A stretch of 48,535 nt of DNA from Methanohalophilus sp. (lineage in GTDB: Archaea > Halobacteriota > Methanosarcinia > Methanosarcinales > Methanosarcinaceae). Shown piece by piece: positions 1 to 48,535 of the stretch; position 1 is the first letter of the stretch; the number at the start of each line of letters is the position of its first letter. The notes below the pieces were generated by a model. That model did not search any database. It was not told the origin of the DNA and was given only the letters and a program-made list of their open reading frames with translations. The stretch covers positions 1 to 48,535 of the forward strand of contig NZ_JASGLW010000013.1 of the NCBI RefSeq assembly GCF_030156785.1. Direction: 5' to 3'. A program made the position numbers and the translations under genes.

Positions 1-123
1 AGATATTTCAGAATAATTGACTGGGAAACAGGCAAATGGAACAATAATAAGAACAAATTTTATCGAAGTTCTGGAAGAGGAACGTTTATCAGAATCCTCT
101 TTAGTATTATCTCTACAACATAA
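1..123 (+). CDS. Possible 3' end of a truncated CDS, unknown
   Basis: Reading frame 1 is open from the window edge to a TAA at 121-123 (40 codons). The peptide is rich in Asn, Lys and Arg and ends in a hydrophobic, Ser/Thr-rich tail. I do not recognise it. It could be the C-terminus of a protein starting upstream, or chance. Confidence 0.25.
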   Translation, partial: RYFRIIDWETGKWNNNKNKFYRSSGRGTFIRILFSIISTT

Positions 124-132
124 ACCTTAAGG

Positions 133-155
133 GATATATCTGATATCCGCGGATA
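133..155 (+). promoter_or_regulatory. Promoter and candidate operator of the CDF transporter gene
   Basis: A TATA-like GGATATATC (about 132-140) is followed by a perfect 12-bp palindrome, TATCCGCGGATA (144-155). The palindrome lies between the TATA box and the expected transcription start near 163. That position suits a repressor that blocks initiation, perhaps a metal sensor given the downstream gene; the regulator is inferred. Confidence 0.45.
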
Positions 156-180
156 ATTTAAATGTGGAGATGACAGAAAA

Positions 181-1044
181 ATGGAAAGATATGCTAAAAT
201 CAGGAAGGTGCTGTTACTCGTTTTAGTCCTGAACTTAGCCGTTTCCTTTGCAAAAATCATCTATGGTTCAATAACCAACACCCTAAGCATGCAGTCTGAT
301 GGGTATCATTCCCTTTTTGATGGTATTTCGAATATAACCGGTATTTTAGGTATTCATATTGCTTCTAGACCCCCTGACAAAAAACATCCCTATGGTCACC
401 AAAAATATGAGACTCTTGCATCGGTTTTTATTGCTGTACTTTTAATATTCGTGGCGTTTGAAGTGATCATCCAATCAATAGAGAGGTTTACCAGAATAAG
501 CAGCCCTGAAATAACGACACTAAGCTTTGTGGTAATGATACTTACCATTGGCATAAATCTTTCAGTGACAACCTATGAAAAACGAAAAGGTGAAGAACTC
601 AAAAGCGAGGTGTTGGTTGCCGATTCCATGCACACCCGAAGTGATATATACGTTTCCATTTCGGTTATTGCAGGACTTTTGGCAGTTAAATATGGATATC
701 CCATTGTTGACCCATTGATAGCGTTAGTTATTGCTGCATTAATATGCAAAGCTGCTTTTGAAATAATCCGAAGCAGTAGCGGAGTTCTTTGTGATAAAGC
801 ACCACTTGACGAGAATTTAATCTGTGATATTGCAAAACAGGTTCCGGGAGTTCTGGACTGCCATAAGATCAGGACAAGAGGAGGTGTTGGGAATTATCAC
901 ATTGATCTTCACATCTGGGTAGATCCTGAAATGCATGTTGATAAAGCCCACAGCATGTCCCACATGGTAACTGATAAGCTTAAAGAAAATATAGATGGAG
1001 TAGATGATGTGGTGGTGCACATCGAACCCTGTGAGCAAAAATAA
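181..1044 (+). CDS. CDF-family cation efflux transporter
   Basis: This is a 287-aa cation diffusion facilitator, which exports divalent metals (Zn, Fe, Mn, Cd or Co) from the cytoplasm by proton antiport. The N-terminal part has several membrane helices. The family's metal-site motifs are visible: an Asp/His-rich stretch in the second helix region (SDGYHSLFDG, about residues 39-48) and VADSMHTRSD (about 146-155). The soluble C-terminal domain carries LHIWVDPEMHVDKAH, typical of the regulatory cytoplasmic domain. Length is normal for the family. The ATG is preceded by GGAG at 166-169. Which metal it carries cannot be told from sequence; the zinc-uptake-like operon 2.6 kb downstream makes zinc homeostasis a reasonable context. 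Confidence 0.9.
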   Translation: MERYAKIRKVLLLVLVLNLAVSFAKIIYGSITNTLSMQSDGYHSLFDGISNITGILGIHIASRPPDKKHPYGHQKYETLASVFIAVLLIFVAFEVIIQSIERFTRISSPEITTLSFVVMILTIGINLSVTTYEKRKGEELKSEVLVADSMHTRSDIYVSISVIAGLLAVKYGYPIVDPLIALVIAALICKAAFEIIRSSSGVLCDKAPLDENLICDIAKQVPGVLDCHKIRTRGGVGNYHIDLHIWVDPEMHVDKAHSMSHMVTDKLKENIDGVDDVVVHIEPCEQK

Positions 1045-1092
1045 GTACTATTATTGCAAATCAATAAATATCGGGGTGTGTAACATAGTATC

Positions 1093-2190
1093 ATGGTAGC
1101 TAACACTTTTGGCCATTCGTTTAAGATAACCACATGGGGAGAATCACACGGCAAAGCCATCGGCGTCGTGGTGGATGGCGTTCCTGCCGGCCTTGAGATT
1201 TCAGCAGGAGATATTCAAAAAGATCTGGATCGCCGTAAACCCGGCCAGAGTGAAGTAAGCACCCCACGTTCCGAAAGTGACAGTGTAGAAATTCTTTCTG
1301 GAGTTTTTCAGGGAAAAACCACTGGGACTCCTATATCATTAATTGTTTTTAACCGGGATGCCGATTCAAGCGCATACGAAAAAATACATAATTTCCCCAG
1401 ACCCGGACATGCTGATTTTACCTATGAAGAAAAATACGGATTCCGTGATTTTCGTGGAGGAGGGAGATCATCTGCCCGTGAAACAATTGGGAGAGTAGCT
1501 GCCGGAGCAATTGCTAAAAAGCTCCTCCAAATGAAAGGAATAGAGATCATTTCACATGTTGTAGAACTTGGGGGTATAAAAGCAAATGTCAAAGATATTC
1601 GGGCAATGAAAAGTAATATTGAAGAGAACCCAGTGCGCTGTGCAGATCCAAAAGCTGCAAAAGAAATGCTCGAAATGATCAAGGAAGAAAGAGTCAAAGG
1701 TGACAGTGTAGGAGGCATTGTTGAAACAGTTGCATTCGGAGTTCCTGCCGGCATCGGAGAGCCTGTTTTTGATAAACTCGATGCGGATATTGCAAAAGCA
1801 ATGGTTGGAATAGGTGCCGTGAAAGGTGTAGAAATCGGAGCCGGATTTGAAGCCGCCCGCATGAAAGGAAGCCAGATGAATGACTCATTCTGCATTGAAG
1901 ATGATAGGATTGTAGCATGTACCAATAATGCCGGAGGCATACTTGGAGGTATTTCCAGCGGGATGCCTATTATTTGCCGTTGTGCTGTAAAACCCACTCC
2001 ATCGATTTCCATACCTCAAAAAACAGTTGACATGGAAAAAATGAAGGAAGAAGAAATCACCATTGCCGGTCGGCACGATCCGACAATACCTCCAAGAATG
2101 GTGCCGGTAGCCGAGGCAATGATGGCACTTGTAATAGTCGATCATATGATTAGAAGCGGGCACATCCACCCAAACAAAATAATAGGATAA
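1093..2190 (+). CDS. aroC: Chorismate synthase
   Basis: This 365-aa protein converts 5-enolpyruvylshikimate-3-phosphate to chorismate, the last step of the shikimate pathway, using reduced FMN. The N-terminus [15 protein letters not shown] is the classic family signature. The second signature, [20 protein letters not shown], lies at about residues 119-138. A third conserved region near the C-terminus reads [19 protein letters not shown]. Length matches the family. The gene stands alone, convergent with dapL across a short hairpin. The ATG at 1093 gives the canonical start [13 protein letters not shown]. Confidence 0.97.
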
Positions 2191-2216
2191 AAAGAAAGAC
2201 TGGCAGGATTTCCTGC
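2188..2216 (-). terminator. Candidate terminator downstream of dapL
   Basis: Between the convergent aroC and dapL stops lies the inverted repeat GCAGGA-TT-TCCTGC (2203-2216). Read on the minus strand it is followed by a T-rich run (CTTTCTTTTT, about 2190-2199), as expected for the 3' end of the dapL transcript. Confidence 0.5.
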
Positions 2217-2229
2217 TCCAATTTATTGA

Positions 2230-3387
2230 TTAAACATCGAGTTGTTCCATTCTTCCAACGGCTTCTTCTATGCGATCTACAGATTGAGTCAGTGCAAACC
2301 GGATGTATCCCTCGCCGTAATTGCCAAAACCGACACCTGGTGTTGCAACAATACCAGCATCTTCCAGAAGCAGCCTGGAAAAGTCAATGGAATTGTATTT
2401 CTCAGGAACCGGTGCCCAGATGTAGAAAGTTGCTTTGGGTGGCTTTATGTTAATCCCAAGAGCATCCAGTCCTTTAAGTAATGTATCACGCCTTTCCTGA
2501 TAAATTCTATTCATATCAGCAACACATTGTTGGGAGCTGCTTAAAGCAGTAATTCCGGCTCTCTGGACAGCATCAAATGCCCCTGAATCTATGTTGGATT
2601 TTACTTTTCCAAACCCTTTAATAAGATCTGCATTGCCCACTGCAAAAGCAATCCTCCAACCTGTCATGTTATATGTTTTGGAAAGTGAGTAAAGTTCAAT
2701 ACCTACGTCCATTGCACCATCAATTGCCAAAAAACTTGGGGCTTTATAGCCGTCATAAACCATTTCGGAATATGCATTATCATGGACAACAACAATCTTG
2801 TTCTCATGTGCAAAGTCAACAACCTCTTTAAAGAATCTGGTAGTTGCTGTTGCCGAGGTAGGGTTGTTGGGGTAATTAATGAACATTAATTTTGTTTTTG
2901 CAAGGACATCTGACGGAATAGCATCCAGATCAGGAAGGAAATCATTCTCCTCAAGAAGTGGCATAATGTGAGGAATACCACCTGCAAACTGTGTGCCGAT
3001 TTTGTAAACCGGGTATGCGGGATCAGGAACCAATGCGACATCTCCCGGATTGACAAATGCAAGAGGAATATGGGCGACTCCTTCCTTTGAACCGATCAGT
3101 GTAAGGGCTTCTGTAGCAGGATCAATGTCTATGCCTTTTGTTTCCTTACACCAGTCTGCTGCTGCTGTTCTGAATTCCATGAGGCCTGTATAAGATGGAT
3201 AGCGATGAGTGGCAGGATCTCTTACAGCTTCACACATAGAATCTACTATATGGGATGGAGTTGGCATGTCCGGGTCTCCAACACCCAGATCGATAACATC
3301 CACACCTTTTGCAACCATGTTGGCCTTTGCTTCATCTATCGTTGCGAACAAATATGGGGGTAATGCATTGATCCTGTCTGCGTACAT
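2230..3387 (-). CDS. dapL: LL-diaminopimelate aminotransferase
   Basis: This 385-aa fold-type I PLP aminotransferase resembles the archaeal DapL class, which makes LL-diaminopimelate directly from tetrahydrodipicolinate in lysine synthesis. The PLP-binding lysine is in [12 protein letters not shown] (Lys237). Other family motifs are NYPNNPT (171-177), [10 protein letters not shown] (200-209) and [12 protein letters not shown] near the N-terminus. Length is typical. It is monocistronic, with divergent intergenic DNA upstream shared with the metal uptake operon. Methanogens of this group lack peptidoglycan of the bacterial type, so the pathway serves lysine. A different aminotransferase specificity within the same family is possible. 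Confidence 0.85.
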
Positions 3388-3520
3388 TAAATCACCTGAT
3401 TAAAGGGCTCCTGTTTGCCTCCTTAATTGCAATACATCTATTTAAAAATCATGGGTAAACGCGGATTCATAGAAATCAACTGCTATACTATTTTTTTTGA
3501 TACATACCAAAAATAGACAA

Positions 3521-3530
3521 GATTTATATG
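3521..3530 (+). promoter_or_regulatory. Candidate TATA box of the metal uptake operon
   Basis: GATTTATATG is the best TATA-like element in the 3388-3664 intergenic stretch. It would place transcription start near 3550 and leave a leader of about 110 nt before the binding-protein gene. Confidence 0.4.
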
Positions 3531-3633
3531 AATCTATAAACATATTCAAATTCCTACTCAAATAGAAAATGTTGTGCAAACAAGTGTTTTTCTAATTACG
3601 CGAACACAAAAGTAACATGAGTTTGTCCCCATG

Positions 3634-3655
3634 TTTGCATAGTATGCAAAAAGGA
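3634..3655 (+). promoter_or_regulatory. Palindrome abutting the RBS of the metal-binding protein gene
   Basis: TTTGCAT-AGT-ATGCAAA (3634-3650) is a perfect 7-bp inverted repeat. It runs straight into the ribosome binding site AAGGAG (3650-3655), nine bases before the ATG at 3665. It could be a protein operator or an RNA hairpin controlling translation. The link to metal control is inferred from the operon it precedes. Confidence 0.5.
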
Positions 3656-3664
3656 GATTTCAAC

Positions 3665-4588
3665 ATGCTTAGCCTCTTAAAAAAGAAAAAATATGCCATT
3701 ATAGTTGCATTAATCCTATTGGTTGGAACCTGTGGATGCATATCTGAGAATGGAGGGGCTGAATCAGAAAGTGAAAAAATAATTGTAGCAGTAAGTGTTC
3801 TTCCACAACAGGAATTTGTAGAAAAAGTTGGTGGAGATAAAGTAAAAACAGTACTTATGATTCCACCAGGAGCAAGCCCTGCAACGTATGAACCAACCCC
3901 GAGGCAGCTTCAGGAGATCTCTGATGCAAGCATGTATGCAATTGTGGGATCCAACTTGCCCTTTGAAGAAGTGTGGCTTGACAAATTACTGGATATCAAC
4001 AAAGACATGGTCATTGTTGATTGTTCTAAAGGAATTCAGCTCAGGGAAATGGATGAGAACCACAATGAAGAAGACAAACATGAAGAAGAGCATACCCATG
4101 AAGGAATTGATCCCCATATATGGACAAATCCAATAAATGCACAGATAATGGTCAATAATATCCATGAGGCACTTGTTAAAATTGATCCCGAAAATGAGGA
4201 ATACTACACGAAAAACCGGGACAGCTACATTGCGGAACTTGAAGAACTTGACAGCCGTATAAGAGCATCACTTGAAGGAAAACAAGGCGCCTACATAATG
4301 GTATTTCACCCATCATGGGGATATTTTACAGATGAATACGGTCTGCACATGCTTACTATCGAAATAGAAGGTAAAGAGCCCACTGCAAAAGAACTTAGCA
4401 GGATCATTAATTCTGCAAAGGAACATGAAATAAAAGTCATATTCGTCCAATCACAATTCAGCACCCAGTGTGCCGAAGCAATCGCAGAAGAAATCGACGG
4501 GGAAGTAGTTCAAATAGATCCACTTGCAAAGGACTATATAGAGAATCTGGATAATGTAACAGAGGTCTTTGCAGCAGTTATCGGCTAA
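3665..4588 (+). CDS. znuA: Zn/Mn-type ABC transporter substrate-binding lipoprotein
   Basis: This 307-aa cluster A-I (ZnuA/TroA-like) binding protein captures Zn2+ or Mn2+ outside the cell for the adjacent ABC importer. The ATG at 3665 is chosen over the upstream in-frame ATG at 3617 because AAGGAGAT precedes it and the resulting N-terminus (MLSLLKKKKYAII...LVGTCGC) is a lipoprotein-like signal with a lipobox Cys. Visible metal-site features are a His/Glu-rich loop (HNEEDKHEEEHTHEG), typical of zinc-binding members, and the ligand-bearing segments DPHIWTNP and FHPSWGYFTDEYG. It is the first gene of a three-gene operon with ATPase and permease. Zinc is favoured by the His-rich loop, but manganese is not excluded. 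Confidence 0.9.
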   Translation: MLSLLKKKKYAIIVALILLVGTCGCISENGGAESESEKIIVAVSVLPQQEFVEKVGGDKVKTVLMIPPGASPATYEPTPRQLQEISDASMYAIVGSNLPFEEVWLDKLLDINKDMVIVDCSKGIQLREMDENHNEEDKHEEEHTHEGIDPHIWTNPINAQIMVNNIHEALVKIDPENEEYYTKNRDSYIAELEELDSRIRASLEGKQGAYIMVFHPSWGYFTDEYGLHMLTIEIEGKEPTAKELSRIINSAKEHEIKVIFVQSQFSTQCAEAIAEEIDGEVVQIDPLAKDYIENLDNVTEVFAAVIG

Positions 4589-4600
4589 GAGGGTAAACAA

Positions 4601-5356
4601 TTGGAAGAAGTAATAGATATCCGAAATGTCTCTGTATACTATGGCAGTGACAGCATCCCTGCCCTAAAAGAGGTGAATCTCAAGGTATTCAGGGGTGATT
4701 TCCTCGGAATCATTGGCCCCAACGGGGGAGGAAAGAGTACATTACTGAAAGTCCTGCTGGGGCTTATAAAACCAGATTCCGGTGATGTAAGAGTTTTTGG
4801 TGAAGAGCCTGCAAAAGCAAGAAAATATATCGGATATGTCCCTCAGAAAAGTGCGTATCAACCTGATTTTCCCGTAAGCGTCAGGGAAGTTGTGCTAATG
4901 GGAAGACTGGGAAAACATATGCTGCTGAAAAATTATAGCCAAAAAGATCTTGAAGCTGTTGACAACGCACTCCAGAAAGTCAAAATGCTCGATTTCAAAA
5001 ACCGACAGATTTCCGAACTTTCGGGAGGCCAACAACAGAGGGTTTTCATTGCACGTGCCCTTGTAAGGGAGCCTGAAATCCTTTTGCTGGATGAACCTGT
5101 TTCCGGAATTGATGAAATGATGCAAAAGGAGTTCTATGAAATACTTACAGATCTTAAATCAAAAGTCACGATCATAATGGTGTCCCATGATTTAACTGCA
5201 ATCTCCAATTATGTGGATAAGATTGCGTGCCTAAACCAGACTCTTTTCTTCCATGGTTCAAAGGAAATACCTGAATCTGATCTAAAACAGGCATACTGTT
5301 GCCCCGTAGAATTGATTGCACACGGAATACCCCACAGGGTATTGAAAGAACATTGA
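4601..5356 (+). CDS. znuC: Metal ABC transporter ATP-binding protein
   Basis: This 251-aa ABC ATPase powers the metal importer. Walker A is GPNGGGKST (about residues 38-46), the Q-loop region is YVPQKSA, the signature is LSGGQQQR, Walker B is ILLLDEPVSG and the H-loop is VSHD. The start is TTG at 4601: GAGGG at 4589-4593 sits seven bases upstream and no ATG fits. Spacing to the binding-protein gene is only 12 bp, so the two are co-transcribed. The C-terminus holds a Cys-Cys pair (AYCCPVELIAHGIPHRVL), which is common in this subfamily. Confidence 0.93.
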   Translation: MEEVIDIRNVSVYYGSDSIPALKEVNLKVFRGDFLGIIGPNGGGKSTLLKVLLGLIKPDSGDVRVFGEEPAKARKYIGYVPQKSAYQPDFPVSVREVVLMGRLGKHMLLKNYSQKDLEAVDNALQKVKMLDFKNRQISELSGGQQQRVFIARALVREPEILLLDEPVSGIDEMMQKEFYEILTDLKSKVTIIMVSHDLTAISNYVDKIACLNQTLFFHGSKEIPESDLKQAYCCPVELIAHGIPHRVLKEH

Positions 5357-5366
5357 GGAATCCAAT

Positions 5367-6176
5367 ATGCTGGAAATCTTGCAATATCAATTCATGCAAA
5401 CAGCTATTATTGCAGGACTGCTTGCCAGCATTGCGTGCGGCATAATCGGGGTTTATGTTGTCGTTAAGAGAATCGTATCTATAAGTGGAGGGATTGCCCA
5501 TGCATCTTTTGGAGGGATCGGGCTTGGATATTATCTAGGACTTAATCCCATATTGAGCGTCCTTCCGTTTAGCATCCTTACTGCAGTAGTGATGGGACTT
5601 GTTAGCCGCAGGACAAAAATTGCAGAGGATACTGCAATCGGGATACTCTGGGCTGTAGGAATGGCTTTAGGTATTATGTTTGTGGGACTTACTCCCGGCT
5701 ATGCACCGGATCTTATGACTTACCTATTTGGTAATATCCTGACAATACCCAGGATGGATCTGTACTTAATGGCAATCCTGGACGTTATGATAATTGTATT
5801 CGTGTACCTATTTTACAAGGAATTTGTGGCAATCAGCTTTGACGAGGAATTCTCTGAAGTATCAGATCTCCCCGTGGAAAAACTAAATTTGCTACTGCTT
5901 TGTCTCATAGCATTGACAATTGTTGTAATGATTCGTATTGTAGGATTGATTCTTGTCATAGCACTACTGACAATCCCGGCATCAATAAGCCGTAGTTTTT
6001 CAGGAAACCTGATAGGAATGATGAAGTTGTCTATTGCTTTTGGAACCGTTTTCACAATTTTGGGCCTGTTTCTTTCTTACCTTCTTGATGTACCTTCCGG
6101 ATCCACAATCATCCTTGTAATGGCCATAGGTTATCTGTTACATATACCACTTAAGAAAATGATGACTGCTTCATAA
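5367..6176 (+). CDS. znuB: Metal ABC transporter permease
   Basis: This 269-aa integral membrane permease belongs to the ABC-3 family (ZnuB/TroC-like) and has about eight hydrophobic segments. The family motif ISGGIAHASFGGIGLGYYLG is near residues 38-57. The C-terminal half contains the conserved run LILVIALLTIPASISRSFSGNL. GAGGAA directly upstream of the ATG overlaps the stop region of the ATPase gene, so it is translated from the same transcript. It completes the three-component importer. Confidence 0.93.
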   Translation: MLEILQYQFMQTAIIAGLLASIACGIIGVYVVVKRIVSISGGIAHASFGGIGLGYYLGLNPILSVLPFSILTAVVMGLVSRRTKIAEDTAIGILWAVGMALGIMFVGLTPGYAPDLMTYLFGNILTIPRMDLYLMAILDVMIIVFVYLFYKEFVAISFDEEFSEVSDLPVEKLNLLLLCLIALTIVVMIRIVGLILVIALLTIPASISRSFSGNLIGMMKLSIAFGTVFTILGLFLSYLLDVPSGSTIILVMAIGYLLHIPLKKMMTAS

Positions 6177-6251
6177 AAACAATAAGTATTTAATGGGAGC
6201 AGGCAAATACTTTTAACGTAGTTTCTGTAATGATCAGGAGTGGCAGGGTTT

Positions 6252-8561
6252 ATGGATTTATGCAAAAAGATCCTTGATAACATATCTATCGGCGTATGGG
6301 CTGTTGATAAGGATAAAAAATTCATTTATTTTAACTCTGGTATGGAGAGGATCACTGGGTTAAAAGAAAAGGAAGTATTGGGAAAAGAGTTGAAAACATT
6401 CCTGACTCCTACACAGAGAAGTGTGGGTGATGAAGCCCATTTCAGGGAACTTTTCCGGAAACTACAGCAAACACTGCAACCTGCACCATACAAATCATTG
6501 CCAATTATTACAAAAAAGGGAGATCTAAGCTTCCAGAACGGTCGTCTTATCCCACTGCTGGATGAGAATGGCAAATATGACGGAATGGTTTGCACAGTTG
6601 AAGAGGTAGTTAAACGTAAAATCGGCCAGAAAACACTCCGAGATCAATTAAAATCAGAGGAAAAACTTCAGGAAATCTACAGGAATAGCCCGGTAGTTGC
6701 ATTTCTCTGTACAGCAGAGGAAAACTGGCCTCTTGAATTTATTTCTGAAAATGTGTCCCAATTTGGGTATACAGTCAATGATTTCATTTCAGGAAAAATG
6801 AATTTCGGAAACTGGATCCACCCCGATGATCTTGAAGCGGTCAAATCTGATGTCACTGAACTTGAAATTGCAGGCAGAACTTATTTTTCAAAGGAATATC
6901 GCGTTCTGACTAAATCCGGTGATGTAAGGTGGGTCACAGAGAGATCATACCTGGGAAGAGATGAAATGGGAAATCCATCCTATTTCCAGGGCATACTTAT
7001 TGATATAACCTCTAGGAAACTGGCAGAAGAAGCAATGCTTGAATCAGAAAAAAACTATCATCTGATTTTTGACAATTCCCCCCTAGGAATATTTAATTTT
7101 AATTCTGATGGAATTATTACCCATTGCAATGATAATATAGCTATTATATTTGGAACAACAAAGGAAGAAATAATCGGGTTTAATCTCTTAAAAGGGGCGA
7201 AAGATGAGGAAATGCTTAATGCCATTAAGGCAGTTTTCCAGAAAAAACAGGGCCATTATGAAGGAAAATTCTGTTCACCATTCAGTAACAAAATCATTCC
7301 GATTAAAGCCGATTACAACCCTAATATCTCCAAATCCGGAACCCTTCTGGGTGGAGTCGGGATTGTTGAAGACATTAGCGATCGTATGAAGGCTGAGGAG
7401 GCCCTTCGACTTGACGAATCACGTCTTGAAACACTTGTCAAATTAAACATGATGACAGAAGCATCTCTTCAGGAAATCATTGATTTTGCCCGCGAGGAGG
7501 GGGTTCGTCTCACCAGCAGTAATATGGGATACATTGCATTTGTTGATGAAGACGAGATGAAAATGCGAATCGTATCATGGACCGACAATGCAATGAACCG
7601 TTGCAAAGTGGAAGATAAAAAGCTTGAATATAAGATTCGAAAAACCGGACTCTGGGGAGAAGCAGTCCGCAAAAGAAAGGTATTTATCAATAATAATTAC
7701 AAGGATCCTAATCCCCTCAAACGCGGTTATCCAAAAGGGCATGTTGACATTGTAAGACACATGGATGTACCTATTTTTGAAGGAGGCAGAATTGTTGCAC
7801 TTGCAGGTGTCGCTAACAAGATGGAAAACTATGATAGTTCTGATGTAAGACAGCTGAAATTGCTTATGCAGGGAATGTGGAGGCTTATACAGCGCCGCAA
7901 ATCCGAAGAAAAAATCAGAAAATCAGAGGATAAATTCAGAACCATATTTTCAAGCACCAATGATGCTATTTTCGTGCATGATTTTGATGGAAACCTGATC
8001 GAAGTAAATCGTGCTGCATGTGAGAAACTGGGTTATTCCCGTGAAGAAATGCTCACCATGAATACCATAGATTTAAACACCCGTCTGTCCATGCAAGAAA
8101 TCCCCAAGCGTATCAAGTATGTAAAAGAAAAAGGACATGCTATCTTCGAAGCAACTTATAAAAATAAAGCTGGAACACCCATTCCTGTAGAAATTAGTGC
8201 ACAAATTATTGAATATGACGATAAACCCGGTATTCTAGTAGTGGCACGTGATGTTACAGAACGTAAAAAGGCGGAGGAAGAGCTGAAAAGGTACGCTGAA
8301 GAGCTTGCCGAAGCTAACGAAGAACTGAAATCTCTGGACAAAATGAAAGATGAATTTCTATCAAATGTCAGCCATGAACTAAAAACACCACTCACATCAA
8401 TCATAGGATATTCCCAGTTGCTTTCGGATGGGACTTTTGGAAAACTAAACGAGGAACAACTCCATGCCCAGAAAATTGTAAATCGAAATGCTAATCGTTT
8501 AAAAAGGCTAGTTGATAGCTTGCTGCAGGATTCAGGCTGGAAAGTTAGAGTACTTCTTTGA
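6252..8561 (+). CDS. PAS/GAF sensor histidine kinase, N-terminal part (frameshifted)
   Basis: This is the 769-aa sensor part of a soluble histidine kinase. Domains in order are PAS (about 1-120), PAS with a PAC tail (135-260), PAS (265-385), GAF (395-555), PAS (560-680) and HisKA with the phospho-acceptor H-box SNVSHELKTPLTS (about 705-717). No transmembrane segments are seen. The ATG at 6252 is preferred over GTG 6240 because AGGAG at 6236-6240 is correctly spaced for it. The frame breaks at about 8531: after RLVDSLL the sequence runs into an unrelated tail and stops at 8561, while the ATPase domain continues in another frame. Compared with the usual SLL-xxS-R spacing, about eight bases seem missing. 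As written, the protein has no ATPase domain and would be an inactive kinase. Confidence 0.85.
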   Translation: MDLCKKILDNISIGVWAVDKDKKFIYFNSGMERITGLKEKEVLGKELKTFLTPTQRSVGDEAHFRELFRKLQQTLQPAPYKSLPIITKKGDLSFQNGRLIPLLDENGKYDGMVCTVEEVVKRKIGQKTLRDQLKSEEKLQEIYRNSPVVAFLCTAEENWPLEFISENVSQFGYTVNDFISGKMNFGNWIHPDDLEAVKSDVTELEIAGRTYFSKEYRVLTKSGDVRWVTERSYLGRDEMGNPSYFQGILIDITSRKLAEEAMLESEKNYHLIFDNSPLGIFNFNSDGIITHCNDNIAIIFGTTKEEIIGFNLLKGAKDEEMLNAIKAVFQKKQGHYEGKFCSPFSNKIIPIKADYNPNISKSGTLLGGVGIVEDISDRMKAEEALRLDESRLETLVKLNMMTEASLQEIIDFAREEGVRLTSSNMGYIAFVDEDEMKMRIVSWTDNAMNRCKVEDKKLEYKIRKTGLWGEAVRKRKVFINNNYKDPNPLKRGYPKGHVDIVRHMDVPIFEGGRIVALAGVANKMENYDSSDVRQLKLLMQGMWRLIQRRKSEEKIRKSEDKFRTIFSSTNDAIFVHDFDGNLIEVNRAACEKLGYSREEMLTMNTIDLNTRLSMQEIPKRIKYVKEKGHAIFEATYKNKAGTPIPVEISAQIIEYDDKPGILVVARDVTERKKAEEELKRYAEELAEANEELKSLDKMKDEFLSNVSHELKTPLTSIIGYSQLLSDGTFGKLNEEQLHAQKIVNRNANRLKRLVDSLLQDSGWKVRVLL

Positions 8562-9027
8562 ACCATTACAAATTGATAAATTAATGGAAACTGTTCTGGA
8601 AGATTTGAAGATCCAGGCTGATGAGAAAAAGATCAATCTGAAATTAAACCTCGATGAAAATATACCTGAAATAAATGGTGACTGGGATAAATTGACTGAC
8701 ATGCTGACAAACGTTGTGGATAATGCAATCAAGTTCACCCCCGTAGGAGGAAAAATCACACTCAGTGCCTTTAGGGAGGATAAGAAGATCCACATTGTCG
8801 TGAAAGACACGGGAATCGGGATCCCTAAGGACATGATCGGAAAACTGTTCCAGCGGTTTTATCAGATTGATGCATCACGGAAGCGTAAATACGGTGGCAC
8901 CGGGCTTGGATTATATATTTCAAAAACCATAGTCGAAGCCCATAAAGGCGAAATGTGGATAGAAAGTGAAGGAGAGGGGAAAGGTACGGAAGTTCATTTC
9001 AGATTACCCGTTGTTAAAGTTGAGTGA
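8512..9027 (+). pseudogene. Histidine kinase HATPase domain, C-terminal part after frameshift
   Basis: This is the continuation of the preceding kinase in another frame; recognisable homology begins at about 8527 (RIQAGKLEYFFEPLQID). The HATPase_c boxes are all present: N-box DNAIKFTPVGG, G1 DTGIGIP, F-box LFQRFYQ and G2 GGTGLGLYIS. The formal start (TTG at 8512) has no convincing ribosome binding site, so independent translation is doubtful. With about eight bases restored at 8531, the two parts would form one kinase of roughly 930 aa. No response regulator lies next to it. Confidence 0.8.
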
Positions 9028-9039
9028 AATCAGATAGCT

Positions 9040-9106
9040 GAAAATAGCTACTTTTATTTATCAAGACCTTCAATAAAAGGGTCAGTTACTACCTTTATAT
9101 TTATCC
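9040..9106 (+). repeat. Promoter-sized repeat, copy A (upstream of argH)
   Basis: This block is closely similar to 16812-16878 upstream of gatD; both start with GAAAATAGCTACTTTTAT. It contains the TATA-like CTTTTATTTA (9051-9060), which would start transcription near 9080 and give argH a short leader with GAGG at 9115-9118. A second TATA-like run (TTTATATTTA, 9094-9103) is too near the ATG to be combined with that ribosome binding site. Confidence 0.7.
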
Positions 9107-9124
9107 ATAAACCTGAGGCATTTT

Positions 9125-10600
9125 ATGAGTGATATCCTGCGACGTGGACGGCTTGAGTTAGTACCTGATAAAGAGATTATGGAATATACCACATCTCTTA
9201 AAGCTGACAGATGGATTTTTGATGCAGACATACTTGTGGATTTTGCACACACTGTTATGCTTACAGAACAGGGGATCATAAAGCGGTCCGCCTCCGAATC
9301 TATTCTTAAAGGTTTAATGCAGATCAGGGACGAAGGAATTGATCAGCTTGATAATTCATACGAGGATATCCACATTGCCTTGGAAGCACGGCTCATCGAA
9401 CTTGTTGGTGAAGACATTGGTGGACGGATGCACTCAGGAAGATCACGCAATGATGAAGTTGCCACATGTATCAGGCTGAGATTACGTGAGGAACTGCTGG
9501 GAATAATGGAAGATTTGCTGCATTTGCGTGCCGTTTTGCTGGATATTGCAGATAAAAATCGGGACACAATAATGCCAGGTTTTACTCACCTGCAGCATGC
9601 ACAACCAACCACCATGGGACACCACATGATGGCACACCAACAGGCGTTTGGAAGAGACTTTGAGAGAGTAATGGATTGCTTTGCCCGCGTGAATCGCTCA
9701 CCGTTGGGAGCTGCTGCGTTTGCCTCAACTGGCTTTGCCATAAACAGGGAAAGAACCCGTGAACTGCTAGGCTTTAATGAAATTATTGAGAACTCAATGG
9801 ATGCTGTGAGTAGCCGAGATTTTTTGATAGAGACTGCTTCAGTGATTGCATGCATTATGGTTAACCTGACCCGCATTGCAGAAGAACTGGTACTCTGGTC
9901 TTCAAAGGAATTTTCATTCATTGAACTTTCAGATCAATATGCATCCACTTCGTCGATTATGCCGCAGAAAAAAAATCCGGATACTGCAGAGCTTTTAAGA
10001 GGAAAAAGCGGAGTTGCAACCGGAAACCTCATGGCATTACTTACAATTTGTAAAGGTTTGCCATTAAGCTACAACAGGGATCTTCAGGAAGCAACACCCC
10101 TCATCTGGAATAGTATCCAGACATGCAGGACATCCCTGAGAATTACAGCAGGAATGCTTGCATCCATGAAAATCAATGAAAATGTGCTTGCAGAACAATC
10201 AACAACCGGATTTACCACTGCTACTGAACTTGCCGACACTCTTGTAAGGGAATGTGATATACCATTTAGAACAGCTCACCAGATAGTCGGTCAACTTGCG
10301 AGGATGGAGGGAGTACCCACATTTGCCGATATTGAACGGGTCGGAAAAGATATTCTTGGGGAAAGTCTCATTGAACGCGGACTCAGTGAACAGATGCTGA
10401 AGGAAGCTCTTGATCCGATGCTGAATGTTAAGAGACGTAATACAACAGGCGGACCTAATCCAGATGAAATCAGCAATTCAATCATGCGGATAAAAAAACA
10501 GCTTTCAGCGGAAGAAGAAAAAGTCACCAATATACGACAAAGCATTGATAGGGCTTTAAATAACCTCATGCAAACTGTGGATAAATACACTGGCAATTAA
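9125..10600 (+). CDS. argH: Argininosuccinate lyase
   Basis: This 491-aa enzyme splits argininosuccinate into arginine and fumarate, the last step of arginine synthesis. It belongs to the fumarase/aspartase superfamily. The superfamily signature is STSSIMPQKKNPD (about residues 278-290). HSGRSRNDEVATCIRLRLREE (first conserved region) and TFTHLQHAQPTT-type region two (GFTHLQHAQPTTMGHH) are intact. The C-terminus is about 30 aa longer than the usual 450-460 aa bacterial enzyme, ending in a coiled, charged segment. The promoter region shares a repeat with the gatD upstream region. Confidence 0.96.
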   Translation: MSDILRRGRLELVPDKEIMEYTTSLKADRWIFDADILVDFAHTVMLTEQGIIKRSASESILKGLMQIRDEGIDQLDNSYEDIHIALEARLIELVGEDIGGRMHSGRSRNDEVATCIRLRLREELLGIMEDLLHLRAVLLDIADKNRDTIMPGFTHLQHAQPTTMGHHMMAHQQAFGRDFERVMDCFARVNRSPLGAAAFASTGFAINRERTRELLGFNEIIENSMDAVSSRDFLIETASVIACIMVNLTRIAEELVLWSSKEFSFIELSDQYASTSSIMPQKKNPDTAELLRGKSGVATGNLMALLTICKGLPLSYNRDLQEATPLIWNSIQTCRTSLRITAGMLASMKINENVLAEQSTTGFTTATELADTLVRECDIPFRTAHQIVGQLARMEGVPTFADIERVGKDILGESLIERGLSEQMLKEALDPMLNVKRRNTTGGPNPDEISNSIMRIKKQLSAEEEKVTNIRQSIDRALNNLMQTVDKYTGN

Positions 10601-10656
10601 ACTTACAGTTAATTTTTATAATCCCGCAAAACCGGAAAGCGAAGGGCAATGGTAAT

Positions 10657-11937
10657 ATGGAACGATCCATCAGTGACATCCAGAAAAAGTTAGAAAATCA
10701 TGATGCCGTTGTTATGACAGCTCAGGAGATTTGTGAACGTGTTGAAAAAGAAGACATAACAATCCGGGATGTTGATGTTGTAACCACCGCCACCCGGGCC
10801 ATTATGAGTGGGACATATGCAGTAATGTCTTTTCCTGCAAAAGCACCTTTCCATTTTACAAGAGCGTCAAAAGTCCTTCTCAATGGTGTACCCACCCATG
10901 TGGGACCATGCCCAAATGAAAGCCTTGGAATACTTGACCTCATGGTTTTCGGCACAGCTCATTCAAGTATAAGGCGCGGATATGGGGCTGGCCACCTGTT
11001 TCGTGATATGGTCGAGCAAAAAACAATTGACGTATCGGTCACCACCAATGACAACAATACGTTCCAGAGCGAGATTACGCTGGATGAGATGCCATACGCC
11101 AAACTCCATTCCACAAGAAACGTTTTCAAAAACTACTCCGCTTTTGTAAACTGTTCGGATATCCCTGTCAATACAATATTCCATGCGACTCCTTTCGAAC
11201 CGGATATGGAAAGTGCTACACTTTCCGGATGTGGACAGATAAACCCTGTGAAAAACGACCCGCTGTTGCAGACAATCGGCATGGGTACACGGGTTATTAT
11301 AAACGGTGGGGAAGGTTTTGTCATCGGGTGCGGTACACGCAGCAGTCCTGAAAAACCAAACCTTACAGGAATTGCTGACATGCATAATATGGATCCGCAG
11401 CTTATGGGGGGATTTTTAACATCTGCAGGCCCGGAATGTATTGTATCCTGGGCGGTTCCTATCCCTGTATTAAATCAATCAATCCTTGATGCCATAATCA
11501 CACCGGACCGAGAAATACCAATGCCGGTGATGGATGTTGACAAAAGAGTTGCCATATCTGCCAGCAACTATGCAGACGCATGGGAAAATGTTGACCTTTC
11601 AGTGAAATTTGAGCCATCTTCATGCCTGCGCTGCAAAGTATGTAAGCCTATTGAAAACTGCCCCATGGACGCCATATACCACAAAAACGAAAAACTGCTA
11701 CTTGACAGGAATTTATGCTTTAATTGCGGACTCTGCGCTACAAACTGCCCCGGGAATGTGTTCAGTGCAGAGCTTGGAGCAGTCCGGGTGGAAAAAGAGG
11801 GAAAAATGCGGGAAGTTCCTATTGTGCTCAGACAGTCCGACCGTAAGAGAGCGCTCAGCATGGCGGAAAAACTAAAGAAAGATATTATTGATGGTTCGTT
11901 TAAACTGACCGGGACGCTCGGGAGGATTCAGCCATAA
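10657..11937 (+). CDS. DUF39 protein with C-terminal ferredoxin domain (methanogenesis marker 16 type)
   Basis: This 426-aa protein has a large DUF39 (COG1900) domain, the family that includes the methanogen L-aspartate-semialdehyde sulfurtransferase of homocysteine synthesis. Conserved-looking cysteines are Cys85 (GPCPNE), Cys166, Cys192 (SGCGQINP) and Cys225. At about 337-390 it carries two 4Fe-4S motifs (CLRCKVCKPIENCP and CFNCGLCATNCP). Domain make-up fits the protein family called methanogenesis marker 16 (recalled, not searched). It is convergent with comE, and the two coding ends overlap by 38 bp (11900-11937). Homology to a sulfur-inserting enzyme plus position beside comDE suggests a role in adding sulfur to sulfoacetaldehyde in coenzyme M synthesis; this is inference. 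Confidence 0.85.
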   Translation: MERSISDIQKKLENHDAVVMTAQEICERVEKEDITIRDVDVVTTATRAIMSGTYAVMSFPAKAPFHFTRASKVLLNGVPTHVGPCPNESLGILDLMVFGTAHSSIRRGYGAGHLFRDMVEQKTIDVSVTTNDNNTFQSEITLDEMPYAKLHSTRNVFKNYSAFVNCSDIPVNTIFHATPFEPDMESATLSGCGQINPVKNDPLLQTIGMGTRVIINGGEGFVIGCGTRSSPEKPNLTGIADMHNMDPQLMGGFLTSAGPECIVSWAVPIPVLNQSILDAIITPDREIPMPVMDVDKRVAISASNYADAWENVDLSVKFEPSSCLRCKVCKPIENCPMDAIYHKNEKLLLDRNLCFNCGLCATNCPGNVFSAELGAVRVEKEGKMREVPIVLRQSDRKRALSMAEKLKKDIIDGSFKLTGTLGRIQP

Positions 11938-12469
11938 ATCTGCTCAGTATTGCTTCCGGAATCATCTGAATTACCGGAACATCCTCATTCCCGGGCTGTG
12001 CCTTGGCCACGATGATACCACTATCCTTTTCTCCTAAGATCGTATGCAGCCTTTGAAGACTATCCACTTCAAAGACATCCCTGTTTCCAGCACCTTGTGC
12101 AACCTCCTCAAGGTTCACATGATTTAAGGTAGCCGTCGGTTGGTTACCTGTAGAACCATAAGCCCCGTTATCAACAATTACAAGCAGGTAATTCTGCGGC
12201 GCCTGAGAAGCAATCGTTGCAAGGGTGCCCATATTCATAAGAATTGAGCCATCACCATCAATTGTTATGACATTGCGCTCAGGTCTGGATAATGCCAGCC
12301 CAAGACCGATGGAAGATGCGAGGCCCATGGAACCCAGCATGTAGAAATTATTAGGCATATCGGAGACACTATACAATTCCTTGCACGGAATGCCTATGTT
12401 GGCAATCAGCAAGGCATCCGAATCCCGTGCCTTGTCCGCAACTTCACGAATGACATCAATTCGTTTCAT
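11900..12469 (-). CDS. comE: Sulfopyruvate decarboxylase, beta subunit
   Basis: This 189-aa subunit binds thiamine diphosphate. With ComD it decarboxylates sulfopyruvate to sulfoacetaldehyde in coenzyme M synthesis. The TPP-binding motif is visible as GDGSILMNMG followed by the Asn-containing VDNGAYGSTGNQPT. The start at 12469 forms a 4-nt ATGA overlap with the comD stop and gives MKRIDVIREV; the reading frame upstream to 12538 is open but lies inside comD. The length matches the separate ComE subunit of other methanogens. Some Methanosarcina have a fused ComDE, as I recall; here the subunits are separate. The 3' end overlaps the convergent DUF39 gene. Confidence 0.93.
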   Translation of the reverse strand: MKRIDVIREVADKARDSDALLIANIGIPCKELYSVSDMPNNFYMLGSMGLASSIGLGLALSRPERNVITIDGDGSILMNMGTLATIASQAPQNYLLVIVDNGAYGSTGNQPTATLNHVNLEEVAQGAGNRDVFEVDSLQRLHTILGEKDSGIIVAKAQPGNEDVPVIQMIPEAILSRFMAESSRASRSV

Positions 12470-12975
12470 GGTTGGCTCCAGAAAGGTATAGGCAACAAAA
12501 TTGCCACCGGTCTTTTTTCCTCGACCGCCCGTATCCACGCGATACGTACTGCCTTTGTAGCATCTGCCTTTGATGATGGAAGATAATATGAAATGCCAAG
12601 AGTATCCAGCAGTGGCGCTGTCATCTCCCCCATTGGCACCTGTGCACAGATTGTTTCGTCCCCTATCCCGCGATGACTTATGATCATAAGCAGAGGAATA
12701 CCGTAGAGCAGGTTCAATGAAGAAAGAGCATTGATAGAATTACCAAGCCCTGAATTCTGCATCAGTATTGCTGCTTTTTTTCCACCCATGTAAGCACCTG
12801 CACACACCCCTACCCCTTCCTCCTCCCGGGTCACAGGTATGTGAATAACGGATGATTCCCTGTCCACCATCGGGATCAGGTCCTTCAGGTTGACACAGGG
12901 GACACTTACGATAAAATCAATACCCACATCCATAAGGCCATTGAATACCGCCTCAGTTGGCGTAATGTCTTTCAT
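12466..12975 (-). CDS. comD: Sulfopyruvate decarboxylase, alpha subunit
   Basis: This 169-aa partner of ComE carries the N-terminal (pyrimidine-binding) half of a TPP decarboxylase: the conserved Glu lies in TREEEGVGVCAGAYMGGKKA, followed by QNSGLGNSINALSSLN. The start at 12975 (MKDITPTEAV) is chosen because the length then equals that of known ComD. GGTGAT lies about 13 nt upstream, and extension to 13041 would overlap the previous gene. It lies 13 bp after the Fe-S protein gene, the only junction in this operon that is not a 4-nt ATGA overlap. Confidence 0.93.
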   Translation of the reverse strand: MKDITPTEAVFNGLMDVGIDFIVSVPCVNLKDLIPMVDRESSVIHIPVTREEEGVGVCAGAYMGGKKAAILMQNSGLGNSINALSSLNLLYGIPLLMIISHRGIGDETICAQVPMGEMTAPLLDTLGISYYLPSSKADATKAVRIAWIRAVEEKRPVAILLPIPFWSQP

Positions 12976-12988
12976 ATCTGAGATTGTA

Positions 12989-13636
12989 TCACCACACTTT
13001 AAGGTCAATACCTTCGATCCGTACTTTTTTTCCTTCAACACCTACAACCACGCCAGAATGAACTTTTTGCATCATACAATACTCAGGAATAAATTTCACA
13101 GTCTGTCCTACTTTCGGAATCCCGCCTTTTGAAACAATACCCTCAAAGGCAAGAATCATCGCAAGCCCCACGTCCTTGAACCGGAAATCTTCCTGACCCA
13201 GCCGATGCAACGGCCCTACAAGATGAATTGTGTATATCCCGGGAGAAACATCAATGACTCTGGCAAAATGCGTAATAGGACACGCCAGTGGCCTGTAGCG
13301 CAGGAAATCACCAGTCTCAATCGTAACCAAGCCATTAAAGGGATGTATCTCTTCCCTGCAGGAACCCTCGTTTTTAAGCGGGGCAAGTATAAAATCCGCA
13401 TTCAGGCCATCTATGACTCCTGTGATTTCTGCCTGCTCACTGCAACCGGAATCATTGCCTTGCAGAAGAGTTATCAATTGATCCAGATGTTCCTTAAACT
13501 GACTCCTTAACAGAAAGGGACATTTTCTGAGAGTATCGGGGTTTTTGATATTAGCAGCAAAATCGGCACAGCGCCTGAAACCACAGCTTCCGCAATTATA
13601 ACCGGGCAGGTGCTTTGTTATCTCATCCAGTTTCAT
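12989..13636 (-). CDS. Fe-S protein with N-terminal 4Fe-4S domain, unknown role
   Basis: This 215-aa protein begins with a PF04060-like Fe-S domain: Cys15, Cys18, Cys23 and Cys39 in NCGSCGFRRCADF followed by RKC. That domain is also found in the corrinoid Fe-S protein and RnfB. The remaining 170 residues are alpha/beta without a motif I recognise; one segment reads YRPLACPITHFARVIDVSPG. The start at 13636 overlaps the GTPase stop as ATGA. Co-translation with cysteate synthase, comD and comE ties it to coenzyme M synthesis, for example electron transfer or sulfur donation, but no function can be claimed from sequence. Confidence 0.8.
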   Translation of the reverse strand: MKLDEITKHLPGYNCGSCGFRRCADFAANIKNPDTLRKCPFLLRSQFKEHLDQLITLLQGNDSGCSEQAEITGVIDGLNADFILAPLKNEGSCREEIHPFNGLVTIETGDFLRYRPLACPITHFARVIDVSPGIYTIHLVGPLHRLGQEDFRFKDVGLAMILAFEGIVSKGGIPKVGQTVKFIPEYCMMQKVHSGVVVGVEGKKVRIEGIDLKVW

Positions 13637-14331
13637 TCCCCCCTGTACTCCGTAAAACCATCCATCTGCCTGAGGACACCCATGTGATGTTTGCGGGCAA
13701 TGCGGGTTTCCCCGGTGCATAGAGAGCATATTGCAAGAGGGGGAGTGTGGCGCAGGACAATGTTATCACAAACATTCATACCTGCCTCGATAAGTTCGGC
13801 AATCTCAGATGCGCCTTTTCCGGTGAGACCATTGGCTTCCACAACCATACAATCAGGATTCACGTCAAGTACTCGTTCCCTGAAAACCTCTCTTTCGGCC
13901 TGGGATACAATATCACCTTTTGTCATGACAACTATATCGGCAGTAGTAAGCAAAGGACCCACCTTCAGAGGTGTGTTCGGCCCTGTAGTAACATCGATAA
14001 CACAAATTGCAAGGCATTTATCAGGATATGGGGCACAACGCAGGCAAAGCCCTGCAGTTTCATTCAGGAGCACATCAGCACCTTCAGCTTCGGCCCATTT
14101 TAGCATCTCCTCGGTATTGTAAATTGTAAAATGATCAGGGCACATGTCTCTGGCAAGCCCCACACGTACCGGGATGTTTAGCCTGTCGAATCGCTGATCA
14201 TCATCTGTCCAGAGGCAGTCAACCTTCACAACTGCAGGTTTATTACCATCCCTTACAAGCACCTTAATGACATGGAGCAAAACAGACGTTTTTCCGGAAC
14301 CCTGAGTTCCTGCAAGTACTACCAGTTTCAT
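13633..14331 (-). CDS. CobW/HypB-like P-loop GTPase, unknown role
   Basis: This is a 232-aa P-loop NTPase. The P-loop is GTQGSGKTS (residues 8-16), a Walker-B-like region ends in LLNETAGLCLRC, and a TKGD motif stands where G3E GTPases have NKxD. Several Cys pairs (CLRC, CSLC) could bind metal. The overall pattern resembles HypB/CobW metallochaperones. It overlaps both neighbours by ATGA (14331-14328 and 13636-13633). In a coenzyme M operon with an Fe-S protein, a role in cofactor insertion or enzyme maturation is plausible but inferred. Confidence 0.8.
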   Translation of the reverse strand: MKLVVLAGTQGSGKTSVLLHVIKVLVRDGNKPAVVKVDCLWTDDDQRFDRLNIPVRVGLARDMCPDHFTIYNTEEMLKWAEAEGADVLLNETAGLCLRCAPYPDKCLAICVIDVTTGPNTPLKVGPLLTTADIVVMTKGDIVSQAEREVFRERVLDVNPDCMVVEANGLTGKGASEIAELIEAGMNVCDNIVLRHTPPLAICSLCTGETRIARKHHMGVLRQMDGFTEYRGE

Positions 14332-15092
14332 GCCATATCCTCCACAATATCACCTCTACGAATAGTTTCCCTTAGAGACATAAGCCAATTATCAACCTCA
14401 ACGATTTTGTTACAGACATGCTGCTCATTGGCACTGGTGGTAATTATGTTTGTCATAGCGCCATTACGAATAACTATCCTGCGGGCCGCCATAAGAGCCA
14501 GCATTGGATCATGGGTTACAACTATGACTATCTTACCCTCACCTGCCAGTAATTCAAGCGCTTCCTGTTTCTTAATACCCGCATTCTCTATCTCGTCTAT
14601 GAGAACTACCGGGGAATCGCTTATCACTGCAATATCTGCAGTCATGAGTGACCTAGACTGTCCGCCACTGAGAACCGTAAGAGGACAATGGGGAGCTATT
14701 GGTTCTCCGGTAAGAGTGTTTGCAAGCTCTATCACCTTCTCCGAAAGACATTCAGCCTTTCCCCTGCTGCGTGCATGCATTTGCAGAAAATCCTCAACAT
14801 TCATATCAGCCAGAAAATGCATGTTCTGGGACAACTGTGATACAAGCTTCTTTCTGGGATCAACACGAGTGCATGCATCAGGTTTTACTCCATCGATAAG
14901 AATAGTCCTCCCTGTTGCAGTGTCTCCCTGTGCAAGCTGCTCAATATCAGCGATGAGCGTGCTTTTGCCTGAGCCGGTGGGACCTACGATACCCAGTATC
15001 TCCCCCGGGCTTACCTCCACGGATCGTATTGGCTCCGGGACACCATCCTTATCCACACCACCAAGAATTGTAAGAATAGGTTTTTTGTTCAT
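14328..15092 (-). CDS. ABC-type ATPase without a membrane partner, unknown role
   Basis: This 254-aa ABC ATPase domain has Walker A GPTGSGKST (about 36-44), signature LSGGQSRSLM, Walker B VVLIDEIENAG and H-loop VTHD. No permease or binding protein lies nearby. The Walker B is followed by IENAG rather than the transporter-typical P-T/V-S-G-L-D, and the Q-loop region is QLSQNMHFL. It therefore looks like a soluble ABC protein, perhaps a maturation or activation ATPase like the methyl-CoM reductase component A2 (AtwA) type, though shorter. It overlaps cysteate synthase and the GTPase by ATGA on both sides. Confidence 0.82.
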   Translation of the reverse strand: MNKKPILTILGGVDKDGVPEPIRSVEVSPGEILGIVGPTGSGKSTLIADIEQLAQGDTATGRTILIDGVKPDACTRVDPRKKLVSQLSQNMHFLADMNVEDFLQMHARSRGKAECLSEKVIELANTLTGEPIAPHCPLTVLSGGQSRSLMTADIAVISDSPVVLIDEIENAGIKKQEALELLAGEGKIVIVVTHDPMLALMAARRIVIRNGAMTNIITTSANEQHVCNKIVEVDNWLMSLRETIRRGDIVEDMA

Positions 15093-16345
15093 AGTCTCGT
15101 ACCAAATACTTCTGTTGCAGCCTCAACAATTCTGTCTTCAGCACATGGATCATCTGCTGACACTGCTATGGATGCAAGCAACTGCCTTGGCTGATAATCC
15201 TGCATCAGGCGCTTTTGCCCGCCACCGGTAATATTCAACACGATACTGTCATCGGGTTTGATGTTGCCCTGCTCCACTGCCTGCATCAGCGAAGCTACTG
15301 CCACGGCTGCAGCAGGATTTATGTCAATTCCTTCTGTTTTTTCGAATAGTGCCTGTGCACCGGACGCCTCTTCATTGGAAACTGCATACATTGTACCATT
15401 TGTGGCTTCAAGGGCATCCCTGACACCGCCTGTGATGGCATAAGGAGGTTTCCTGTTAAAGAGGACATCAGCATACATTCCTTCCGGACATGTGGCTGAA
15501 ACTTCGCCCACGTCATTCCAGAGAGAATAAAGAGGAGCACAAGGAAGACTCTGTCCCAGATGCAAACGCGGGAGCTTTGAGCCGAATCTGCCATCTCCAA
15601 TAAGACGAAGTGACGCTTCCCATGCTGAAATCCCACCGGTGCCACTTCCCACAGCCTGAAAATAGTGATCAAATAACTGTCCTGATGTCAGAACCGCATC
15701 CAGCATCACTGTGCCCATGCCATCCCTTCTGGCAACGTTTTTTGCCCCGCCTTCATTGACAAAACCATCCCTTGCGGCAATATTTCCTGCCAGTGCAATG
15801 GCATCAGAATAATCACCTTCCACTGTGGCAAGACATATGGATGAACTGTCAGCCCTAATGGTCCAAAGCCGGTGCAGGCTGGCTTCCGGAATCACAAGAA
15901 GCAAGGGCTGTCCTGTGATGCTGCATACATTTGCAAACGCCCTTGCGGTATTACCTGCCGATGCCACTACCATGACACGGGTTTCTTTGAGTTCCTTCAA
16001 ACGCTGCATGGTGGGGAAAGCCTCCAGATCTTTGAAAGTACAGGTCATCAGCTCCGCTCCTTTTTCAGGCCAGTAGCCATTAAAAGCTATCCACAGAGAA
16101 TCAAGCCCCAGTTCAGATGCAAAGGCTTCACTTCTGTACGTTACGGTTTTTCCTGAACCCTGTTCTATAATACCATTAACCGGCAGCCAATCATAAAACT
16201 TCCAGATACCCGGCAGATCCAATGGCATCAGCTGCTTTGCCGAGTATTCAGTGCGGAGAAGGGATGTATCATTGTTTTTGCAATTCATGGAATATGGATC
16301 ATGAATCTGCATGCATTGCAAACATCTGACAGCATACTTATTCAT
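15089..16345 (-). CDS. Cysteate synthase
   Basis: This 418-aa fold-type II PLP enzyme is related to threonine synthase. The lysine in MTCTFKDLEA (about residue 104) is the likely Schiff-base residue, SAGNTARAF is the substrate-binding loop and VGSGTGGISAWEA binds the PLP phosphate. Cysteate synthase replaces the phosphate of O-phosphoserine with sulfite to give L-cysteate, which a transaminase and ComDE turn into sulfoacetaldehyde. The choice over threonine synthase rests on the operon with comDE, a link known from Methanosarcina. The N-terminus has cysteines (CLQCMQIHDPYSMNC) resembling a zinc-binding head. First gene of the operon. The aminotransferase is not encoded in this window. Confidence 0.85.
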   Translation of the reverse strand: MNKYAVRCLQCMQIHDPYSMNCKNNDTSLLRTEYSAKQLMPLDLPGIWKFYDWLPVNGIIEQGSGKTVTYRSEAFASELGLDSLWIAFNGYWPEKGAELMTCTFKDLEAFPTMQRLKELKETRVMVVASAGNTARAFANVCSITGQPLLLVIPEASLHRLWTIRADSSSICLATVEGDYSDAIALAGNIAARDGFVNEGGAKNVARRDGMGTVMLDAVLTSGQLFDHYFQAVGSGTGGISAWEASLRLIGDGRFGSKLPRLHLGQSLPCAPLYSLWNDVGEVSATCPEGMYADVLFNRKPPYAITGGVRDALEATNGTMYAVSNEEASGAQALFEKTEGIDINPAAAVAVASLMQAVEQGNIKPDDSIVLNITGGGQKRLMQDYQPRQLLASIAVSADDPCAEDRIVEAATEVFGTRL

Positions 16346-16370
16346 ATATCAGGCTGGGAAAAAGCGTTGA

Positions 16371-16377
16371 TAAAAGT
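16371..16377 (-). promoter_or_regulatory. TATA box of the coenzyme M operon
   Basis: On the minus strand the sequence reads CTTTTAT, centred about 29 bases before the cysteate synthase ATG at 16345. No strong ribosome binding site precedes that ATG, so the operon mRNA is probably leaderless or nearly so. Confidence 0.45.
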
Positions 16378-16582
16378 TTCCCCATTTTGATGAAAATTAT
16401 CCGTATTGTGATAAAAAGCGATGATCAATAATACATTTAGACAAGTTGTGGATGAAATATATTAGTGAAGATATTAAAAGGAAGAAGTATTCGAAAAAGT
16501 GTTGAAAATATTTGCCCCACACAGAAAAGAGCAGGGGATAAGCATATATCAGAGAACTTTTCCGAGGGATGCAGGAGAAAAC

Positions 16583-16672
16583 ATGACTCTCATATCCCGT
16601 ATCATTGCCAAAAACTACGAAGGATATCCTGATCCGCAACCAACTACTTCATTGTATTACCTGCGGTATTGA
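16583..16672 (+). CDS. Small ORF with promoter-like and RBS signals, unknown
   Basis: This 29-codon ORF starts MTLISRIIAKNYEGYPDPQP and ends in an aromatic tail. AGGAG (16573-16577) sits five bases before the ATG, and a TATA-like CATATATC lies at about 16543-16550. Its stop codon overlaps the left target-site duplication of the MITE-like element, so the stop itself predates the insertion. It may be a genuine small protein, a leader peptide or a remnant; I do not recognise it. Confidence 0.3.
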   Translation: MTLISRIIAKNYEGYPDPQPTTSLYYLRY

Positions 16673-16678
16673 AAATAA

Positions 16679-16811
16679 GGCCCTGTAGAAAACCTATGTT
16701 TCAGATATGAACCACAGAGTTCACAGAGAACACAGAGAAGAAGAAAATCCTCTGTGAACTCTGTGTTCTCTGTGGTTCCATTTGCATTCTAAAGAGGATT
16801 TCTACAGAGCC
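16679..16811 (+). mobile_element. MITE-like inverted-repeat element (133 bp)
   Basis: The terminal inverted repeats are GGCCCTGTAGAAAACCT (16679-16695) and AGGATTTCTACAGAGCC (16795-16811), matching at 15 of 17 positions. They are flanked by the direct repeat GAAAATA (16671-16677 and 16812-16818), a likely target-site duplication. Inside are two arms built of 9-bp NNCACAGAG units, left at 16709-16738 and right, inverted, at 16749-16779. There is no transposase gene, so it would need one supplied in trans. It lies about 140 bp upstream of gatD. Confidence 0.75.
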
Positions 16812-16878
16812 GAAAATAGCTACTTTTATGTACCAAGACCTGCAATGAAAGGGCAGTTAACACCTGTTAGATTATCCT
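16812..16878 (+). repeat. Promoter-sized repeat, copy B (upstream of gatD)
   Basis: This is the second copy of the block at 9040-9106. The first TATA-like element is conserved (CTTTTATGTA, about 16823-16832), while the second is degraded. It starts exactly at the right-hand flank of the MITE-like element. It probably supplies the gatD promoter, with a leader of about 100 nt. Confidence 0.65.
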
Positions 16879-16952
16879 TTGAGCCTGTGAAGAAAGCAAC
16901 CGCAGATAAACAGGCAGACAATTATGCATCACAATTACACAAAGGGGAAAAC

Positions 16953-18197
16953 ATGGATTACGAATTGGGAGACATAATCAGAGTCACAAGAAATGGCAAT
17001 GAATATGAGGGTGTGGTCATGCCTTCAGTGACCGACCATATTGTGCTGAAGATGAAAAACGGCTATAATGTGGGAATCGAGCTGGAAGGCGCAGAAATTG
17101 CAATTATTGAAAGAAAAAGTGATGCAAAACCTACCCCACATAAAGAAAAAACACCGATCAATAAGAAACTCCCAAACATTACAATTCTTTCCACAGGGGG
17201 TACGATTGCAAGTAAGGTGGATTATCGCACAGGTGCTGTGACAGCTCAGTTTTCTGCCGATGACATTGTTAAAGCAATTCCCGAACTAGAGGATATTGCT
17301 AACATTCGTGGCAGGGTAATTACAAACATTCTGTCTGAAAACATGAAATCGGAAACCTGGGTTGATCTTGCGCATGCTGTCGCAGAGGAAATCGAAAAAG
17401 GAGCCGACGGCATTGTTATTGCCCATGGAACCGATACAATGATGTATTCGGCAGCTGCCCTTTCCTTCATGTTGCGCACCCCGGTTCCTGTTGTCTTTGT
17501 AGGATCCCAGAGAAGTGCGGATCGCCCCAGCAGCGATAATGTTATGAATGCCATATGCGCTGCAACCGTAGCAACCAGTGACATTGCTGAAGTGTGTGTC
17601 GTGATGCATAACAGTAGTTCCGATGACATGTGCGCTATCCATTATGGCACACGCGTGCGGAAAATGCATACCTCCCGCAGGGATGCTTTCAAATCCATCA
17701 ATTCCGAACCTATCGGCTACGTTGATTACTCTGACCGCAGGATTTCCACAAATCTGGAATACACAAAACGCGGTGAAAAAAAGCTCGAACTTATTAACAC
17801 AATACAGCCAAAATGCGCCTTAATCAAATTCATCCCCGGAGCAGATCCAGCGGTTCTTTCCTACTATATTGATACAGGATACAAAGGAATTGTAATCGAA
17901 GGAACTGGTCTTGGACATGTCTCCACAAACTGGATTCCGGAAATTGAACGTGCCACAACCGCAGGAATCCCGGTAATTGTAACGTCTCAGTGCCTCAACG
18001 GACGCATCTGCAACAGGGTTTATGATACCGGAAGAGATATGACCAAAGCAGGCGCCATTGAAGCTGAGGATATGCTGCCGGAAGTAGCACTTGTCAAACT
18101 TATGTGGGTTCTTGGGCAGACAAATGATATGAATCGGATCAGGAAACTCATGCAGAATCCGGTTAGCAACGAGATTGCATACTGCAGTCTCAAATAA
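16953..18197 (+). CDS. gatD: Glu-tRNA(Gln) amidotransferase subunit D
   Basis: This 414-aa asparaginase-like subunit frees ammonia from glutamine, and archaeal GatE uses it to convert Glu-tRNA(Gln) to Gln-tRNA(Gln). The start at 16953 ([15 protein letters not shown]) matches the N-terminal domain of the family; the in-frame ATG at 16782 lies within the MITE-like element and is rejected. The first catalytic Thr motif is [17 protein letters not shown] and the second is [32 protein letters not shown] is also typical. gatE is not in the window. AAAGGGGA before the ATG serves as the ribosome binding site. Confidence 0.95.
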
Positions 18198-18212
18198 CGT
18201 TTTTAATAAAGC

Positions 18213-18244
18213 CAAAAAAAAGATGTCAGGCAGTTAGTACTGCC
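18213..18244 (-). terminator. Hairpin plus T-tract terminator of the pilin gene
   Basis: GGCAGT-TAGT-ACTGCC (18229-18244) forms a perfect 6-bp stem with a 4-nt loop. On the minus strand it is followed within a few bases by a run of eight T (about 18214-18221). It lies 15 bp after the TAA at 18259, not after the premature TGA, so it marks the end of the original full-length gene. Confidence 0.7.
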
Positions 18245-18258
18245 CAAGATATTTAAGA

Positions 18259-18750
18259 TTAGAACCTTACGTCAAAGACTGCGACCAACTGTTGGCTATT
18301 TACATCAATGAATTTGACGTTTGCAGTTTCCCCAGTTTCGACAACATTGCCATCCGCGTCTGTTGTTGCATTTGTATAAGTTCCAAGTCATATTGTACTA
18401 CTATTATTATAATTATAGAGATAAAGTGTTTCACCCGTTTCAAATGCTTTAAGATCTGAAGTATCCAATGCTGAAAGATTCACATTATCTCCATTGAGAA
18501 TTACTTTTGTATTTGCATCACTTAAAGTGACAACTTCGCCACCCTGATGCTCAATCTTAATGACATTGTGATCATTTAATTCAGCAGAGCTTCCTTTAAT
18601 ACTCGCCTGTGGAGCAGTTTCAGGTGATCCCATTCCAAGCACGAATGCAGCGATAACGGCGGCAAGGATTACAGTGATAGCAACCATCAGGATTACACCG
18701 ATGACTGGTGACAGTGCATCGTCTTTCTTAAATACTTCTGGCAATTTCAT
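18259..18750 (-). pseudogene. Type IV pilin/archaellin-like protein interrupted by in-frame TGA
   Basis: The N-terminus is a class III prepilin-type signal: a short charged head, KKDDALSPVIGVILMVAITV, and one long hydrophobic helix, as in the archaeal Pilin_N (PF07790) family. The frame reaches a TGA at 18388-18390 after 120 codons. It then stays open in the same frame for 42 more codons with normal composition, ending in FIDVNSQQLVAVFDVRF and TAA at 18259. A single base change would restore a 163-aa pilin. An RBS (AAAGGAG) and a TATA box lie upstream and a terminator lies after the TAA. UGA recoding is not known in this group, so a nonsense mutation or sequencing error is most likely. Truncated protein could still be made from 18388-18750. 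Confidence 0.85.
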
Positions 18751-18774
18751 TATTTACACTCCTTTTAGTGGGTT

Positions 18775-18784
18775 ATTTATATAC
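18775..18784 (-). promoter_or_regulatory. TATA box of the pilin gene
   Basis: On the minus strand it reads GTATATAAAT, about 30 bases before the ATG at 18750, with AAAGGAG between the two. The element is among the strongest TATA matches in the window. Confidence 0.55.
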
Positions 18785-18798
18785 ACTCATTATTATCC

Positions 18799-19005
18799 TT
18801 ATTCGTTTATATTCTTTTTCTTATTCTGTACCACTTTCTCAAGTTTGCGGGTCCACATTTCATCATTCATAGTTGTATATTCACACTCGAGATAATGGTG
18901 TACAGCAACACTGAGAGCCTCCTTGGTTGAAGGTTCATTGGTTTTCTTCTTTAGAGCCTCCAATTGCTCTTCTGTTAATACAGTCTGTGCATGTACAATT
19001 TTCAT
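18799..19005 (-). CDS. Small DUF5371-like protein
   Basis: This 68-aa soluble protein begins MKIVHAQTVLTEEQLEALKKK, followed by a predicted helical pair and a basic tail (VVQNKKKNINE). From memory this resembles the DUF5371 family of Methanosarcinales; function is unknown. The pattern (a beta-like N-terminus, then TEEQLEAL...STKEALSVAVHHYLEC) resembles small ribbon-helix-helix or antitoxin-like proteins, but no partner toxin is seen. GGAG lies about 8 bases before the ATG, and a TATA-like CATATAAAG is centred near 19048. It probably has its own transcript. Confidence 0.7.
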   Translation of the reverse strand: MKIVHAQTVLTEEQLEALKKKTNEPSTKEALSVAVHHYLECEYTTMNDEMWTRKLEKVVQNKKKNINE

Positions 19006-19146
19006 TCTGAAAGCTCCATATTATATCATGTGAGTGTTACACTATCTTTATATGATCTTATGATGGGTCTTGATATATATTGCTATCCCATACACAAAAG
19101 CAAAAATAGGTAAGAAGCAAGCAACTATAAAAAGAAAAATAAATGA

Positions 19147-20304
19147 TCAGGTTATAATTTTTCCAAGCTGATCGGTATCAATAGCACGTTTTATTTCCAT
19201 AGCAACCCTCCGCCCTGTACTCATTGGTTTTCTCCAGAGGGTATTACCATAGGGGTGCCCCACAGACATATGCACATTCGTACCACCGCCTACACGGGGA
19301 GCTACATCATAAATATAGAAATTAAGATCTTTATCAATACAGGTTTGCAGGCAGAAAGGACCGATAATTCCCGGCTCATAATGTTTCTGTGAAGCCTTCA
19401 CGTAAATCTCGGCAAGTTCAAACACTTTCTCCAGAAGAGATTCCCTCAAGGTAGCCGAATTATGCCCGCACACAGTATATTCGGGAGTGAGTTGGTGTTC
19501 TGCAAGGGTCATTTGCTGAGGTGCCGGAAGTCTTACATGACCATCAAGACTTGTTTCAAATCTCCAGTCAATTCCGAGCAATTCCACTTTTTCCATTTCC
19601 TCCTCTATCGGAGAATAGAACAGATCAAAGTTGAAAACCGGACCTATAATATACCTTTCAATCCGAGCTTCTGAAAGTGCCTCTGGAGTAATTACACCCT
19701 GCCTGATAAGAGACTCGGATTTTTCCAAATATTCATTATATGTACCTGCAGTGAAGAATCCACGTTCGAGTTTTTTCACTGCATGAGGGAGTTTTACCAT
19801 GCAGAGTGCATCAATGTCCTGTGGGTCGTTGATCTTTTCTGGAAATGGGAGACCTGCCTTTTCAAGCAGCCAGTAATAATCCTGATCAATACCTCGTTCT
19901 TCACTGCGCAGCATATTTCGGCTGCCAACAAGAGGTACTGCAAAATTATCTTCAATTTCATCAATGCTGCAATATGAAGTGAATGAACGATTCGGAATAA
20001 AAAGGGTATTATTATCAACAAGTTTCTGCTGATTTTCTTTTAATAATACTTCATCGAAATTGTCATAGCAGACGTAATCATCAACTATTCCACGCACAAC
20101 ATTACCCTCTGTATCCCTCATGGAACGGAAATACTTTGTGTAGGTTTTTTCACGTCCACTCCTGCAGACTGCATACGTCCTGAACCCTTCTTCCACGGCA
20201 CCATCAAATACATCAAGTCCTGAGTGAGATGCAATCGCCCCAATGCGAATATCATCATAGTTATAATTTTCAGCAATTTCGATTATCTCTTTCCTGTCTA
20301 TCAT
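19147..20304 (-). CDS. purP: FAICAR synthetase (PurP) or PurP paralogue
   Basis: This 385-aa ATP-grasp enzyme has the DUF1246/DUF1297 pair typical of PurP, which makes FAICAR from AICAR, formate and ATP in archaeal purine synthesis. Seen in the sequence are an N-terminal GAIASHSGLDVFDGAVEEGF, the ATP-grasp central region ending in YIIGPVFNFDLFYSP, and the C-terminal motif YDVAPRVGGGTNVHMSVGHPYG. Several methanogens have more than one PurP homologue, so this copy may be the diverged one. GAGGAT precedes the ATG. Its downstream flank is T-rich on the minus strand, a likely termination region. Confidence 0.85.
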   Translation of the reverse strand: MIDRKEIIEIAENYNYDDIRIGAIASHSGLDVFDGAVEEGFRTYAVCRSGREKTYTKYFRSMRDTEGNVVRGIVDDYVCYDNFDEVLLKENQQKLVDNNTLFIPNRSFTSYCSIDEIEDNFAVPLVGSRNMLRSEERGIDQDYYWLLEKAGLPFPEKINDPQDIDALCMVKLPHAVKKLERGFFTAGTYNEYLEKSESLIRQGVITPEALSEARIERYIIGPVFNFDLFYSPIEEEMEKVELLGIDWRFETSLDGHVRLPAPQQMTLAEHQLTPEYTVCGHNSATLRESLLEKVFELAEIYVKASQKHYEPGIIGPFCLQTCIDKDLNFYIYDVAPRVGGGTNVHMSVGHPYGNTLWRKPMSTGRRVAMEIKRAIDTDQLGKIIT

Positions 20305-20373
20305 CTGGAAATCCTCATAATTACTTTCAGGATAACTAATATGAGAGCTAAATAAAAGACTTTTGTGGCTAAC

Positions 20374-20976
20374 TTAAACTGAAACAATAAAAAGTGGTGT
20401 TATAAGCGTCTCCACCACTGCAGCAATAAGAAGCATTGGAACCACAAACCTGAAGAATATTGAAAGCCCGCGTGTAAGTTCTTCCTTCACATTTGACGGT
20501 CGCCCGCGCACAACATCAAATGAAGCAATGCCCACCCGCATACCAATAGCAACCGAGAGAAATATCATGGGCAATTCAATAATCCCATGTGGCAGGATTG
20601 CAGCCAGAATAAAAATAAGACCTTTGTCAGAGAAAACATAGGATACAACACCCACTAAGAATCCATTGTATGCGAGGAAAAGAAATGGAATTATTCCCAG
20701 TAATACGCCAAGCAATATTGCAAAGAGACTTTTAATTGAATTATTCAAAAAAATAAGCAGCATTATCTGCAGTGGCGTTAGTCCCTCCATTAGCTCCACA
20801 ATGGATTCCAATTCCTGAAGAGATAAATCTGCCATTTCCGGATTCATTGATGTAAACACATATCCTGCCACGGCACTGATGAAAAACACCACTATGGATA
20901 AAAGAAGTAACTGTTTTATCTCATTAACATATGTCCGTATCTCCATAATATCTAAATCCGAAAGTAACCCATACAT
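20374..20976 (-). CDS. SpoIIM-like (DUF95) membrane protein
   Basis: This 200-aa integral membrane protein has five or so hydrophobic helices. The family motif HGIIELPMIFLSVAIGMRVG is at about 128-147, and RGRPSNVKEELTRGLSIFFR follows before the last helix. Bacterial SpoIIM works in forespore engulfment; the archaeal role is unknown. It starts one base after the stop of the DUF63 gene, so the two are translated from one mRNA and may act together in the membrane. Confidence 0.85.
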   Translation of the reverse strand: MYGLLSDLDIMEIRTYVNEIKQLLLLSIVVFFISAVAGYVFTSMNPEMADLSLQELESIVELMEGLTPLQIMLLIFLNNSIKSLFAILLGVLLGIIPFLFLAYNGFLVGVVSYVFSDKGLIFILAAILPHGIIELPMIFLSVAIGMRVGIASFDVVRGRPSNVKEELTRGLSIFFRFVVPMLLIAAVVETLITPLFIVSV

Positions 20977-20977
20977 C

Positions 20978-21826
20978 TTAAATCCCCAGAGTCATCCGTA
21001 ATGTATTCCTACATGCAGGAGACAATCCCAATATAATAATTACCATTTTCACAAACGTTGTTAAAGATGTTGATCCATCTTCTTTAAACTGTGTATCCAG
21101 TATATAAATCACCGGAAGGAAAATTGTAAGTTTAAGCGGGATCATGACCAATGCCGTCCCGGTAAGATCTATAAGGTATGCCGGAACAACATGTTTTTCG
21201 TAGTAACCCAAAAAATCAACGCCTACGAAAGTGGATGATGCATCCAGCAAATGAACCCACAGTATGGTTAAATTAACCCTGTCTGTTATAATTGAAAACC
21301 CTGCTCTTGCAGAAATATAGAAGATAAGGAAAGCTAAACCACTTCCCAAAAGGACGATTGCAAGGAATACAGCCGGCATCCGGACATCTTCGAAATACAA
21401 CAAAGTAATTAGATTGCAAAGAAACCAGAAAAATCCAAAGCCTGAAAACAAGCGATGCCAGTTATTTATTTTCCCAATATCATACAACTTTTTTGAGAGG
21501 ACAAGACATGACAGTGTTACAATAAAAACTACAACATAAATGTTTGGAGTTATGAAAAGATAGCTAAGGGGGGCAGAGAAAACACCCGCATCTTCAAGAA
21601 CTCTTAAAGAAGATCCGGCAAGAACAAAGGGGATTACCGAATAGATGAAGTGCTCGTCTATTTCCACATCCATTCTTTTCATTAATCTGACAACCCCAAA
21701 AACACATATACCGAGAATCAAACCCCATGTAATGGTGTTTACCGGATTGTATCCACTATCATAAATTACAGGGTCAATATAGTACCGGCTTATGAACTGC
21801 ATTAGCTGCTCTGCAAATTTACCCAT
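20978..21826 (-). CDS. DUF63 membrane protein
   Basis: This 282-aa polytopic membrane protein has about seven hydrophobic segments. The opening MGKFAEQLMQFISRYYIDPVIYDSGYNPVNTITWG and the acidic-polar stretch AGSSLRVLEDAGVF match the archaeal DUF63 family as I remember it. Function is unknown. The 145-bp gap upstream is shared with divergent egsA. The TCCTGCTCCTCCC tract on plus provides a GGGAGGAGCAGGA ribosome binding site on minus. It forms a two-gene unit with the SpoIIM-like gene. Confidence 0.83.
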   Translation of the reverse strand: MGKFAEQLMQFISRYYIDPVIYDSGYNPVNTITWGLILGICVFGVVRLMKRMDVEIDEHFIYSVIPFVLAGSSLRVLEDAGVFSAPLSYLFITPNIYVVVFIVTLSCLVLSKKLYDIGKINNWHRLFSGFGFFWFLCNLITLLYFEDVRMPAVFLAIVLLGSGLAFLIFYISARAGFSIITDRVNLTILWVHLLDASSTFVGVDFLGYYEKHVVPAYLIDLTGTALVMIPLKLTIFLPVIYILDTQFKEDGSTSLTTFVKMVIIILGLSPACRNTLRMTLGI

Positions 21827-21976
21827 CCTGCTCCTCCCTAGAAAATGCTTTCCGGATTATTAGATAGTGAATACTGGACATCTTCACATCGAAGAGTACA
21901 CCGTTTATAGCATAGGTAACTCTAATATAAGTGTTTTCATAACTCTTTTTAATAGAAAACAGGGTATGTTTAAGTG

Positions 21977-23038
21977 ATGGAAATCGTGAAGGACAACAAA
22001 TGGATGCAACTCCCAAGGGATATACTTGTAGGTAGTGGAGTTATTAACAAAGTTGATGAGGTTTGCCAGGACCTGTTGCTTGGAGATCATGGACTTATTA
22101 TAACAGGAAAAAAAACCGCTGCAATTGCAGGAAAACCTGTACAGGAGATGCTCGAAGACAGCGGAAAAAACATCGATATATTCATTGCAAAAAGAGCTTC
22201 AATGGAGGAAATCGAAAGAGCAATGGAAGTTGTTAATCAGGATCACATAGGATTCCTGATGGGTGTTGGCAGCGGAAGTTCGATCGATGTCGCCAAGCTT
22301 GCAGCCACAAATCTCGACGTTCCTTTTCTGAGCATCCCAACTGCTGCATCACATGATGGTATAGTCTCATCAAGAGCATCAATAATTAAGGACGGAGATA
22401 GTGTATCCATACAGGCCAATGCCCCAATGGCAGTAATTGCAGACACCGAGATTATTGCAAAAGCACCATATCGCCTGCTTGCAGCAGGATGTGGGGACAT
22501 CATTTCCAATTGCACTGCCGTGCTGGACTGGGAACTGGCACATCGGCTCCAAAATGTAGCATTTAGTGAATATGCAGCAGCTCTTTCCAGAATGACTGCA
22601 AACATCCTTATTGATTCTGCTGATTCGATAAAACCCAAGCTTGAAAGCTCCGTAAGGATGGTAGTAAAAGCACTTGTTTCCAGTGGTGTTGCAATGAGTA
22701 TTGCCGGATCATCTCGCCCCGCATCCGGATCTGAACACATGTTCAGCCATGCCCTCAACAAGATTGCACCAAATCCGGCACTTCATGGGGAGCAATGCGG
22801 AGTTGGAACAATTCTTATGATGTATTTGCATGGTGGAGACTGGAAGAAAATTAAGCACGCCCTTGAAACCATTAATGCACCCACTACCGCAAAAGCTCTC
22901 GGCATTGAAGATAAATATATATTAGAAGCGCTTGTTCAATGTCATAAAATCAGGCCGGAACGATATACTATCCTTGGAACAGGCATTACAAGGGATGCTG
23001 CGGAAATTGTTGCAAAAACAACCGGAGTAATTTCATAA
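21977..23038 (+). CDS. egsA: sn-Glycerol-1-phosphate dehydrogenase
   Basis: This 353-aa enzyme reduces dihydroxyacetone phosphate to sn-glycerol-1-phosphate, the stereospecific backbone of archaeal membrane lipids. The nucleotide-binding loop is [15 protein letters not shown] (about 94-108). Zinc-site residues lie in [12 protein letters not shown] and later [11 protein letters not shown] and [10 protein letters not shown]. The ATG at 21977 directly follows a GTG at 21974; AGGGT (21961-21965) could serve either, so the start is uncertain by one codon. An essential archaeal gene, leading a run with UPF0179 and DUF2150. Confidence 0.95.
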
Positions 23039-23072
23039 TTATATGTACAGTTACTAAATTCAGGTGATAATA

Positions 23073-23516
23073 ATGGATGACGACACCAAAATCACACTTA
23101 TCGGAACCCAGCTTGCCCGGGAGGGACTGGAGTTTATTTTTGAGAAAGGAGCACCCGAATGTGAGAAATGTAAGTTTAAAAGTACTTGCCTTGATCTTGA
23201 GAGGGGGAGAAAGTACAGAATTACTGGGATTCGATCTGATAAGGTGCAGGAATGTTTTGTTCATGAAGAGGGAGCATATGTAGTGGAAGTTGAAATGGCT
23301 CCCATTGTAGCAATAATCGAATCAAGAAATGCAGTAGAAGGTGCAACAATCAGGTATAAAGCACCAAATTGCGAAACAGAAGATCCGGCAATTTATGAAT
23401 TGTGTCATCCTGCCGGACTGAAAGAAGGGGACAAATGTATAATTAGTAAACTATTTGGACCTGTAGAAATCGATGACGAGGAAAACCTGAAAAAGGTTGA
23501 ACTGAAATTAGCATAA
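23073..23516 (+). CDS. UPF0179 family protein
   Basis: This 147-aa soluble archaeal protein of unknown function begins MDDDTKITLIGTQLAREGLEFIF, the conserved opening of UPF0179. Four or more cysteines (CEKCKFKSTC near 30-39, CFVHEEG, CETEDPAIYELC) suggest a zinc or Fe-S site. GGTGAT (23063-23068) is a perfect match to the 16S rRNA 3' end and sets the start at 23073 rather than the GTG at 23064, which lies within it. The gene is 35 bp after egsA and 24 bp before the DUF2150 gene, so co-transcription is likely. Confidence 0.88.
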   Translation: MDDDTKITLIGTQLAREGLEFIFEKGAPECEKCKFKSTCLDLERGRKYRITGIRSDKVQECFVHEEGAYVVEVEMAPIVAIIESRNAVEGATIRYKAPNCETEDPAIYELCHPAGLKEGDKCIISKLFGPVEIDDEENLKKVELKLA

Positions 23517-23540
23517 TTGTTATTAACGGGGTTTAAGAAG

Positions 23541-24161
23541 ATGCCGACAACCCAACATAAGCAGATTACACATGAATTTTATACTGAAGAACGCTGGGCA
23601 AACTGGTTAAAGCAGGTAGAGGAAAGTGACTTCAAGCTCAGCGAAAATGAAGAAGAAAGCAAGGGCGGAGAAATTTTTGTCAACATGCAGGATGATGTGA
23701 TACTTGCCTGCCTGAAAGTCATTGCAAAATACCAGAATGGCGAATATGACGCAGAAGAGACCGATGATATTCTTGCAAGTATTCAGGATATTGTACTCAA
23801 GTCACCTGAAAATATATCAGAAGATGCACAAATTATGATCGAGTCCCTTCAGAATTCATTTGTTGCGGCATTTGCATCATTTGAGAAATACCTCTATGGT
23901 AACTTTGATATTAACGCCAATATCGAGGATTTAATCAATGAAGCTGTTAAAGCCGAAGAAGCAGAGGATATTGAAGGAGCACTTGATCTGATAGCCCAGA
24001 TCGGAGCACTTATACTTAGTGAAAAGGAACTTCCCGCTGAAAAAGTGGAAGAAATACCTTACGGGTTTGTAGCGGAATTCATGGATGGTATTGATTCCAT
24101 TGAGGCTGCTATGGTTGGTGCTGACAGCTATAAGGAAGACGACGGCGATTATGAAATTTAA
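23541..24161 (+). CDS. DUF2150 family protein
   Basis: This is a 206-aa acidic, helical, soluble protein. Recognisable family features are the opening MPTTQHKQITHEFYTEERWANWLKQVEES and a central DDVILACLKVIAKYQNGEYDAEETDDILA. No catalytic motif is visible; many Glu/Asp clusters suit a high-salt cytoplasm. The start at 23541 uses GGGG at 23528-23531 and removes eight residues of the longer open frame. Known only from methanogens and relatives as far as I recall. Its end is followed by a T-rich tract (24177-24197), a probable terminator before the F430 operon. Confidence 0.82.
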   Translation: MPTTQHKQITHEFYTEERWANWLKQVEESDFKLSENEEESKGGEIFVNMQDDVILACLKVIAKYQNGEYDAEETDDILASIQDIVLKSPENISEDAQIMIESLQNSFVAAFASFEKYLYGNFDINANIEDLINEAVKAEEAEDIEGALDLIAQIGALILSEKELPAEKVEEIPYGFVAEFMDGIDSIEAAMVGADSYKEDDGDYEI

Positions 24162-24317
24162 TCCTTAATACTCGCTATTTTCATTTTATTTTTCTACCAC
24201 AGTCAATCCGAATTCTTTTTATGTTATTACGTTGCTCATATGGAGTAACACAATCCACTACTGAAAGTAAGAACCTTACTTTAAATACATTCAATGTACA
24301 AAAATGGTGATTTGAAT

Positions 24318-24713
24318 ATGAGTGAAAAAATTGGAATCCTGGCAATCGGACACGGCAGCAGACTTCCATACAACAAGGAAGTAGTTACATCAATTGCAGA
24401 CACAATTGCAGAAAAGCACCCCGAATATGTAGTAATTCCGGGGTTCATGGAAAACTGCGGGCCTTCAGTGGAAGAAGCTTTACAGAGCTTTGAGGGAACA
24501 GGTGTTACACGCATTGCGGCAGTACCCGTTTTCCTTGCATCTGGTGTGCATATAACAGAAGACATCCCTAAAATCCTTGGGCTTGACCCAGAAACAAAGG
24601 AAGGAAAGATAACCATTGATGGAAATGAAGTTCCAATTGTTTATGGCAAACCCCTCGGAAACCATCCGCTTCTTGCAGACCTTGTTTTTGAAAGGGCAAA
24701 GGAAGTCCTCTGA
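24318..24713 (+). CDS. cfbA: Sirohydrochlorin nickelochelatase
   Basis: This 131-aa short CbiX-type chelatase inserts Ni2+ into sirohydrochlorin, the first committed step to coenzyme F430. Metal-site histidines are His12 (AIGHGSRLP) and His78 ([12 protein letters not shown]). GGTGATT at 24304-24310 places the start at 24318 ([15 protein letters not shown]). The TATA-like TTTAAATA at about 24281-24288 is the probable operon promoter. The same enzyme type can insert cobalt, but the four following cfb genes fix its role here. Confidence 0.95.
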
Positions 24714-24725
24714 TCATTGGTAAAC

Positions 24726-26078
24726 ATGAATACCGGCCAGCAAAAATATGCAGTTCTTGACATGACCCATGGAGGGATTTTCATTGCAGAGAAACTTGCA
24801 GATCTGGGCCATACTGTCAAAGCTGTAGACGTTTATGGAACTCTTAAAAAGGAAGTTATTGCTGGCCTCCGGACTTTCGGGATTGAAATTGAAAACAAAA
24901 CCCTTTTTTCTGAAAAAGATATTGTTATAGCCCCTGTTCATCTGGACCCTGAAAATCCTGTATATCGGTCAGCACTGGCGTCTGGGGCTCAAATTATAAC
25001 TCACCACCATGCAGTGGGAATTATTCTGAACAAAAACGGGAATTTGAAAGGAAGACAGGTTTTTGAGATAACAGGATCAAAAGGAAAAACCAGCACCGCT
25101 TTTTTGCTGGCAGCCATCCTTTCAAAGGATATGTCTGTTGTCCTGCACACTTCCGGTGGTCTTTATCACCTGAGTCCCACAAGAAAAAAACTAATCCGCA
25201 AAGGACTGAGCATAGCACCTGCAAGTATTCTTGAAGCTATCAGATCTGTTGAGGAACAAGAACTTTCCATTGATGCATTTATTTTTGAGGACTCACTTGG
25301 AGGAACCGGGATTGCAGATATCGGCATAATAACAACTCTGGAACCGGAGTACGGAATTGCAAACAATAAACGAAATTCGAGTGATGCAAAATTGCAGATG
25401 GTTAAAAATGCAAAGCATAATTCAAAGATTGTAATTAATTGCGCTGATCTCGGGAAAGCGAAAAATTGCAATTCCAATGGTGAAATATGTACATTTAGCA
25501 GCAATGGGGAATGCAATGCAGATGTTGTAGTAACAGTCTCGCCAGATTCATTGGTTCTGAAAAAAGGGTCTAAAAATATCGAAATAGCCCTGAATGGGGA
25601 TTATGATCCCAGATCTTATTCAATGGCTTTTGCAGCTTCTGCCTGTGCTGCTCTGAAAGCCGGAATTGGCATAGATACAATTGCAGAAGCTTTCTCCGAA
25701 TTTTCCGGGGTTGAGGGAAGGATGAAAATTACGTCGTTGCAGGGAAGAAAGCTTATCGACAATTCCAGTTCTGGATTAAAAATTGATGATGCAGAAGCAG
25801 CCCTGAAAAAGGGATTTGATCCTGACAAAAAACTGACGTTGATAATTGGTGAACACGCTGCACAGGTTTGCGAGGGATTACCTCCGGAAGACGTTGAAAA
25901 GCTAGTGGTAAAATACAGTGACAGAATTGATCACCTCGTTCTAGTCGGAAAGCGAATGGAAAGTGTTGGCAGAGATAAAGCCATATATTGCAGCAGCCTT
26001 GATGAAGGCATAACAACTGCACTTACATTAACATCGGAAAACGACATAATCATTTCATGCGTGAAATGCTTCAGATAA
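24726..26078 (+). CDS. cfbE: Coenzyme F430 synthetase (Mur-ligase-like)
   Basis: This 450-aa ATP-dependent ligase of the Mur fold carries out the last step of F430 synthesis, activating the side-chain acid of seco-F430 to close the six-membered carbocyclic ring. The ATP loop is [15 protein letters not shown] (about 113-127). The central domain has [23 protein letters not shown], and the C-terminal domain has [22 protein letters not shown]. The ATG at 24726 is taken; a TTG at 24717 is an alternative. Twelve bases separate it from cfbA. It is placed second in this operon, between cfbA and the nitrogenase-like pair. Confidence 0.93.
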
Positions 26079-26091
26079 CAGGAGAATTTAC

Positions 26092-27213
26092 ATGGAAGAT
26101 ATCACTATTATGCACCCGCGCCCGAGTTCAATCGTGGCTGCACTTTATACTCTCAGGGATCTAAACGTTGATGTGGCCATCCTTCACGGACCCGCAGGCT
26201 GTTCATTCAAACACGCTCGCCTTCTAGAAGAAGACGGGATTCGTGTTGTAACCACAGCGCTTGATGAAAGTGGGTTTGTCTTTGGAGGACATGATAAATT
26301 GGTGAACATGCTCCACAAGGTTGATGAAATGTTTCACCCAAAACTTATCGGTGTTGTCGGGACATGTGCAAGTATGATAATCGGGGAAGAACTGCATGAG
26401 CCAGTAATGGAGGCAAATCTTGATGTTCCGGTTATTGAAGTGGAAGTGCATGCAGGATATAACGATAATACAAAGGGAGTGCTTTTTGCCCTTGAATCAG
26501 CTCTTGACGTGGGAATAATTGACAGGCATGAATTTGACAGGCAGAAACACTTGCTTGAGGAAGCAACAAATGTTGAAAAGCGTCATGGTGCTGCCAGCAG
26601 GGAATACCTTGAACCGTCACGTGGCGACATGAAGTACAATGTTGCAAAACGAGTCGTTGAATTATTAAATAAAGGGAAAAAAGGCCTTTGCATAATGAAT
26701 GCAAAGAAAGAAACCGGCTACATGTTTGCAGATATCACTGCAGCTGTCAATGAGGCGGCAGCAAAAATGGGCAAATCAGAAAACCTTGTCAATATGGCAA
26801 ATATCGACCCTCAATTGGGGCTTCCAAGAGTCCGCGAGCATGCCGCTAACATAAAAGAAGATTTTGAGCAACGCGGGATTCCGATTCACGAAGTAACCGG
26901 TGGCCTGGATGAGTATGCAATTGCCGGCGAGCACATCAAAAAACTCATCAACGAGAAATACAGGGATTTCAATTTTGCGATAATCACCGGAGTGCCCCAC
27001 GCAATCCCAATGGATGCCCTTGGAGGAATGGAAATTATTTCTGTGACAAATGGACCCAGACAGGTTTTACCATTAAAGGAAATGGGACATCAACACGTAA
27101 TGGTCGAGATTGATCTTCACCCGAAAACATTGGGTGTGCGTGAAATTGTCGAATCCGAATTTGGCGCTACATTAAGAGGAGTAGCAGAAGATCTGATTAA
27201 GGTGGATAAATGA
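26092..27213 (+). CDS. cfbD: Ni-sirohydrochlorin a,c-diamide reductive cyclase, NifD-like subunit
   Basis: This 373-aa NifD-like catalytic protein works with CfbC in the six-electron reduction of Ni-sirohydrochlorin a,c-diamide and lactam ring formation, giving seco-F430. Cysteines suited to Fe-S ligation occur at [14 protein letters not shown] and [12 protein letters not shown]. It is shorter than true nitrogenase NifD, as usual for this group. The gene overlaps cfbC by four bases (ATGA, 27210-27213), which couples translation of the two partners. No NifK-like gene is present, so this looks like the single-subunit arrangement of CfbD. Confidence 0.95.
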
Positions 27214-28004
27214 CGATACAGAAAAGAATCGCTATATACGGCAAGGGAGGAATTGGTAAATCAAGCACTGCCTCCAACGTGGCTGCTGCCTGTGCGGATG
27301 AAGGCTACAAAGTAATGATAATAGGATGCGACCCGAAAAGTGATTCGTCCATTACTCTTCTTGGAGGGAAACGTATTCCCACAATCCTTGATCTACTCAG
27401 GGATGGTGTAGACATCAAGGAAGAAGATATTGTTTTTGAAGGCTACAACGGAGTCCTGTGCGTGGAAGTAGGTGGACCAGAACCAGGTATCGGCTGTGCA
27501 GGGAGGGGAATTATTGTTGCTATCCAGAAGCTCAAGCAGTTGTGTAAATCCATGAATGATATGGATCTTATTATCTATGATGTTCCCGGAGATATCGTAT
27601 GTGGTGGGTTTGTAGCACCCATCAGGAAAGGATTGGTAAACGAAGCATATGTCCTTACTTCAGGGGAATATATGCCCCTCTATGCAGCAAATAATATCTG
27701 CAAGGGGCTGGCACGCATCAATACAAACCTCAACGGTGTAATCTGCAATTCCCGCAGTGTCAGCCGTGAGGAAGAGATCGTGAGAAAATTTGCCGAAGAA
27801 ATCGGCAGCGAGATGATTGCATTTATTCCCAAGGAACAAATTGTGCAGGACTGTGAACGTGACGGATATTCGGTTCTTGAAAAAGCGCCTGAAACAGATA
27901 TTGCGAAAGTCTACCGCAAGCTTGCAAGAACAATTATGACACGTAGCGAATCCTTGATACCGGGTTCACTGAATGATGAAAGATTGAGGGAACTCACACG
28001 GTAA
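27210..28004 (+). CDS. cfbC: Ni-sirohydrochlorin a,c-diamide reductive cyclase, NifH-like reductase
   Basis: This 264-aa NifH-like ATPase donates electrons to CfbD with ATP hydrolysis. The deviant Walker A is [14 protein letters not shown], and the two cysteines that bind the bridging 4Fe-4S cluster in a homodimer are seen in GIGCAGRGI and [10 protein letters not shown]. Length and motifs match NifH. This is the F430-type group IV nitrogenase homologue, not a nitrogen fixation gene: no nifK, nifE or nifN lies nearby and the neighbours are cfb genes. Confidence 0.95.
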
Positions 28005-28014
28005 GGTTTCACAA

Positions 28015-29487
28015 ATGCAGCTGGAAAACAGTTCTGTGGTGACAATTCCACGCATCTTGATCTCAGCAGACAGGTCATCCTCCGGAAAAACCACTATCGT
28101 TTCCGGACTGCTTGCAGCACTGACATCAAAAGAATATAAAGTCCAGCCATTCAAAGTGGCACTGGATTACATTGACCCAAGCTACCATTCCGAAATTACG
28201 GGCAGACGTGCCCGTAATGTTGACGGCTACCTTATGGATGAGAATACTATTCTTGATGTATTTACCCATGCGTGTGAAGTGGACGGAAAGGCAGATCTGG
28301 CGGTCATTGAAGGTGTGAGGGGACTTTATGAGGGGCTGGAAAGCAAAAGCGACATTGGAAGCACCGCCCAGATTGCCAAAATCCTGAAATGTCCCGTCAT
28401 ACTTGTAATCGATGTGAGAAGCATCACACGTTCTGCAGCTGCTATTGTAAACGGTTATCTTTCATTTGATCCTGAGATCAACATTGTGGGTGTCATACTG
28501 AACAATGTTGGCAATAAAAAGCATGAGCAAAAAACCAGCGAGGCCATTGAATATTACACAGGTCTTCCGGTTCTGGGAATAATCAAGCGGGACAAATCAA
28601 TACAGATATCCATGCGCCATCTCGGTCTTGTACCTGCAATTGAAGGACGCAGGAGAGTGGATGACTTCGACAGTCGGATTGAAGCGATTAAGAATCATGT
28701 CAGTGCCGGAGTTGACCTTAATAAAATCCTTGAAATTGCAAACCATGCTCCGGAACTGCCAAAACCAAAGCAGACGATATTCACACATGCGAAAAACAAG
28801 AAAGAAAAAGTGACTATCGGAGTTGCCCTTGACGAAGCATTCAATTTTTATTATCACAACAATCTCGAATTGTTGGAACTTGCAGGTGCAAATCTGGTTT
28901 TTTTCAGCCCGCTTCATGATAAAAGCTTACCTGAGCTAGACGGGTTGTACATCGGAGGAGGATATCCCGAACTCTTTGCCAAGGAACTTGAAGCAAATGA
29001 TTCCATAAGAAAAGCAATCCTCGAAGCGTCAAAATTGGGATTACCGATATACGGCGAATGCGGAGGGCTCATGTACCTCACCGAAAAACTCACCACTGGT
29101 GTCAAAGGAGAAGGTGCATACAATATGGCAGAGATGCCTGAATCTACATACAAGATGGTAGGTGCCTTACCTGGTCACACAATCATGGGTCTTACAAGGG
29201 TTGTAAGTTACAATAATGGAACACTGGATTGTGATACGGTAATCGGAAAAAAAGGAAATTCGTTTATTGGTCATGAATTCCATCATTCGGAAATCCGAGA
29301 CATCCCTGATGATGCCAAATTTGCCATTAAGATCACACGCGGAACCGGGATCCGTGAAGGATGGGATGGTCTCATGGTGAATAAAACCCTTGGTTGTTAT
29401 GCCCATCTTGAAGCTGCTTCCTACCGGGACTTTGCGATCTCTTTTGTAGATGCTGCCTTTGAATACAGGCAAAGTTGCGGCAAATAA
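28015..29487 (+). CDS. cfbB: Ni-sirohydrochlorin a,c-diamide synthase
   Basis: This 490-aa CobB/CbiA-type glutamine amidotransferase amidates the a and c acetate side chains of Ni-sirohydrochlorin. The N-terminal synthetase domain has the P-loop ADRSSSGKTTIVSGLL (about 19-34). The C-terminal class I amidotransferase domain has the nucleophile Cys in YGECGGLMYL. It ends the cfb operon and follows cfbC by ten bases. CbiA acting in cobalamin synthesis would look alike, but the operon position identifies the F430 enzyme. Confidence 0.93.
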   Translation: MQLENSSVVTIPRILISADRSSSGKTTIVSGLLAALTSKEYKVQPFKVALDYIDPSYHSEITGRRARNVDGYLMDENTILDVFTHACEVDGKADLAVIEGVRGLYEGLESKSDIGSTAQIAKILKCPVILVIDVRSITRSAAAIVNGYLSFDPEINIVGVILNNVGNKKHEQKTSEAIEYYTGLPVLGIIKRDKSIQISMRHLGLVPAIEGRRRVDDFDSRIEAIKNHVSAGVDLNKILEIANHAPELPKPKQTIFTHAKNKKEKVTIGVALDEAFNFYYHNNLELLELAGANLVFFSPLHDKSLPELDGLYIGGGYPELFAKELEANDSIRKAILEASKLGLPIYGECGGLMYLTEKLTTGVKGEGAYNMAEMPESTYKMVGALPGHTIMGLTRVVSYNNGTLDCDTVIGKKGNSFIGHEFHHSEIRDIPDDAKFAIKITRGTGIREGWDGLMVNKTLGCYAHLEAASYRDFAISFVDAAFEYRQSCGK

Positions 29488-29558
29488 TAAGTAAGGGAAA
29501 CAATGTTAAAGCCTTAAAACGTCAATAGACATTAATCCTTGATTGAAGGTGCAGGCTC

Positions 29559-30614
29559 TTGATTGGCAGAATAGAAAAGAATCGTGTTGTTGCAGGCAAT
29601 AATGCAATTGAAGAGTTCTACAAAAAGGGATTCCACGGAAGACCAAAAAACAATAAACTTGAGTTAACGCTAATCGAGGCTGCATATCTGCTTTATCGGA
29701 AGAAGCTGACAATCAGTGAATCCGGAAAAGAACTTACATTCCGGGATTTTTTCAAAAAGGCAGCTACCATCGAGTCTGCTTTTGAACTGAAGTATATCGT
29801 TTACAAGGATCTCAAGGAACGTGGATATTATGTACAGCCTTCTGCAGTGGATTTCAGAGTTTACCCCCGGGGCAGCAATCCGGGAAGCGGACCCGCAAAG
29901 ATCCTTGTTTATGTTCAATCCGAAAGGGTGCCACTAAAAGTAAAAGAACTCCTACAGTGTTTAAAAACTGCAGAAAACATGCGTAAGCAGCTTGTTCTGA
30001 CAGTAGTGGACGAGGAAAGTGACATTACGTATTATGAAGTGAAAAGCAGCAAACTTCGTGGAGGAATGGAAAAGCCTCATCCCAAACTAACTGCGGATGC
30101 AACATTCCTTGAAGATCGTATTGTAGTATGGAACCAAGCCGCTTCCGATACTCTCTTTAACAACGGTTTTTACGGCAAACCCCTTGATCAGGAAAGATTG
30201 CAGCTTTCACTGGTTGAAGGTGGCTATCTGTTGAGTGAAGGCGTCTTAAAAGTACATTCCATGGAATCCGACGAAATTCTTGGAATTGACGATTTTGTTG
30301 AAAAAGCATCCAGTATTGAGAAGGATTTCAGCCTGAAATTCGCCGCATATTCCGATCTGAGAAGTCTGGGTTTTGTTCCTAAAACCGGCTTTAAGTTTGG
30401 CACACATTTCAGGGTCTACAGGGAAGTGAAATCACTTGAGAAATTGCCCCATTCAGAGTTTCTCATACATGCAATCCCGAATAATTATGAGTTCTCACTG
30501 CCCGTAATGTCAAGAGCAATCAGGCTTTCAAACAGTGTCCACAAGAAAATGATATTTGCCGTTGAGAAAGCGGAGCAGATTAACTATATCGAGATTGGCC
30601 GGAAAAAAATGTAA
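29559..30614 (+). CDS. endA: tRNA-splicing endonuclease, two-repeat type
   Basis: This 351-aa protein contains two copies of the EndA fold. The first half (about 1-170) has the opening GRIEKNRVVAGNNAIEEFYKKGFHGRP and FRVYPRGSNPG but lacks the catalytic His. The second half has KFGTHFRVYRE, HSEFLIH and SVHKKMIFAV, carrying the expected Tyr, His and Lys. This is the dimer-forming alpha2-type enzyme that cuts bulge-helix-bulge introns from tRNA. A TTG start at 29559 with GGTG seven bases upstream is the only plausible start, because the frame upstream has no ATG with a ribosome site. A substrate tRNA lies in the same window at 41218. Confidence 0.93.
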   Translation: MIGRIEKNRVVAGNNAIEEFYKKGFHGRPKNNKLELTLIEAAYLLYRKKLTISESGKELTFRDFFKKAATIESAFELKYIVYKDLKERGYYVQPSAVDFRVYPRGSNPGSGPAKILVYVQSERVPLKVKELLQCLKTAENMRKQLVLTVVDEESDITYYEVKSSKLRGGMEKPHPKLTADATFLEDRIVVWNQAASDTLFNNGFYGKPLDQERLQLSLVEGGYLLSEGVLKVHSMESDEILGIDDFVEKASSIEKDFSLKFAAYSDLRSLGFVPKTGFKFGTHFRVYREVKSLEKLPHSEFLIHAIPNNYEFSLPVMSRAIRLSNSVHKKMIFAVEKAEQINYIEIGRKKM

Positions 30615-30637
30615 AGCCAACAACATAAATAGGGAAG

Positions 30638-31339
30638 TCAGATATTATTTTCGCCTCTTTCGCTCATTATTTCATCACTAATAATCTTTCCGTCTTCAAG
30701 GGTTATAACCCTGTCAACATAGTTAACGTGCCATGGTTCATGTGTCACCATAACAATTGTCTGACCATATTTATCATTCAATTCCTTGAATACTTCCAGC
30801 ACTTGTTGGGAGTTTCTGGTATCCAGATTTGCACAGGGCTCATCAGCAAACATGATGTCGGGTTTCTTTGCTATGGCCCGTGCTATGGCGACTCGTTGTT
30901 TTTCACCGCCGGAAAGTTCATCCGGAACCCTGTCGGGTTTATCTTTCAGGCCAACTTTGTCCAGCGCTTCAAGCGCTACCATATAGGCTTCTTTTTTGGA
31001 TTTACCTTCCATCATGGAAAGCACATAGACATTTTCCGCTGCGCTCATCTCATTAATAAGTGCATAATCCTGAAAAACATAACCTACCTGCGTTAACCTG
31101 TAATAACTTCGTTCTGCTTCCGGCAGGTTTGAAACCTGCAATCCCCTAATGGTATATTTCCCTTCGGTTGCATCGTCCAGCAATGCCAGGATCCTTAGCA
31201 GTGTAGTCTTGCCACTACCGGATGCTCCCATTATCGCTACGAACTCTCCTTTCTTTATTTCGAACGAAACACCATTGAGAGCCTTGACCGCAGTTTCACC
31301 TGAGCCATAATATCTTTTCAGGTCTTTAACAACAATCAT
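30638..31339 (-). CDS. LolD/MacB-type ABC exporter ATPase
   Basis: This 233-aa ATPase has Walker A GASGSGKTT (about 38-46), signature LSGGEKQR, Walker B IMFADEPCANLD and H-loop VTHEPW. The sequence places it in the LolD/FtsE/MacB group, which energises FtsX-type permeases. Its ATG directly abuts the TAA of the permease gene (31340-31342). With that permease and a CARDB-like surface protein it forms a tripartite export or mechanotransmission system; substrate unknown. Confidence 0.92.
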   Translation of the reverse strand: MIVVKDLKRYYGSGETAVKALNGVSFEIKKGEFVAIMGASGSGKTTLLRILALLDDATEGKYTIRGLQVSNLPEAERSYYRLTQVGYVFQDYALINEMSAAENVYVLSMMEGKSKKEAYMVALEALDKVGLKDKPDRVPDELSGGEKQRVAIARAIAKKPDIMFADEPCANLDTRNSQQVLEVFKELNDKYGQTIVMVTHEPWHVNYVDRVITLEDGKIISDEIMSERGENNI

Positions 31340-32551
31340 TTATCTTCCCCATATGGCTTTGAGTATGCTCTCTTTTGATACACTCCATGCAGGGAGTGTT
31401 CCGGCTATCACTGATAGTATCAGCATGGTAATTATGCTCCGGATCAGCAGCACAGGATCTATCACAGGCCTTATTATCATAGTCTCATAGAATACCACAG
31501 GATTCGCCTGGAAATAAATCATAAGTGAGAAGTATAAGATCAATCCCGCAACTATCCCTGAGCAAACATAAAACAGACTAAGGAAGGCATAAGAAAATAC
31601 TATCGATCTCGGGGTAATGCCTATTGCCTTTAAAATCCCAATCTCCTTTTTCCTGTTAAGTATGTTGATATAGATTATGATCAGTATCAATGCAGCACCC
31701 ACGATCAAACTCACAAACTCAGACATGACATTTATGGCACCCATGCTTTGTAGTGCCTGCCGTATAAGCGTCTCTGATTTATCCGCCCATGTGAATATTT
31801 GTTCATTCACCCCGGCATCCCTTATCTTGTCCTTAATCTGATCTTCACTCCCCGGCTGGTCAACTCTTACAACCACACTGGTAGCTTTACTCCCTTCCAG
31901 ACCATATACTTCTTCAATTTCTTTGTAGTGGACCAGTGCATTAAGATCAACAAGTTCAAAATTGCCTTCCATAATGCCCTTGACCTTATAGGTCCTTTTC
32001 ACACCATTACTATATGTTACGTCAACAAGCGATCCGACTCTGGCTTCACCAAGGTCATCATATATATCTCCTAAAGTTGTACTTGTGCCTGCGATTATGG
32101 AACCAAGGATTATCTCATCCCTAGAAAGATCTCCCAGGAAATCCCCCTCAATTATACTATAAGGATATTGTGAGATCTCATACTCTTCCGTGGGAATCAT
32201 CCCGGTTATAGTCACCCCTACAACTTTTTGTTTGTGCTCAATGGATGCACCCACATCCAGTCTCTTTGTTGCAGCTCTTACCCCTTCCACAGCCCGGGTC
32301 TTTTGCAAGACACTATCAGCATCATTAATGTAGGTATTATCCCCAGAGGGTTCAATTACAATATCCCCGAATGGGTAATCCTGCATAATCCCGGTAAACA
32401 GGACAGTCATTCCCCCAATCATTGACGGAAGGAACACTAAGTTCATAAAAATGAGCGAGAGAACAAAAATGATAAATGCGAGTGTTTTTTTGTTTCCTCT
32501 TTTTATGCTGCTTGCTGCAATGAGAGCTCCCACCCTCATATCATCGATCAT
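31340..32551 (-). CDS. FtsX/MacB-type ABC permease
   Basis: This 403-aa permease has an N-terminal membrane helix (TLAFIIFVLSLIFMNLVFL), a large external MacB_PCD-like domain (about 60-265) and three C-terminal helices. The FtsX motif region reads NRKKEIGILKAIGITPRSIVFSYAFLSL. Such proteins either move substrates outward or transmit force to the cell surface. GAGGTC lies about eight bases before the ATG. The external domain could contact the adjacent CARDB-like protein encoded upstream in the operon. Confidence 0.92.
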   Translation of the reverse strand: MIDDMRVGALIAASSIKRGNKKTLAFIIFVLSLIFMNLVFLPSMIGGMTVLFTGIMQDYPFGDIVIEPSGDNTYINDADSVLQKTRAVEGVRAATKRLDVGASIEHKQKVVGVTITGMIPTEEYEISQYPYSIIEGDFLGDLSRDEIILGSIIAGTSTTLGDIYDDLGEARVGSLVDVTYSNGVKRTYKVKGIMEGNFELVDLNALVHYKEIEEVYGLEGSKATSVVVRVDQPGSEDQIKDKIRDAGVNEQIFTWADKSETLIRQALQSMGAINVMSEFVSLIVGAALILIIIYINILNRKKEIGILKAIGITPRSIVFSYAFLSLFYVCSGIVAGLILYFSLMIYFQANPVVFYETMIIRPVIDPVLLIRSIITMLILSVIAGTLPAWSVSKESILKAIWGR

Positions 32552-32565
32552 ATCGACGAGACCTC

Positions 32566-33051
32566 TTATTCTTCTTTGTTCTTAGCAGAGTTATTGCTAC
32601 CTTCCATTAGCTGCTTGATTATCTCATCTTTTGACTTTTTTGTCCTGTAATTATAGTAGACCAATCCTCCGATAACTATCAGGACAAGCAGGACTATCAC
32701 AGCAGTTCCTGCCCCACTCTCACTTTCCAAGACAATAACGTTGATGCTCGTTTCGACCTGCTCTTCACCAAAATCACCAATATATGAAATGGTAACAGGG
32801 ATTTCATATTCCCCTGCTTCATCAGCTATGAAGGTCAGGACAGCAGGACCATCTTCATCTGGATCAAGGGTTCCGATAAAGGCTTCTTTTACTCCTTTGA
32901 ATGGATGATCTGCATATACTCTGATCGAATTTATTGTCCTGTCACCGGAGTTCTCGATTCTCATGGTCAGTTCGACAGTATCGCCAACAGTGGGGATCAC
33001 AGGATCGACCTTAACAGATGCAAGGTTCAGGCTTCCTTTTTTATCAAGCAC
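32566..33051 (-). pseudogene. CARDB-like surface protein, C-terminal part after frameshift
   Basis: This is the continuation of the upstream gene in another frame. It holds a second Ig-like COG1361/CARDB repeat (VKVDPVIPTVGDTVEL... to VETSINVIVLE), a C-terminal membrane helix (GTAVIVLLVLIVIGGLVYY) and a charged cytoplasmic tail. The formal ATG at 33051 lies in the middle of the linker VLDKKGSLN and has no ribosome site. Reading the other frame upstream gives DEYNITITVLDKKG joined to the first part, so one missing base near 33075 explains the split. Confidence 0.8.
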
Positions 33052-33053
33052 TG

Positions 33054-33791
33054 TTATCGTGATGTTATATTCATCGCTTGCCTGCCGAAATCATCTTCAT
33101 ACTCAATAATGACAGGAATGCTGAATTCACCTGCCTTGTCTGCCTTGAACTTAAACAATGCTTTCTGGCTGCCATTTATGTCAAGGGTTCCGATTGTAGA
33201 TTTCTTAATCCCTTCAAAATTATGGTTCAGACTAACAGATACAGATTTTGCAATTGCTTCGCCATAGTTCTCAATAACCAGCGTTAGGTCTACAGTATTC
33301 CCTTCATAGATATATTCAGGATTTGTCGTGACGGAAGATATCCTTGGTTCAGCGTCCTCGCCTCTCACCCTAACTTCAACTTCATAATACTTTGTGGTTT
33401 CAAGGCCTTTATTTGGATAGTTAAGTTTCATCTTGATAATATGAGGACCGGGCTTGGCATCAGGAGTTGTTCTCATGTGATATACCAGATGCCTTTCACT
33501 TGTAGAATAAGAAAATTCATCAATTGTGGTTACGAGATCTTCAGTGACGACGATATCTGAAGGAATGCTAATTATTTCAAATGTAATGTCTTCAGGGGCT
33601 TTGGATCCACAGCTCTCAAGATCTATAGCGAGGATGAATTCTTCATCAATATCTACATAACTGGGACTTAATTCCTTTATCTCTGCTTTTACGCATATCT
33701 CCCCATCTGTAAAGCCAGCTGCAGCCACTCCCACAAAAACAATATAAAGAACAAAAAAGACCAGATAGAAAGGTCTTAAATTCAGATTCAT
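33054..33791 (-). CDS. CARDB-like surface protein, N-terminal part (frameshifted)
   Basis: This 245-aa ORF has an N-terminal signal peptide (FYLVFFVLYIVFVGVAAAG) and two Ig-like domains of the COG1361/CARDB kind (about 30-145 and 150-240). It breaks off after EDDFGRQA into MNITSR and a stop. In the alternative frame from the GCGATGAAT at about 33075 the sequence reads DEYNITITVLDKKG, the natural continuation. The intact product would be about 408 aa, anchored by a C-terminal helix. Ribosome site GGGGAG lies before the ATG. It heads the operon with the FtsX/MacB-type exporter and is likely its extracellular partner. Confidence 0.8.
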   Translation of the reverse strand: MNLNLRPFYLVFFVLYIVFVGVAAAGFTDGEICVKAEIKELSPSYVDIDEEFILAIDLESCGSKAPEDITFEIISIPSDIVVTEDLVTTIDEFSYSTSERHLVYHMRTTPDAKPGPHIIKMKLNYPNKGLETTKYYEVEVRVRGEDAEPRISSVTTNPEYIYEGNTVDLTLVIENYGEAIAKSVSVSLNHNFEGIKKSTIGTLDINGSQKALFKFKADKAGEFSIPVIIEYEDDFGRQAMNITSR

Positions 33792-34311
33792 TTATTTCTC
33801 CCCTCAGTCCTGATATTTTCACTATATTCAATTAATTTTTTGAATATTAATTACAATGCAAAACCATTTGCTGGCAATAATCCACGATGACATTAAAGCA
33901 TCTCTTCAGGTCCCTCAGACCACTATTCTTGACCATCCAATTATTATAGGGGGTTTTCAAGCGCAGGAACTATCATGCTCTTGATATACAGGGTCCTGAA
34001 ATTTTTTATATCTTCCATTTCAATACCAATTTTCATAATTTTTCAGTAAGTAGTTACTGGAAATATTAGATATCGGTACTATATAAATGTCTTGACTATG
34101 AAGCATTGACAAGAATAAAGCCGGCAGAATCAACTGTTTTTTTGATAATAGGATAAAAAACATCGGCCATTTATCTTTATGTTACAGTTGGATGGAAAGC
34201 ATGGATTTTGAGCAAAAATGGATGATTGCCAGACTTTGCAAAAAGTATTTATAGAACCATATACAGTTAGTTTTCTCAATATAATGATTATCCATCAGGA
34301 GGTTCAAACCT
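33792..34311. other. Intergenic region, divergent promoters
   Basis: This 520-bp AT-rich stretch separates the exporter operon from the thermosome gene. Near its left end lies the inverted repeat ATATTCA (33824-33830) / TGAATAT (33841-33847) with a 10-nt loop, upstream of the exporter operon and a possible operator. A 42-codon frame (33856-33984, plus) has no ribosome site and no recognisable product, and a 17-codon frame (34201-34254) overlaps the thermosome TATA box. I see no convincing gene. Confidence 0.5.
34246..34253 (+). promoter_or_regulatory. TATA box of the thermosome gene
   Basis: TATTTATA is preceded by an A-rich BRE-like AAAAAG. Transcription would start near 34275, leaving a leader of about 35 nt with AGGAGGT (34297-34303) before the ATG. 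Confidence 0.6.
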
Positions 34312-35937
34312 ATGGCAGGACAATATGGTAGTCAGCCGATTTTTATCATAAACCCAAACACAGAACACAGGCAGGGAAAAGATGCTCTTTCCATGAATAT
34401 CGCTGCTTCCAAAGCAGTTGCTAATATTGTGAAAACAACTCTTGGTCCGAAAGGAATGGACAAGATGCTTGTCAACGAAATTGGCGATATTGTGGTTACA
34501 AATGATGGAGCCATGATCCTGAAAGGAATGGACATCGAACACCCCACTGCTAAAATGATTGTGGAAGTTGCAAAAACACAGGAAGATATAGCAGGAGACG
34601 GAACTACCAGTGCTGTTGTCATTGCAGGTGCATTGCTTGAGAAAGCCGAGGAACTGATTGAGGGAGGGGTACATCCAACAATTCTTATAAAGGGATTCAA
34701 CCTTGCCACGGAAAAAGCAGTTGAAATCCTCAATGATTTTGCAGTTGACGTTAGCGAAAACCGCAAAATGCTGGAAACCGTTGCAAAAACAGCTATTTCC
34801 GGAAAAAGTAGTGAAACTGACAGGGATTTAATTGCAAAGCTCTGTGTTGACGCAGCCCTTGAAATTGCCAAAGATGGTAAGATGAATATCGACGATGATA
34901 TCATTTTGAGGCAGGATCCAAGCGAAACAGTATCAGATACTGAAATAGTTGAAGGTATTATTTTGTTTAAGTCCCGCCTTCACCCTTCAATGCCAAAGCT
35001 GGTTAAAAACGCAAAAATTGCTTTACTAGATGCACCTCTTGAAGTCAGGAAAACCACAAACAAATCCAAGATCCAGATTGAAACGCCCGAGGAACTGGAA
35101 GCATATCTGGCACAAGAAGATGCTGATGTCAAAGCTGTTGTTGACAAGATTATCGAGAGTGGTGCAACTGCTGTCTTCACTACCAAGAATATTGATGATC
35201 ACGCTGTCCATTATCTTCAGAAAGCTGGAATTTTTGCAATCAGAAGAGTTAATGACGATGATATGAAAAACCTTTCATATGCAACCGGTGCAAGAATAGT
35301 CAAGAAACCTCACGAAATCGAGGCATTAGACCTTGGAGATGCCGGAAGGGTCGAGCAGGAAGGTGACACCGATCCCGCAACCATCTTTGTGAGTGAATGC
35401 CCAAATGCTAAGGTGATCACCATACGGATCAGGGGTGGCACTGAGCATGTTACCGATAATCTGGAAAGAACACTTGATGATGCCCTCAGAGTTGTTAAAG
35501 CCGTTTACGAGGACAAAAAGATAGTTGCAGGTGGCGGAGCTTCAGAACTCGAAGTCGCACAGAAACTGAGGGAATACGCATCTTCAATCGGTGGAAGAGA
35601 ACAACTTGCTATTGCTGCATTTGCGGATGCTATTGAGGCTGTTCCTAGGGCAATTGCCGATAATGCAGGTTTTGAGGGGATGGACATAATCCTGAAACTT
35701 CACGCTGCACACCTTGAGGATGCAAACGCCGGTTTTGATGTCTATAGTGGTGATGTCAAAAACATGGTAGAAGCAGGTATTCTCGATCCTCTCAGGGTCA
35801 AGACACAGGCAATTCTTTCAGCATCTGAAGTTGCAACAATGGTTCTCAAAGTCGATGACATGATGCGTGCCCAAAAGAAAGATATGATGGACGTTGCACC
35901 TGAACACAACATTCACAATTACAACAGGCCTTTCTGA
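34312..35937 (+). CDS. ths: Thermosome subunit (group II chaperonin)
   Basis: This 541-aa chaperonin subunit folds proteins in the cytosol as part of a double-ring complex. ATP-binding motifs are TLGPKGMDKML (about 44-54), NDGAMIL and GDGTTSAVV (about 95-103), and AGGGASELEVAQKLREYA lies near 405. It ends ...HNIHNYNRPF and lacks the glycine-methionine tail common in thermosome subunits, so it may be a specialised subunit of a multi-subunit set. The upstream TATA box and AGGAGGT point to strong expression, and a hairpin-T terminator follows at once, so the gene is monocistronic. Confidence 0.96.
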   Translation: MAGQYGSQPIFIINPNTEHRQGKDALSMNIAASKAVANIVKTTLGPKGMDKMLVNEIGDIVVTNDGAMILKGMDIEHPTAKMIVEVAKTQEDIAGDGTTSAVVIAGALLEKAEELIEGGVHPTILIKGFNLATEKAVEILNDFAVDVSENRKMLETVAKTAISGKSSETDRDLIAKLCVDAALEIAKDGKMNIDDDIILRQDPSETVSDTEIVEGIILFKSRLHPSMPKLVKNAKIALLDAPLEVRKTTNKSKIQIETPEELEAYLAQEDADVKAVVDKIIESGATAVFTTKNIDDHAVHYLQKAGIFAIRRVNDDDMKNLSYATGARIVKKPHEIEALDLGDAGRVEQEGDTDPATIFVSECPNAKVITIRIRGGTEHVTDNLERTLDDALRVVKAVYEDKKIVAGGGASELEVAQKLREYASSIGGREQLAIAAFADAIEAVPRAIADNAGFEGMDIILKLHAAHLEDANAGFDVYSGDVKNMVEAGILDPLRVKTQAILSASEVATMVLKVDDMMRAQKKDMMDVAPEHNIHNYNRPF

Positions 35938-35963
35938 AGACATGTTTAATTATTTTAAGGAAT

Positions 35964-36001
35964 CTTCATGCGAATGCATGAAGACTTCTTTTTTACTTTT
36001 T
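35964..36001 (+). terminator. Hairpin plus T-tract terminator of the thermosome gene
   Basis: CTTCATGC-GAAT-GCATGAAG (35964-35983) is a perfect 8-bp stem with a 4-nt loop, followed by a T-rich tail (CTTCTTTTTTACTTTTTT). It is 27 bp past the stop codon. Confidence 0.8.
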
Positions 36002-36437
36002 TAATTAAATTTCTGAATTTGATAATTCTATGGAGATATTAAATTAGCCCATAAACCGTTCTAATTTCATTAGTTTGCAATTTTTGCATAATCCTATATA
36101 ATCAGCACCTATCAGCACATTTATATACATAAAAACATGTTTCCTCCATGTTACTTTCACAAATATTATTAATCAGATCCGCCTCAAGACCAATATTTTA
36201 TGATTTAATAGAAAATTTTATTTAAGATACATTTTCGCTTTTTACAGAAAAATAAGATTTTTATGCAATTCTATGCAAGGAAGGAAATATAATAATGAAT
36301 TTTCTTAATAATAGTAAAATTGTTGTGAAATTCTTGGATTTATCTGCAATGTCTACCTTGCAAGAATGAAAAGCTAAAAAGAAATTCCCTGCATCCTGCC
36401 AACATTTATAAGCTAATATATCACTTTCTAAAGCACA
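36002..36437 (+). other. Intergenic region with an orphan promoter-like module
   Basis: A tandem 10-bp repeat (ATCAGCACCT ATCAGCACAT, 36101-36120) runs directly into a TATA-like TTTATATAC (about 36119-36128), and an inverted repeat AACATG/CATGTT (36134-36152) sits at the expected transcription start. No obvious gene follows. A 24-codon frame at 36295-36369 has GGAAGG upstream but no recognisable product. The next sure gene (36438) has its own TATA box. A small RNA or small protein is possible but unproven. Confidence 0.4.
36403..36412 (+). promoter_or_regulatory. TATA box of the SnoaL-like gene
   Basis: CATTTATAAG is centred about 31 bases before the ATG at 36438, and no ribosome binding site lies between, so the transcript is probably leaderless. 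Confidence 0.5.
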
Positions 36438-36866
36438 ATGGAAGACGCAAATCCCTCAATACTGGAAGAAAACAAAAAAATAGTTATGAAGGTTGCAACT
36501 GCAGGCTGGAAACCGGAAATTGTTTCTGAATACTGTTCAGAGGATTACCTTATCCATTTTGGAACCTCAGATCTTGATCGTGATCAGCTAATGGAGTTTA
36601 TGGGATCAATTCATTATGCACTACCTGATCTGAGGTATGAGGTTAAGGACATTATTGCAGAGGGAGATAAAGTTGTTACCAGATGGCTGGCTGTGGGCAC
36701 TCACAGAAGAGCTTTTCAGGGAGTTATGCCCTCTCAACAGCCAGTCAGGTTTAGTGGAATTACCATAAGTCGCATTAAAGATGGGAAAATTGTAGAAGAC
36801 TGGGAAGAAGTTGACCAGCTGAATTTCAGCCAGCAGTTTGGTGCATTCCCACAGGAATCAATGTAA
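36438..36866 (+). CDS. SnoaL-like / ester cyclase family protein
   Basis: This 142-aa protein has the NTF2-like fold of the SnoaL polyketide cyclase superfamily: IVMKVATAGWKPEIVSEYCSEDYLIHFG, YALPDLRYEVKDIIAEGDKVVTRW and ISRIKDGKIVEDWEEVDQLNFSQQFG are the usual three segments. Members often bind small hydrophobic ligands and many are uncharacterised in archaea, so no reaction is claimed. It is monocistronic, probably leaderless, and followed by a hairpin at 36881. Confidence 0.85.
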   Translation: MEDANPSILEENKKIVMKVATAGWKPEIVSEYCSEDYLIHFGTSDLDRDQLMEFMGSIHYALPDLRYEVKDIIAEGDKVVTRWLAVGTHRRAFQGVMPSQQPVRFSGITISRIKDGKIVEDWEEVDQLNFSQQFGAFPQESM

Positions 36867-36880
36867 TATAGCAATATAGC

Positions 36881-36907
36881 CACTTGTCTCATCTGTAGAG
36901 ACCAGTG
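36881..36907 (+). terminator. Hairpin after the SnoaL-like gene
   Basis: CACTTGTCTC-ATCTGTA-GAGACCAGTG forms a 9-bp stem with one mismatch and a 7-nt loop. No T-run follows on plus, so it may stabilise the mRNA end rather than terminate. It could also be an operator for the downstream protease gene. Confidence 0.35.
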
Positions 36908-36963
36908 AATTTAATACAAAAAGTTACACCTAAACATTAATATTAATCCAGCGGAGAGGTATC

Positions 36964-38646
36964 TTGATCAATACAACAACTGCATTGGTAGGCTTTTTTA
37001 TTTACTGGATAATCGTAGGCATGCTTGGAAAACGTGGAGTGCTTGCTAAATACAACATCTCTACTTATGGACCTGTTCTCATGATCAGAACACTCCGGGG
37101 ACAGGGGCTCCTCAACTGGCTTGCAAGACCTCGCAGTTTCTGGAGAGCATTTGCTGATATTGGTATTGTTCTGATGTTCGTTGGCATGCTTGCCATGTTG
37201 CTTGTGGTCATTGTCTCTGATATTGCCATGATCTCTTCCCTTACAGCAGATTCCATGCCTGAACCAGGGAAATTTAATGAAGCAAGGAATATTTTCCTGA
37301 TACCCGGAATCAATGAATTCATACCTCTCACATGGGGAATTATTGCACTTGTTGTAACCCTCGTGGTACATGAACTTGCACATGCAGTTCTCTGCCGAGT
37401 TGAAGACATCCGCGTAAAATCCATGGGACTACTGGTTGCAATAGTACCAATTGGCGGATTTGCCGAACCGGATGAAAATGAACTTTTTGGAGAAGAAGAA
37501 AAAGATGAGACGGGAAATGTGCTTGGCAGAGCAAACCCGAAAGCCACACGAAAGCAACGTGCTCGGATCCTTGCCGCCGGAGTAATGTCCAATTTCATTG
37601 TGGCTTTAATTGCTTTCACACTCCTTTTTGGTCCTATTCTGGGAGCAATTGCACCAGTTGGAAACGCAATGGTAATGAATGTGCAAAATGGATCCTCCGC
37701 AGCAGATGCCGGAATTGAAGAGGGAATGATAATTACAGGAATTGATGATGTCCAGATTGCCAACGTCAGCGAACTCATTACTTACACGGATACACTGACA
37801 AACGGCTCTGTAGTAACGGTTTATGCATCAAAAGATAGAATTATTGAACCATATGATGTGACAGTACTTCGAGTGAGTGATGAAATCAGAACAGGCATTC
37901 TAATAACTGATATAGTGGATGATTCACCTGCCGAAGAAGCGGGTCTAGAAGCCGGAATGGTTATTCTGGAAATTGACGGAAATCCAACTGAAACTTCAGA
38001 AGATTTTATTTCATATATGAACAGCACAACTGCAGGACAGGAAATTGAATTGCTGGTAAAAACCACAAGCAGTAAGAAACCTAAATCCTATACGATCACA
38101 CTAGCCAAACACCCTGATACTGGAATTGAAAAAGGTTTTCTCGGGATATATTATGCTCAGGATGGCATCCACCAAACACCTCTTGGGATAACCGTTGTTG
38201 AATACCCTGCAAAAGAATATCTTGAACTTCTCAAAAGCATTCCTTCAATGCTTCTCGGCATCAGTGGCTGGCTAATCCTCTTTGGACTACCAATAGTAGG
38301 TTTTGCAGGAGAAGGTTTCCCCGGATTTAGCGGAACATTGTTACAGCTTTATCAACCAACTGGGTGGGCTGAACCTCTTGGCGTAGGAATATTCTGGATT
38401 GCAAACACCTTACTCTGGGTCGGCTGGCTGAATTTTTATGTCGGTCTCTTCAACTGTTTGCCTGCAGTCCCACTGGACGGGGGACATGTTTTCCGTGATT
38501 ATCTTCAGAAAATTATTGCTGGAATTGTCAAGGATAATGAAAACGCTAAAAAGCTTTCGTCCTCGGTGGCAGCCGGATTTACAATTCTAATTATCATGTC
38601 TTTTATTTTTATGATATTTGGTCCATACCTTGTGCACGGCTTCTAA
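36964..38646 (+). CDS. Site-2 protease family protein with two PDZ domains
   Basis: This 560-aa membrane metalloprotease carries the zinc motif HELAH (136-140) in a hydrophobic helix and the second-site motif NCLPAVPLDGGH near residue 510. Between them lie two PDZ domains (about 220-310 and 315-395) and further helices. The family cuts transmembrane segments of regulators or processed proteins. Start is TTG 36964, because GGAGAGGT (36953-36960) lies just upstream and no ATG is available nearby. Possible targets are unknown. It forms a head-to-tail group with the K+ channel genes 15 bp downstream. Confidence 0.92.
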   Translation: MINTTTALVGFFIYWIIVGMLGKRGVLAKYNISTYGPVLMIRTLRGQGLLNWLARPRSFWRAFADIGIVLMFVGMLAMLLVVIVSDIAMISSLTADSMPEPGKFNEARNIFLIPGINEFIPLTWGIIALVVTLVVHELAHAVLCRVEDIRVKSMGLLVAIVPIGGFAEPDENELFGEEEKDETGNVLGRANPKATRKQRARILAAGVMSNFIVALIAFTLLFGPILGAIAPVGNAMVMNVQNGSSAADAGIEEGMIITGIDDVQIANVSELITYTDTLTNGSVVTVYASKDRIIEPYDVTVLRVSDEIRTGILITDIVDDSPAEEAGLEAGMVILEIDGNPTETSEDFISYMNSTTAGQEIELLVKTTSSKKPKSYTITLAKHPDTGIEKGFLGIYYAQDGIHQTPLGITVVEYPAKEYLELLKSIPSMLLGISGWLILFGLPIVGFAGEGFPGFSGTLLQLYQPTGWAEPLGVGIFWIANTLLWVGWLNFYVGLFNCLPAVPLDGGHVFRDYLQKIIAGIVKDNENAKKLSSSVAAGFTILIIMSFIFMIFGPYLVHGF

Positions 38647-38661
38647 AGAGAGGGAATATGA

Positions 38662-39696
38662 ATGGAATCTTCATCCATTTTACAAAAACCGCTGGCAAAA
38701 CATATTATTACTGTAATCTCACTAATCATAATAGATATACTCTTGTTCCTTTATTTTGCTTCCAGCGAAGGACAAACAGAATATGTAAACATCATTGATG
38801 CAACTTATTGGGTGATCAGTACTGTTACAACAGTAGGATATGGGGATATCGTTCTCACTTCCAAAGCTGGAAAAATTTTCACTATGGTGGTCCAGCTTTC
38901 AGGGGTAACCATGGTTTTTGGAATACTGATTTCTTTCGTAGTCACACCCTGGTTTGAAAAGACACTTCGTACACAATTACCCATCAGAGCCCCACCTAAT
39001 CTGGCTGATCATATTATCATATGTGGATACAATCGCCGTGTTGAGACTCTTATTGAAGAACTTGCGGAACAAAATATTGAATTCCTCATAATAGAAGAAG
39101 ATGAGCAACTCGTAGAAGAACTGATAAAAAGAAAATTACCTTGCATATTGGGTTCTGCAACAAATGAAGAAACCCTGAAGAACGCAAACATCGAGAAAGC
39201 ACGGTTTTTGATTGCAAATAGGACGGATGAGGAAAACGCAAATATTGTCCTGACTGCAACAAACCTTGCTCAACTATATGTAATTGCAGTAGCCGAAGAG
39301 ATTTCCAATGTAAAATATCTCAAATATGCTGGTGCTAAGAGGGTCGTTTCTCCGAAACTTGTTCTTGGGAGATACCTGGGAAAAAAGGCTCTAGATCGAT
39401 GTTCAAAAAACCTGACGGATGCTATAAATTTCTTTGAGGATTATAGCATAGTAGAAATTCCCATATATCCTAAAAGTGAATTAATTGGCAAAACTCTTGC
39501 GAATTCCAGGATCCAGGAAGAATCCGGTGCATGCATTGTTGGCATGCGGAAAAACGGCATCCTGAATTTTGATATAAAACCATCCGATATCATTCGTGAA
39601 AATTCTGTTCTTCTTGCAACCGGTACATTGGAACAGCTGTCCGAACTTAAGAGAATGGCACGTGGAGGGGGGGTAACATGCAAACTGACCATATAA
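38662..39696 (+). CDS. Two-TM potassium channel with RCK domain
   Basis: This 344-aa channel has two membrane helices flanking the selectivity filter TVGYGD (about 59-64), then an RCK/TrkA_N domain starting HIIICGYNRRVETLIEELAEQ and a TrkA_C domain (about 245-330). GAGGG is seven bases before the ATG. The end overlaps the next gene by 19 bp across a run of seven G (39667-39673). Related channels carry two RCK domains in one chain; adding one G at this run would fuse the two reading frames. As written, the second RCK domain is a separate protein. Confidence 0.92.
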   Translation: MESSSILQKPLAKHIITVISLIIIDILLFLYFASSEGQTEYVNIIDATYWVISTVTTVGYGDIVLTSKAGKIFTMVVQLSGVTMVFGILISFVVTPWFEKTLRTQLPIRAPPNLADHIIICGYNRRVETLIEELAEQNIEFLIIEEDEQLVEELIKRKLPCILGSATNEETLKNANIEKARFLIANRTDEENANIVLTATNLAQLYVIAVAEEISNVKYLKYAGAKRVVSPKLVLGRYLGKKALDRCSKNLTDAINFFEDYSIVEIPIYPKSELIGKTLANSRIQEESGACIVGMRKNGILNFDIKPSDIIRENSVLLATGTLEQLSELKRMARGGGVTCKLTI

Positions 39697-40367
39697 TCGT
39701 CCTTGGATATGGAGATGTCGGAAAAAACATTGTCGAAATTTTAAAAGATGAAAATGTGGACTTTGTTGTAGTAGATAAGTCTAAACAAGCTCTAGAAAAG
39801 GCTCCCTTTAAGCATATTATTGGAAATGCTACTGAAGAAGACATCCTTAGAGAAGCAGGAATTGAAAATGCATCAAATGTCATTATTACGTTAAACAATG
39901 ATACCAGTGTGATCTTTGCAACTCTGATTACAAGGGGATTAAACAATCGTACAAATATCTTCGCCCGTGCAAATTCTGTTGATTCTATTGAGAAGATTTA
40001 CAAAGCTGGAGCAGATTATGTTGCATCCCTTTCAATTGTTGCTGGACAAATGCTTGCAAAAATTACGGCTACCTGCAGCCACATCGATTGTGAAGAACTC
40101 AAGGAAGAATTAGTCTTGTATGAAGGAATTGAAATAGAAAAATACCAGATTCCAAAAAAATCTGCTCTTGCAATGAAAAGCCCAAAAGAATTAGACCTGA
40201 TACATCAAATGGGATGCCGGATAATTGGAATACAATCAGGGGAAGAAGTTATTATTAAAGACTTTGAGTCACGAAAATTGCTTCCTGGAGACATTATTGC
40301 TGTCGCTGGAACACGGAAAAACATAAGTATCTTCAAACAGCGCTACTTGCATTTTGGTAATGACTAA
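39678..40367 (+). CDS. RCK/TrkA-type K+ channel regulatory protein
   Basis: This 229-aa protein has TrkA_N (HIIVLGYGDVGKNIVEILKDENVDFVVVDKS, about 5-120) and TrkA_C (about 135-225) domains, with the nucleotide-binding GYGDVG loop intact. It would form the second RCK layer of the gating ring of the channel encoded just upstream. The upstream GGAGGGGGGGT, inside the end of the channel gene, acts as a ribosome site, so separate translation is credible. It could equally be the split C-terminal part of a single tandem-RCK channel. Confidence 0.88.
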   Translation: MQTDHIIVLGYGDVGKNIVEILKDENVDFVVVDKSKQALEKAPFKHIIGNATEEDILREAGIENASNVIITLNNDTSVIFATLITRGLNNRTNIFARANSVDSIEKIYKAGADYVASLSIVAGQMLAKITATCSHIDCEELKEELVLYEGIEIEKYQIPKKSALAMKSPKELDLIHQMGCRIIGIQSGEEVIIKDFESRKLLPGDIIAVAGTRKNISIFKQRYLHFGND

Positions 40368-40379
40368 AAGGAAACTATC

Positions 40380-41153
40380 ATGCCACTTCTCGAATTATTA
40401 GAATTTATTCCTATTATTTTCTGCCTTTCTGCTCTTTTTGCTCTATTGGGTCTTGGAGGTGCAGTCATCTATGTCCCTTTGTTTTATCTGATGGGTATGG
40501 ATCTGCTTGTTGCAATTCCCCTGGCGCTTTTGCTTAATCTAATAACAGCCGGCTCTGCATCAATCACTTACATCCAAAAAAAAGCTACCGATTTTCACAC
40601 AGCCTTTCCAATCATAATCATGGCGGTAGTTGGAGCACCTGTTGGTGCTTATTTCTCCGGGATACTGCCTGAAAAAACACTCATCCTACTGTTCAGTATC
40701 ACCCTTGTTGTCACCGGCTTAATCTTAATCCAATCAAAAGAAAAGAAAATGAATGTCCATTCAATTCCCCTTAAAAAAAAGATTTTTTTTGGTTCCATTC
40801 TTGGCTTTTTTATCGGAGTGATTACCGGTCTCTTGGGTTTGGGCGGAGGAAGTTTTATAGTTCCAATATTGCTGATGCTTGGATACAGCACAAAAGAAGC
40901 TCCTGCAACTTCAATGCTGGTTGTTACATTTTCTTCCCTTTCAGGATTTCTGGCACATATTACTGACATCAATATTGAGCTCCCATTTCTTGCAGCACTT
41001 TGCATTACAGTACTTGCAGGGAGCCAGATAGGCTCCCGCCTGATGTATACCAGCAAACTGGGACTGGACTGGAGACTCAAGATACATTTCAGGCATATTT
41101 TTGGAGTTTTGCTATTGTTTATTGCCCTTTTACTTCAATACCGGACTTGGTGA
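40380..41153 (+). CDS. TSUP (TauE/SafE) family permease
   Basis: This 257-aa integral membrane protein has about eight helices and the duplicated TSUP motif: LGLGGAVIYVPLFYLMG in the first half and GLLGLGGGSFIVPILLMLG in the second. The family exports or imports sulfite, sulfoacetate or other sulfonates, and organosulfur compounds generally. In a methanogen that makes coenzyme M from sulfite, a sulfite-linked role is conceivable but not shown. It follows the RCK gene by 12 bp and is probably in the same transcript. Confidence 0.9.
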   Translation: MPLLELLEFIPIIFCLSALFALLGLGGAVIYVPLFYLMGMDLLVAIPLALLLNLITAGSASITYIQKKATDFHTAFPIIIMAVVGAPVGAYFSGILPEKTLILLFSITLVVTGLILIQSKEKKMNVHSIPLKKKIFFGSILGFFIGVITGLLGLGGGSFIVPILLMLGYSTKEAPATSMLVVTFSSLSGFLAHITDINIELPFLAALCITVLAGSQIGSRLMYTSKLGLDWRLKIHFRHIFGVLLLFIALLLQYRTW

Positions 41154-41217
41154 CGTAAAAACTACTTAAAACAGCATAGAAAGGTTTAATACTGACATCA
41201 TTATAGTTAATTCCACT

Positions 41218-41317
41218 GGGCCTGTAGGGTAGCGGATATCCTCATGGGCTTCGGAGAACTGTGAAAGTTAAGTTTCGGAGACACCCATTGACCCGTGTTC
41301 GAATCGCGGCAGGCCCG
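41218..41317 (+). tRNA. tRNA-Arg(UCG) with a 28-nt bulge-helix-bulge intron
   Basis: Acceptor arms GGGCCTG (41218-41224) and CAGGCCC (41310-41316) pair fully, with discriminator G317. D-stem GGGT/ATCC and T-stem CCGTG/CGCGG with loop TTCGAAT are intact. Anticodon stem ATGGG (41244-41248) pairs with CCCAT (41284-41288). Removing 41255-41282 leaves the 7-nt loop C-U-U-C-G-G-A, anticodon UCG, with the intron at the usual 37/38 site. A bulge-helix-bulge fits: bulges GG^A and AC^A separated by a 4-bp helix (CUUC with GGAG). One extra C follows base 26. CCA is not encoded. Confidence 0.88.
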
Positions 41318-41326
41318 CTTCTATTA

Positions 41327-42946
41327 TTATGGAGTAATGTCCAGTTCAAAACCTACTGTAGTATGTCCCAAACCAAAGTTGATAAGTACTTCAGGATGGA
41401 ATTCACCCATTACACCAACACATATATCATCAACGAAAATATCGGCAGCCCTTCCCCGAATAAATGCCGGATCATCTGATTTTGCAGTCCTATATTCCAC
41501 GCATCTCTCCCTCATAACAGCATCCACCAGTTCTCTGACTTCTTCAAAGTTTGCCTGTGAGTGAATAGATACTGCTGCAAGATGAATACGATTCCTGCAA
41601 TCAGTTACTACTTCGCCTACTTCGAAAAGACGCTGAGGAAGCTCATGGTGCTGATTTAATGATAAAATTTCCATGAGATTCGGCAATATAGTAGGACGAA
41701 CAAGTGTCTGGTCCTCGCTAATCGGTTTCAAGACTTTTGTAATTCCTTCCTGTTCCGGACGTCTCATCCATTCAAATTGTACTTTCTCGCTTGTGAGTGT
41801 AAATGGCATAACTTCCATGTACCCCAGACCAACCATGATCTCACGCATTCTTGTCCCGAGAATGGAAAGCGGATGTGCTGCCCCAACTGTCGCGATTTGG
41901 GGAGTCACTGGCTCGATATTATCATAACCGATTCCAATTGCAATGTCCTCTATAAGATCGTAGCTGTGAAGGATATCAGCTCTGAAAGAAGGAACCTGAA
42001 TCTCAATATTGCCATTTCCCATATCTTTTGCACCAAAGCGCATTTTCTCAAGACATGAAATGATCTGATCCACCGTCATTTCTTTACCAATAAGAGATTC
42101 GACTTCTTCTTTGGTAAGCTGGCGGACACTGGGAGAAATATCAGGAGTAATTTGTGTGCTCCCGTCTGGATAGATTACTTTAACCGTTTCAATTCGACCG
42201 CCTCTTTCAGCGAGAGCAGAAACCACTATATTAAGAGCAATATAGACTTCCTTGCTAAGACCAGTTACATCAATGAAAAGGTCTGTTGTACTTTCTTCTA
42301 CCATTGTAAGAGTACCGTTAATGATTGGTGGGAAAGAGAGTACATTGTCATTGGCGTCTTTGATGAGCGGGTAGTATTCAAAGCCTTCAAGCAAGCTTGC
42401 AAAGCGAACTCCCTTGGGATGCTTTTCAAGGATTTCACGCATGCTCATGGGTTCTGTAAAGCCAAGCGGTACAAATTCAAATTCCGGATCTGCTGCTATA
42501 TATCGAAATGGTGGAGTAATATTGGAAAGATCATGGACTCCGATAGAAACTTTCTTGCGATCCCTTCCAAGTCCCCAGTGAAGGGATTCCTGAAGATCCA
42601 TGAGAGATTTAATTGAAGAAGATGTGAACTTGATTCCGCGTATGATTGCACAACCCAACACCGGACGTATATCCGCAATTTTTTCATCCAGATATATCTC
42701 AACACCTGACTCGGTAGTGGTGTATTCAGGAAGACCTGATTCAATCTCCATAAAACCACGCATTGCTCTGGCTACGCCTTCAACACTGTAAAGATCGGGG
42801 CGATCGGGAAAAAACTCAATGTCAATGGATGATTCTTCTTTTCTTTCAATATCTGCACCGATCATTGGGATACGATCTATAATTGTATCCCTGTCAATGC
42901 CGGTAAGCTCTTCAAGGTCGTTGTAATCCAGTGTTATTATAGGCAT
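41327..42946 (-). CDS. pheT: Phenylalanyl-tRNA synthetase beta subunit
   Basis: This 539-aa archaeal/eukaryotic-type beta subunit of the tetrameric synthetase begins [17 protein letters not shown]. It has the B3/B4 editing-domain region, the B5 domain (about 275-345, [30 protein letters not shown]) and the core fold ending [26 protein letters not shown]. The bacterial N-terminal tRNA-binding extension is absent, as expected. GAGGGATT precedes the ATG. The gene ends nine bases from the 3' end of the convergent tRNA-Arg gene. pheS is not in the window. Confidence 0.96.
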
Positions 42947-43366
42947 AGGAATCCCTCGGCCAATTTATAGTGTGGGTGTATTCTACATGCTGGTCTATGA
43001 TTTAAACATTTTTCATGCTGGAAAATATAAAAAGCAATACATGGAAAATTAAGACTTAGATTTCATTGAGCGCTCATCTATACTTGACATGTCATGCTGG
43101 CTTTTGCTTTTTTCATCGCAAATTGGAGGTATTTACATGTTAGTCGTGATTTCATGCACCTATTTATTGCACTTTATGTTAATATACTCACATTTATCAA
43201 AATGTGTAGTTGGCATCCAAAAAAAGACAATATTTCAGCCATTTCGCCGAAGAAGAGCTAAACCATTGAAATTTATAGAAAAACATTATATCACTAATTA
43301 CAGTTATTATTTTGCACATACATCTAGATCATTAGATAAATCACAAGGAAGCTCTGGGGATACAAA
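42947..43366. other. Intergenic region with two similar palindromes
   Basis: This is the divergent upstream region of pheT (minus) and the secretion ATPase (plus). A minus-strand TATA (plus reading ATATAAAAAGC, 43025-43035) suits pheT. Two 10-bp perfect palindromes of form TGAnnnnTCA, TGAGCGCTCA (43067-43076) and TGACATGTCA (43085-43094), have centres exactly 18 bp apart. They look like tandem operator sites; the regulator is unknown. A 150-codon frame running into the next gene (43089) is judged spurious. Confidence 0.5.
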
Positions 43367-45478
43367 ATGCATACTGACGATGAACGGGAGAATAAAAATA
43401 CTTATTCCAATGATACGCAAAGGTATAAACGAAAAATGGCTTCCCAAACAGACAAAGAAAAATCATTTGGACCAAAAATATTCATTCCAAAAAAATCAGA
43501 GCAAAACGTTATTAAAAGCCGTCCCCTTAATCCCACAATAATTGTCAAAGAAGACGATACAAAGGATGCAAAGTTCCTTGCTTCAAAAATCGAGAACATC
43601 GACATTCACAATGAAGAATCAGAGATTCCAGAGTCCAAAGGTCCGGGAAAAGAAGAAAACGATCTTATCAAAGAATATGAAATTGGAGAATCTGAACAAC
43701 CTCTAAAAAGCCAGGACAACACAGAAGTAAAAAGTTCATCAACTCCAAAGGAGAAGGAAACAGAATTTGAAGGTACAGAAAAAGAAAATACTGATCTTAT
43801 CAAAGAATCTGAAATTGGAGAATCTGAACAACTTCTAAAAAGTCAGGACAATACAGAAGTAAAAGATGCATCTGCTCCAAAGACGGAGGATAAATTCACA
43901 AGAAAATTAGACATCGTTTGCAAGATCAGAAAATTATTTGAAAATGAGAGTGAACCAATAGAAGCTTATGATCCGGAAAAACACGGAGATATGGCTGTTT
44001 TCAATGGTATTGAGAATTATGTAGAACAGGAAAGATATTGGCTCAAAGAACCATATTGTTTTACTGTGATCTTGTATAACCCGGAAATAAACGACCATCT
44101 TTACTATGTAGTTGAGCCGGAACTTACCGAATTTGAAGAAGTATTCCTGACAGAAATAAAAGATCGTCTCAGGAATGTTTTACTTTTTGAAGAAATTTCC
44201 GAAGAAAGTGATAAGGAAGAAATACTTGAAATACAAGTCAGAAAGATTGTTCGGGACTATGACATTGAAGTAACCCCTATAATGCTTGCAAAGATTCTGT
44301 ATTATATTAAGAGAGATTTTGTAAGATTTGGAAAAATTGATGGCCTCATGCATGATGGTGGAATCGAAGACATCTCAGGAAACGGACACAATAAACCAAT
44401 TTTCCTGTTTCATCGTAAATATCAAAATATTGCCACTAACATAATTTTTAAGGAAGAGGAACTCGATTCTTTTATAATCCAACTTGCCCAGAAAAGCGGT
44501 AAGCATATTTCAATCGCAGAACCCATGGTTGATGCGACAATGCCGGATGGTTCAAGGATCCAGATGACACTGGGAACCAGTGTGACAACTCACGGTAGTA
44601 CATTTACCATCCGTAAATTCAATGAAAAACCAATTAGTCCTGTTGATCTGATAAATTGGGGAACCTTTTCGTCTGAACAAATGGCTTATCTTTGGCTTTG
44701 TATCGAAAACAACAAGAGCCTGATATTTGCTGGAGGTACCGCGTCCGGTAAAACGTCTTCACTCAATGCAGTATCCCTTTTCATTCCGACAAAAGCTAAG
44801 ATAGTCACTCTGGAGGATACAAGGGAATTAAAACTACCGCATATCAATTGGATCCCGGGAGTTACACGGGATTCATTCACTGCTGACGATAGAGGAGCCA
44901 TCGACATGTATGATTTACTAAAGGCAGCTCTTAGACAGCGTCCCGAATACCTGCTTGTAGGTGAAGTAAGAGGTCATGAAGCACTTACCCTTTTTCAGGC
45001 AATGTCAACAGGGCATACCACCTTTTCAACCATGCACGCGGATTCGGTTGCATCAGCCATCCACAGGCTGGAAAACCCACCAATCAGTGTTCCTCGTAAC
45101 ATGATCCAGGCACTTGACATCATGAGCATTCAGGCACAGACATATTCGAAGGGAAAAAGGGTAAGAAGGAATATTAAACTTGTAGAGATTATTGATATCG
45201 ATCCTAATACAAGGAACATCAGGACAAGCGATATCTACACATGGGATTCTACAAGAGACGTTTTCAGAAAAACAGGTGAATCAAAAGCTCTTGAAGAGAT
45301 CAAAATGCGTAGAGGATGGAACAATGACAGGATTTCTCAGGAACTCGATAATCGAAGAAGGATCATGGAATATATGATCGAGAATAAAATCTTCGATTTT
45401 AAAACAATTTCATCCATAATCAATGAATATCAATCAATCCCTGACAAGTTGATGGCAAAATTGGGTTTGGATTATTAA
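43367..45478 (+). CDS. Type II/IV secretion system ATPase (GspE/ArlI/TadA-like)
   Basis: This 703-aa hexameric ATPase drives assembly of archaeal pilus-like filaments. The N-terminal 180 residues are acidic and low-complexity, with a 30-aa repeat occurring twice (99-128 and 143-172). The secretion ATPase core starts at about 200. Walker A is GGTASGKTS (about 455-463), an Asp box LEDTRELKLP follows, Walker B is LLVGEVRGHEA, and the His box has STGHTTFSTMHADS. GGGGA lies six bases before the ATG. It is followed at 19 bp by the membrane platform gene. No pilin or prepilin peptidase lies adjacent. Confidence 0.93.
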   Translation: MHTDDERENKNTYSNDTQRYKRKMASQTDKEKSFGPKIFIPKKSEQNVIKSRPLNPTIIVKEDDTKDAKFLASKIENIDIHNEESEIPESKGPGKEENDLIKEYEIGESEQPLKSQDNTEVKSSSTPKEKETEFEGTEKENTDLIKESEIGESEQLLKSQDNTEVKDASAPKTEDKFTRKLDIVCKIRKLFENESEPIEAYDPEKHGDMAVFNGIENYVEQERYWLKEPYCFTVILYNPEINDHLYYVVEPELTEFEEVFLTEIKDRLRNVLLFEEISEESDKEEILEIQVRKIVRDYDIEVTPIMLAKILYYIKRDFVRFGKIDGLMHDGGIEDISGNGHNKPIFLFHRKYQNIATNIIFKEEELDSFIIQLAQKSGKHISIAEPMVDATMPDGSRIQMTLGTSVTTHGSTFTIRKFNEKPISPVDLINWGTFSSEQMAYLWLCIENNKSLIFAGGTASGKTSSLNAVSLFIPTKAKIVTLEDTRELKLPHINWIPGVTRDSFTADDRGAIDMYDLLKAALRQRPEYLLVGEVRGHEALTLFQAMSTGHTTFSTMHADSVASAIHRLENPPISVPRNMIQALDIMSIQAQTYSKGKRVRRNIKLVEIIDIDPNTRNIRTSDIYTWDSTRDVFRKTGESKALEEIKMRRGWNNDRISQELDNRRRIMEYMIENKIFDFKTISSIINEYQSIPDKLMAKLGLDY
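43661..43882 (+). repeat. Duplicated 90-bp coding repeat in the secretion ATPase
   Basis: Two 90-bp copies (43661-43750 and 43793-43882) lie 132 bp apart and encode 30-aa segments differing at five positions (core EIGESEQ, KSQDNTEVK). They arose by internal duplication and lie in the acidic N-terminal extension. Confidence 0.85.
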
Positions 45479-45497
45479 TAGGTCAGGCGGGGTAAAA

Positions 45498-47717
45498 GTG
45501 ACAGAATTTGAAGAAAAAACAAATGATCTTTCAAACCCGGGAAGCGAACCTGAAAACAATATACCCGAGTTGGATGAACAAATCGATCTGGCCGAAACTC
45601 CTGATAAAGTCAAAAGCTCCAAACCAAAGAAAAAACAAAGTAAATTCAACCTTAATAAACTAAAAAGAAAAATAACTAATAAAACAAAAAAAGATAAAAC
45701 AGCATCCTACGAAAAAAATGTTTTTCATATCATTCAGAAGATAGCATTTACTCTGTTTGGAGATCGCATACGTAATCGAAGAGAGAAATATGTCAATCTT
45801 GAACTACAACTCAAGCAGGCACGAATTCCTACATCTTACGATATGTATATCTCCACTGCTATTTTTTGTTCATTGATTGCTTCCATTATTGGAATGTTCA
45901 TAGGGGTTACACTGGCATACGTGATTCTTGTTGTATTCGGACTACCCGAACAACTCACAAATATCAGGATTAATGAATCCTTCGCCTGGCTGCTGCTATT
46001 TAGAGATTTTTTTATTGCAGGAATCCTGATTGTGGGCTCCATCCTCTTTTTTGGAGTAATTACATATGCACTTTTTTTACTATACCCTTCATTTCAGGCA
46101 GGTGAACGCAAAGGTAAAATTGATCAGCAACTACCTTATGCGGTTACGTTCATGTATGCACTGAGCAAAGGTGGAATGAATATAATCGAAGTTTTCCACT
46201 CTCTAGCAAACTCTGAGAAAACTTATGGAGAAGTGTCAAAGGAAATAGACACGATTATCAGAGAAATGGACTTTTTCGGACACGATCTTCGTTCTGCTAT
46301 TTCAAAAGTCTCTGAAACAACACCTTCTGAGAGAATGCAGGATTTGCTTTACAACCTCCTTACAATAATAGATAGTGGGGGAGATGTTGTAAAATATTTT
46401 CAGGACAAATCGGAACAATACCTGCAAAAGGCAATAATAGACCAAAAAGGTTTCCTGGAAACACTGGCATTGCTGGCAGAATCATATGTTACCGCTTTTG
46501 TTGCAGGGCCCCTTTTTATCATAATCCTTGGAGTCATGATGGCAGTAATGGGATCCGGATCAGAGACCATGGTATATGCCATCATTTACGCAGTTCTCCC
46601 GATTGGTACCCTCATGTTTGTGGTGATGATCAGTATCATTACACCCGGCGAAATGGGAGATCCACAAATCCTTAAGACCCGAGTAGTACTTGAACATGAT
46701 ATTCCTGAAATACCGGACCACCTGAAACCGGTTTATGATGAGCAGGGGAATCCTATCGATGAAACAAACGAAAAGATTGCTGAAAGGGAAAAATATGAAA
46801 GGTTCATCAAATCAAAGGAGTTTTTGAAATTAAAGTTATATGTTAGTAACCCACTAAAGCCATTCATTAAAAAACCCGAGTATTCCCTTGCCCTTTTCGG
46901 CCCACTTGGACTAATTGTAATGATAGTACCATTCTTGCTGAATATCAATAATCTGAATACAAGTACTGAAATAATCGATTTTGTAGACGATTATGTTTTT
47001 TTTGGTATTTTAACAGCTATTGTACCACTTGCATTATTCTTTGAAATAAAGTCCAGAAGACTTAAGAAACTGGAGCGTAGTATCCCGGACTTACTCAAAA
47101 GACTCGCAAGTACAAATGAAACCGGAATGACACTTCAGGAATCAATTAAACTGATTGCAAAAAATGAGACTGATGAAATAAGCAAAGAAGTAAAGAAAGT
47201 ATGGAAAGACATAACATGGGGACTACATATCAATGACGGATTGATACGTTTTGCAAACCGTCTCCGTACACCGATTGTAGCAAGATCTTTTACTCTTATT
47301 ACCAAAGCTAACGAATCAAGTGGTGATATCGGGGAAGTGCTCAGGGTGGCTGCAAGGGATGCAGCCACCGATCAGGATATGAAAAGAGAGCGATCAATGA
47401 ATATGATGATTTATATTGTAATCATTTACATATCATTCCTCGTGTTTGTGGGAGTTATCTATATAATATCCAGCACATTTCTCTCTGAAATGGCACGTGC
47501 CGGAGAGCAGGTATCTGCTTCTGGAGCCAGTGGGGGATTCATTACAAATTTTAATCTTGAGGATTATACACGCCTATTTAAGCATGCAGCCCTAATACAG
47601 GGACTCAGTTCAGGCCTTATGGCGGGTGCGATGGGTGAAGGAAGAATACTTGCAGGACTGAAACACTCAATAATAATGATGACCATTGCATATGTTATAT
47701 TTACCATGTTCATCTGA
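45498..47717 (+). CDS. Type II secretion system F-domain membrane platform protein (double TadC/ArlJ-like)
   Basis: This 739-aa membrane protein has two T2SSF domains: the first around 195-310 (LPYAVTFMYALSKGGMNIIEVFHSLA), the second around 525-640 (IPDLLKRLASTNETGMTLQESIKLIA). Each is flanked by membrane helices, and an acidic/basic N-terminal 75-aa cytoplasmic tail precedes them. It is the platform that the preceding ATPase drives to build a pilus or secrete proteins. GTG start at 45498 with GGGGT eight bases upstream. The length, about twice ArlJ, results from domain duplication, which is common in archaeal pilus systems. Confidence 0.92.
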   Translation: MTEFEEKTNDLSNPGSEPENNIPELDEQIDLAETPDKVKSSKPKKKQSKFNLNKLKRKITNKTKKDKTASYEKNVFHIIQKIAFTLFGDRIRNRREKYVNLELQLKQARIPTSYDMYISTAIFCSLIASIIGMFIGVTLAYVILVVFGLPEQLTNIRINESFAWLLLFRDFFIAGILIVGSILFFGVITYALFLLYPSFQAGERKGKIDQQLPYAVTFMYALSKGGMNIIEVFHSLANSEKTYGEVSKEIDTIIREMDFFGHDLRSAISKVSETTPSERMQDLLYNLLTIIDSGGDVVKYFQDKSEQYLQKAIIDQKGFLETLALLAESYVTAFVAGPLFIIILGVMMAVMGSGSETMVYAIIYAVLPIGTLMFVVMISIITPGEMGDPQILKTRVVLEHDIPEIPDHLKPVYDEQGNPIDETNEKIAEREKYERFIKSKEFLKLKLYVSNPLKPFIKKPEYSLALFGPLGLIVMIVPFLLNINNLNTSTEIIDFVDDYVFFGILTAIVPLALFFEIKSRRLKKLERSIPDLLKRLASTNETGMTLQESIKLIAKNETDEISKEVKKVWKDITWGLHINDGLIRFANRLRTPIVARSFTLITKANESSGDIGEVLRVAARDAATDQDMKRERSMNMMIYIVIIYISFLVFVGVIYIISSTFLSEMARAGEQVSASGASGGFITNFNLEDYTRLFKHAALIQGLSSGLMAGAMGEGRILAGLKHSIIMMTIAYVIFTMFI

Positions 47718-47726
47718 TGAGGCAAA

Positions 47727-48368
47727 ATGAGAATTGCAGGAATTGACGAAGCCGGCAAAGGACCCGTAATTGGTCCAATGTGCATTGGAGGGGTTCTCAC
47801 AGAAGAAGACAAACTCCACTCAATTAATAACCTTGGAGTTGCAGATTCCAAGAAATTAAGTCCATCACGCAGGGAAGATCTTGCCCTCAAAATTGAAAAA
47901 TATGCATTAAAGATTTTTGTTCTTGAAATCAGCCCATCCCAGATCGACGAATTGCGAAGGATAATGACCATGAATGAAATTATGGTTGTAGGTTTTTCAA
48001 AGGTTCTTGAGAATCTCCAGCCGGATACCGCTTATGTAGATGCTGCTGATGTAAAGGCGGAACGCTTCGGGAAGAAGCTTACTGAGAATTATACTCAAAA
48101 TGTAAGTAAACCTATCACTATTGTTTCAGAGCATAAAGCCGATGACAAGTATCCTATTGTTTCTGCTGCTTCTATCATTGCAAAAGTTACACGTGACAGA
48201 CGTGTTGCAGAACTCAGGAAAAAGATTGGAATTGATTTTGGAAGTGGTTACCCATCTGACAAAAAAACAAAAGATTTTCTTGAAAACTGGGTTCAAGAAT
48301 ATGGAAGCCTACCCGATTTTGTCCGTCATTCATGGAAGACTGCAAAGAAGTGCCTAAAAAATAAGTAA
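47727..48368 (+). CDS. rnhB: Ribonuclease HII
   Basis: This 213-aa RNase HII removes RNA from RNA-DNA hybrids. Catalytic residues are visible: GIDEAGKGP (Asp6 and Glu7 region), a second acidic pair in AYVDAADVKAERFG (about 109-122), and a conserved ISEHKADDKYPIVSAASIIAKVTRD-type block near 130-155 (here VSEHKADDKYPIVSAASIIAKV). It begins nine bases after the platform gene's stop (47717), so it is likely cotranscribed though functionally unrelated. Confidence 0.95.
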   Translation: MRIAGIDEAGKGPVIGPMCIGGVLTEEDKLHSINNLGVADSKKLSPSRREDLALKIEKYALKIFVLEISPSQIDELRRIMTMNEIMVVGFSKVLENLQPDTAYVDAADVKAERFGKKLTENYTQNVSKPITIVSEHKADDKYPIVSAASIIAKVTRDRRVAELRKKIGIDFGSGYPSDKKTKDFLENWVQEYGSLPDFVRHSWKTAKKCLKNK

Positions 48369-48535
48369 TTAAACCTGTTTCATAAATCCTTTATACTTTT
48401 CTCCAGCAGAACATGAAACATTTAATATCCAGCAAATCCTTGAAAACTATATCTTTATATCTGCTTGCTAATCTTCTAAATCACATATTCAACCATGTAA
48501 ATCTTCTCCTACCAGTAATTGTATTGAAAAAGGTT
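48369..48535. other. Window-end non-coding tail
   Basis: TGTTTCAT (48376-48383) and ATGAAACA (48413-48420) form an 8-bp inverted repeat with a 29-nt loop just after rnhB, a possible transcript end. A minus-strand GGTAGGAG with ATG at about 48498 leads only to a six-codon frame. I see no gene here. Confidence 0.35.

Follow-up and report, generated by a model that had tools for sequence, protein, structure and literature searches.

A stand-alone ABC ATPase, a G3E-type GTPase and a COG2000-type Fe-S protein linked to coenzyme M genes: a possible module for iron-sulfur or sulfur cargo

Introduction

Machines for Fe-S assembly include the ISC, SUF, NIF and minimal systems. In SUF (SufBCDS), an ABC ATPase that stands alone is combined with a cysteine desulfurase and an Fe-S protein, often together with an Rrf2-type regulator. 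A G3E domain characterizes the nickel GTPases HypB and UreG.

According to the Figure 2 legend of Chadwick et al. 2025 (PMC12068725), genes for coenzyme M (CoM) synthesis are often accompanied by those for an ATPase, a Ni2+-binding GTPase and a COG2000 Fe-S protein, whose role is given as unknown; the name COG2000 is taken from that article. We analysed the same three genes, here called the trio, in a CoM operon of Methanohalophilus sp. The initial annotation of this operon considered them the best candidate for an undescribed subsystem; as an observation they are not undescribed, since that legend already records the colocalisation. Relative to the available text of the article, the additions made here are the bacterial spread of the trio, its desulfurase and Rrf2 partners, a putative horizontal insertion, a deletion scar, and the metal and Cys2His2 residues.

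Results

The trio lies within a CoM operon

The window, by which we mean the whole stretch of DNA that was analysed, comprises 48,535 nt of Methanohalophilus sp. (assembly GCF_030156785.1, contig NZ_JASGLW010000013.1, positions 1-48,535). Its relevant features are as follows.

10657-11937, plus strand: MMP16, putative coenzyme M synthase ComF (COG1900/HcyBio plus ferredoxin domain); TIGR03287 511.6 bits (cut-off 363.95), PF01837 342.5 bits
11900-12469, minus strand: comE, sulfopyruvate decarboxylase beta; TIGR03846 235 bits (cut-off 221.5)
12466-12975, minus strand: comD, sulfopyruvate decarboxylase alpha; TIGR03845 220 bits (cut-off 147.95)
12989-13636, minus strand: COG2000-type Fe-S protein; PF04060 33.9 bits (cut-off 23)
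13633-14331, minus strand: G3E-type GTPase; PF02492 49.1 bits (cut-off 20.7)
14328-15092, minus strand: stand-alone ABC ATPase; PF00005 55.5 bits (cut-off 25)
15089-16345, minus strand: cysteate synthase; TIGR03844 596 bits (cut-off 324.9)
10591-16915: seven-gene block (MMP16 to cysteate synthase), putative insertion; blastn collinearity breaks and tree of four CoM proteins
16709-16778: inverted repeat, two 29-nt arms, 86% complementary, by the right edge of the putatively inserted block

Cysteate synthase, ComD, ComE and MMP16, representing the phosphoserine route to CoM, all scored above their curated cut-offs in this one region. Profile matches and coordinates bore out the single minus-strand operon initially proposed (cysteate synthase-ABC-GTPase-Fe-S-comD-comE), including its four ATGA overlaps (15092-15089, 14331-14328, 13636-13633 and 12469-12466) and the 13-bp spacer between the Fe-S gene and comD (12976-12988). 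The start of the Fe-S gene was set at the overlap ATG, 13636, and a longer frame was set aside. MMP16 is convergent to the operon and overlaps the 3' end of comE by 38 bp. Since the same three-gene order recurs in Halobacteriota and in bacteria, the arrangement of the trio is not due to chance.

Blastn collinearity breaks at window positions 10590/16916, which correspond to nearly adjacent bases in locus L146, and in the closest relative, G276, the site is empty, lying between argH and the next asparaginase-like gene. Taken together with the tree of the four CoM proteins, these comparisons lead us to infer that the seven-gene block arrived by horizontal insertion. A mis-binned contig was rejected as an explanation, since the ArgH of the window (84%) and an L-ASST-like protein encoded outside it (90%) both had their best match in the congener G276 when each was sought among 60 family genomes.

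Sequence features of the three proteins

The ABC ATPase has intact catalytic motifs, as judged by alignment and residue counts, and none of the seven block genes encodes a permease. A SufC model was absent among the best 25 of its 152 NCBIfam matches, the best being PhnT (56.3 bits). The trio is like SUF in its stand-alone ABC ATPase, its Fe-S protein and the cysteine desulfurase and Rrf2-type regulator found near it in many bacteria (see below), but differs in having a G3E GTPase, in the absence of SufB among the seven window proteins and in the absence of SufC from these 25 best models.

The GTPase passes the PF02492 gathering score and, by residue counts, conserves G8, G13, K14, T137 and D140, which we take to be the P-loop and base-recognition residues of a G3E GTPase. 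Its nearest full-domain relatives of solved structure are HypB and UreG. Residue counts also revealed three Cys/His motifs, namely CPDH (64-67), C96xRC99 and C202xxC205. The CPDH aligned with the Cys-His of HypB and the CPH of UreG, so that the GTPase, sharing the G3E domain and a Cys/His motif at the same alignment place, retains a predicted metal motif of the kind found in these G3E metal chaperones. In contrast to both, it adjoins an ABC ATPase and falls under the curated cut-offs for HypB (TIGR00073, 50.9 bits versus 121.2) and UreG (TIGR00101, 29.6 bits versus 204.2). Moreover, it has CxRC where HypB has a single Cys, and it adds the invariant C202xxC205. Conservation of C96/C99 among the best 80 loci of the scan described below is partly due to selection, because the scan patterns contain part of this motif.

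The Fe-S protein carries an N-terminal 4Fe-4S motif (C15, C18, C23 and C39; alignments and residue counts) resembling that of the corrinoid/Fe-S protein (CFeSP) and RnfB. Its C-terminal domain is beta-rich and contains a second, invariant Cys2His2 set (C119, H123, C187 and H193). PF04060 was present in all 20 family members scanned against Pfam at E up to 1, other families giving at most scattered weak matches. Two AlphaFold2 runs, one with pLDDT 90.2 and pTM 0.68, and two Foldseek searches of the PDB found no match at E<=0.001 by which to place the fold of the C-terminal domain. The metal and Fe-S residues of the trio proteins were invariant in every alignment made.

A sister pair of GTPase and ABC ATPase is accompanied by a binding protein (DUF1858/SBP_bac_6), by permeases of the FecCD type or by a DUF364 protein of heavy-metal chelation. 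The sets with DUF1858/SBP_bac_6 (L134, L136 and L113 of Fusobacterium) are sister to the trio gene by gene, but have a solute-binding protein in place of COG2000 and, in some cases, neighbours of metal-uptake type. A plasmid search with a bacterial GTPase returned one weak record, on a Fusobacterium replicon of 2.1 Mb. The stretch concerned carries no gene annotation and proved to fall in the sister clade.

In Halobacteriota the trio is a unit tied to CoM genes

Among 196 Halobacteriota genomes surveyed, the Fe-S protein and the GTPase were common to the same 48 and adjacent in 47; in the sole exception, G009, a desulfurase sits between the two genes. Cysteate synthase was within 6 kb of the trio in 41 of the 48 genomes and MMP16 in 33, and ComE was likewise linked in 33 of 48. 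This linkage was found in at least four gene orders and is kept in the archaeal lineages that branch off basal to the bacterial clade. In G003, the trio has decayed jointly with the CoM genes. The initial proposal that the three proteins serve one CoM pathway therefore holds as to their forming a unit and being tied to CoM in Halobacteriota, but not as to their being specific to it.

The trio is optional for CoM-makers, since 45 of 89 MMP16-bearing Halobacteriota genomes are without it and one, G032, has a clean scar of a deletion that removed exactly the three trio genes. The CoM operon of M. acetivorans is also without the trio, judging from gene coordinates (PMC12713407). In eight genomes of family f3, the trio adjoins cysteate synthase only, and MMP16 lies on a separate contig or 1.04 Mb away; G056 keeps the trio, cysteate synthase and ComDE with no MMP16 above the cut-off. 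These genomes make MMP16 doubtful as the client of the trio. In G179 and G170 the trio adjoins MMP16, away from cysteate synthase. G182 (one contig, 99% complete) has an intact trio with none of cysteate synthase, ComE and MMP16 above the cut-off.

Trio loci from an all-species scan lack nearby CoM genes

A scan of all species gave at least 591 pattern stretches, at least 579 of them confirmed, and the best 80 loci were analysed. By record titles 77 of the 80 are bacterial; the ABC gene was found in 78 and the Fe-S gene in 73. CoM genes on the same strand within 3 kb were found in none of the 80, and neither was cysteate synthase. Furthermore, 43 of 50 trio genomes tested had no ComE match at E<=1e-30. 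Such an occurrence of the trio in genomes without CoM synthesis is what the initial annotation had named as refuting its proposal. Together with the trio-free MMP16 genomes above, these figures do not bear out a CoM-specific subsystem, present in CoM-makers and absent elsewhere. A role as universal helper of COG1900/HcyBio was also rejected, as a PF01837 match was missing in 30 of 35 trio genomes tested (those of 35 of the 80 loci).

A cysteine desulfurase directly follows the GTPase in 33 of the 80 loci (23 of the 52 with full flanks) and is absent at that place in 47 (29 of 52). An Rrf2 regulator occurs in 25 of 80 (12 of 52). Partner identity was checked on four desulfurases and one Rrf2. 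All four desulfurases fell under the NifS equivalog cut-off (TIGR03402; 458, 485, 476 and 462 bits versus 530.75), and three passed the broader IscS-subfamily model NF002806. Beyond the core, no Pfam family had more than three matches in 64 bacterial neighbour frames, among the best 25 of 86 families; two frames matched TauE/SafE, named in Pfam as a sulfite exporter. The neighbours outside the core are mixed, and some scanned frames are probably not genes. Clusters named by eye from sequence as cysteine synthase-like and Cys/Met PLP-enzyme-like occurred in 11 and 9 of the 80 loci, respectively, as raw counts and with no claim of enrichment.

Discussion

The constant gene order, the co-occurrence, the intact ABC motifs without a permease, the metal motifs of the GTPase, the 4Fe-4S and Cys2His2 sets, and the desulfurase and Rrf2 partners together suggest that the trio may be a cytosolic, nucleotide-driven trafficking module for iron-sulfur or sulfur cargo, which in Halobacteriota methanogens would most likely serve MMP16. 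We assign this reading, drawn from sequence comparison, a probability of about 0.4. The CoM linkage, the inheritance of the genes as a block and the settings of the sister pair also speak for it; the MMP16 genomes with no trio, the f3 genomes, G056, G182 and the scan loci with no desulfurase after the GTPase count against it. The trio probably handles such cargo rather than performing a CoM step of its own, and our best guess is that it matures an Fe-S or sulfur-transfer enzyme. The GTPase would load a metal, most likely iron. In bacteria the desulfurase would provide sulfur from cysteine; CoM-linked methanogens would use a different source, perhaps sulfide. The role of carrier or scaffold would fall to the Fe-S protein, and ATP hydrolysis by an ABC dimer would drive release, by analogy with SufC. 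In Halobacteriota methanogens, the module would have become hitched to CoM genes, with the Fe-S/sulfur-inserting CoM synthase MMP16 as its most likely client. It would be helpful rather than essential to CoM synthesis, and might become necessary under a shortage of sulfide or iron.

We consider it somewhat unlikely that the trio is, more broadly, the core of a further, unnamed Fe-S/sulfur assembly machine of anaerobes, spread by record titles over more than ten bacterial and several archaeal phyla and feeding the CoM synthase in many methanogens. Here the GTPase would bring in metal, and the sulfur would be supplied by a NifS-like desulfurase or as sulfide; COG2000, with its 4Fe-4S and Cys2His2 sets, would be the scaffold, and the soluble ABC protein would drive transfer. 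No such machine of trio type is named in the literature found on the subject.

Alternatively, the trio could be a metallochaperone set for iron, nickel, zinc or another metal, with a client unrelated to CoM, that is co-carried in one transferable anaerobic island. The metal-uptake settings of the sister clade, the genomes with a trio and no ComE match, the state of G182 and the apparent horizontal movement of the block are all consistent with this. However, the CoM linkage persists through several gene orders and in the basal archaeal lineages mentioned above, and the joint decay in G003 points the same way, so we regard this explanation as unlikely.

Reductive activases use ATP to push low-potential electrons, and the domains that the N-terminus of the Fe-S protein resembles, those of the CFeSP gamma subunit and RnfB, are redox domains. 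The ABC protein, whose catalytic residues are intact, might use ATP to have the 4Fe-4S protein reduce MMP16, or a different Fe-S enzyme, with a low-potential electron, and would then deliver neither sulfur nor iron. According to PMC12068725, MMP16 combines a COG1900 domain with a ferredoxin domain and requires for its reaction sulfur as well as two or four electrons, the latter in keeping with such an activator. These properties also fit the trafficking reading. We nevertheless find it quite improbable, as it leaves unexplained both the metal motif of the GTPase and the desulfurase that so often follows it.

That the trio supplies or protects the sulfite used by cysteate synthase, its most frequent CoM partner and its sole one in the eight f3 genomes, is very improbable despite the two TauE/SafE matches, given G179 and G170, the lack of cysteate synthase at all 80 scan loci and the fact that no trio protein resembles a sulfite-making enzyme.

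The trio offers three linked, deletable genes that may bear on how the last step of CoM synthesis obtains its sulfur and which accessory proteins take part. The presence of CoM operons with and without the trio in one genus constitutes a natural experiment, and the bacterial version with a cysteine desulfurase, such as that of Rhodoblastus (L065), is open to direct assay. If the trio is truly an Fe-S/sulfur assembly machine, it would be one that has yet to receive a name in the literature found.

The operon and its known context

On the minus strand, the operon runs in the order cysteate synthase, ABC ATPase, GTPase, Fe-S protein, comD and comE, with four ATGA overlaps and a single 13-bp gap at its junctions, exactly as initially annotated. 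Cysteate synthase, ComD and ComE passed curated cut-offs in a profile search. The ATG at 13636 was taken as the start of the Fe-S reading frame (215-residue product) because it fits both the ATGA overlap and the aligned relatives. The interval first assigned holds for the operon genes, but the gene for the candidate coenzyme M (CoM) synthase falls outside its limits:

10657-11937, convergent to the operon: MMP16, CoM synthase candidate, overlapping the end of comE by 38 bp

MMP16 is reported as the primary CoM synthase of M. acetivorans in PMC12068725, whose Fig 2 legend describes ATPase, Ni2+-binding GTPase and COG2000 Fe-S genes as often colocalised with CoM genes and gives their role as unknown. 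Among CC-licensed PMC papers, a search for COG2000 returned nothing relevant besides this paper, other wordings for the three genes (the trio) added nothing further, and MMP16 with coenzyme M led to it alone. The colocalisation, put forward in the initial annotation as the best candidate for an undescribed subsystem, is therefore already known from that legend; the trio's function is not explained in the literature found among these CC-licensed papers.

The trio as one unit

Among 196 Halobacteriota genomes, the Fe-S protein was matched in 70 (E<=1e-5), full-length in 48 and by its N-terminal 4Fe-4S part only in 22. The GTPase alignment matched 53 genomes at E<=1e-30, of which 48 carry the trio type (47 above 350 bits, plus G170, where the gene is split at contig ends); a relic (G003) and four genomes with only a related sister-clade protein (G037, G045, G095 and G186) were left out. 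The two sets of 48 are identical, and the two genes lie less than 100 bp apart in 47, which bears out the proposal that the trio is a joint unit. In the 48th genome, G009, a cysteine desulfurase gene separates them.

Residue conservation was counted for the GTPase in 80 loci from an all-species scan, 41 archaeal loci (33 genomes, window included) and six sister-clade loci. CPDH (64-67), C96-x-R-C99 and C202xxC205 do not vary in any of the aligned sequences, the C96/C99 motif being part of the scan patterns that picked the 80 loci; H216 is kept everywhere aligned except in the sister clade. CPDH aligns with the Cys/His of HypB and the CPH of UreG, which have a role in nickel binding. In the Fe-S protein, C15, C18, C23 and C39 (67/67 and 40/40 aligned) and C119, H123, C187 and H193 (73/73 and 41/41) are conserved. 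At its N-terminus the protein is similar to RnfB and to the gamma subunit of the corrinoid/Fe-S protein. Its C-terminal beta domain is well predicted (pLDDT 90.2 for the whole model) but had no PDB match at E<=0.001. In the ABC protein, Walker A, the Q-loop, the Walker B Asp-Glu and the His are conserved in all aligned sequences, and the LSGGQ motif deviates in 1/78.

Association with CoM genes in Halobacteriota

Within 6 kb of the GTPase gene, the 48 trio genomes carry cysteate synthase in 41 cases, MMP16 in 33 and ComE in 33; all three are present in 31 and none in five (G009, G011, G039, G047 and G182). The window's order is that of family f1, in which MMP16 mostly lies convergent behind comE. 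Eight genomes of family f3, presumably Methanothrix, have cysteate synthase-ABC-GTPase-FeS alone, with MMP16 and ComE elsewhere. Families f5, f13, f16, f23 and f24 share the order ABC-GTPase-FeS-MMP16-cysteate synthase-ComDE, partly read directly and otherwise deduced from matching distances. The trio adjoins MMP16 in two f7 genomes: in G179, identical to a record titled as Methanophagales, the two are convergent, and in G170 they share a strand. G179 has two MMP16 copies over cut-off (C96 and C149), one adjoining the trio and the other cysteate synthase and ComE.

MMP16 passed its cut-off in 44/48 trio genomes versus 45/148 others (Fisher p = 1.8e-14), and cysteate synthase was found in 45/48 versus 38/148 (p = 9.4e-18), in tests where the genomes are related and the trials not independent. 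Matches in 14 control genomes (MMP16 in two, ComE in two, cysteate synthase in one) were all in methanogens.

Probable horizontal acquisition of a seven-gene package

The closest congener, G276, gave the best match both for the window's ArgH (84%) and for a protein from outside the window (90%), so the window belongs to its bin. Alignment by blastn at its locus L146 is continuous from window 6665-10590 to 16916-18204; about 6.3 kb with all seven genes is thus missing there, leaving an empty site between argH and an asparaginase-like gene that corresponds to window 10591-16915. G276 has a trio-less CoM cluster elsewhere in its genome. In a 20-row tree of cysteate synthase, ComD, ComE and MMP16, the window groups with four rows of genus g5, which we take to be Methanolobus, and one of g2 (97/98 support), and seven congeners form a separate clade (100/100). 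Cysteate synthase is present in all seven; searches for the GTPase found none in six, and G287, the seventh, leaves less than 20 bp between the matched ends of its cysteate synthase and comD genes. Alignment and tree together indicate that the window's lineage acquired, by horizontal transfer, a CoM package of seven genes, the trio among them. The window's genome contains a single cysteate synthase, and the native CoM cluster is missing, though from an assembly that is only 94.55% complete.

An inverted repeat (16709-16778), with two 29-nt arms of CTCTGTG-type units, lies close to the insertion's right-hand end; among the loci from L114 onward, its 15-19-nt core patterns were confined to a stretch from the window's own genome.

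Absence, deletion and decay

The trio is absent from 45/89 Halobacteriota genomes having MMP16. By coordinates in PMC12713407, cysteate synthase (MA3297) and comDE (MA3298) of M. acetivorans lie 140 bp apart, leaving no trio between them. In G032 (L118, around 5571-5606), the start of the ABC gene is joined to the extreme end of the Fe-S gene, with about ten codons left and the junction at a short stretch that both share. Cysteate synthase, comD, comE and MMP16 are all open, and the flanks match the bases flanking the full trio in congener G041. This is the scar of a clean natural deletion of exactly the three genes.

Decay is seen in the relic operon of G003 (L125, around 5870-7240), where the ABC gene is disrupted by a stop and by frame shifts, and an in-frame fusion links the 5' half of the GTPase gene to the 3' half of comE; genome searches found neither cysteate synthase nor MMP16 over cut-off. 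Two genomes of genus g44 count against a strict tie between trio and CoM. G182 (L127; one contig, 99% complete), with its trio intact, gave neither cysteate synthase nor ComE, nor MMP16 above its cut-off; G056 (L126) still has the trio, cysteate synthase and ComDE, and no MMP16 reached the cut-off. These two genomes may record a stepwise loss of CoM synthesis.

Spread beyond CoM makers

Using the GTPase alignment, we scanned one genome from each of 84,980 species, which yielded at least 591 pattern stretches, 579 of those listed being confirmed. The best 80 of at least 579 loci are, by record title, 77 bacterial and three archaeal, from Acidobacteria, Omnitrophota, Burkholderiales, Gallionellaceae, Chloroflexi, Planctomycetes, Bacteroidales and others. 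An ABC gene lies upstream of the GTPase in 78/80 and an Fe-S gene downstream in 73/80; in six of the other seven, the sequence ends within 1.4 kb of the GTPase. No same-strand MMP16, cysteate synthase, ComD or ComE was found within 3 kb at any of the best 80 loci; at L033, MMP16 lies near the trio on the opposite strand. The CoM-linked subsystem first proposed is hence not CoM-specific; ComE matched at E<=1e-30 in only 7/50 scan-locus genomes tested (one passing the cut-off), so that the trio is indeed found widely where CoM synthesis is not, the observation named at the outset as speaking against the proposal.

At 33 of the best 80 loci (23/52 with full flanks), a NifS-like cysteine desulfurase lies after the GTPase, no more than 0.7 kb away, and precedes the Fe-S gene wherever the contig includes the latter. 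An Rrf2-type regulator is nearby in 25/80 (12/52 with full flanks). Two Bacteroidales (L105 and L107) also have a radical SAM maturase resembling HydE, which sits between desulfurase and Fe-S gene within the trio operon:

L105, 11907-13019: HydE-like maturase, TIGR03956, 344 bits (cut-off 254.6)

An ABC plus GTPase tree of 74 rows, including 41 of the 80 scan loci, was built by a short search with SH-aLRT support only and rooted on the sister clade. Families f1 and f3 branch first, followed by a group of f13, f16, f24 and f4 that is mostly but not wholly CoM-linked; the other scan loci and G009/G039 form one clade (98) adjoining the CoM-linked Methanophagales (94). This topology, dependent on the root, is consistent with the trio having arisen in archaea next to CoM genes and having moved to bacteria later. 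In the sister clade, the same two nucleotide-binding proteins go together with DUF1858/SBP_bac_6 binding proteins or with genes of metal-uptake type, and the pair (L134-L138, L113) looks like another metal-handling set. L134 and L113 have a DUF1858/SBP_bac_6 binding protein as its partner, L135 a DUF364 heavy-metal-chelation protein, L136 SBP_bac_6 with FecCD, and L137 FecCD.

Overall reading

Conserved residues and gene neighbours are what suggest the steps of the proposed trafficking mechanism. No desulfurase lies between the GTPase and Fe-S genes in 47/48 Halobacteriota trios, and sulfide may be the sulfur source there. PMC8351635 reports SufS homologues in 290/311 SufBC-bearing genomes of methanogens and alkanotrophs, with Methanococcales as the chief exception; with SufS so widespread, a desulfurase may lie elsewhere in the Halobacteriota genome. 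We put at roughly 0.65 the probability that the module handles Fe-S or sulfur cargo; that MMP16 is its main client in methanogens is a tentative proposal, with the odds somewhat against it. The trio itself is real, conserved, optional, mobile and broader in spread than initially held.
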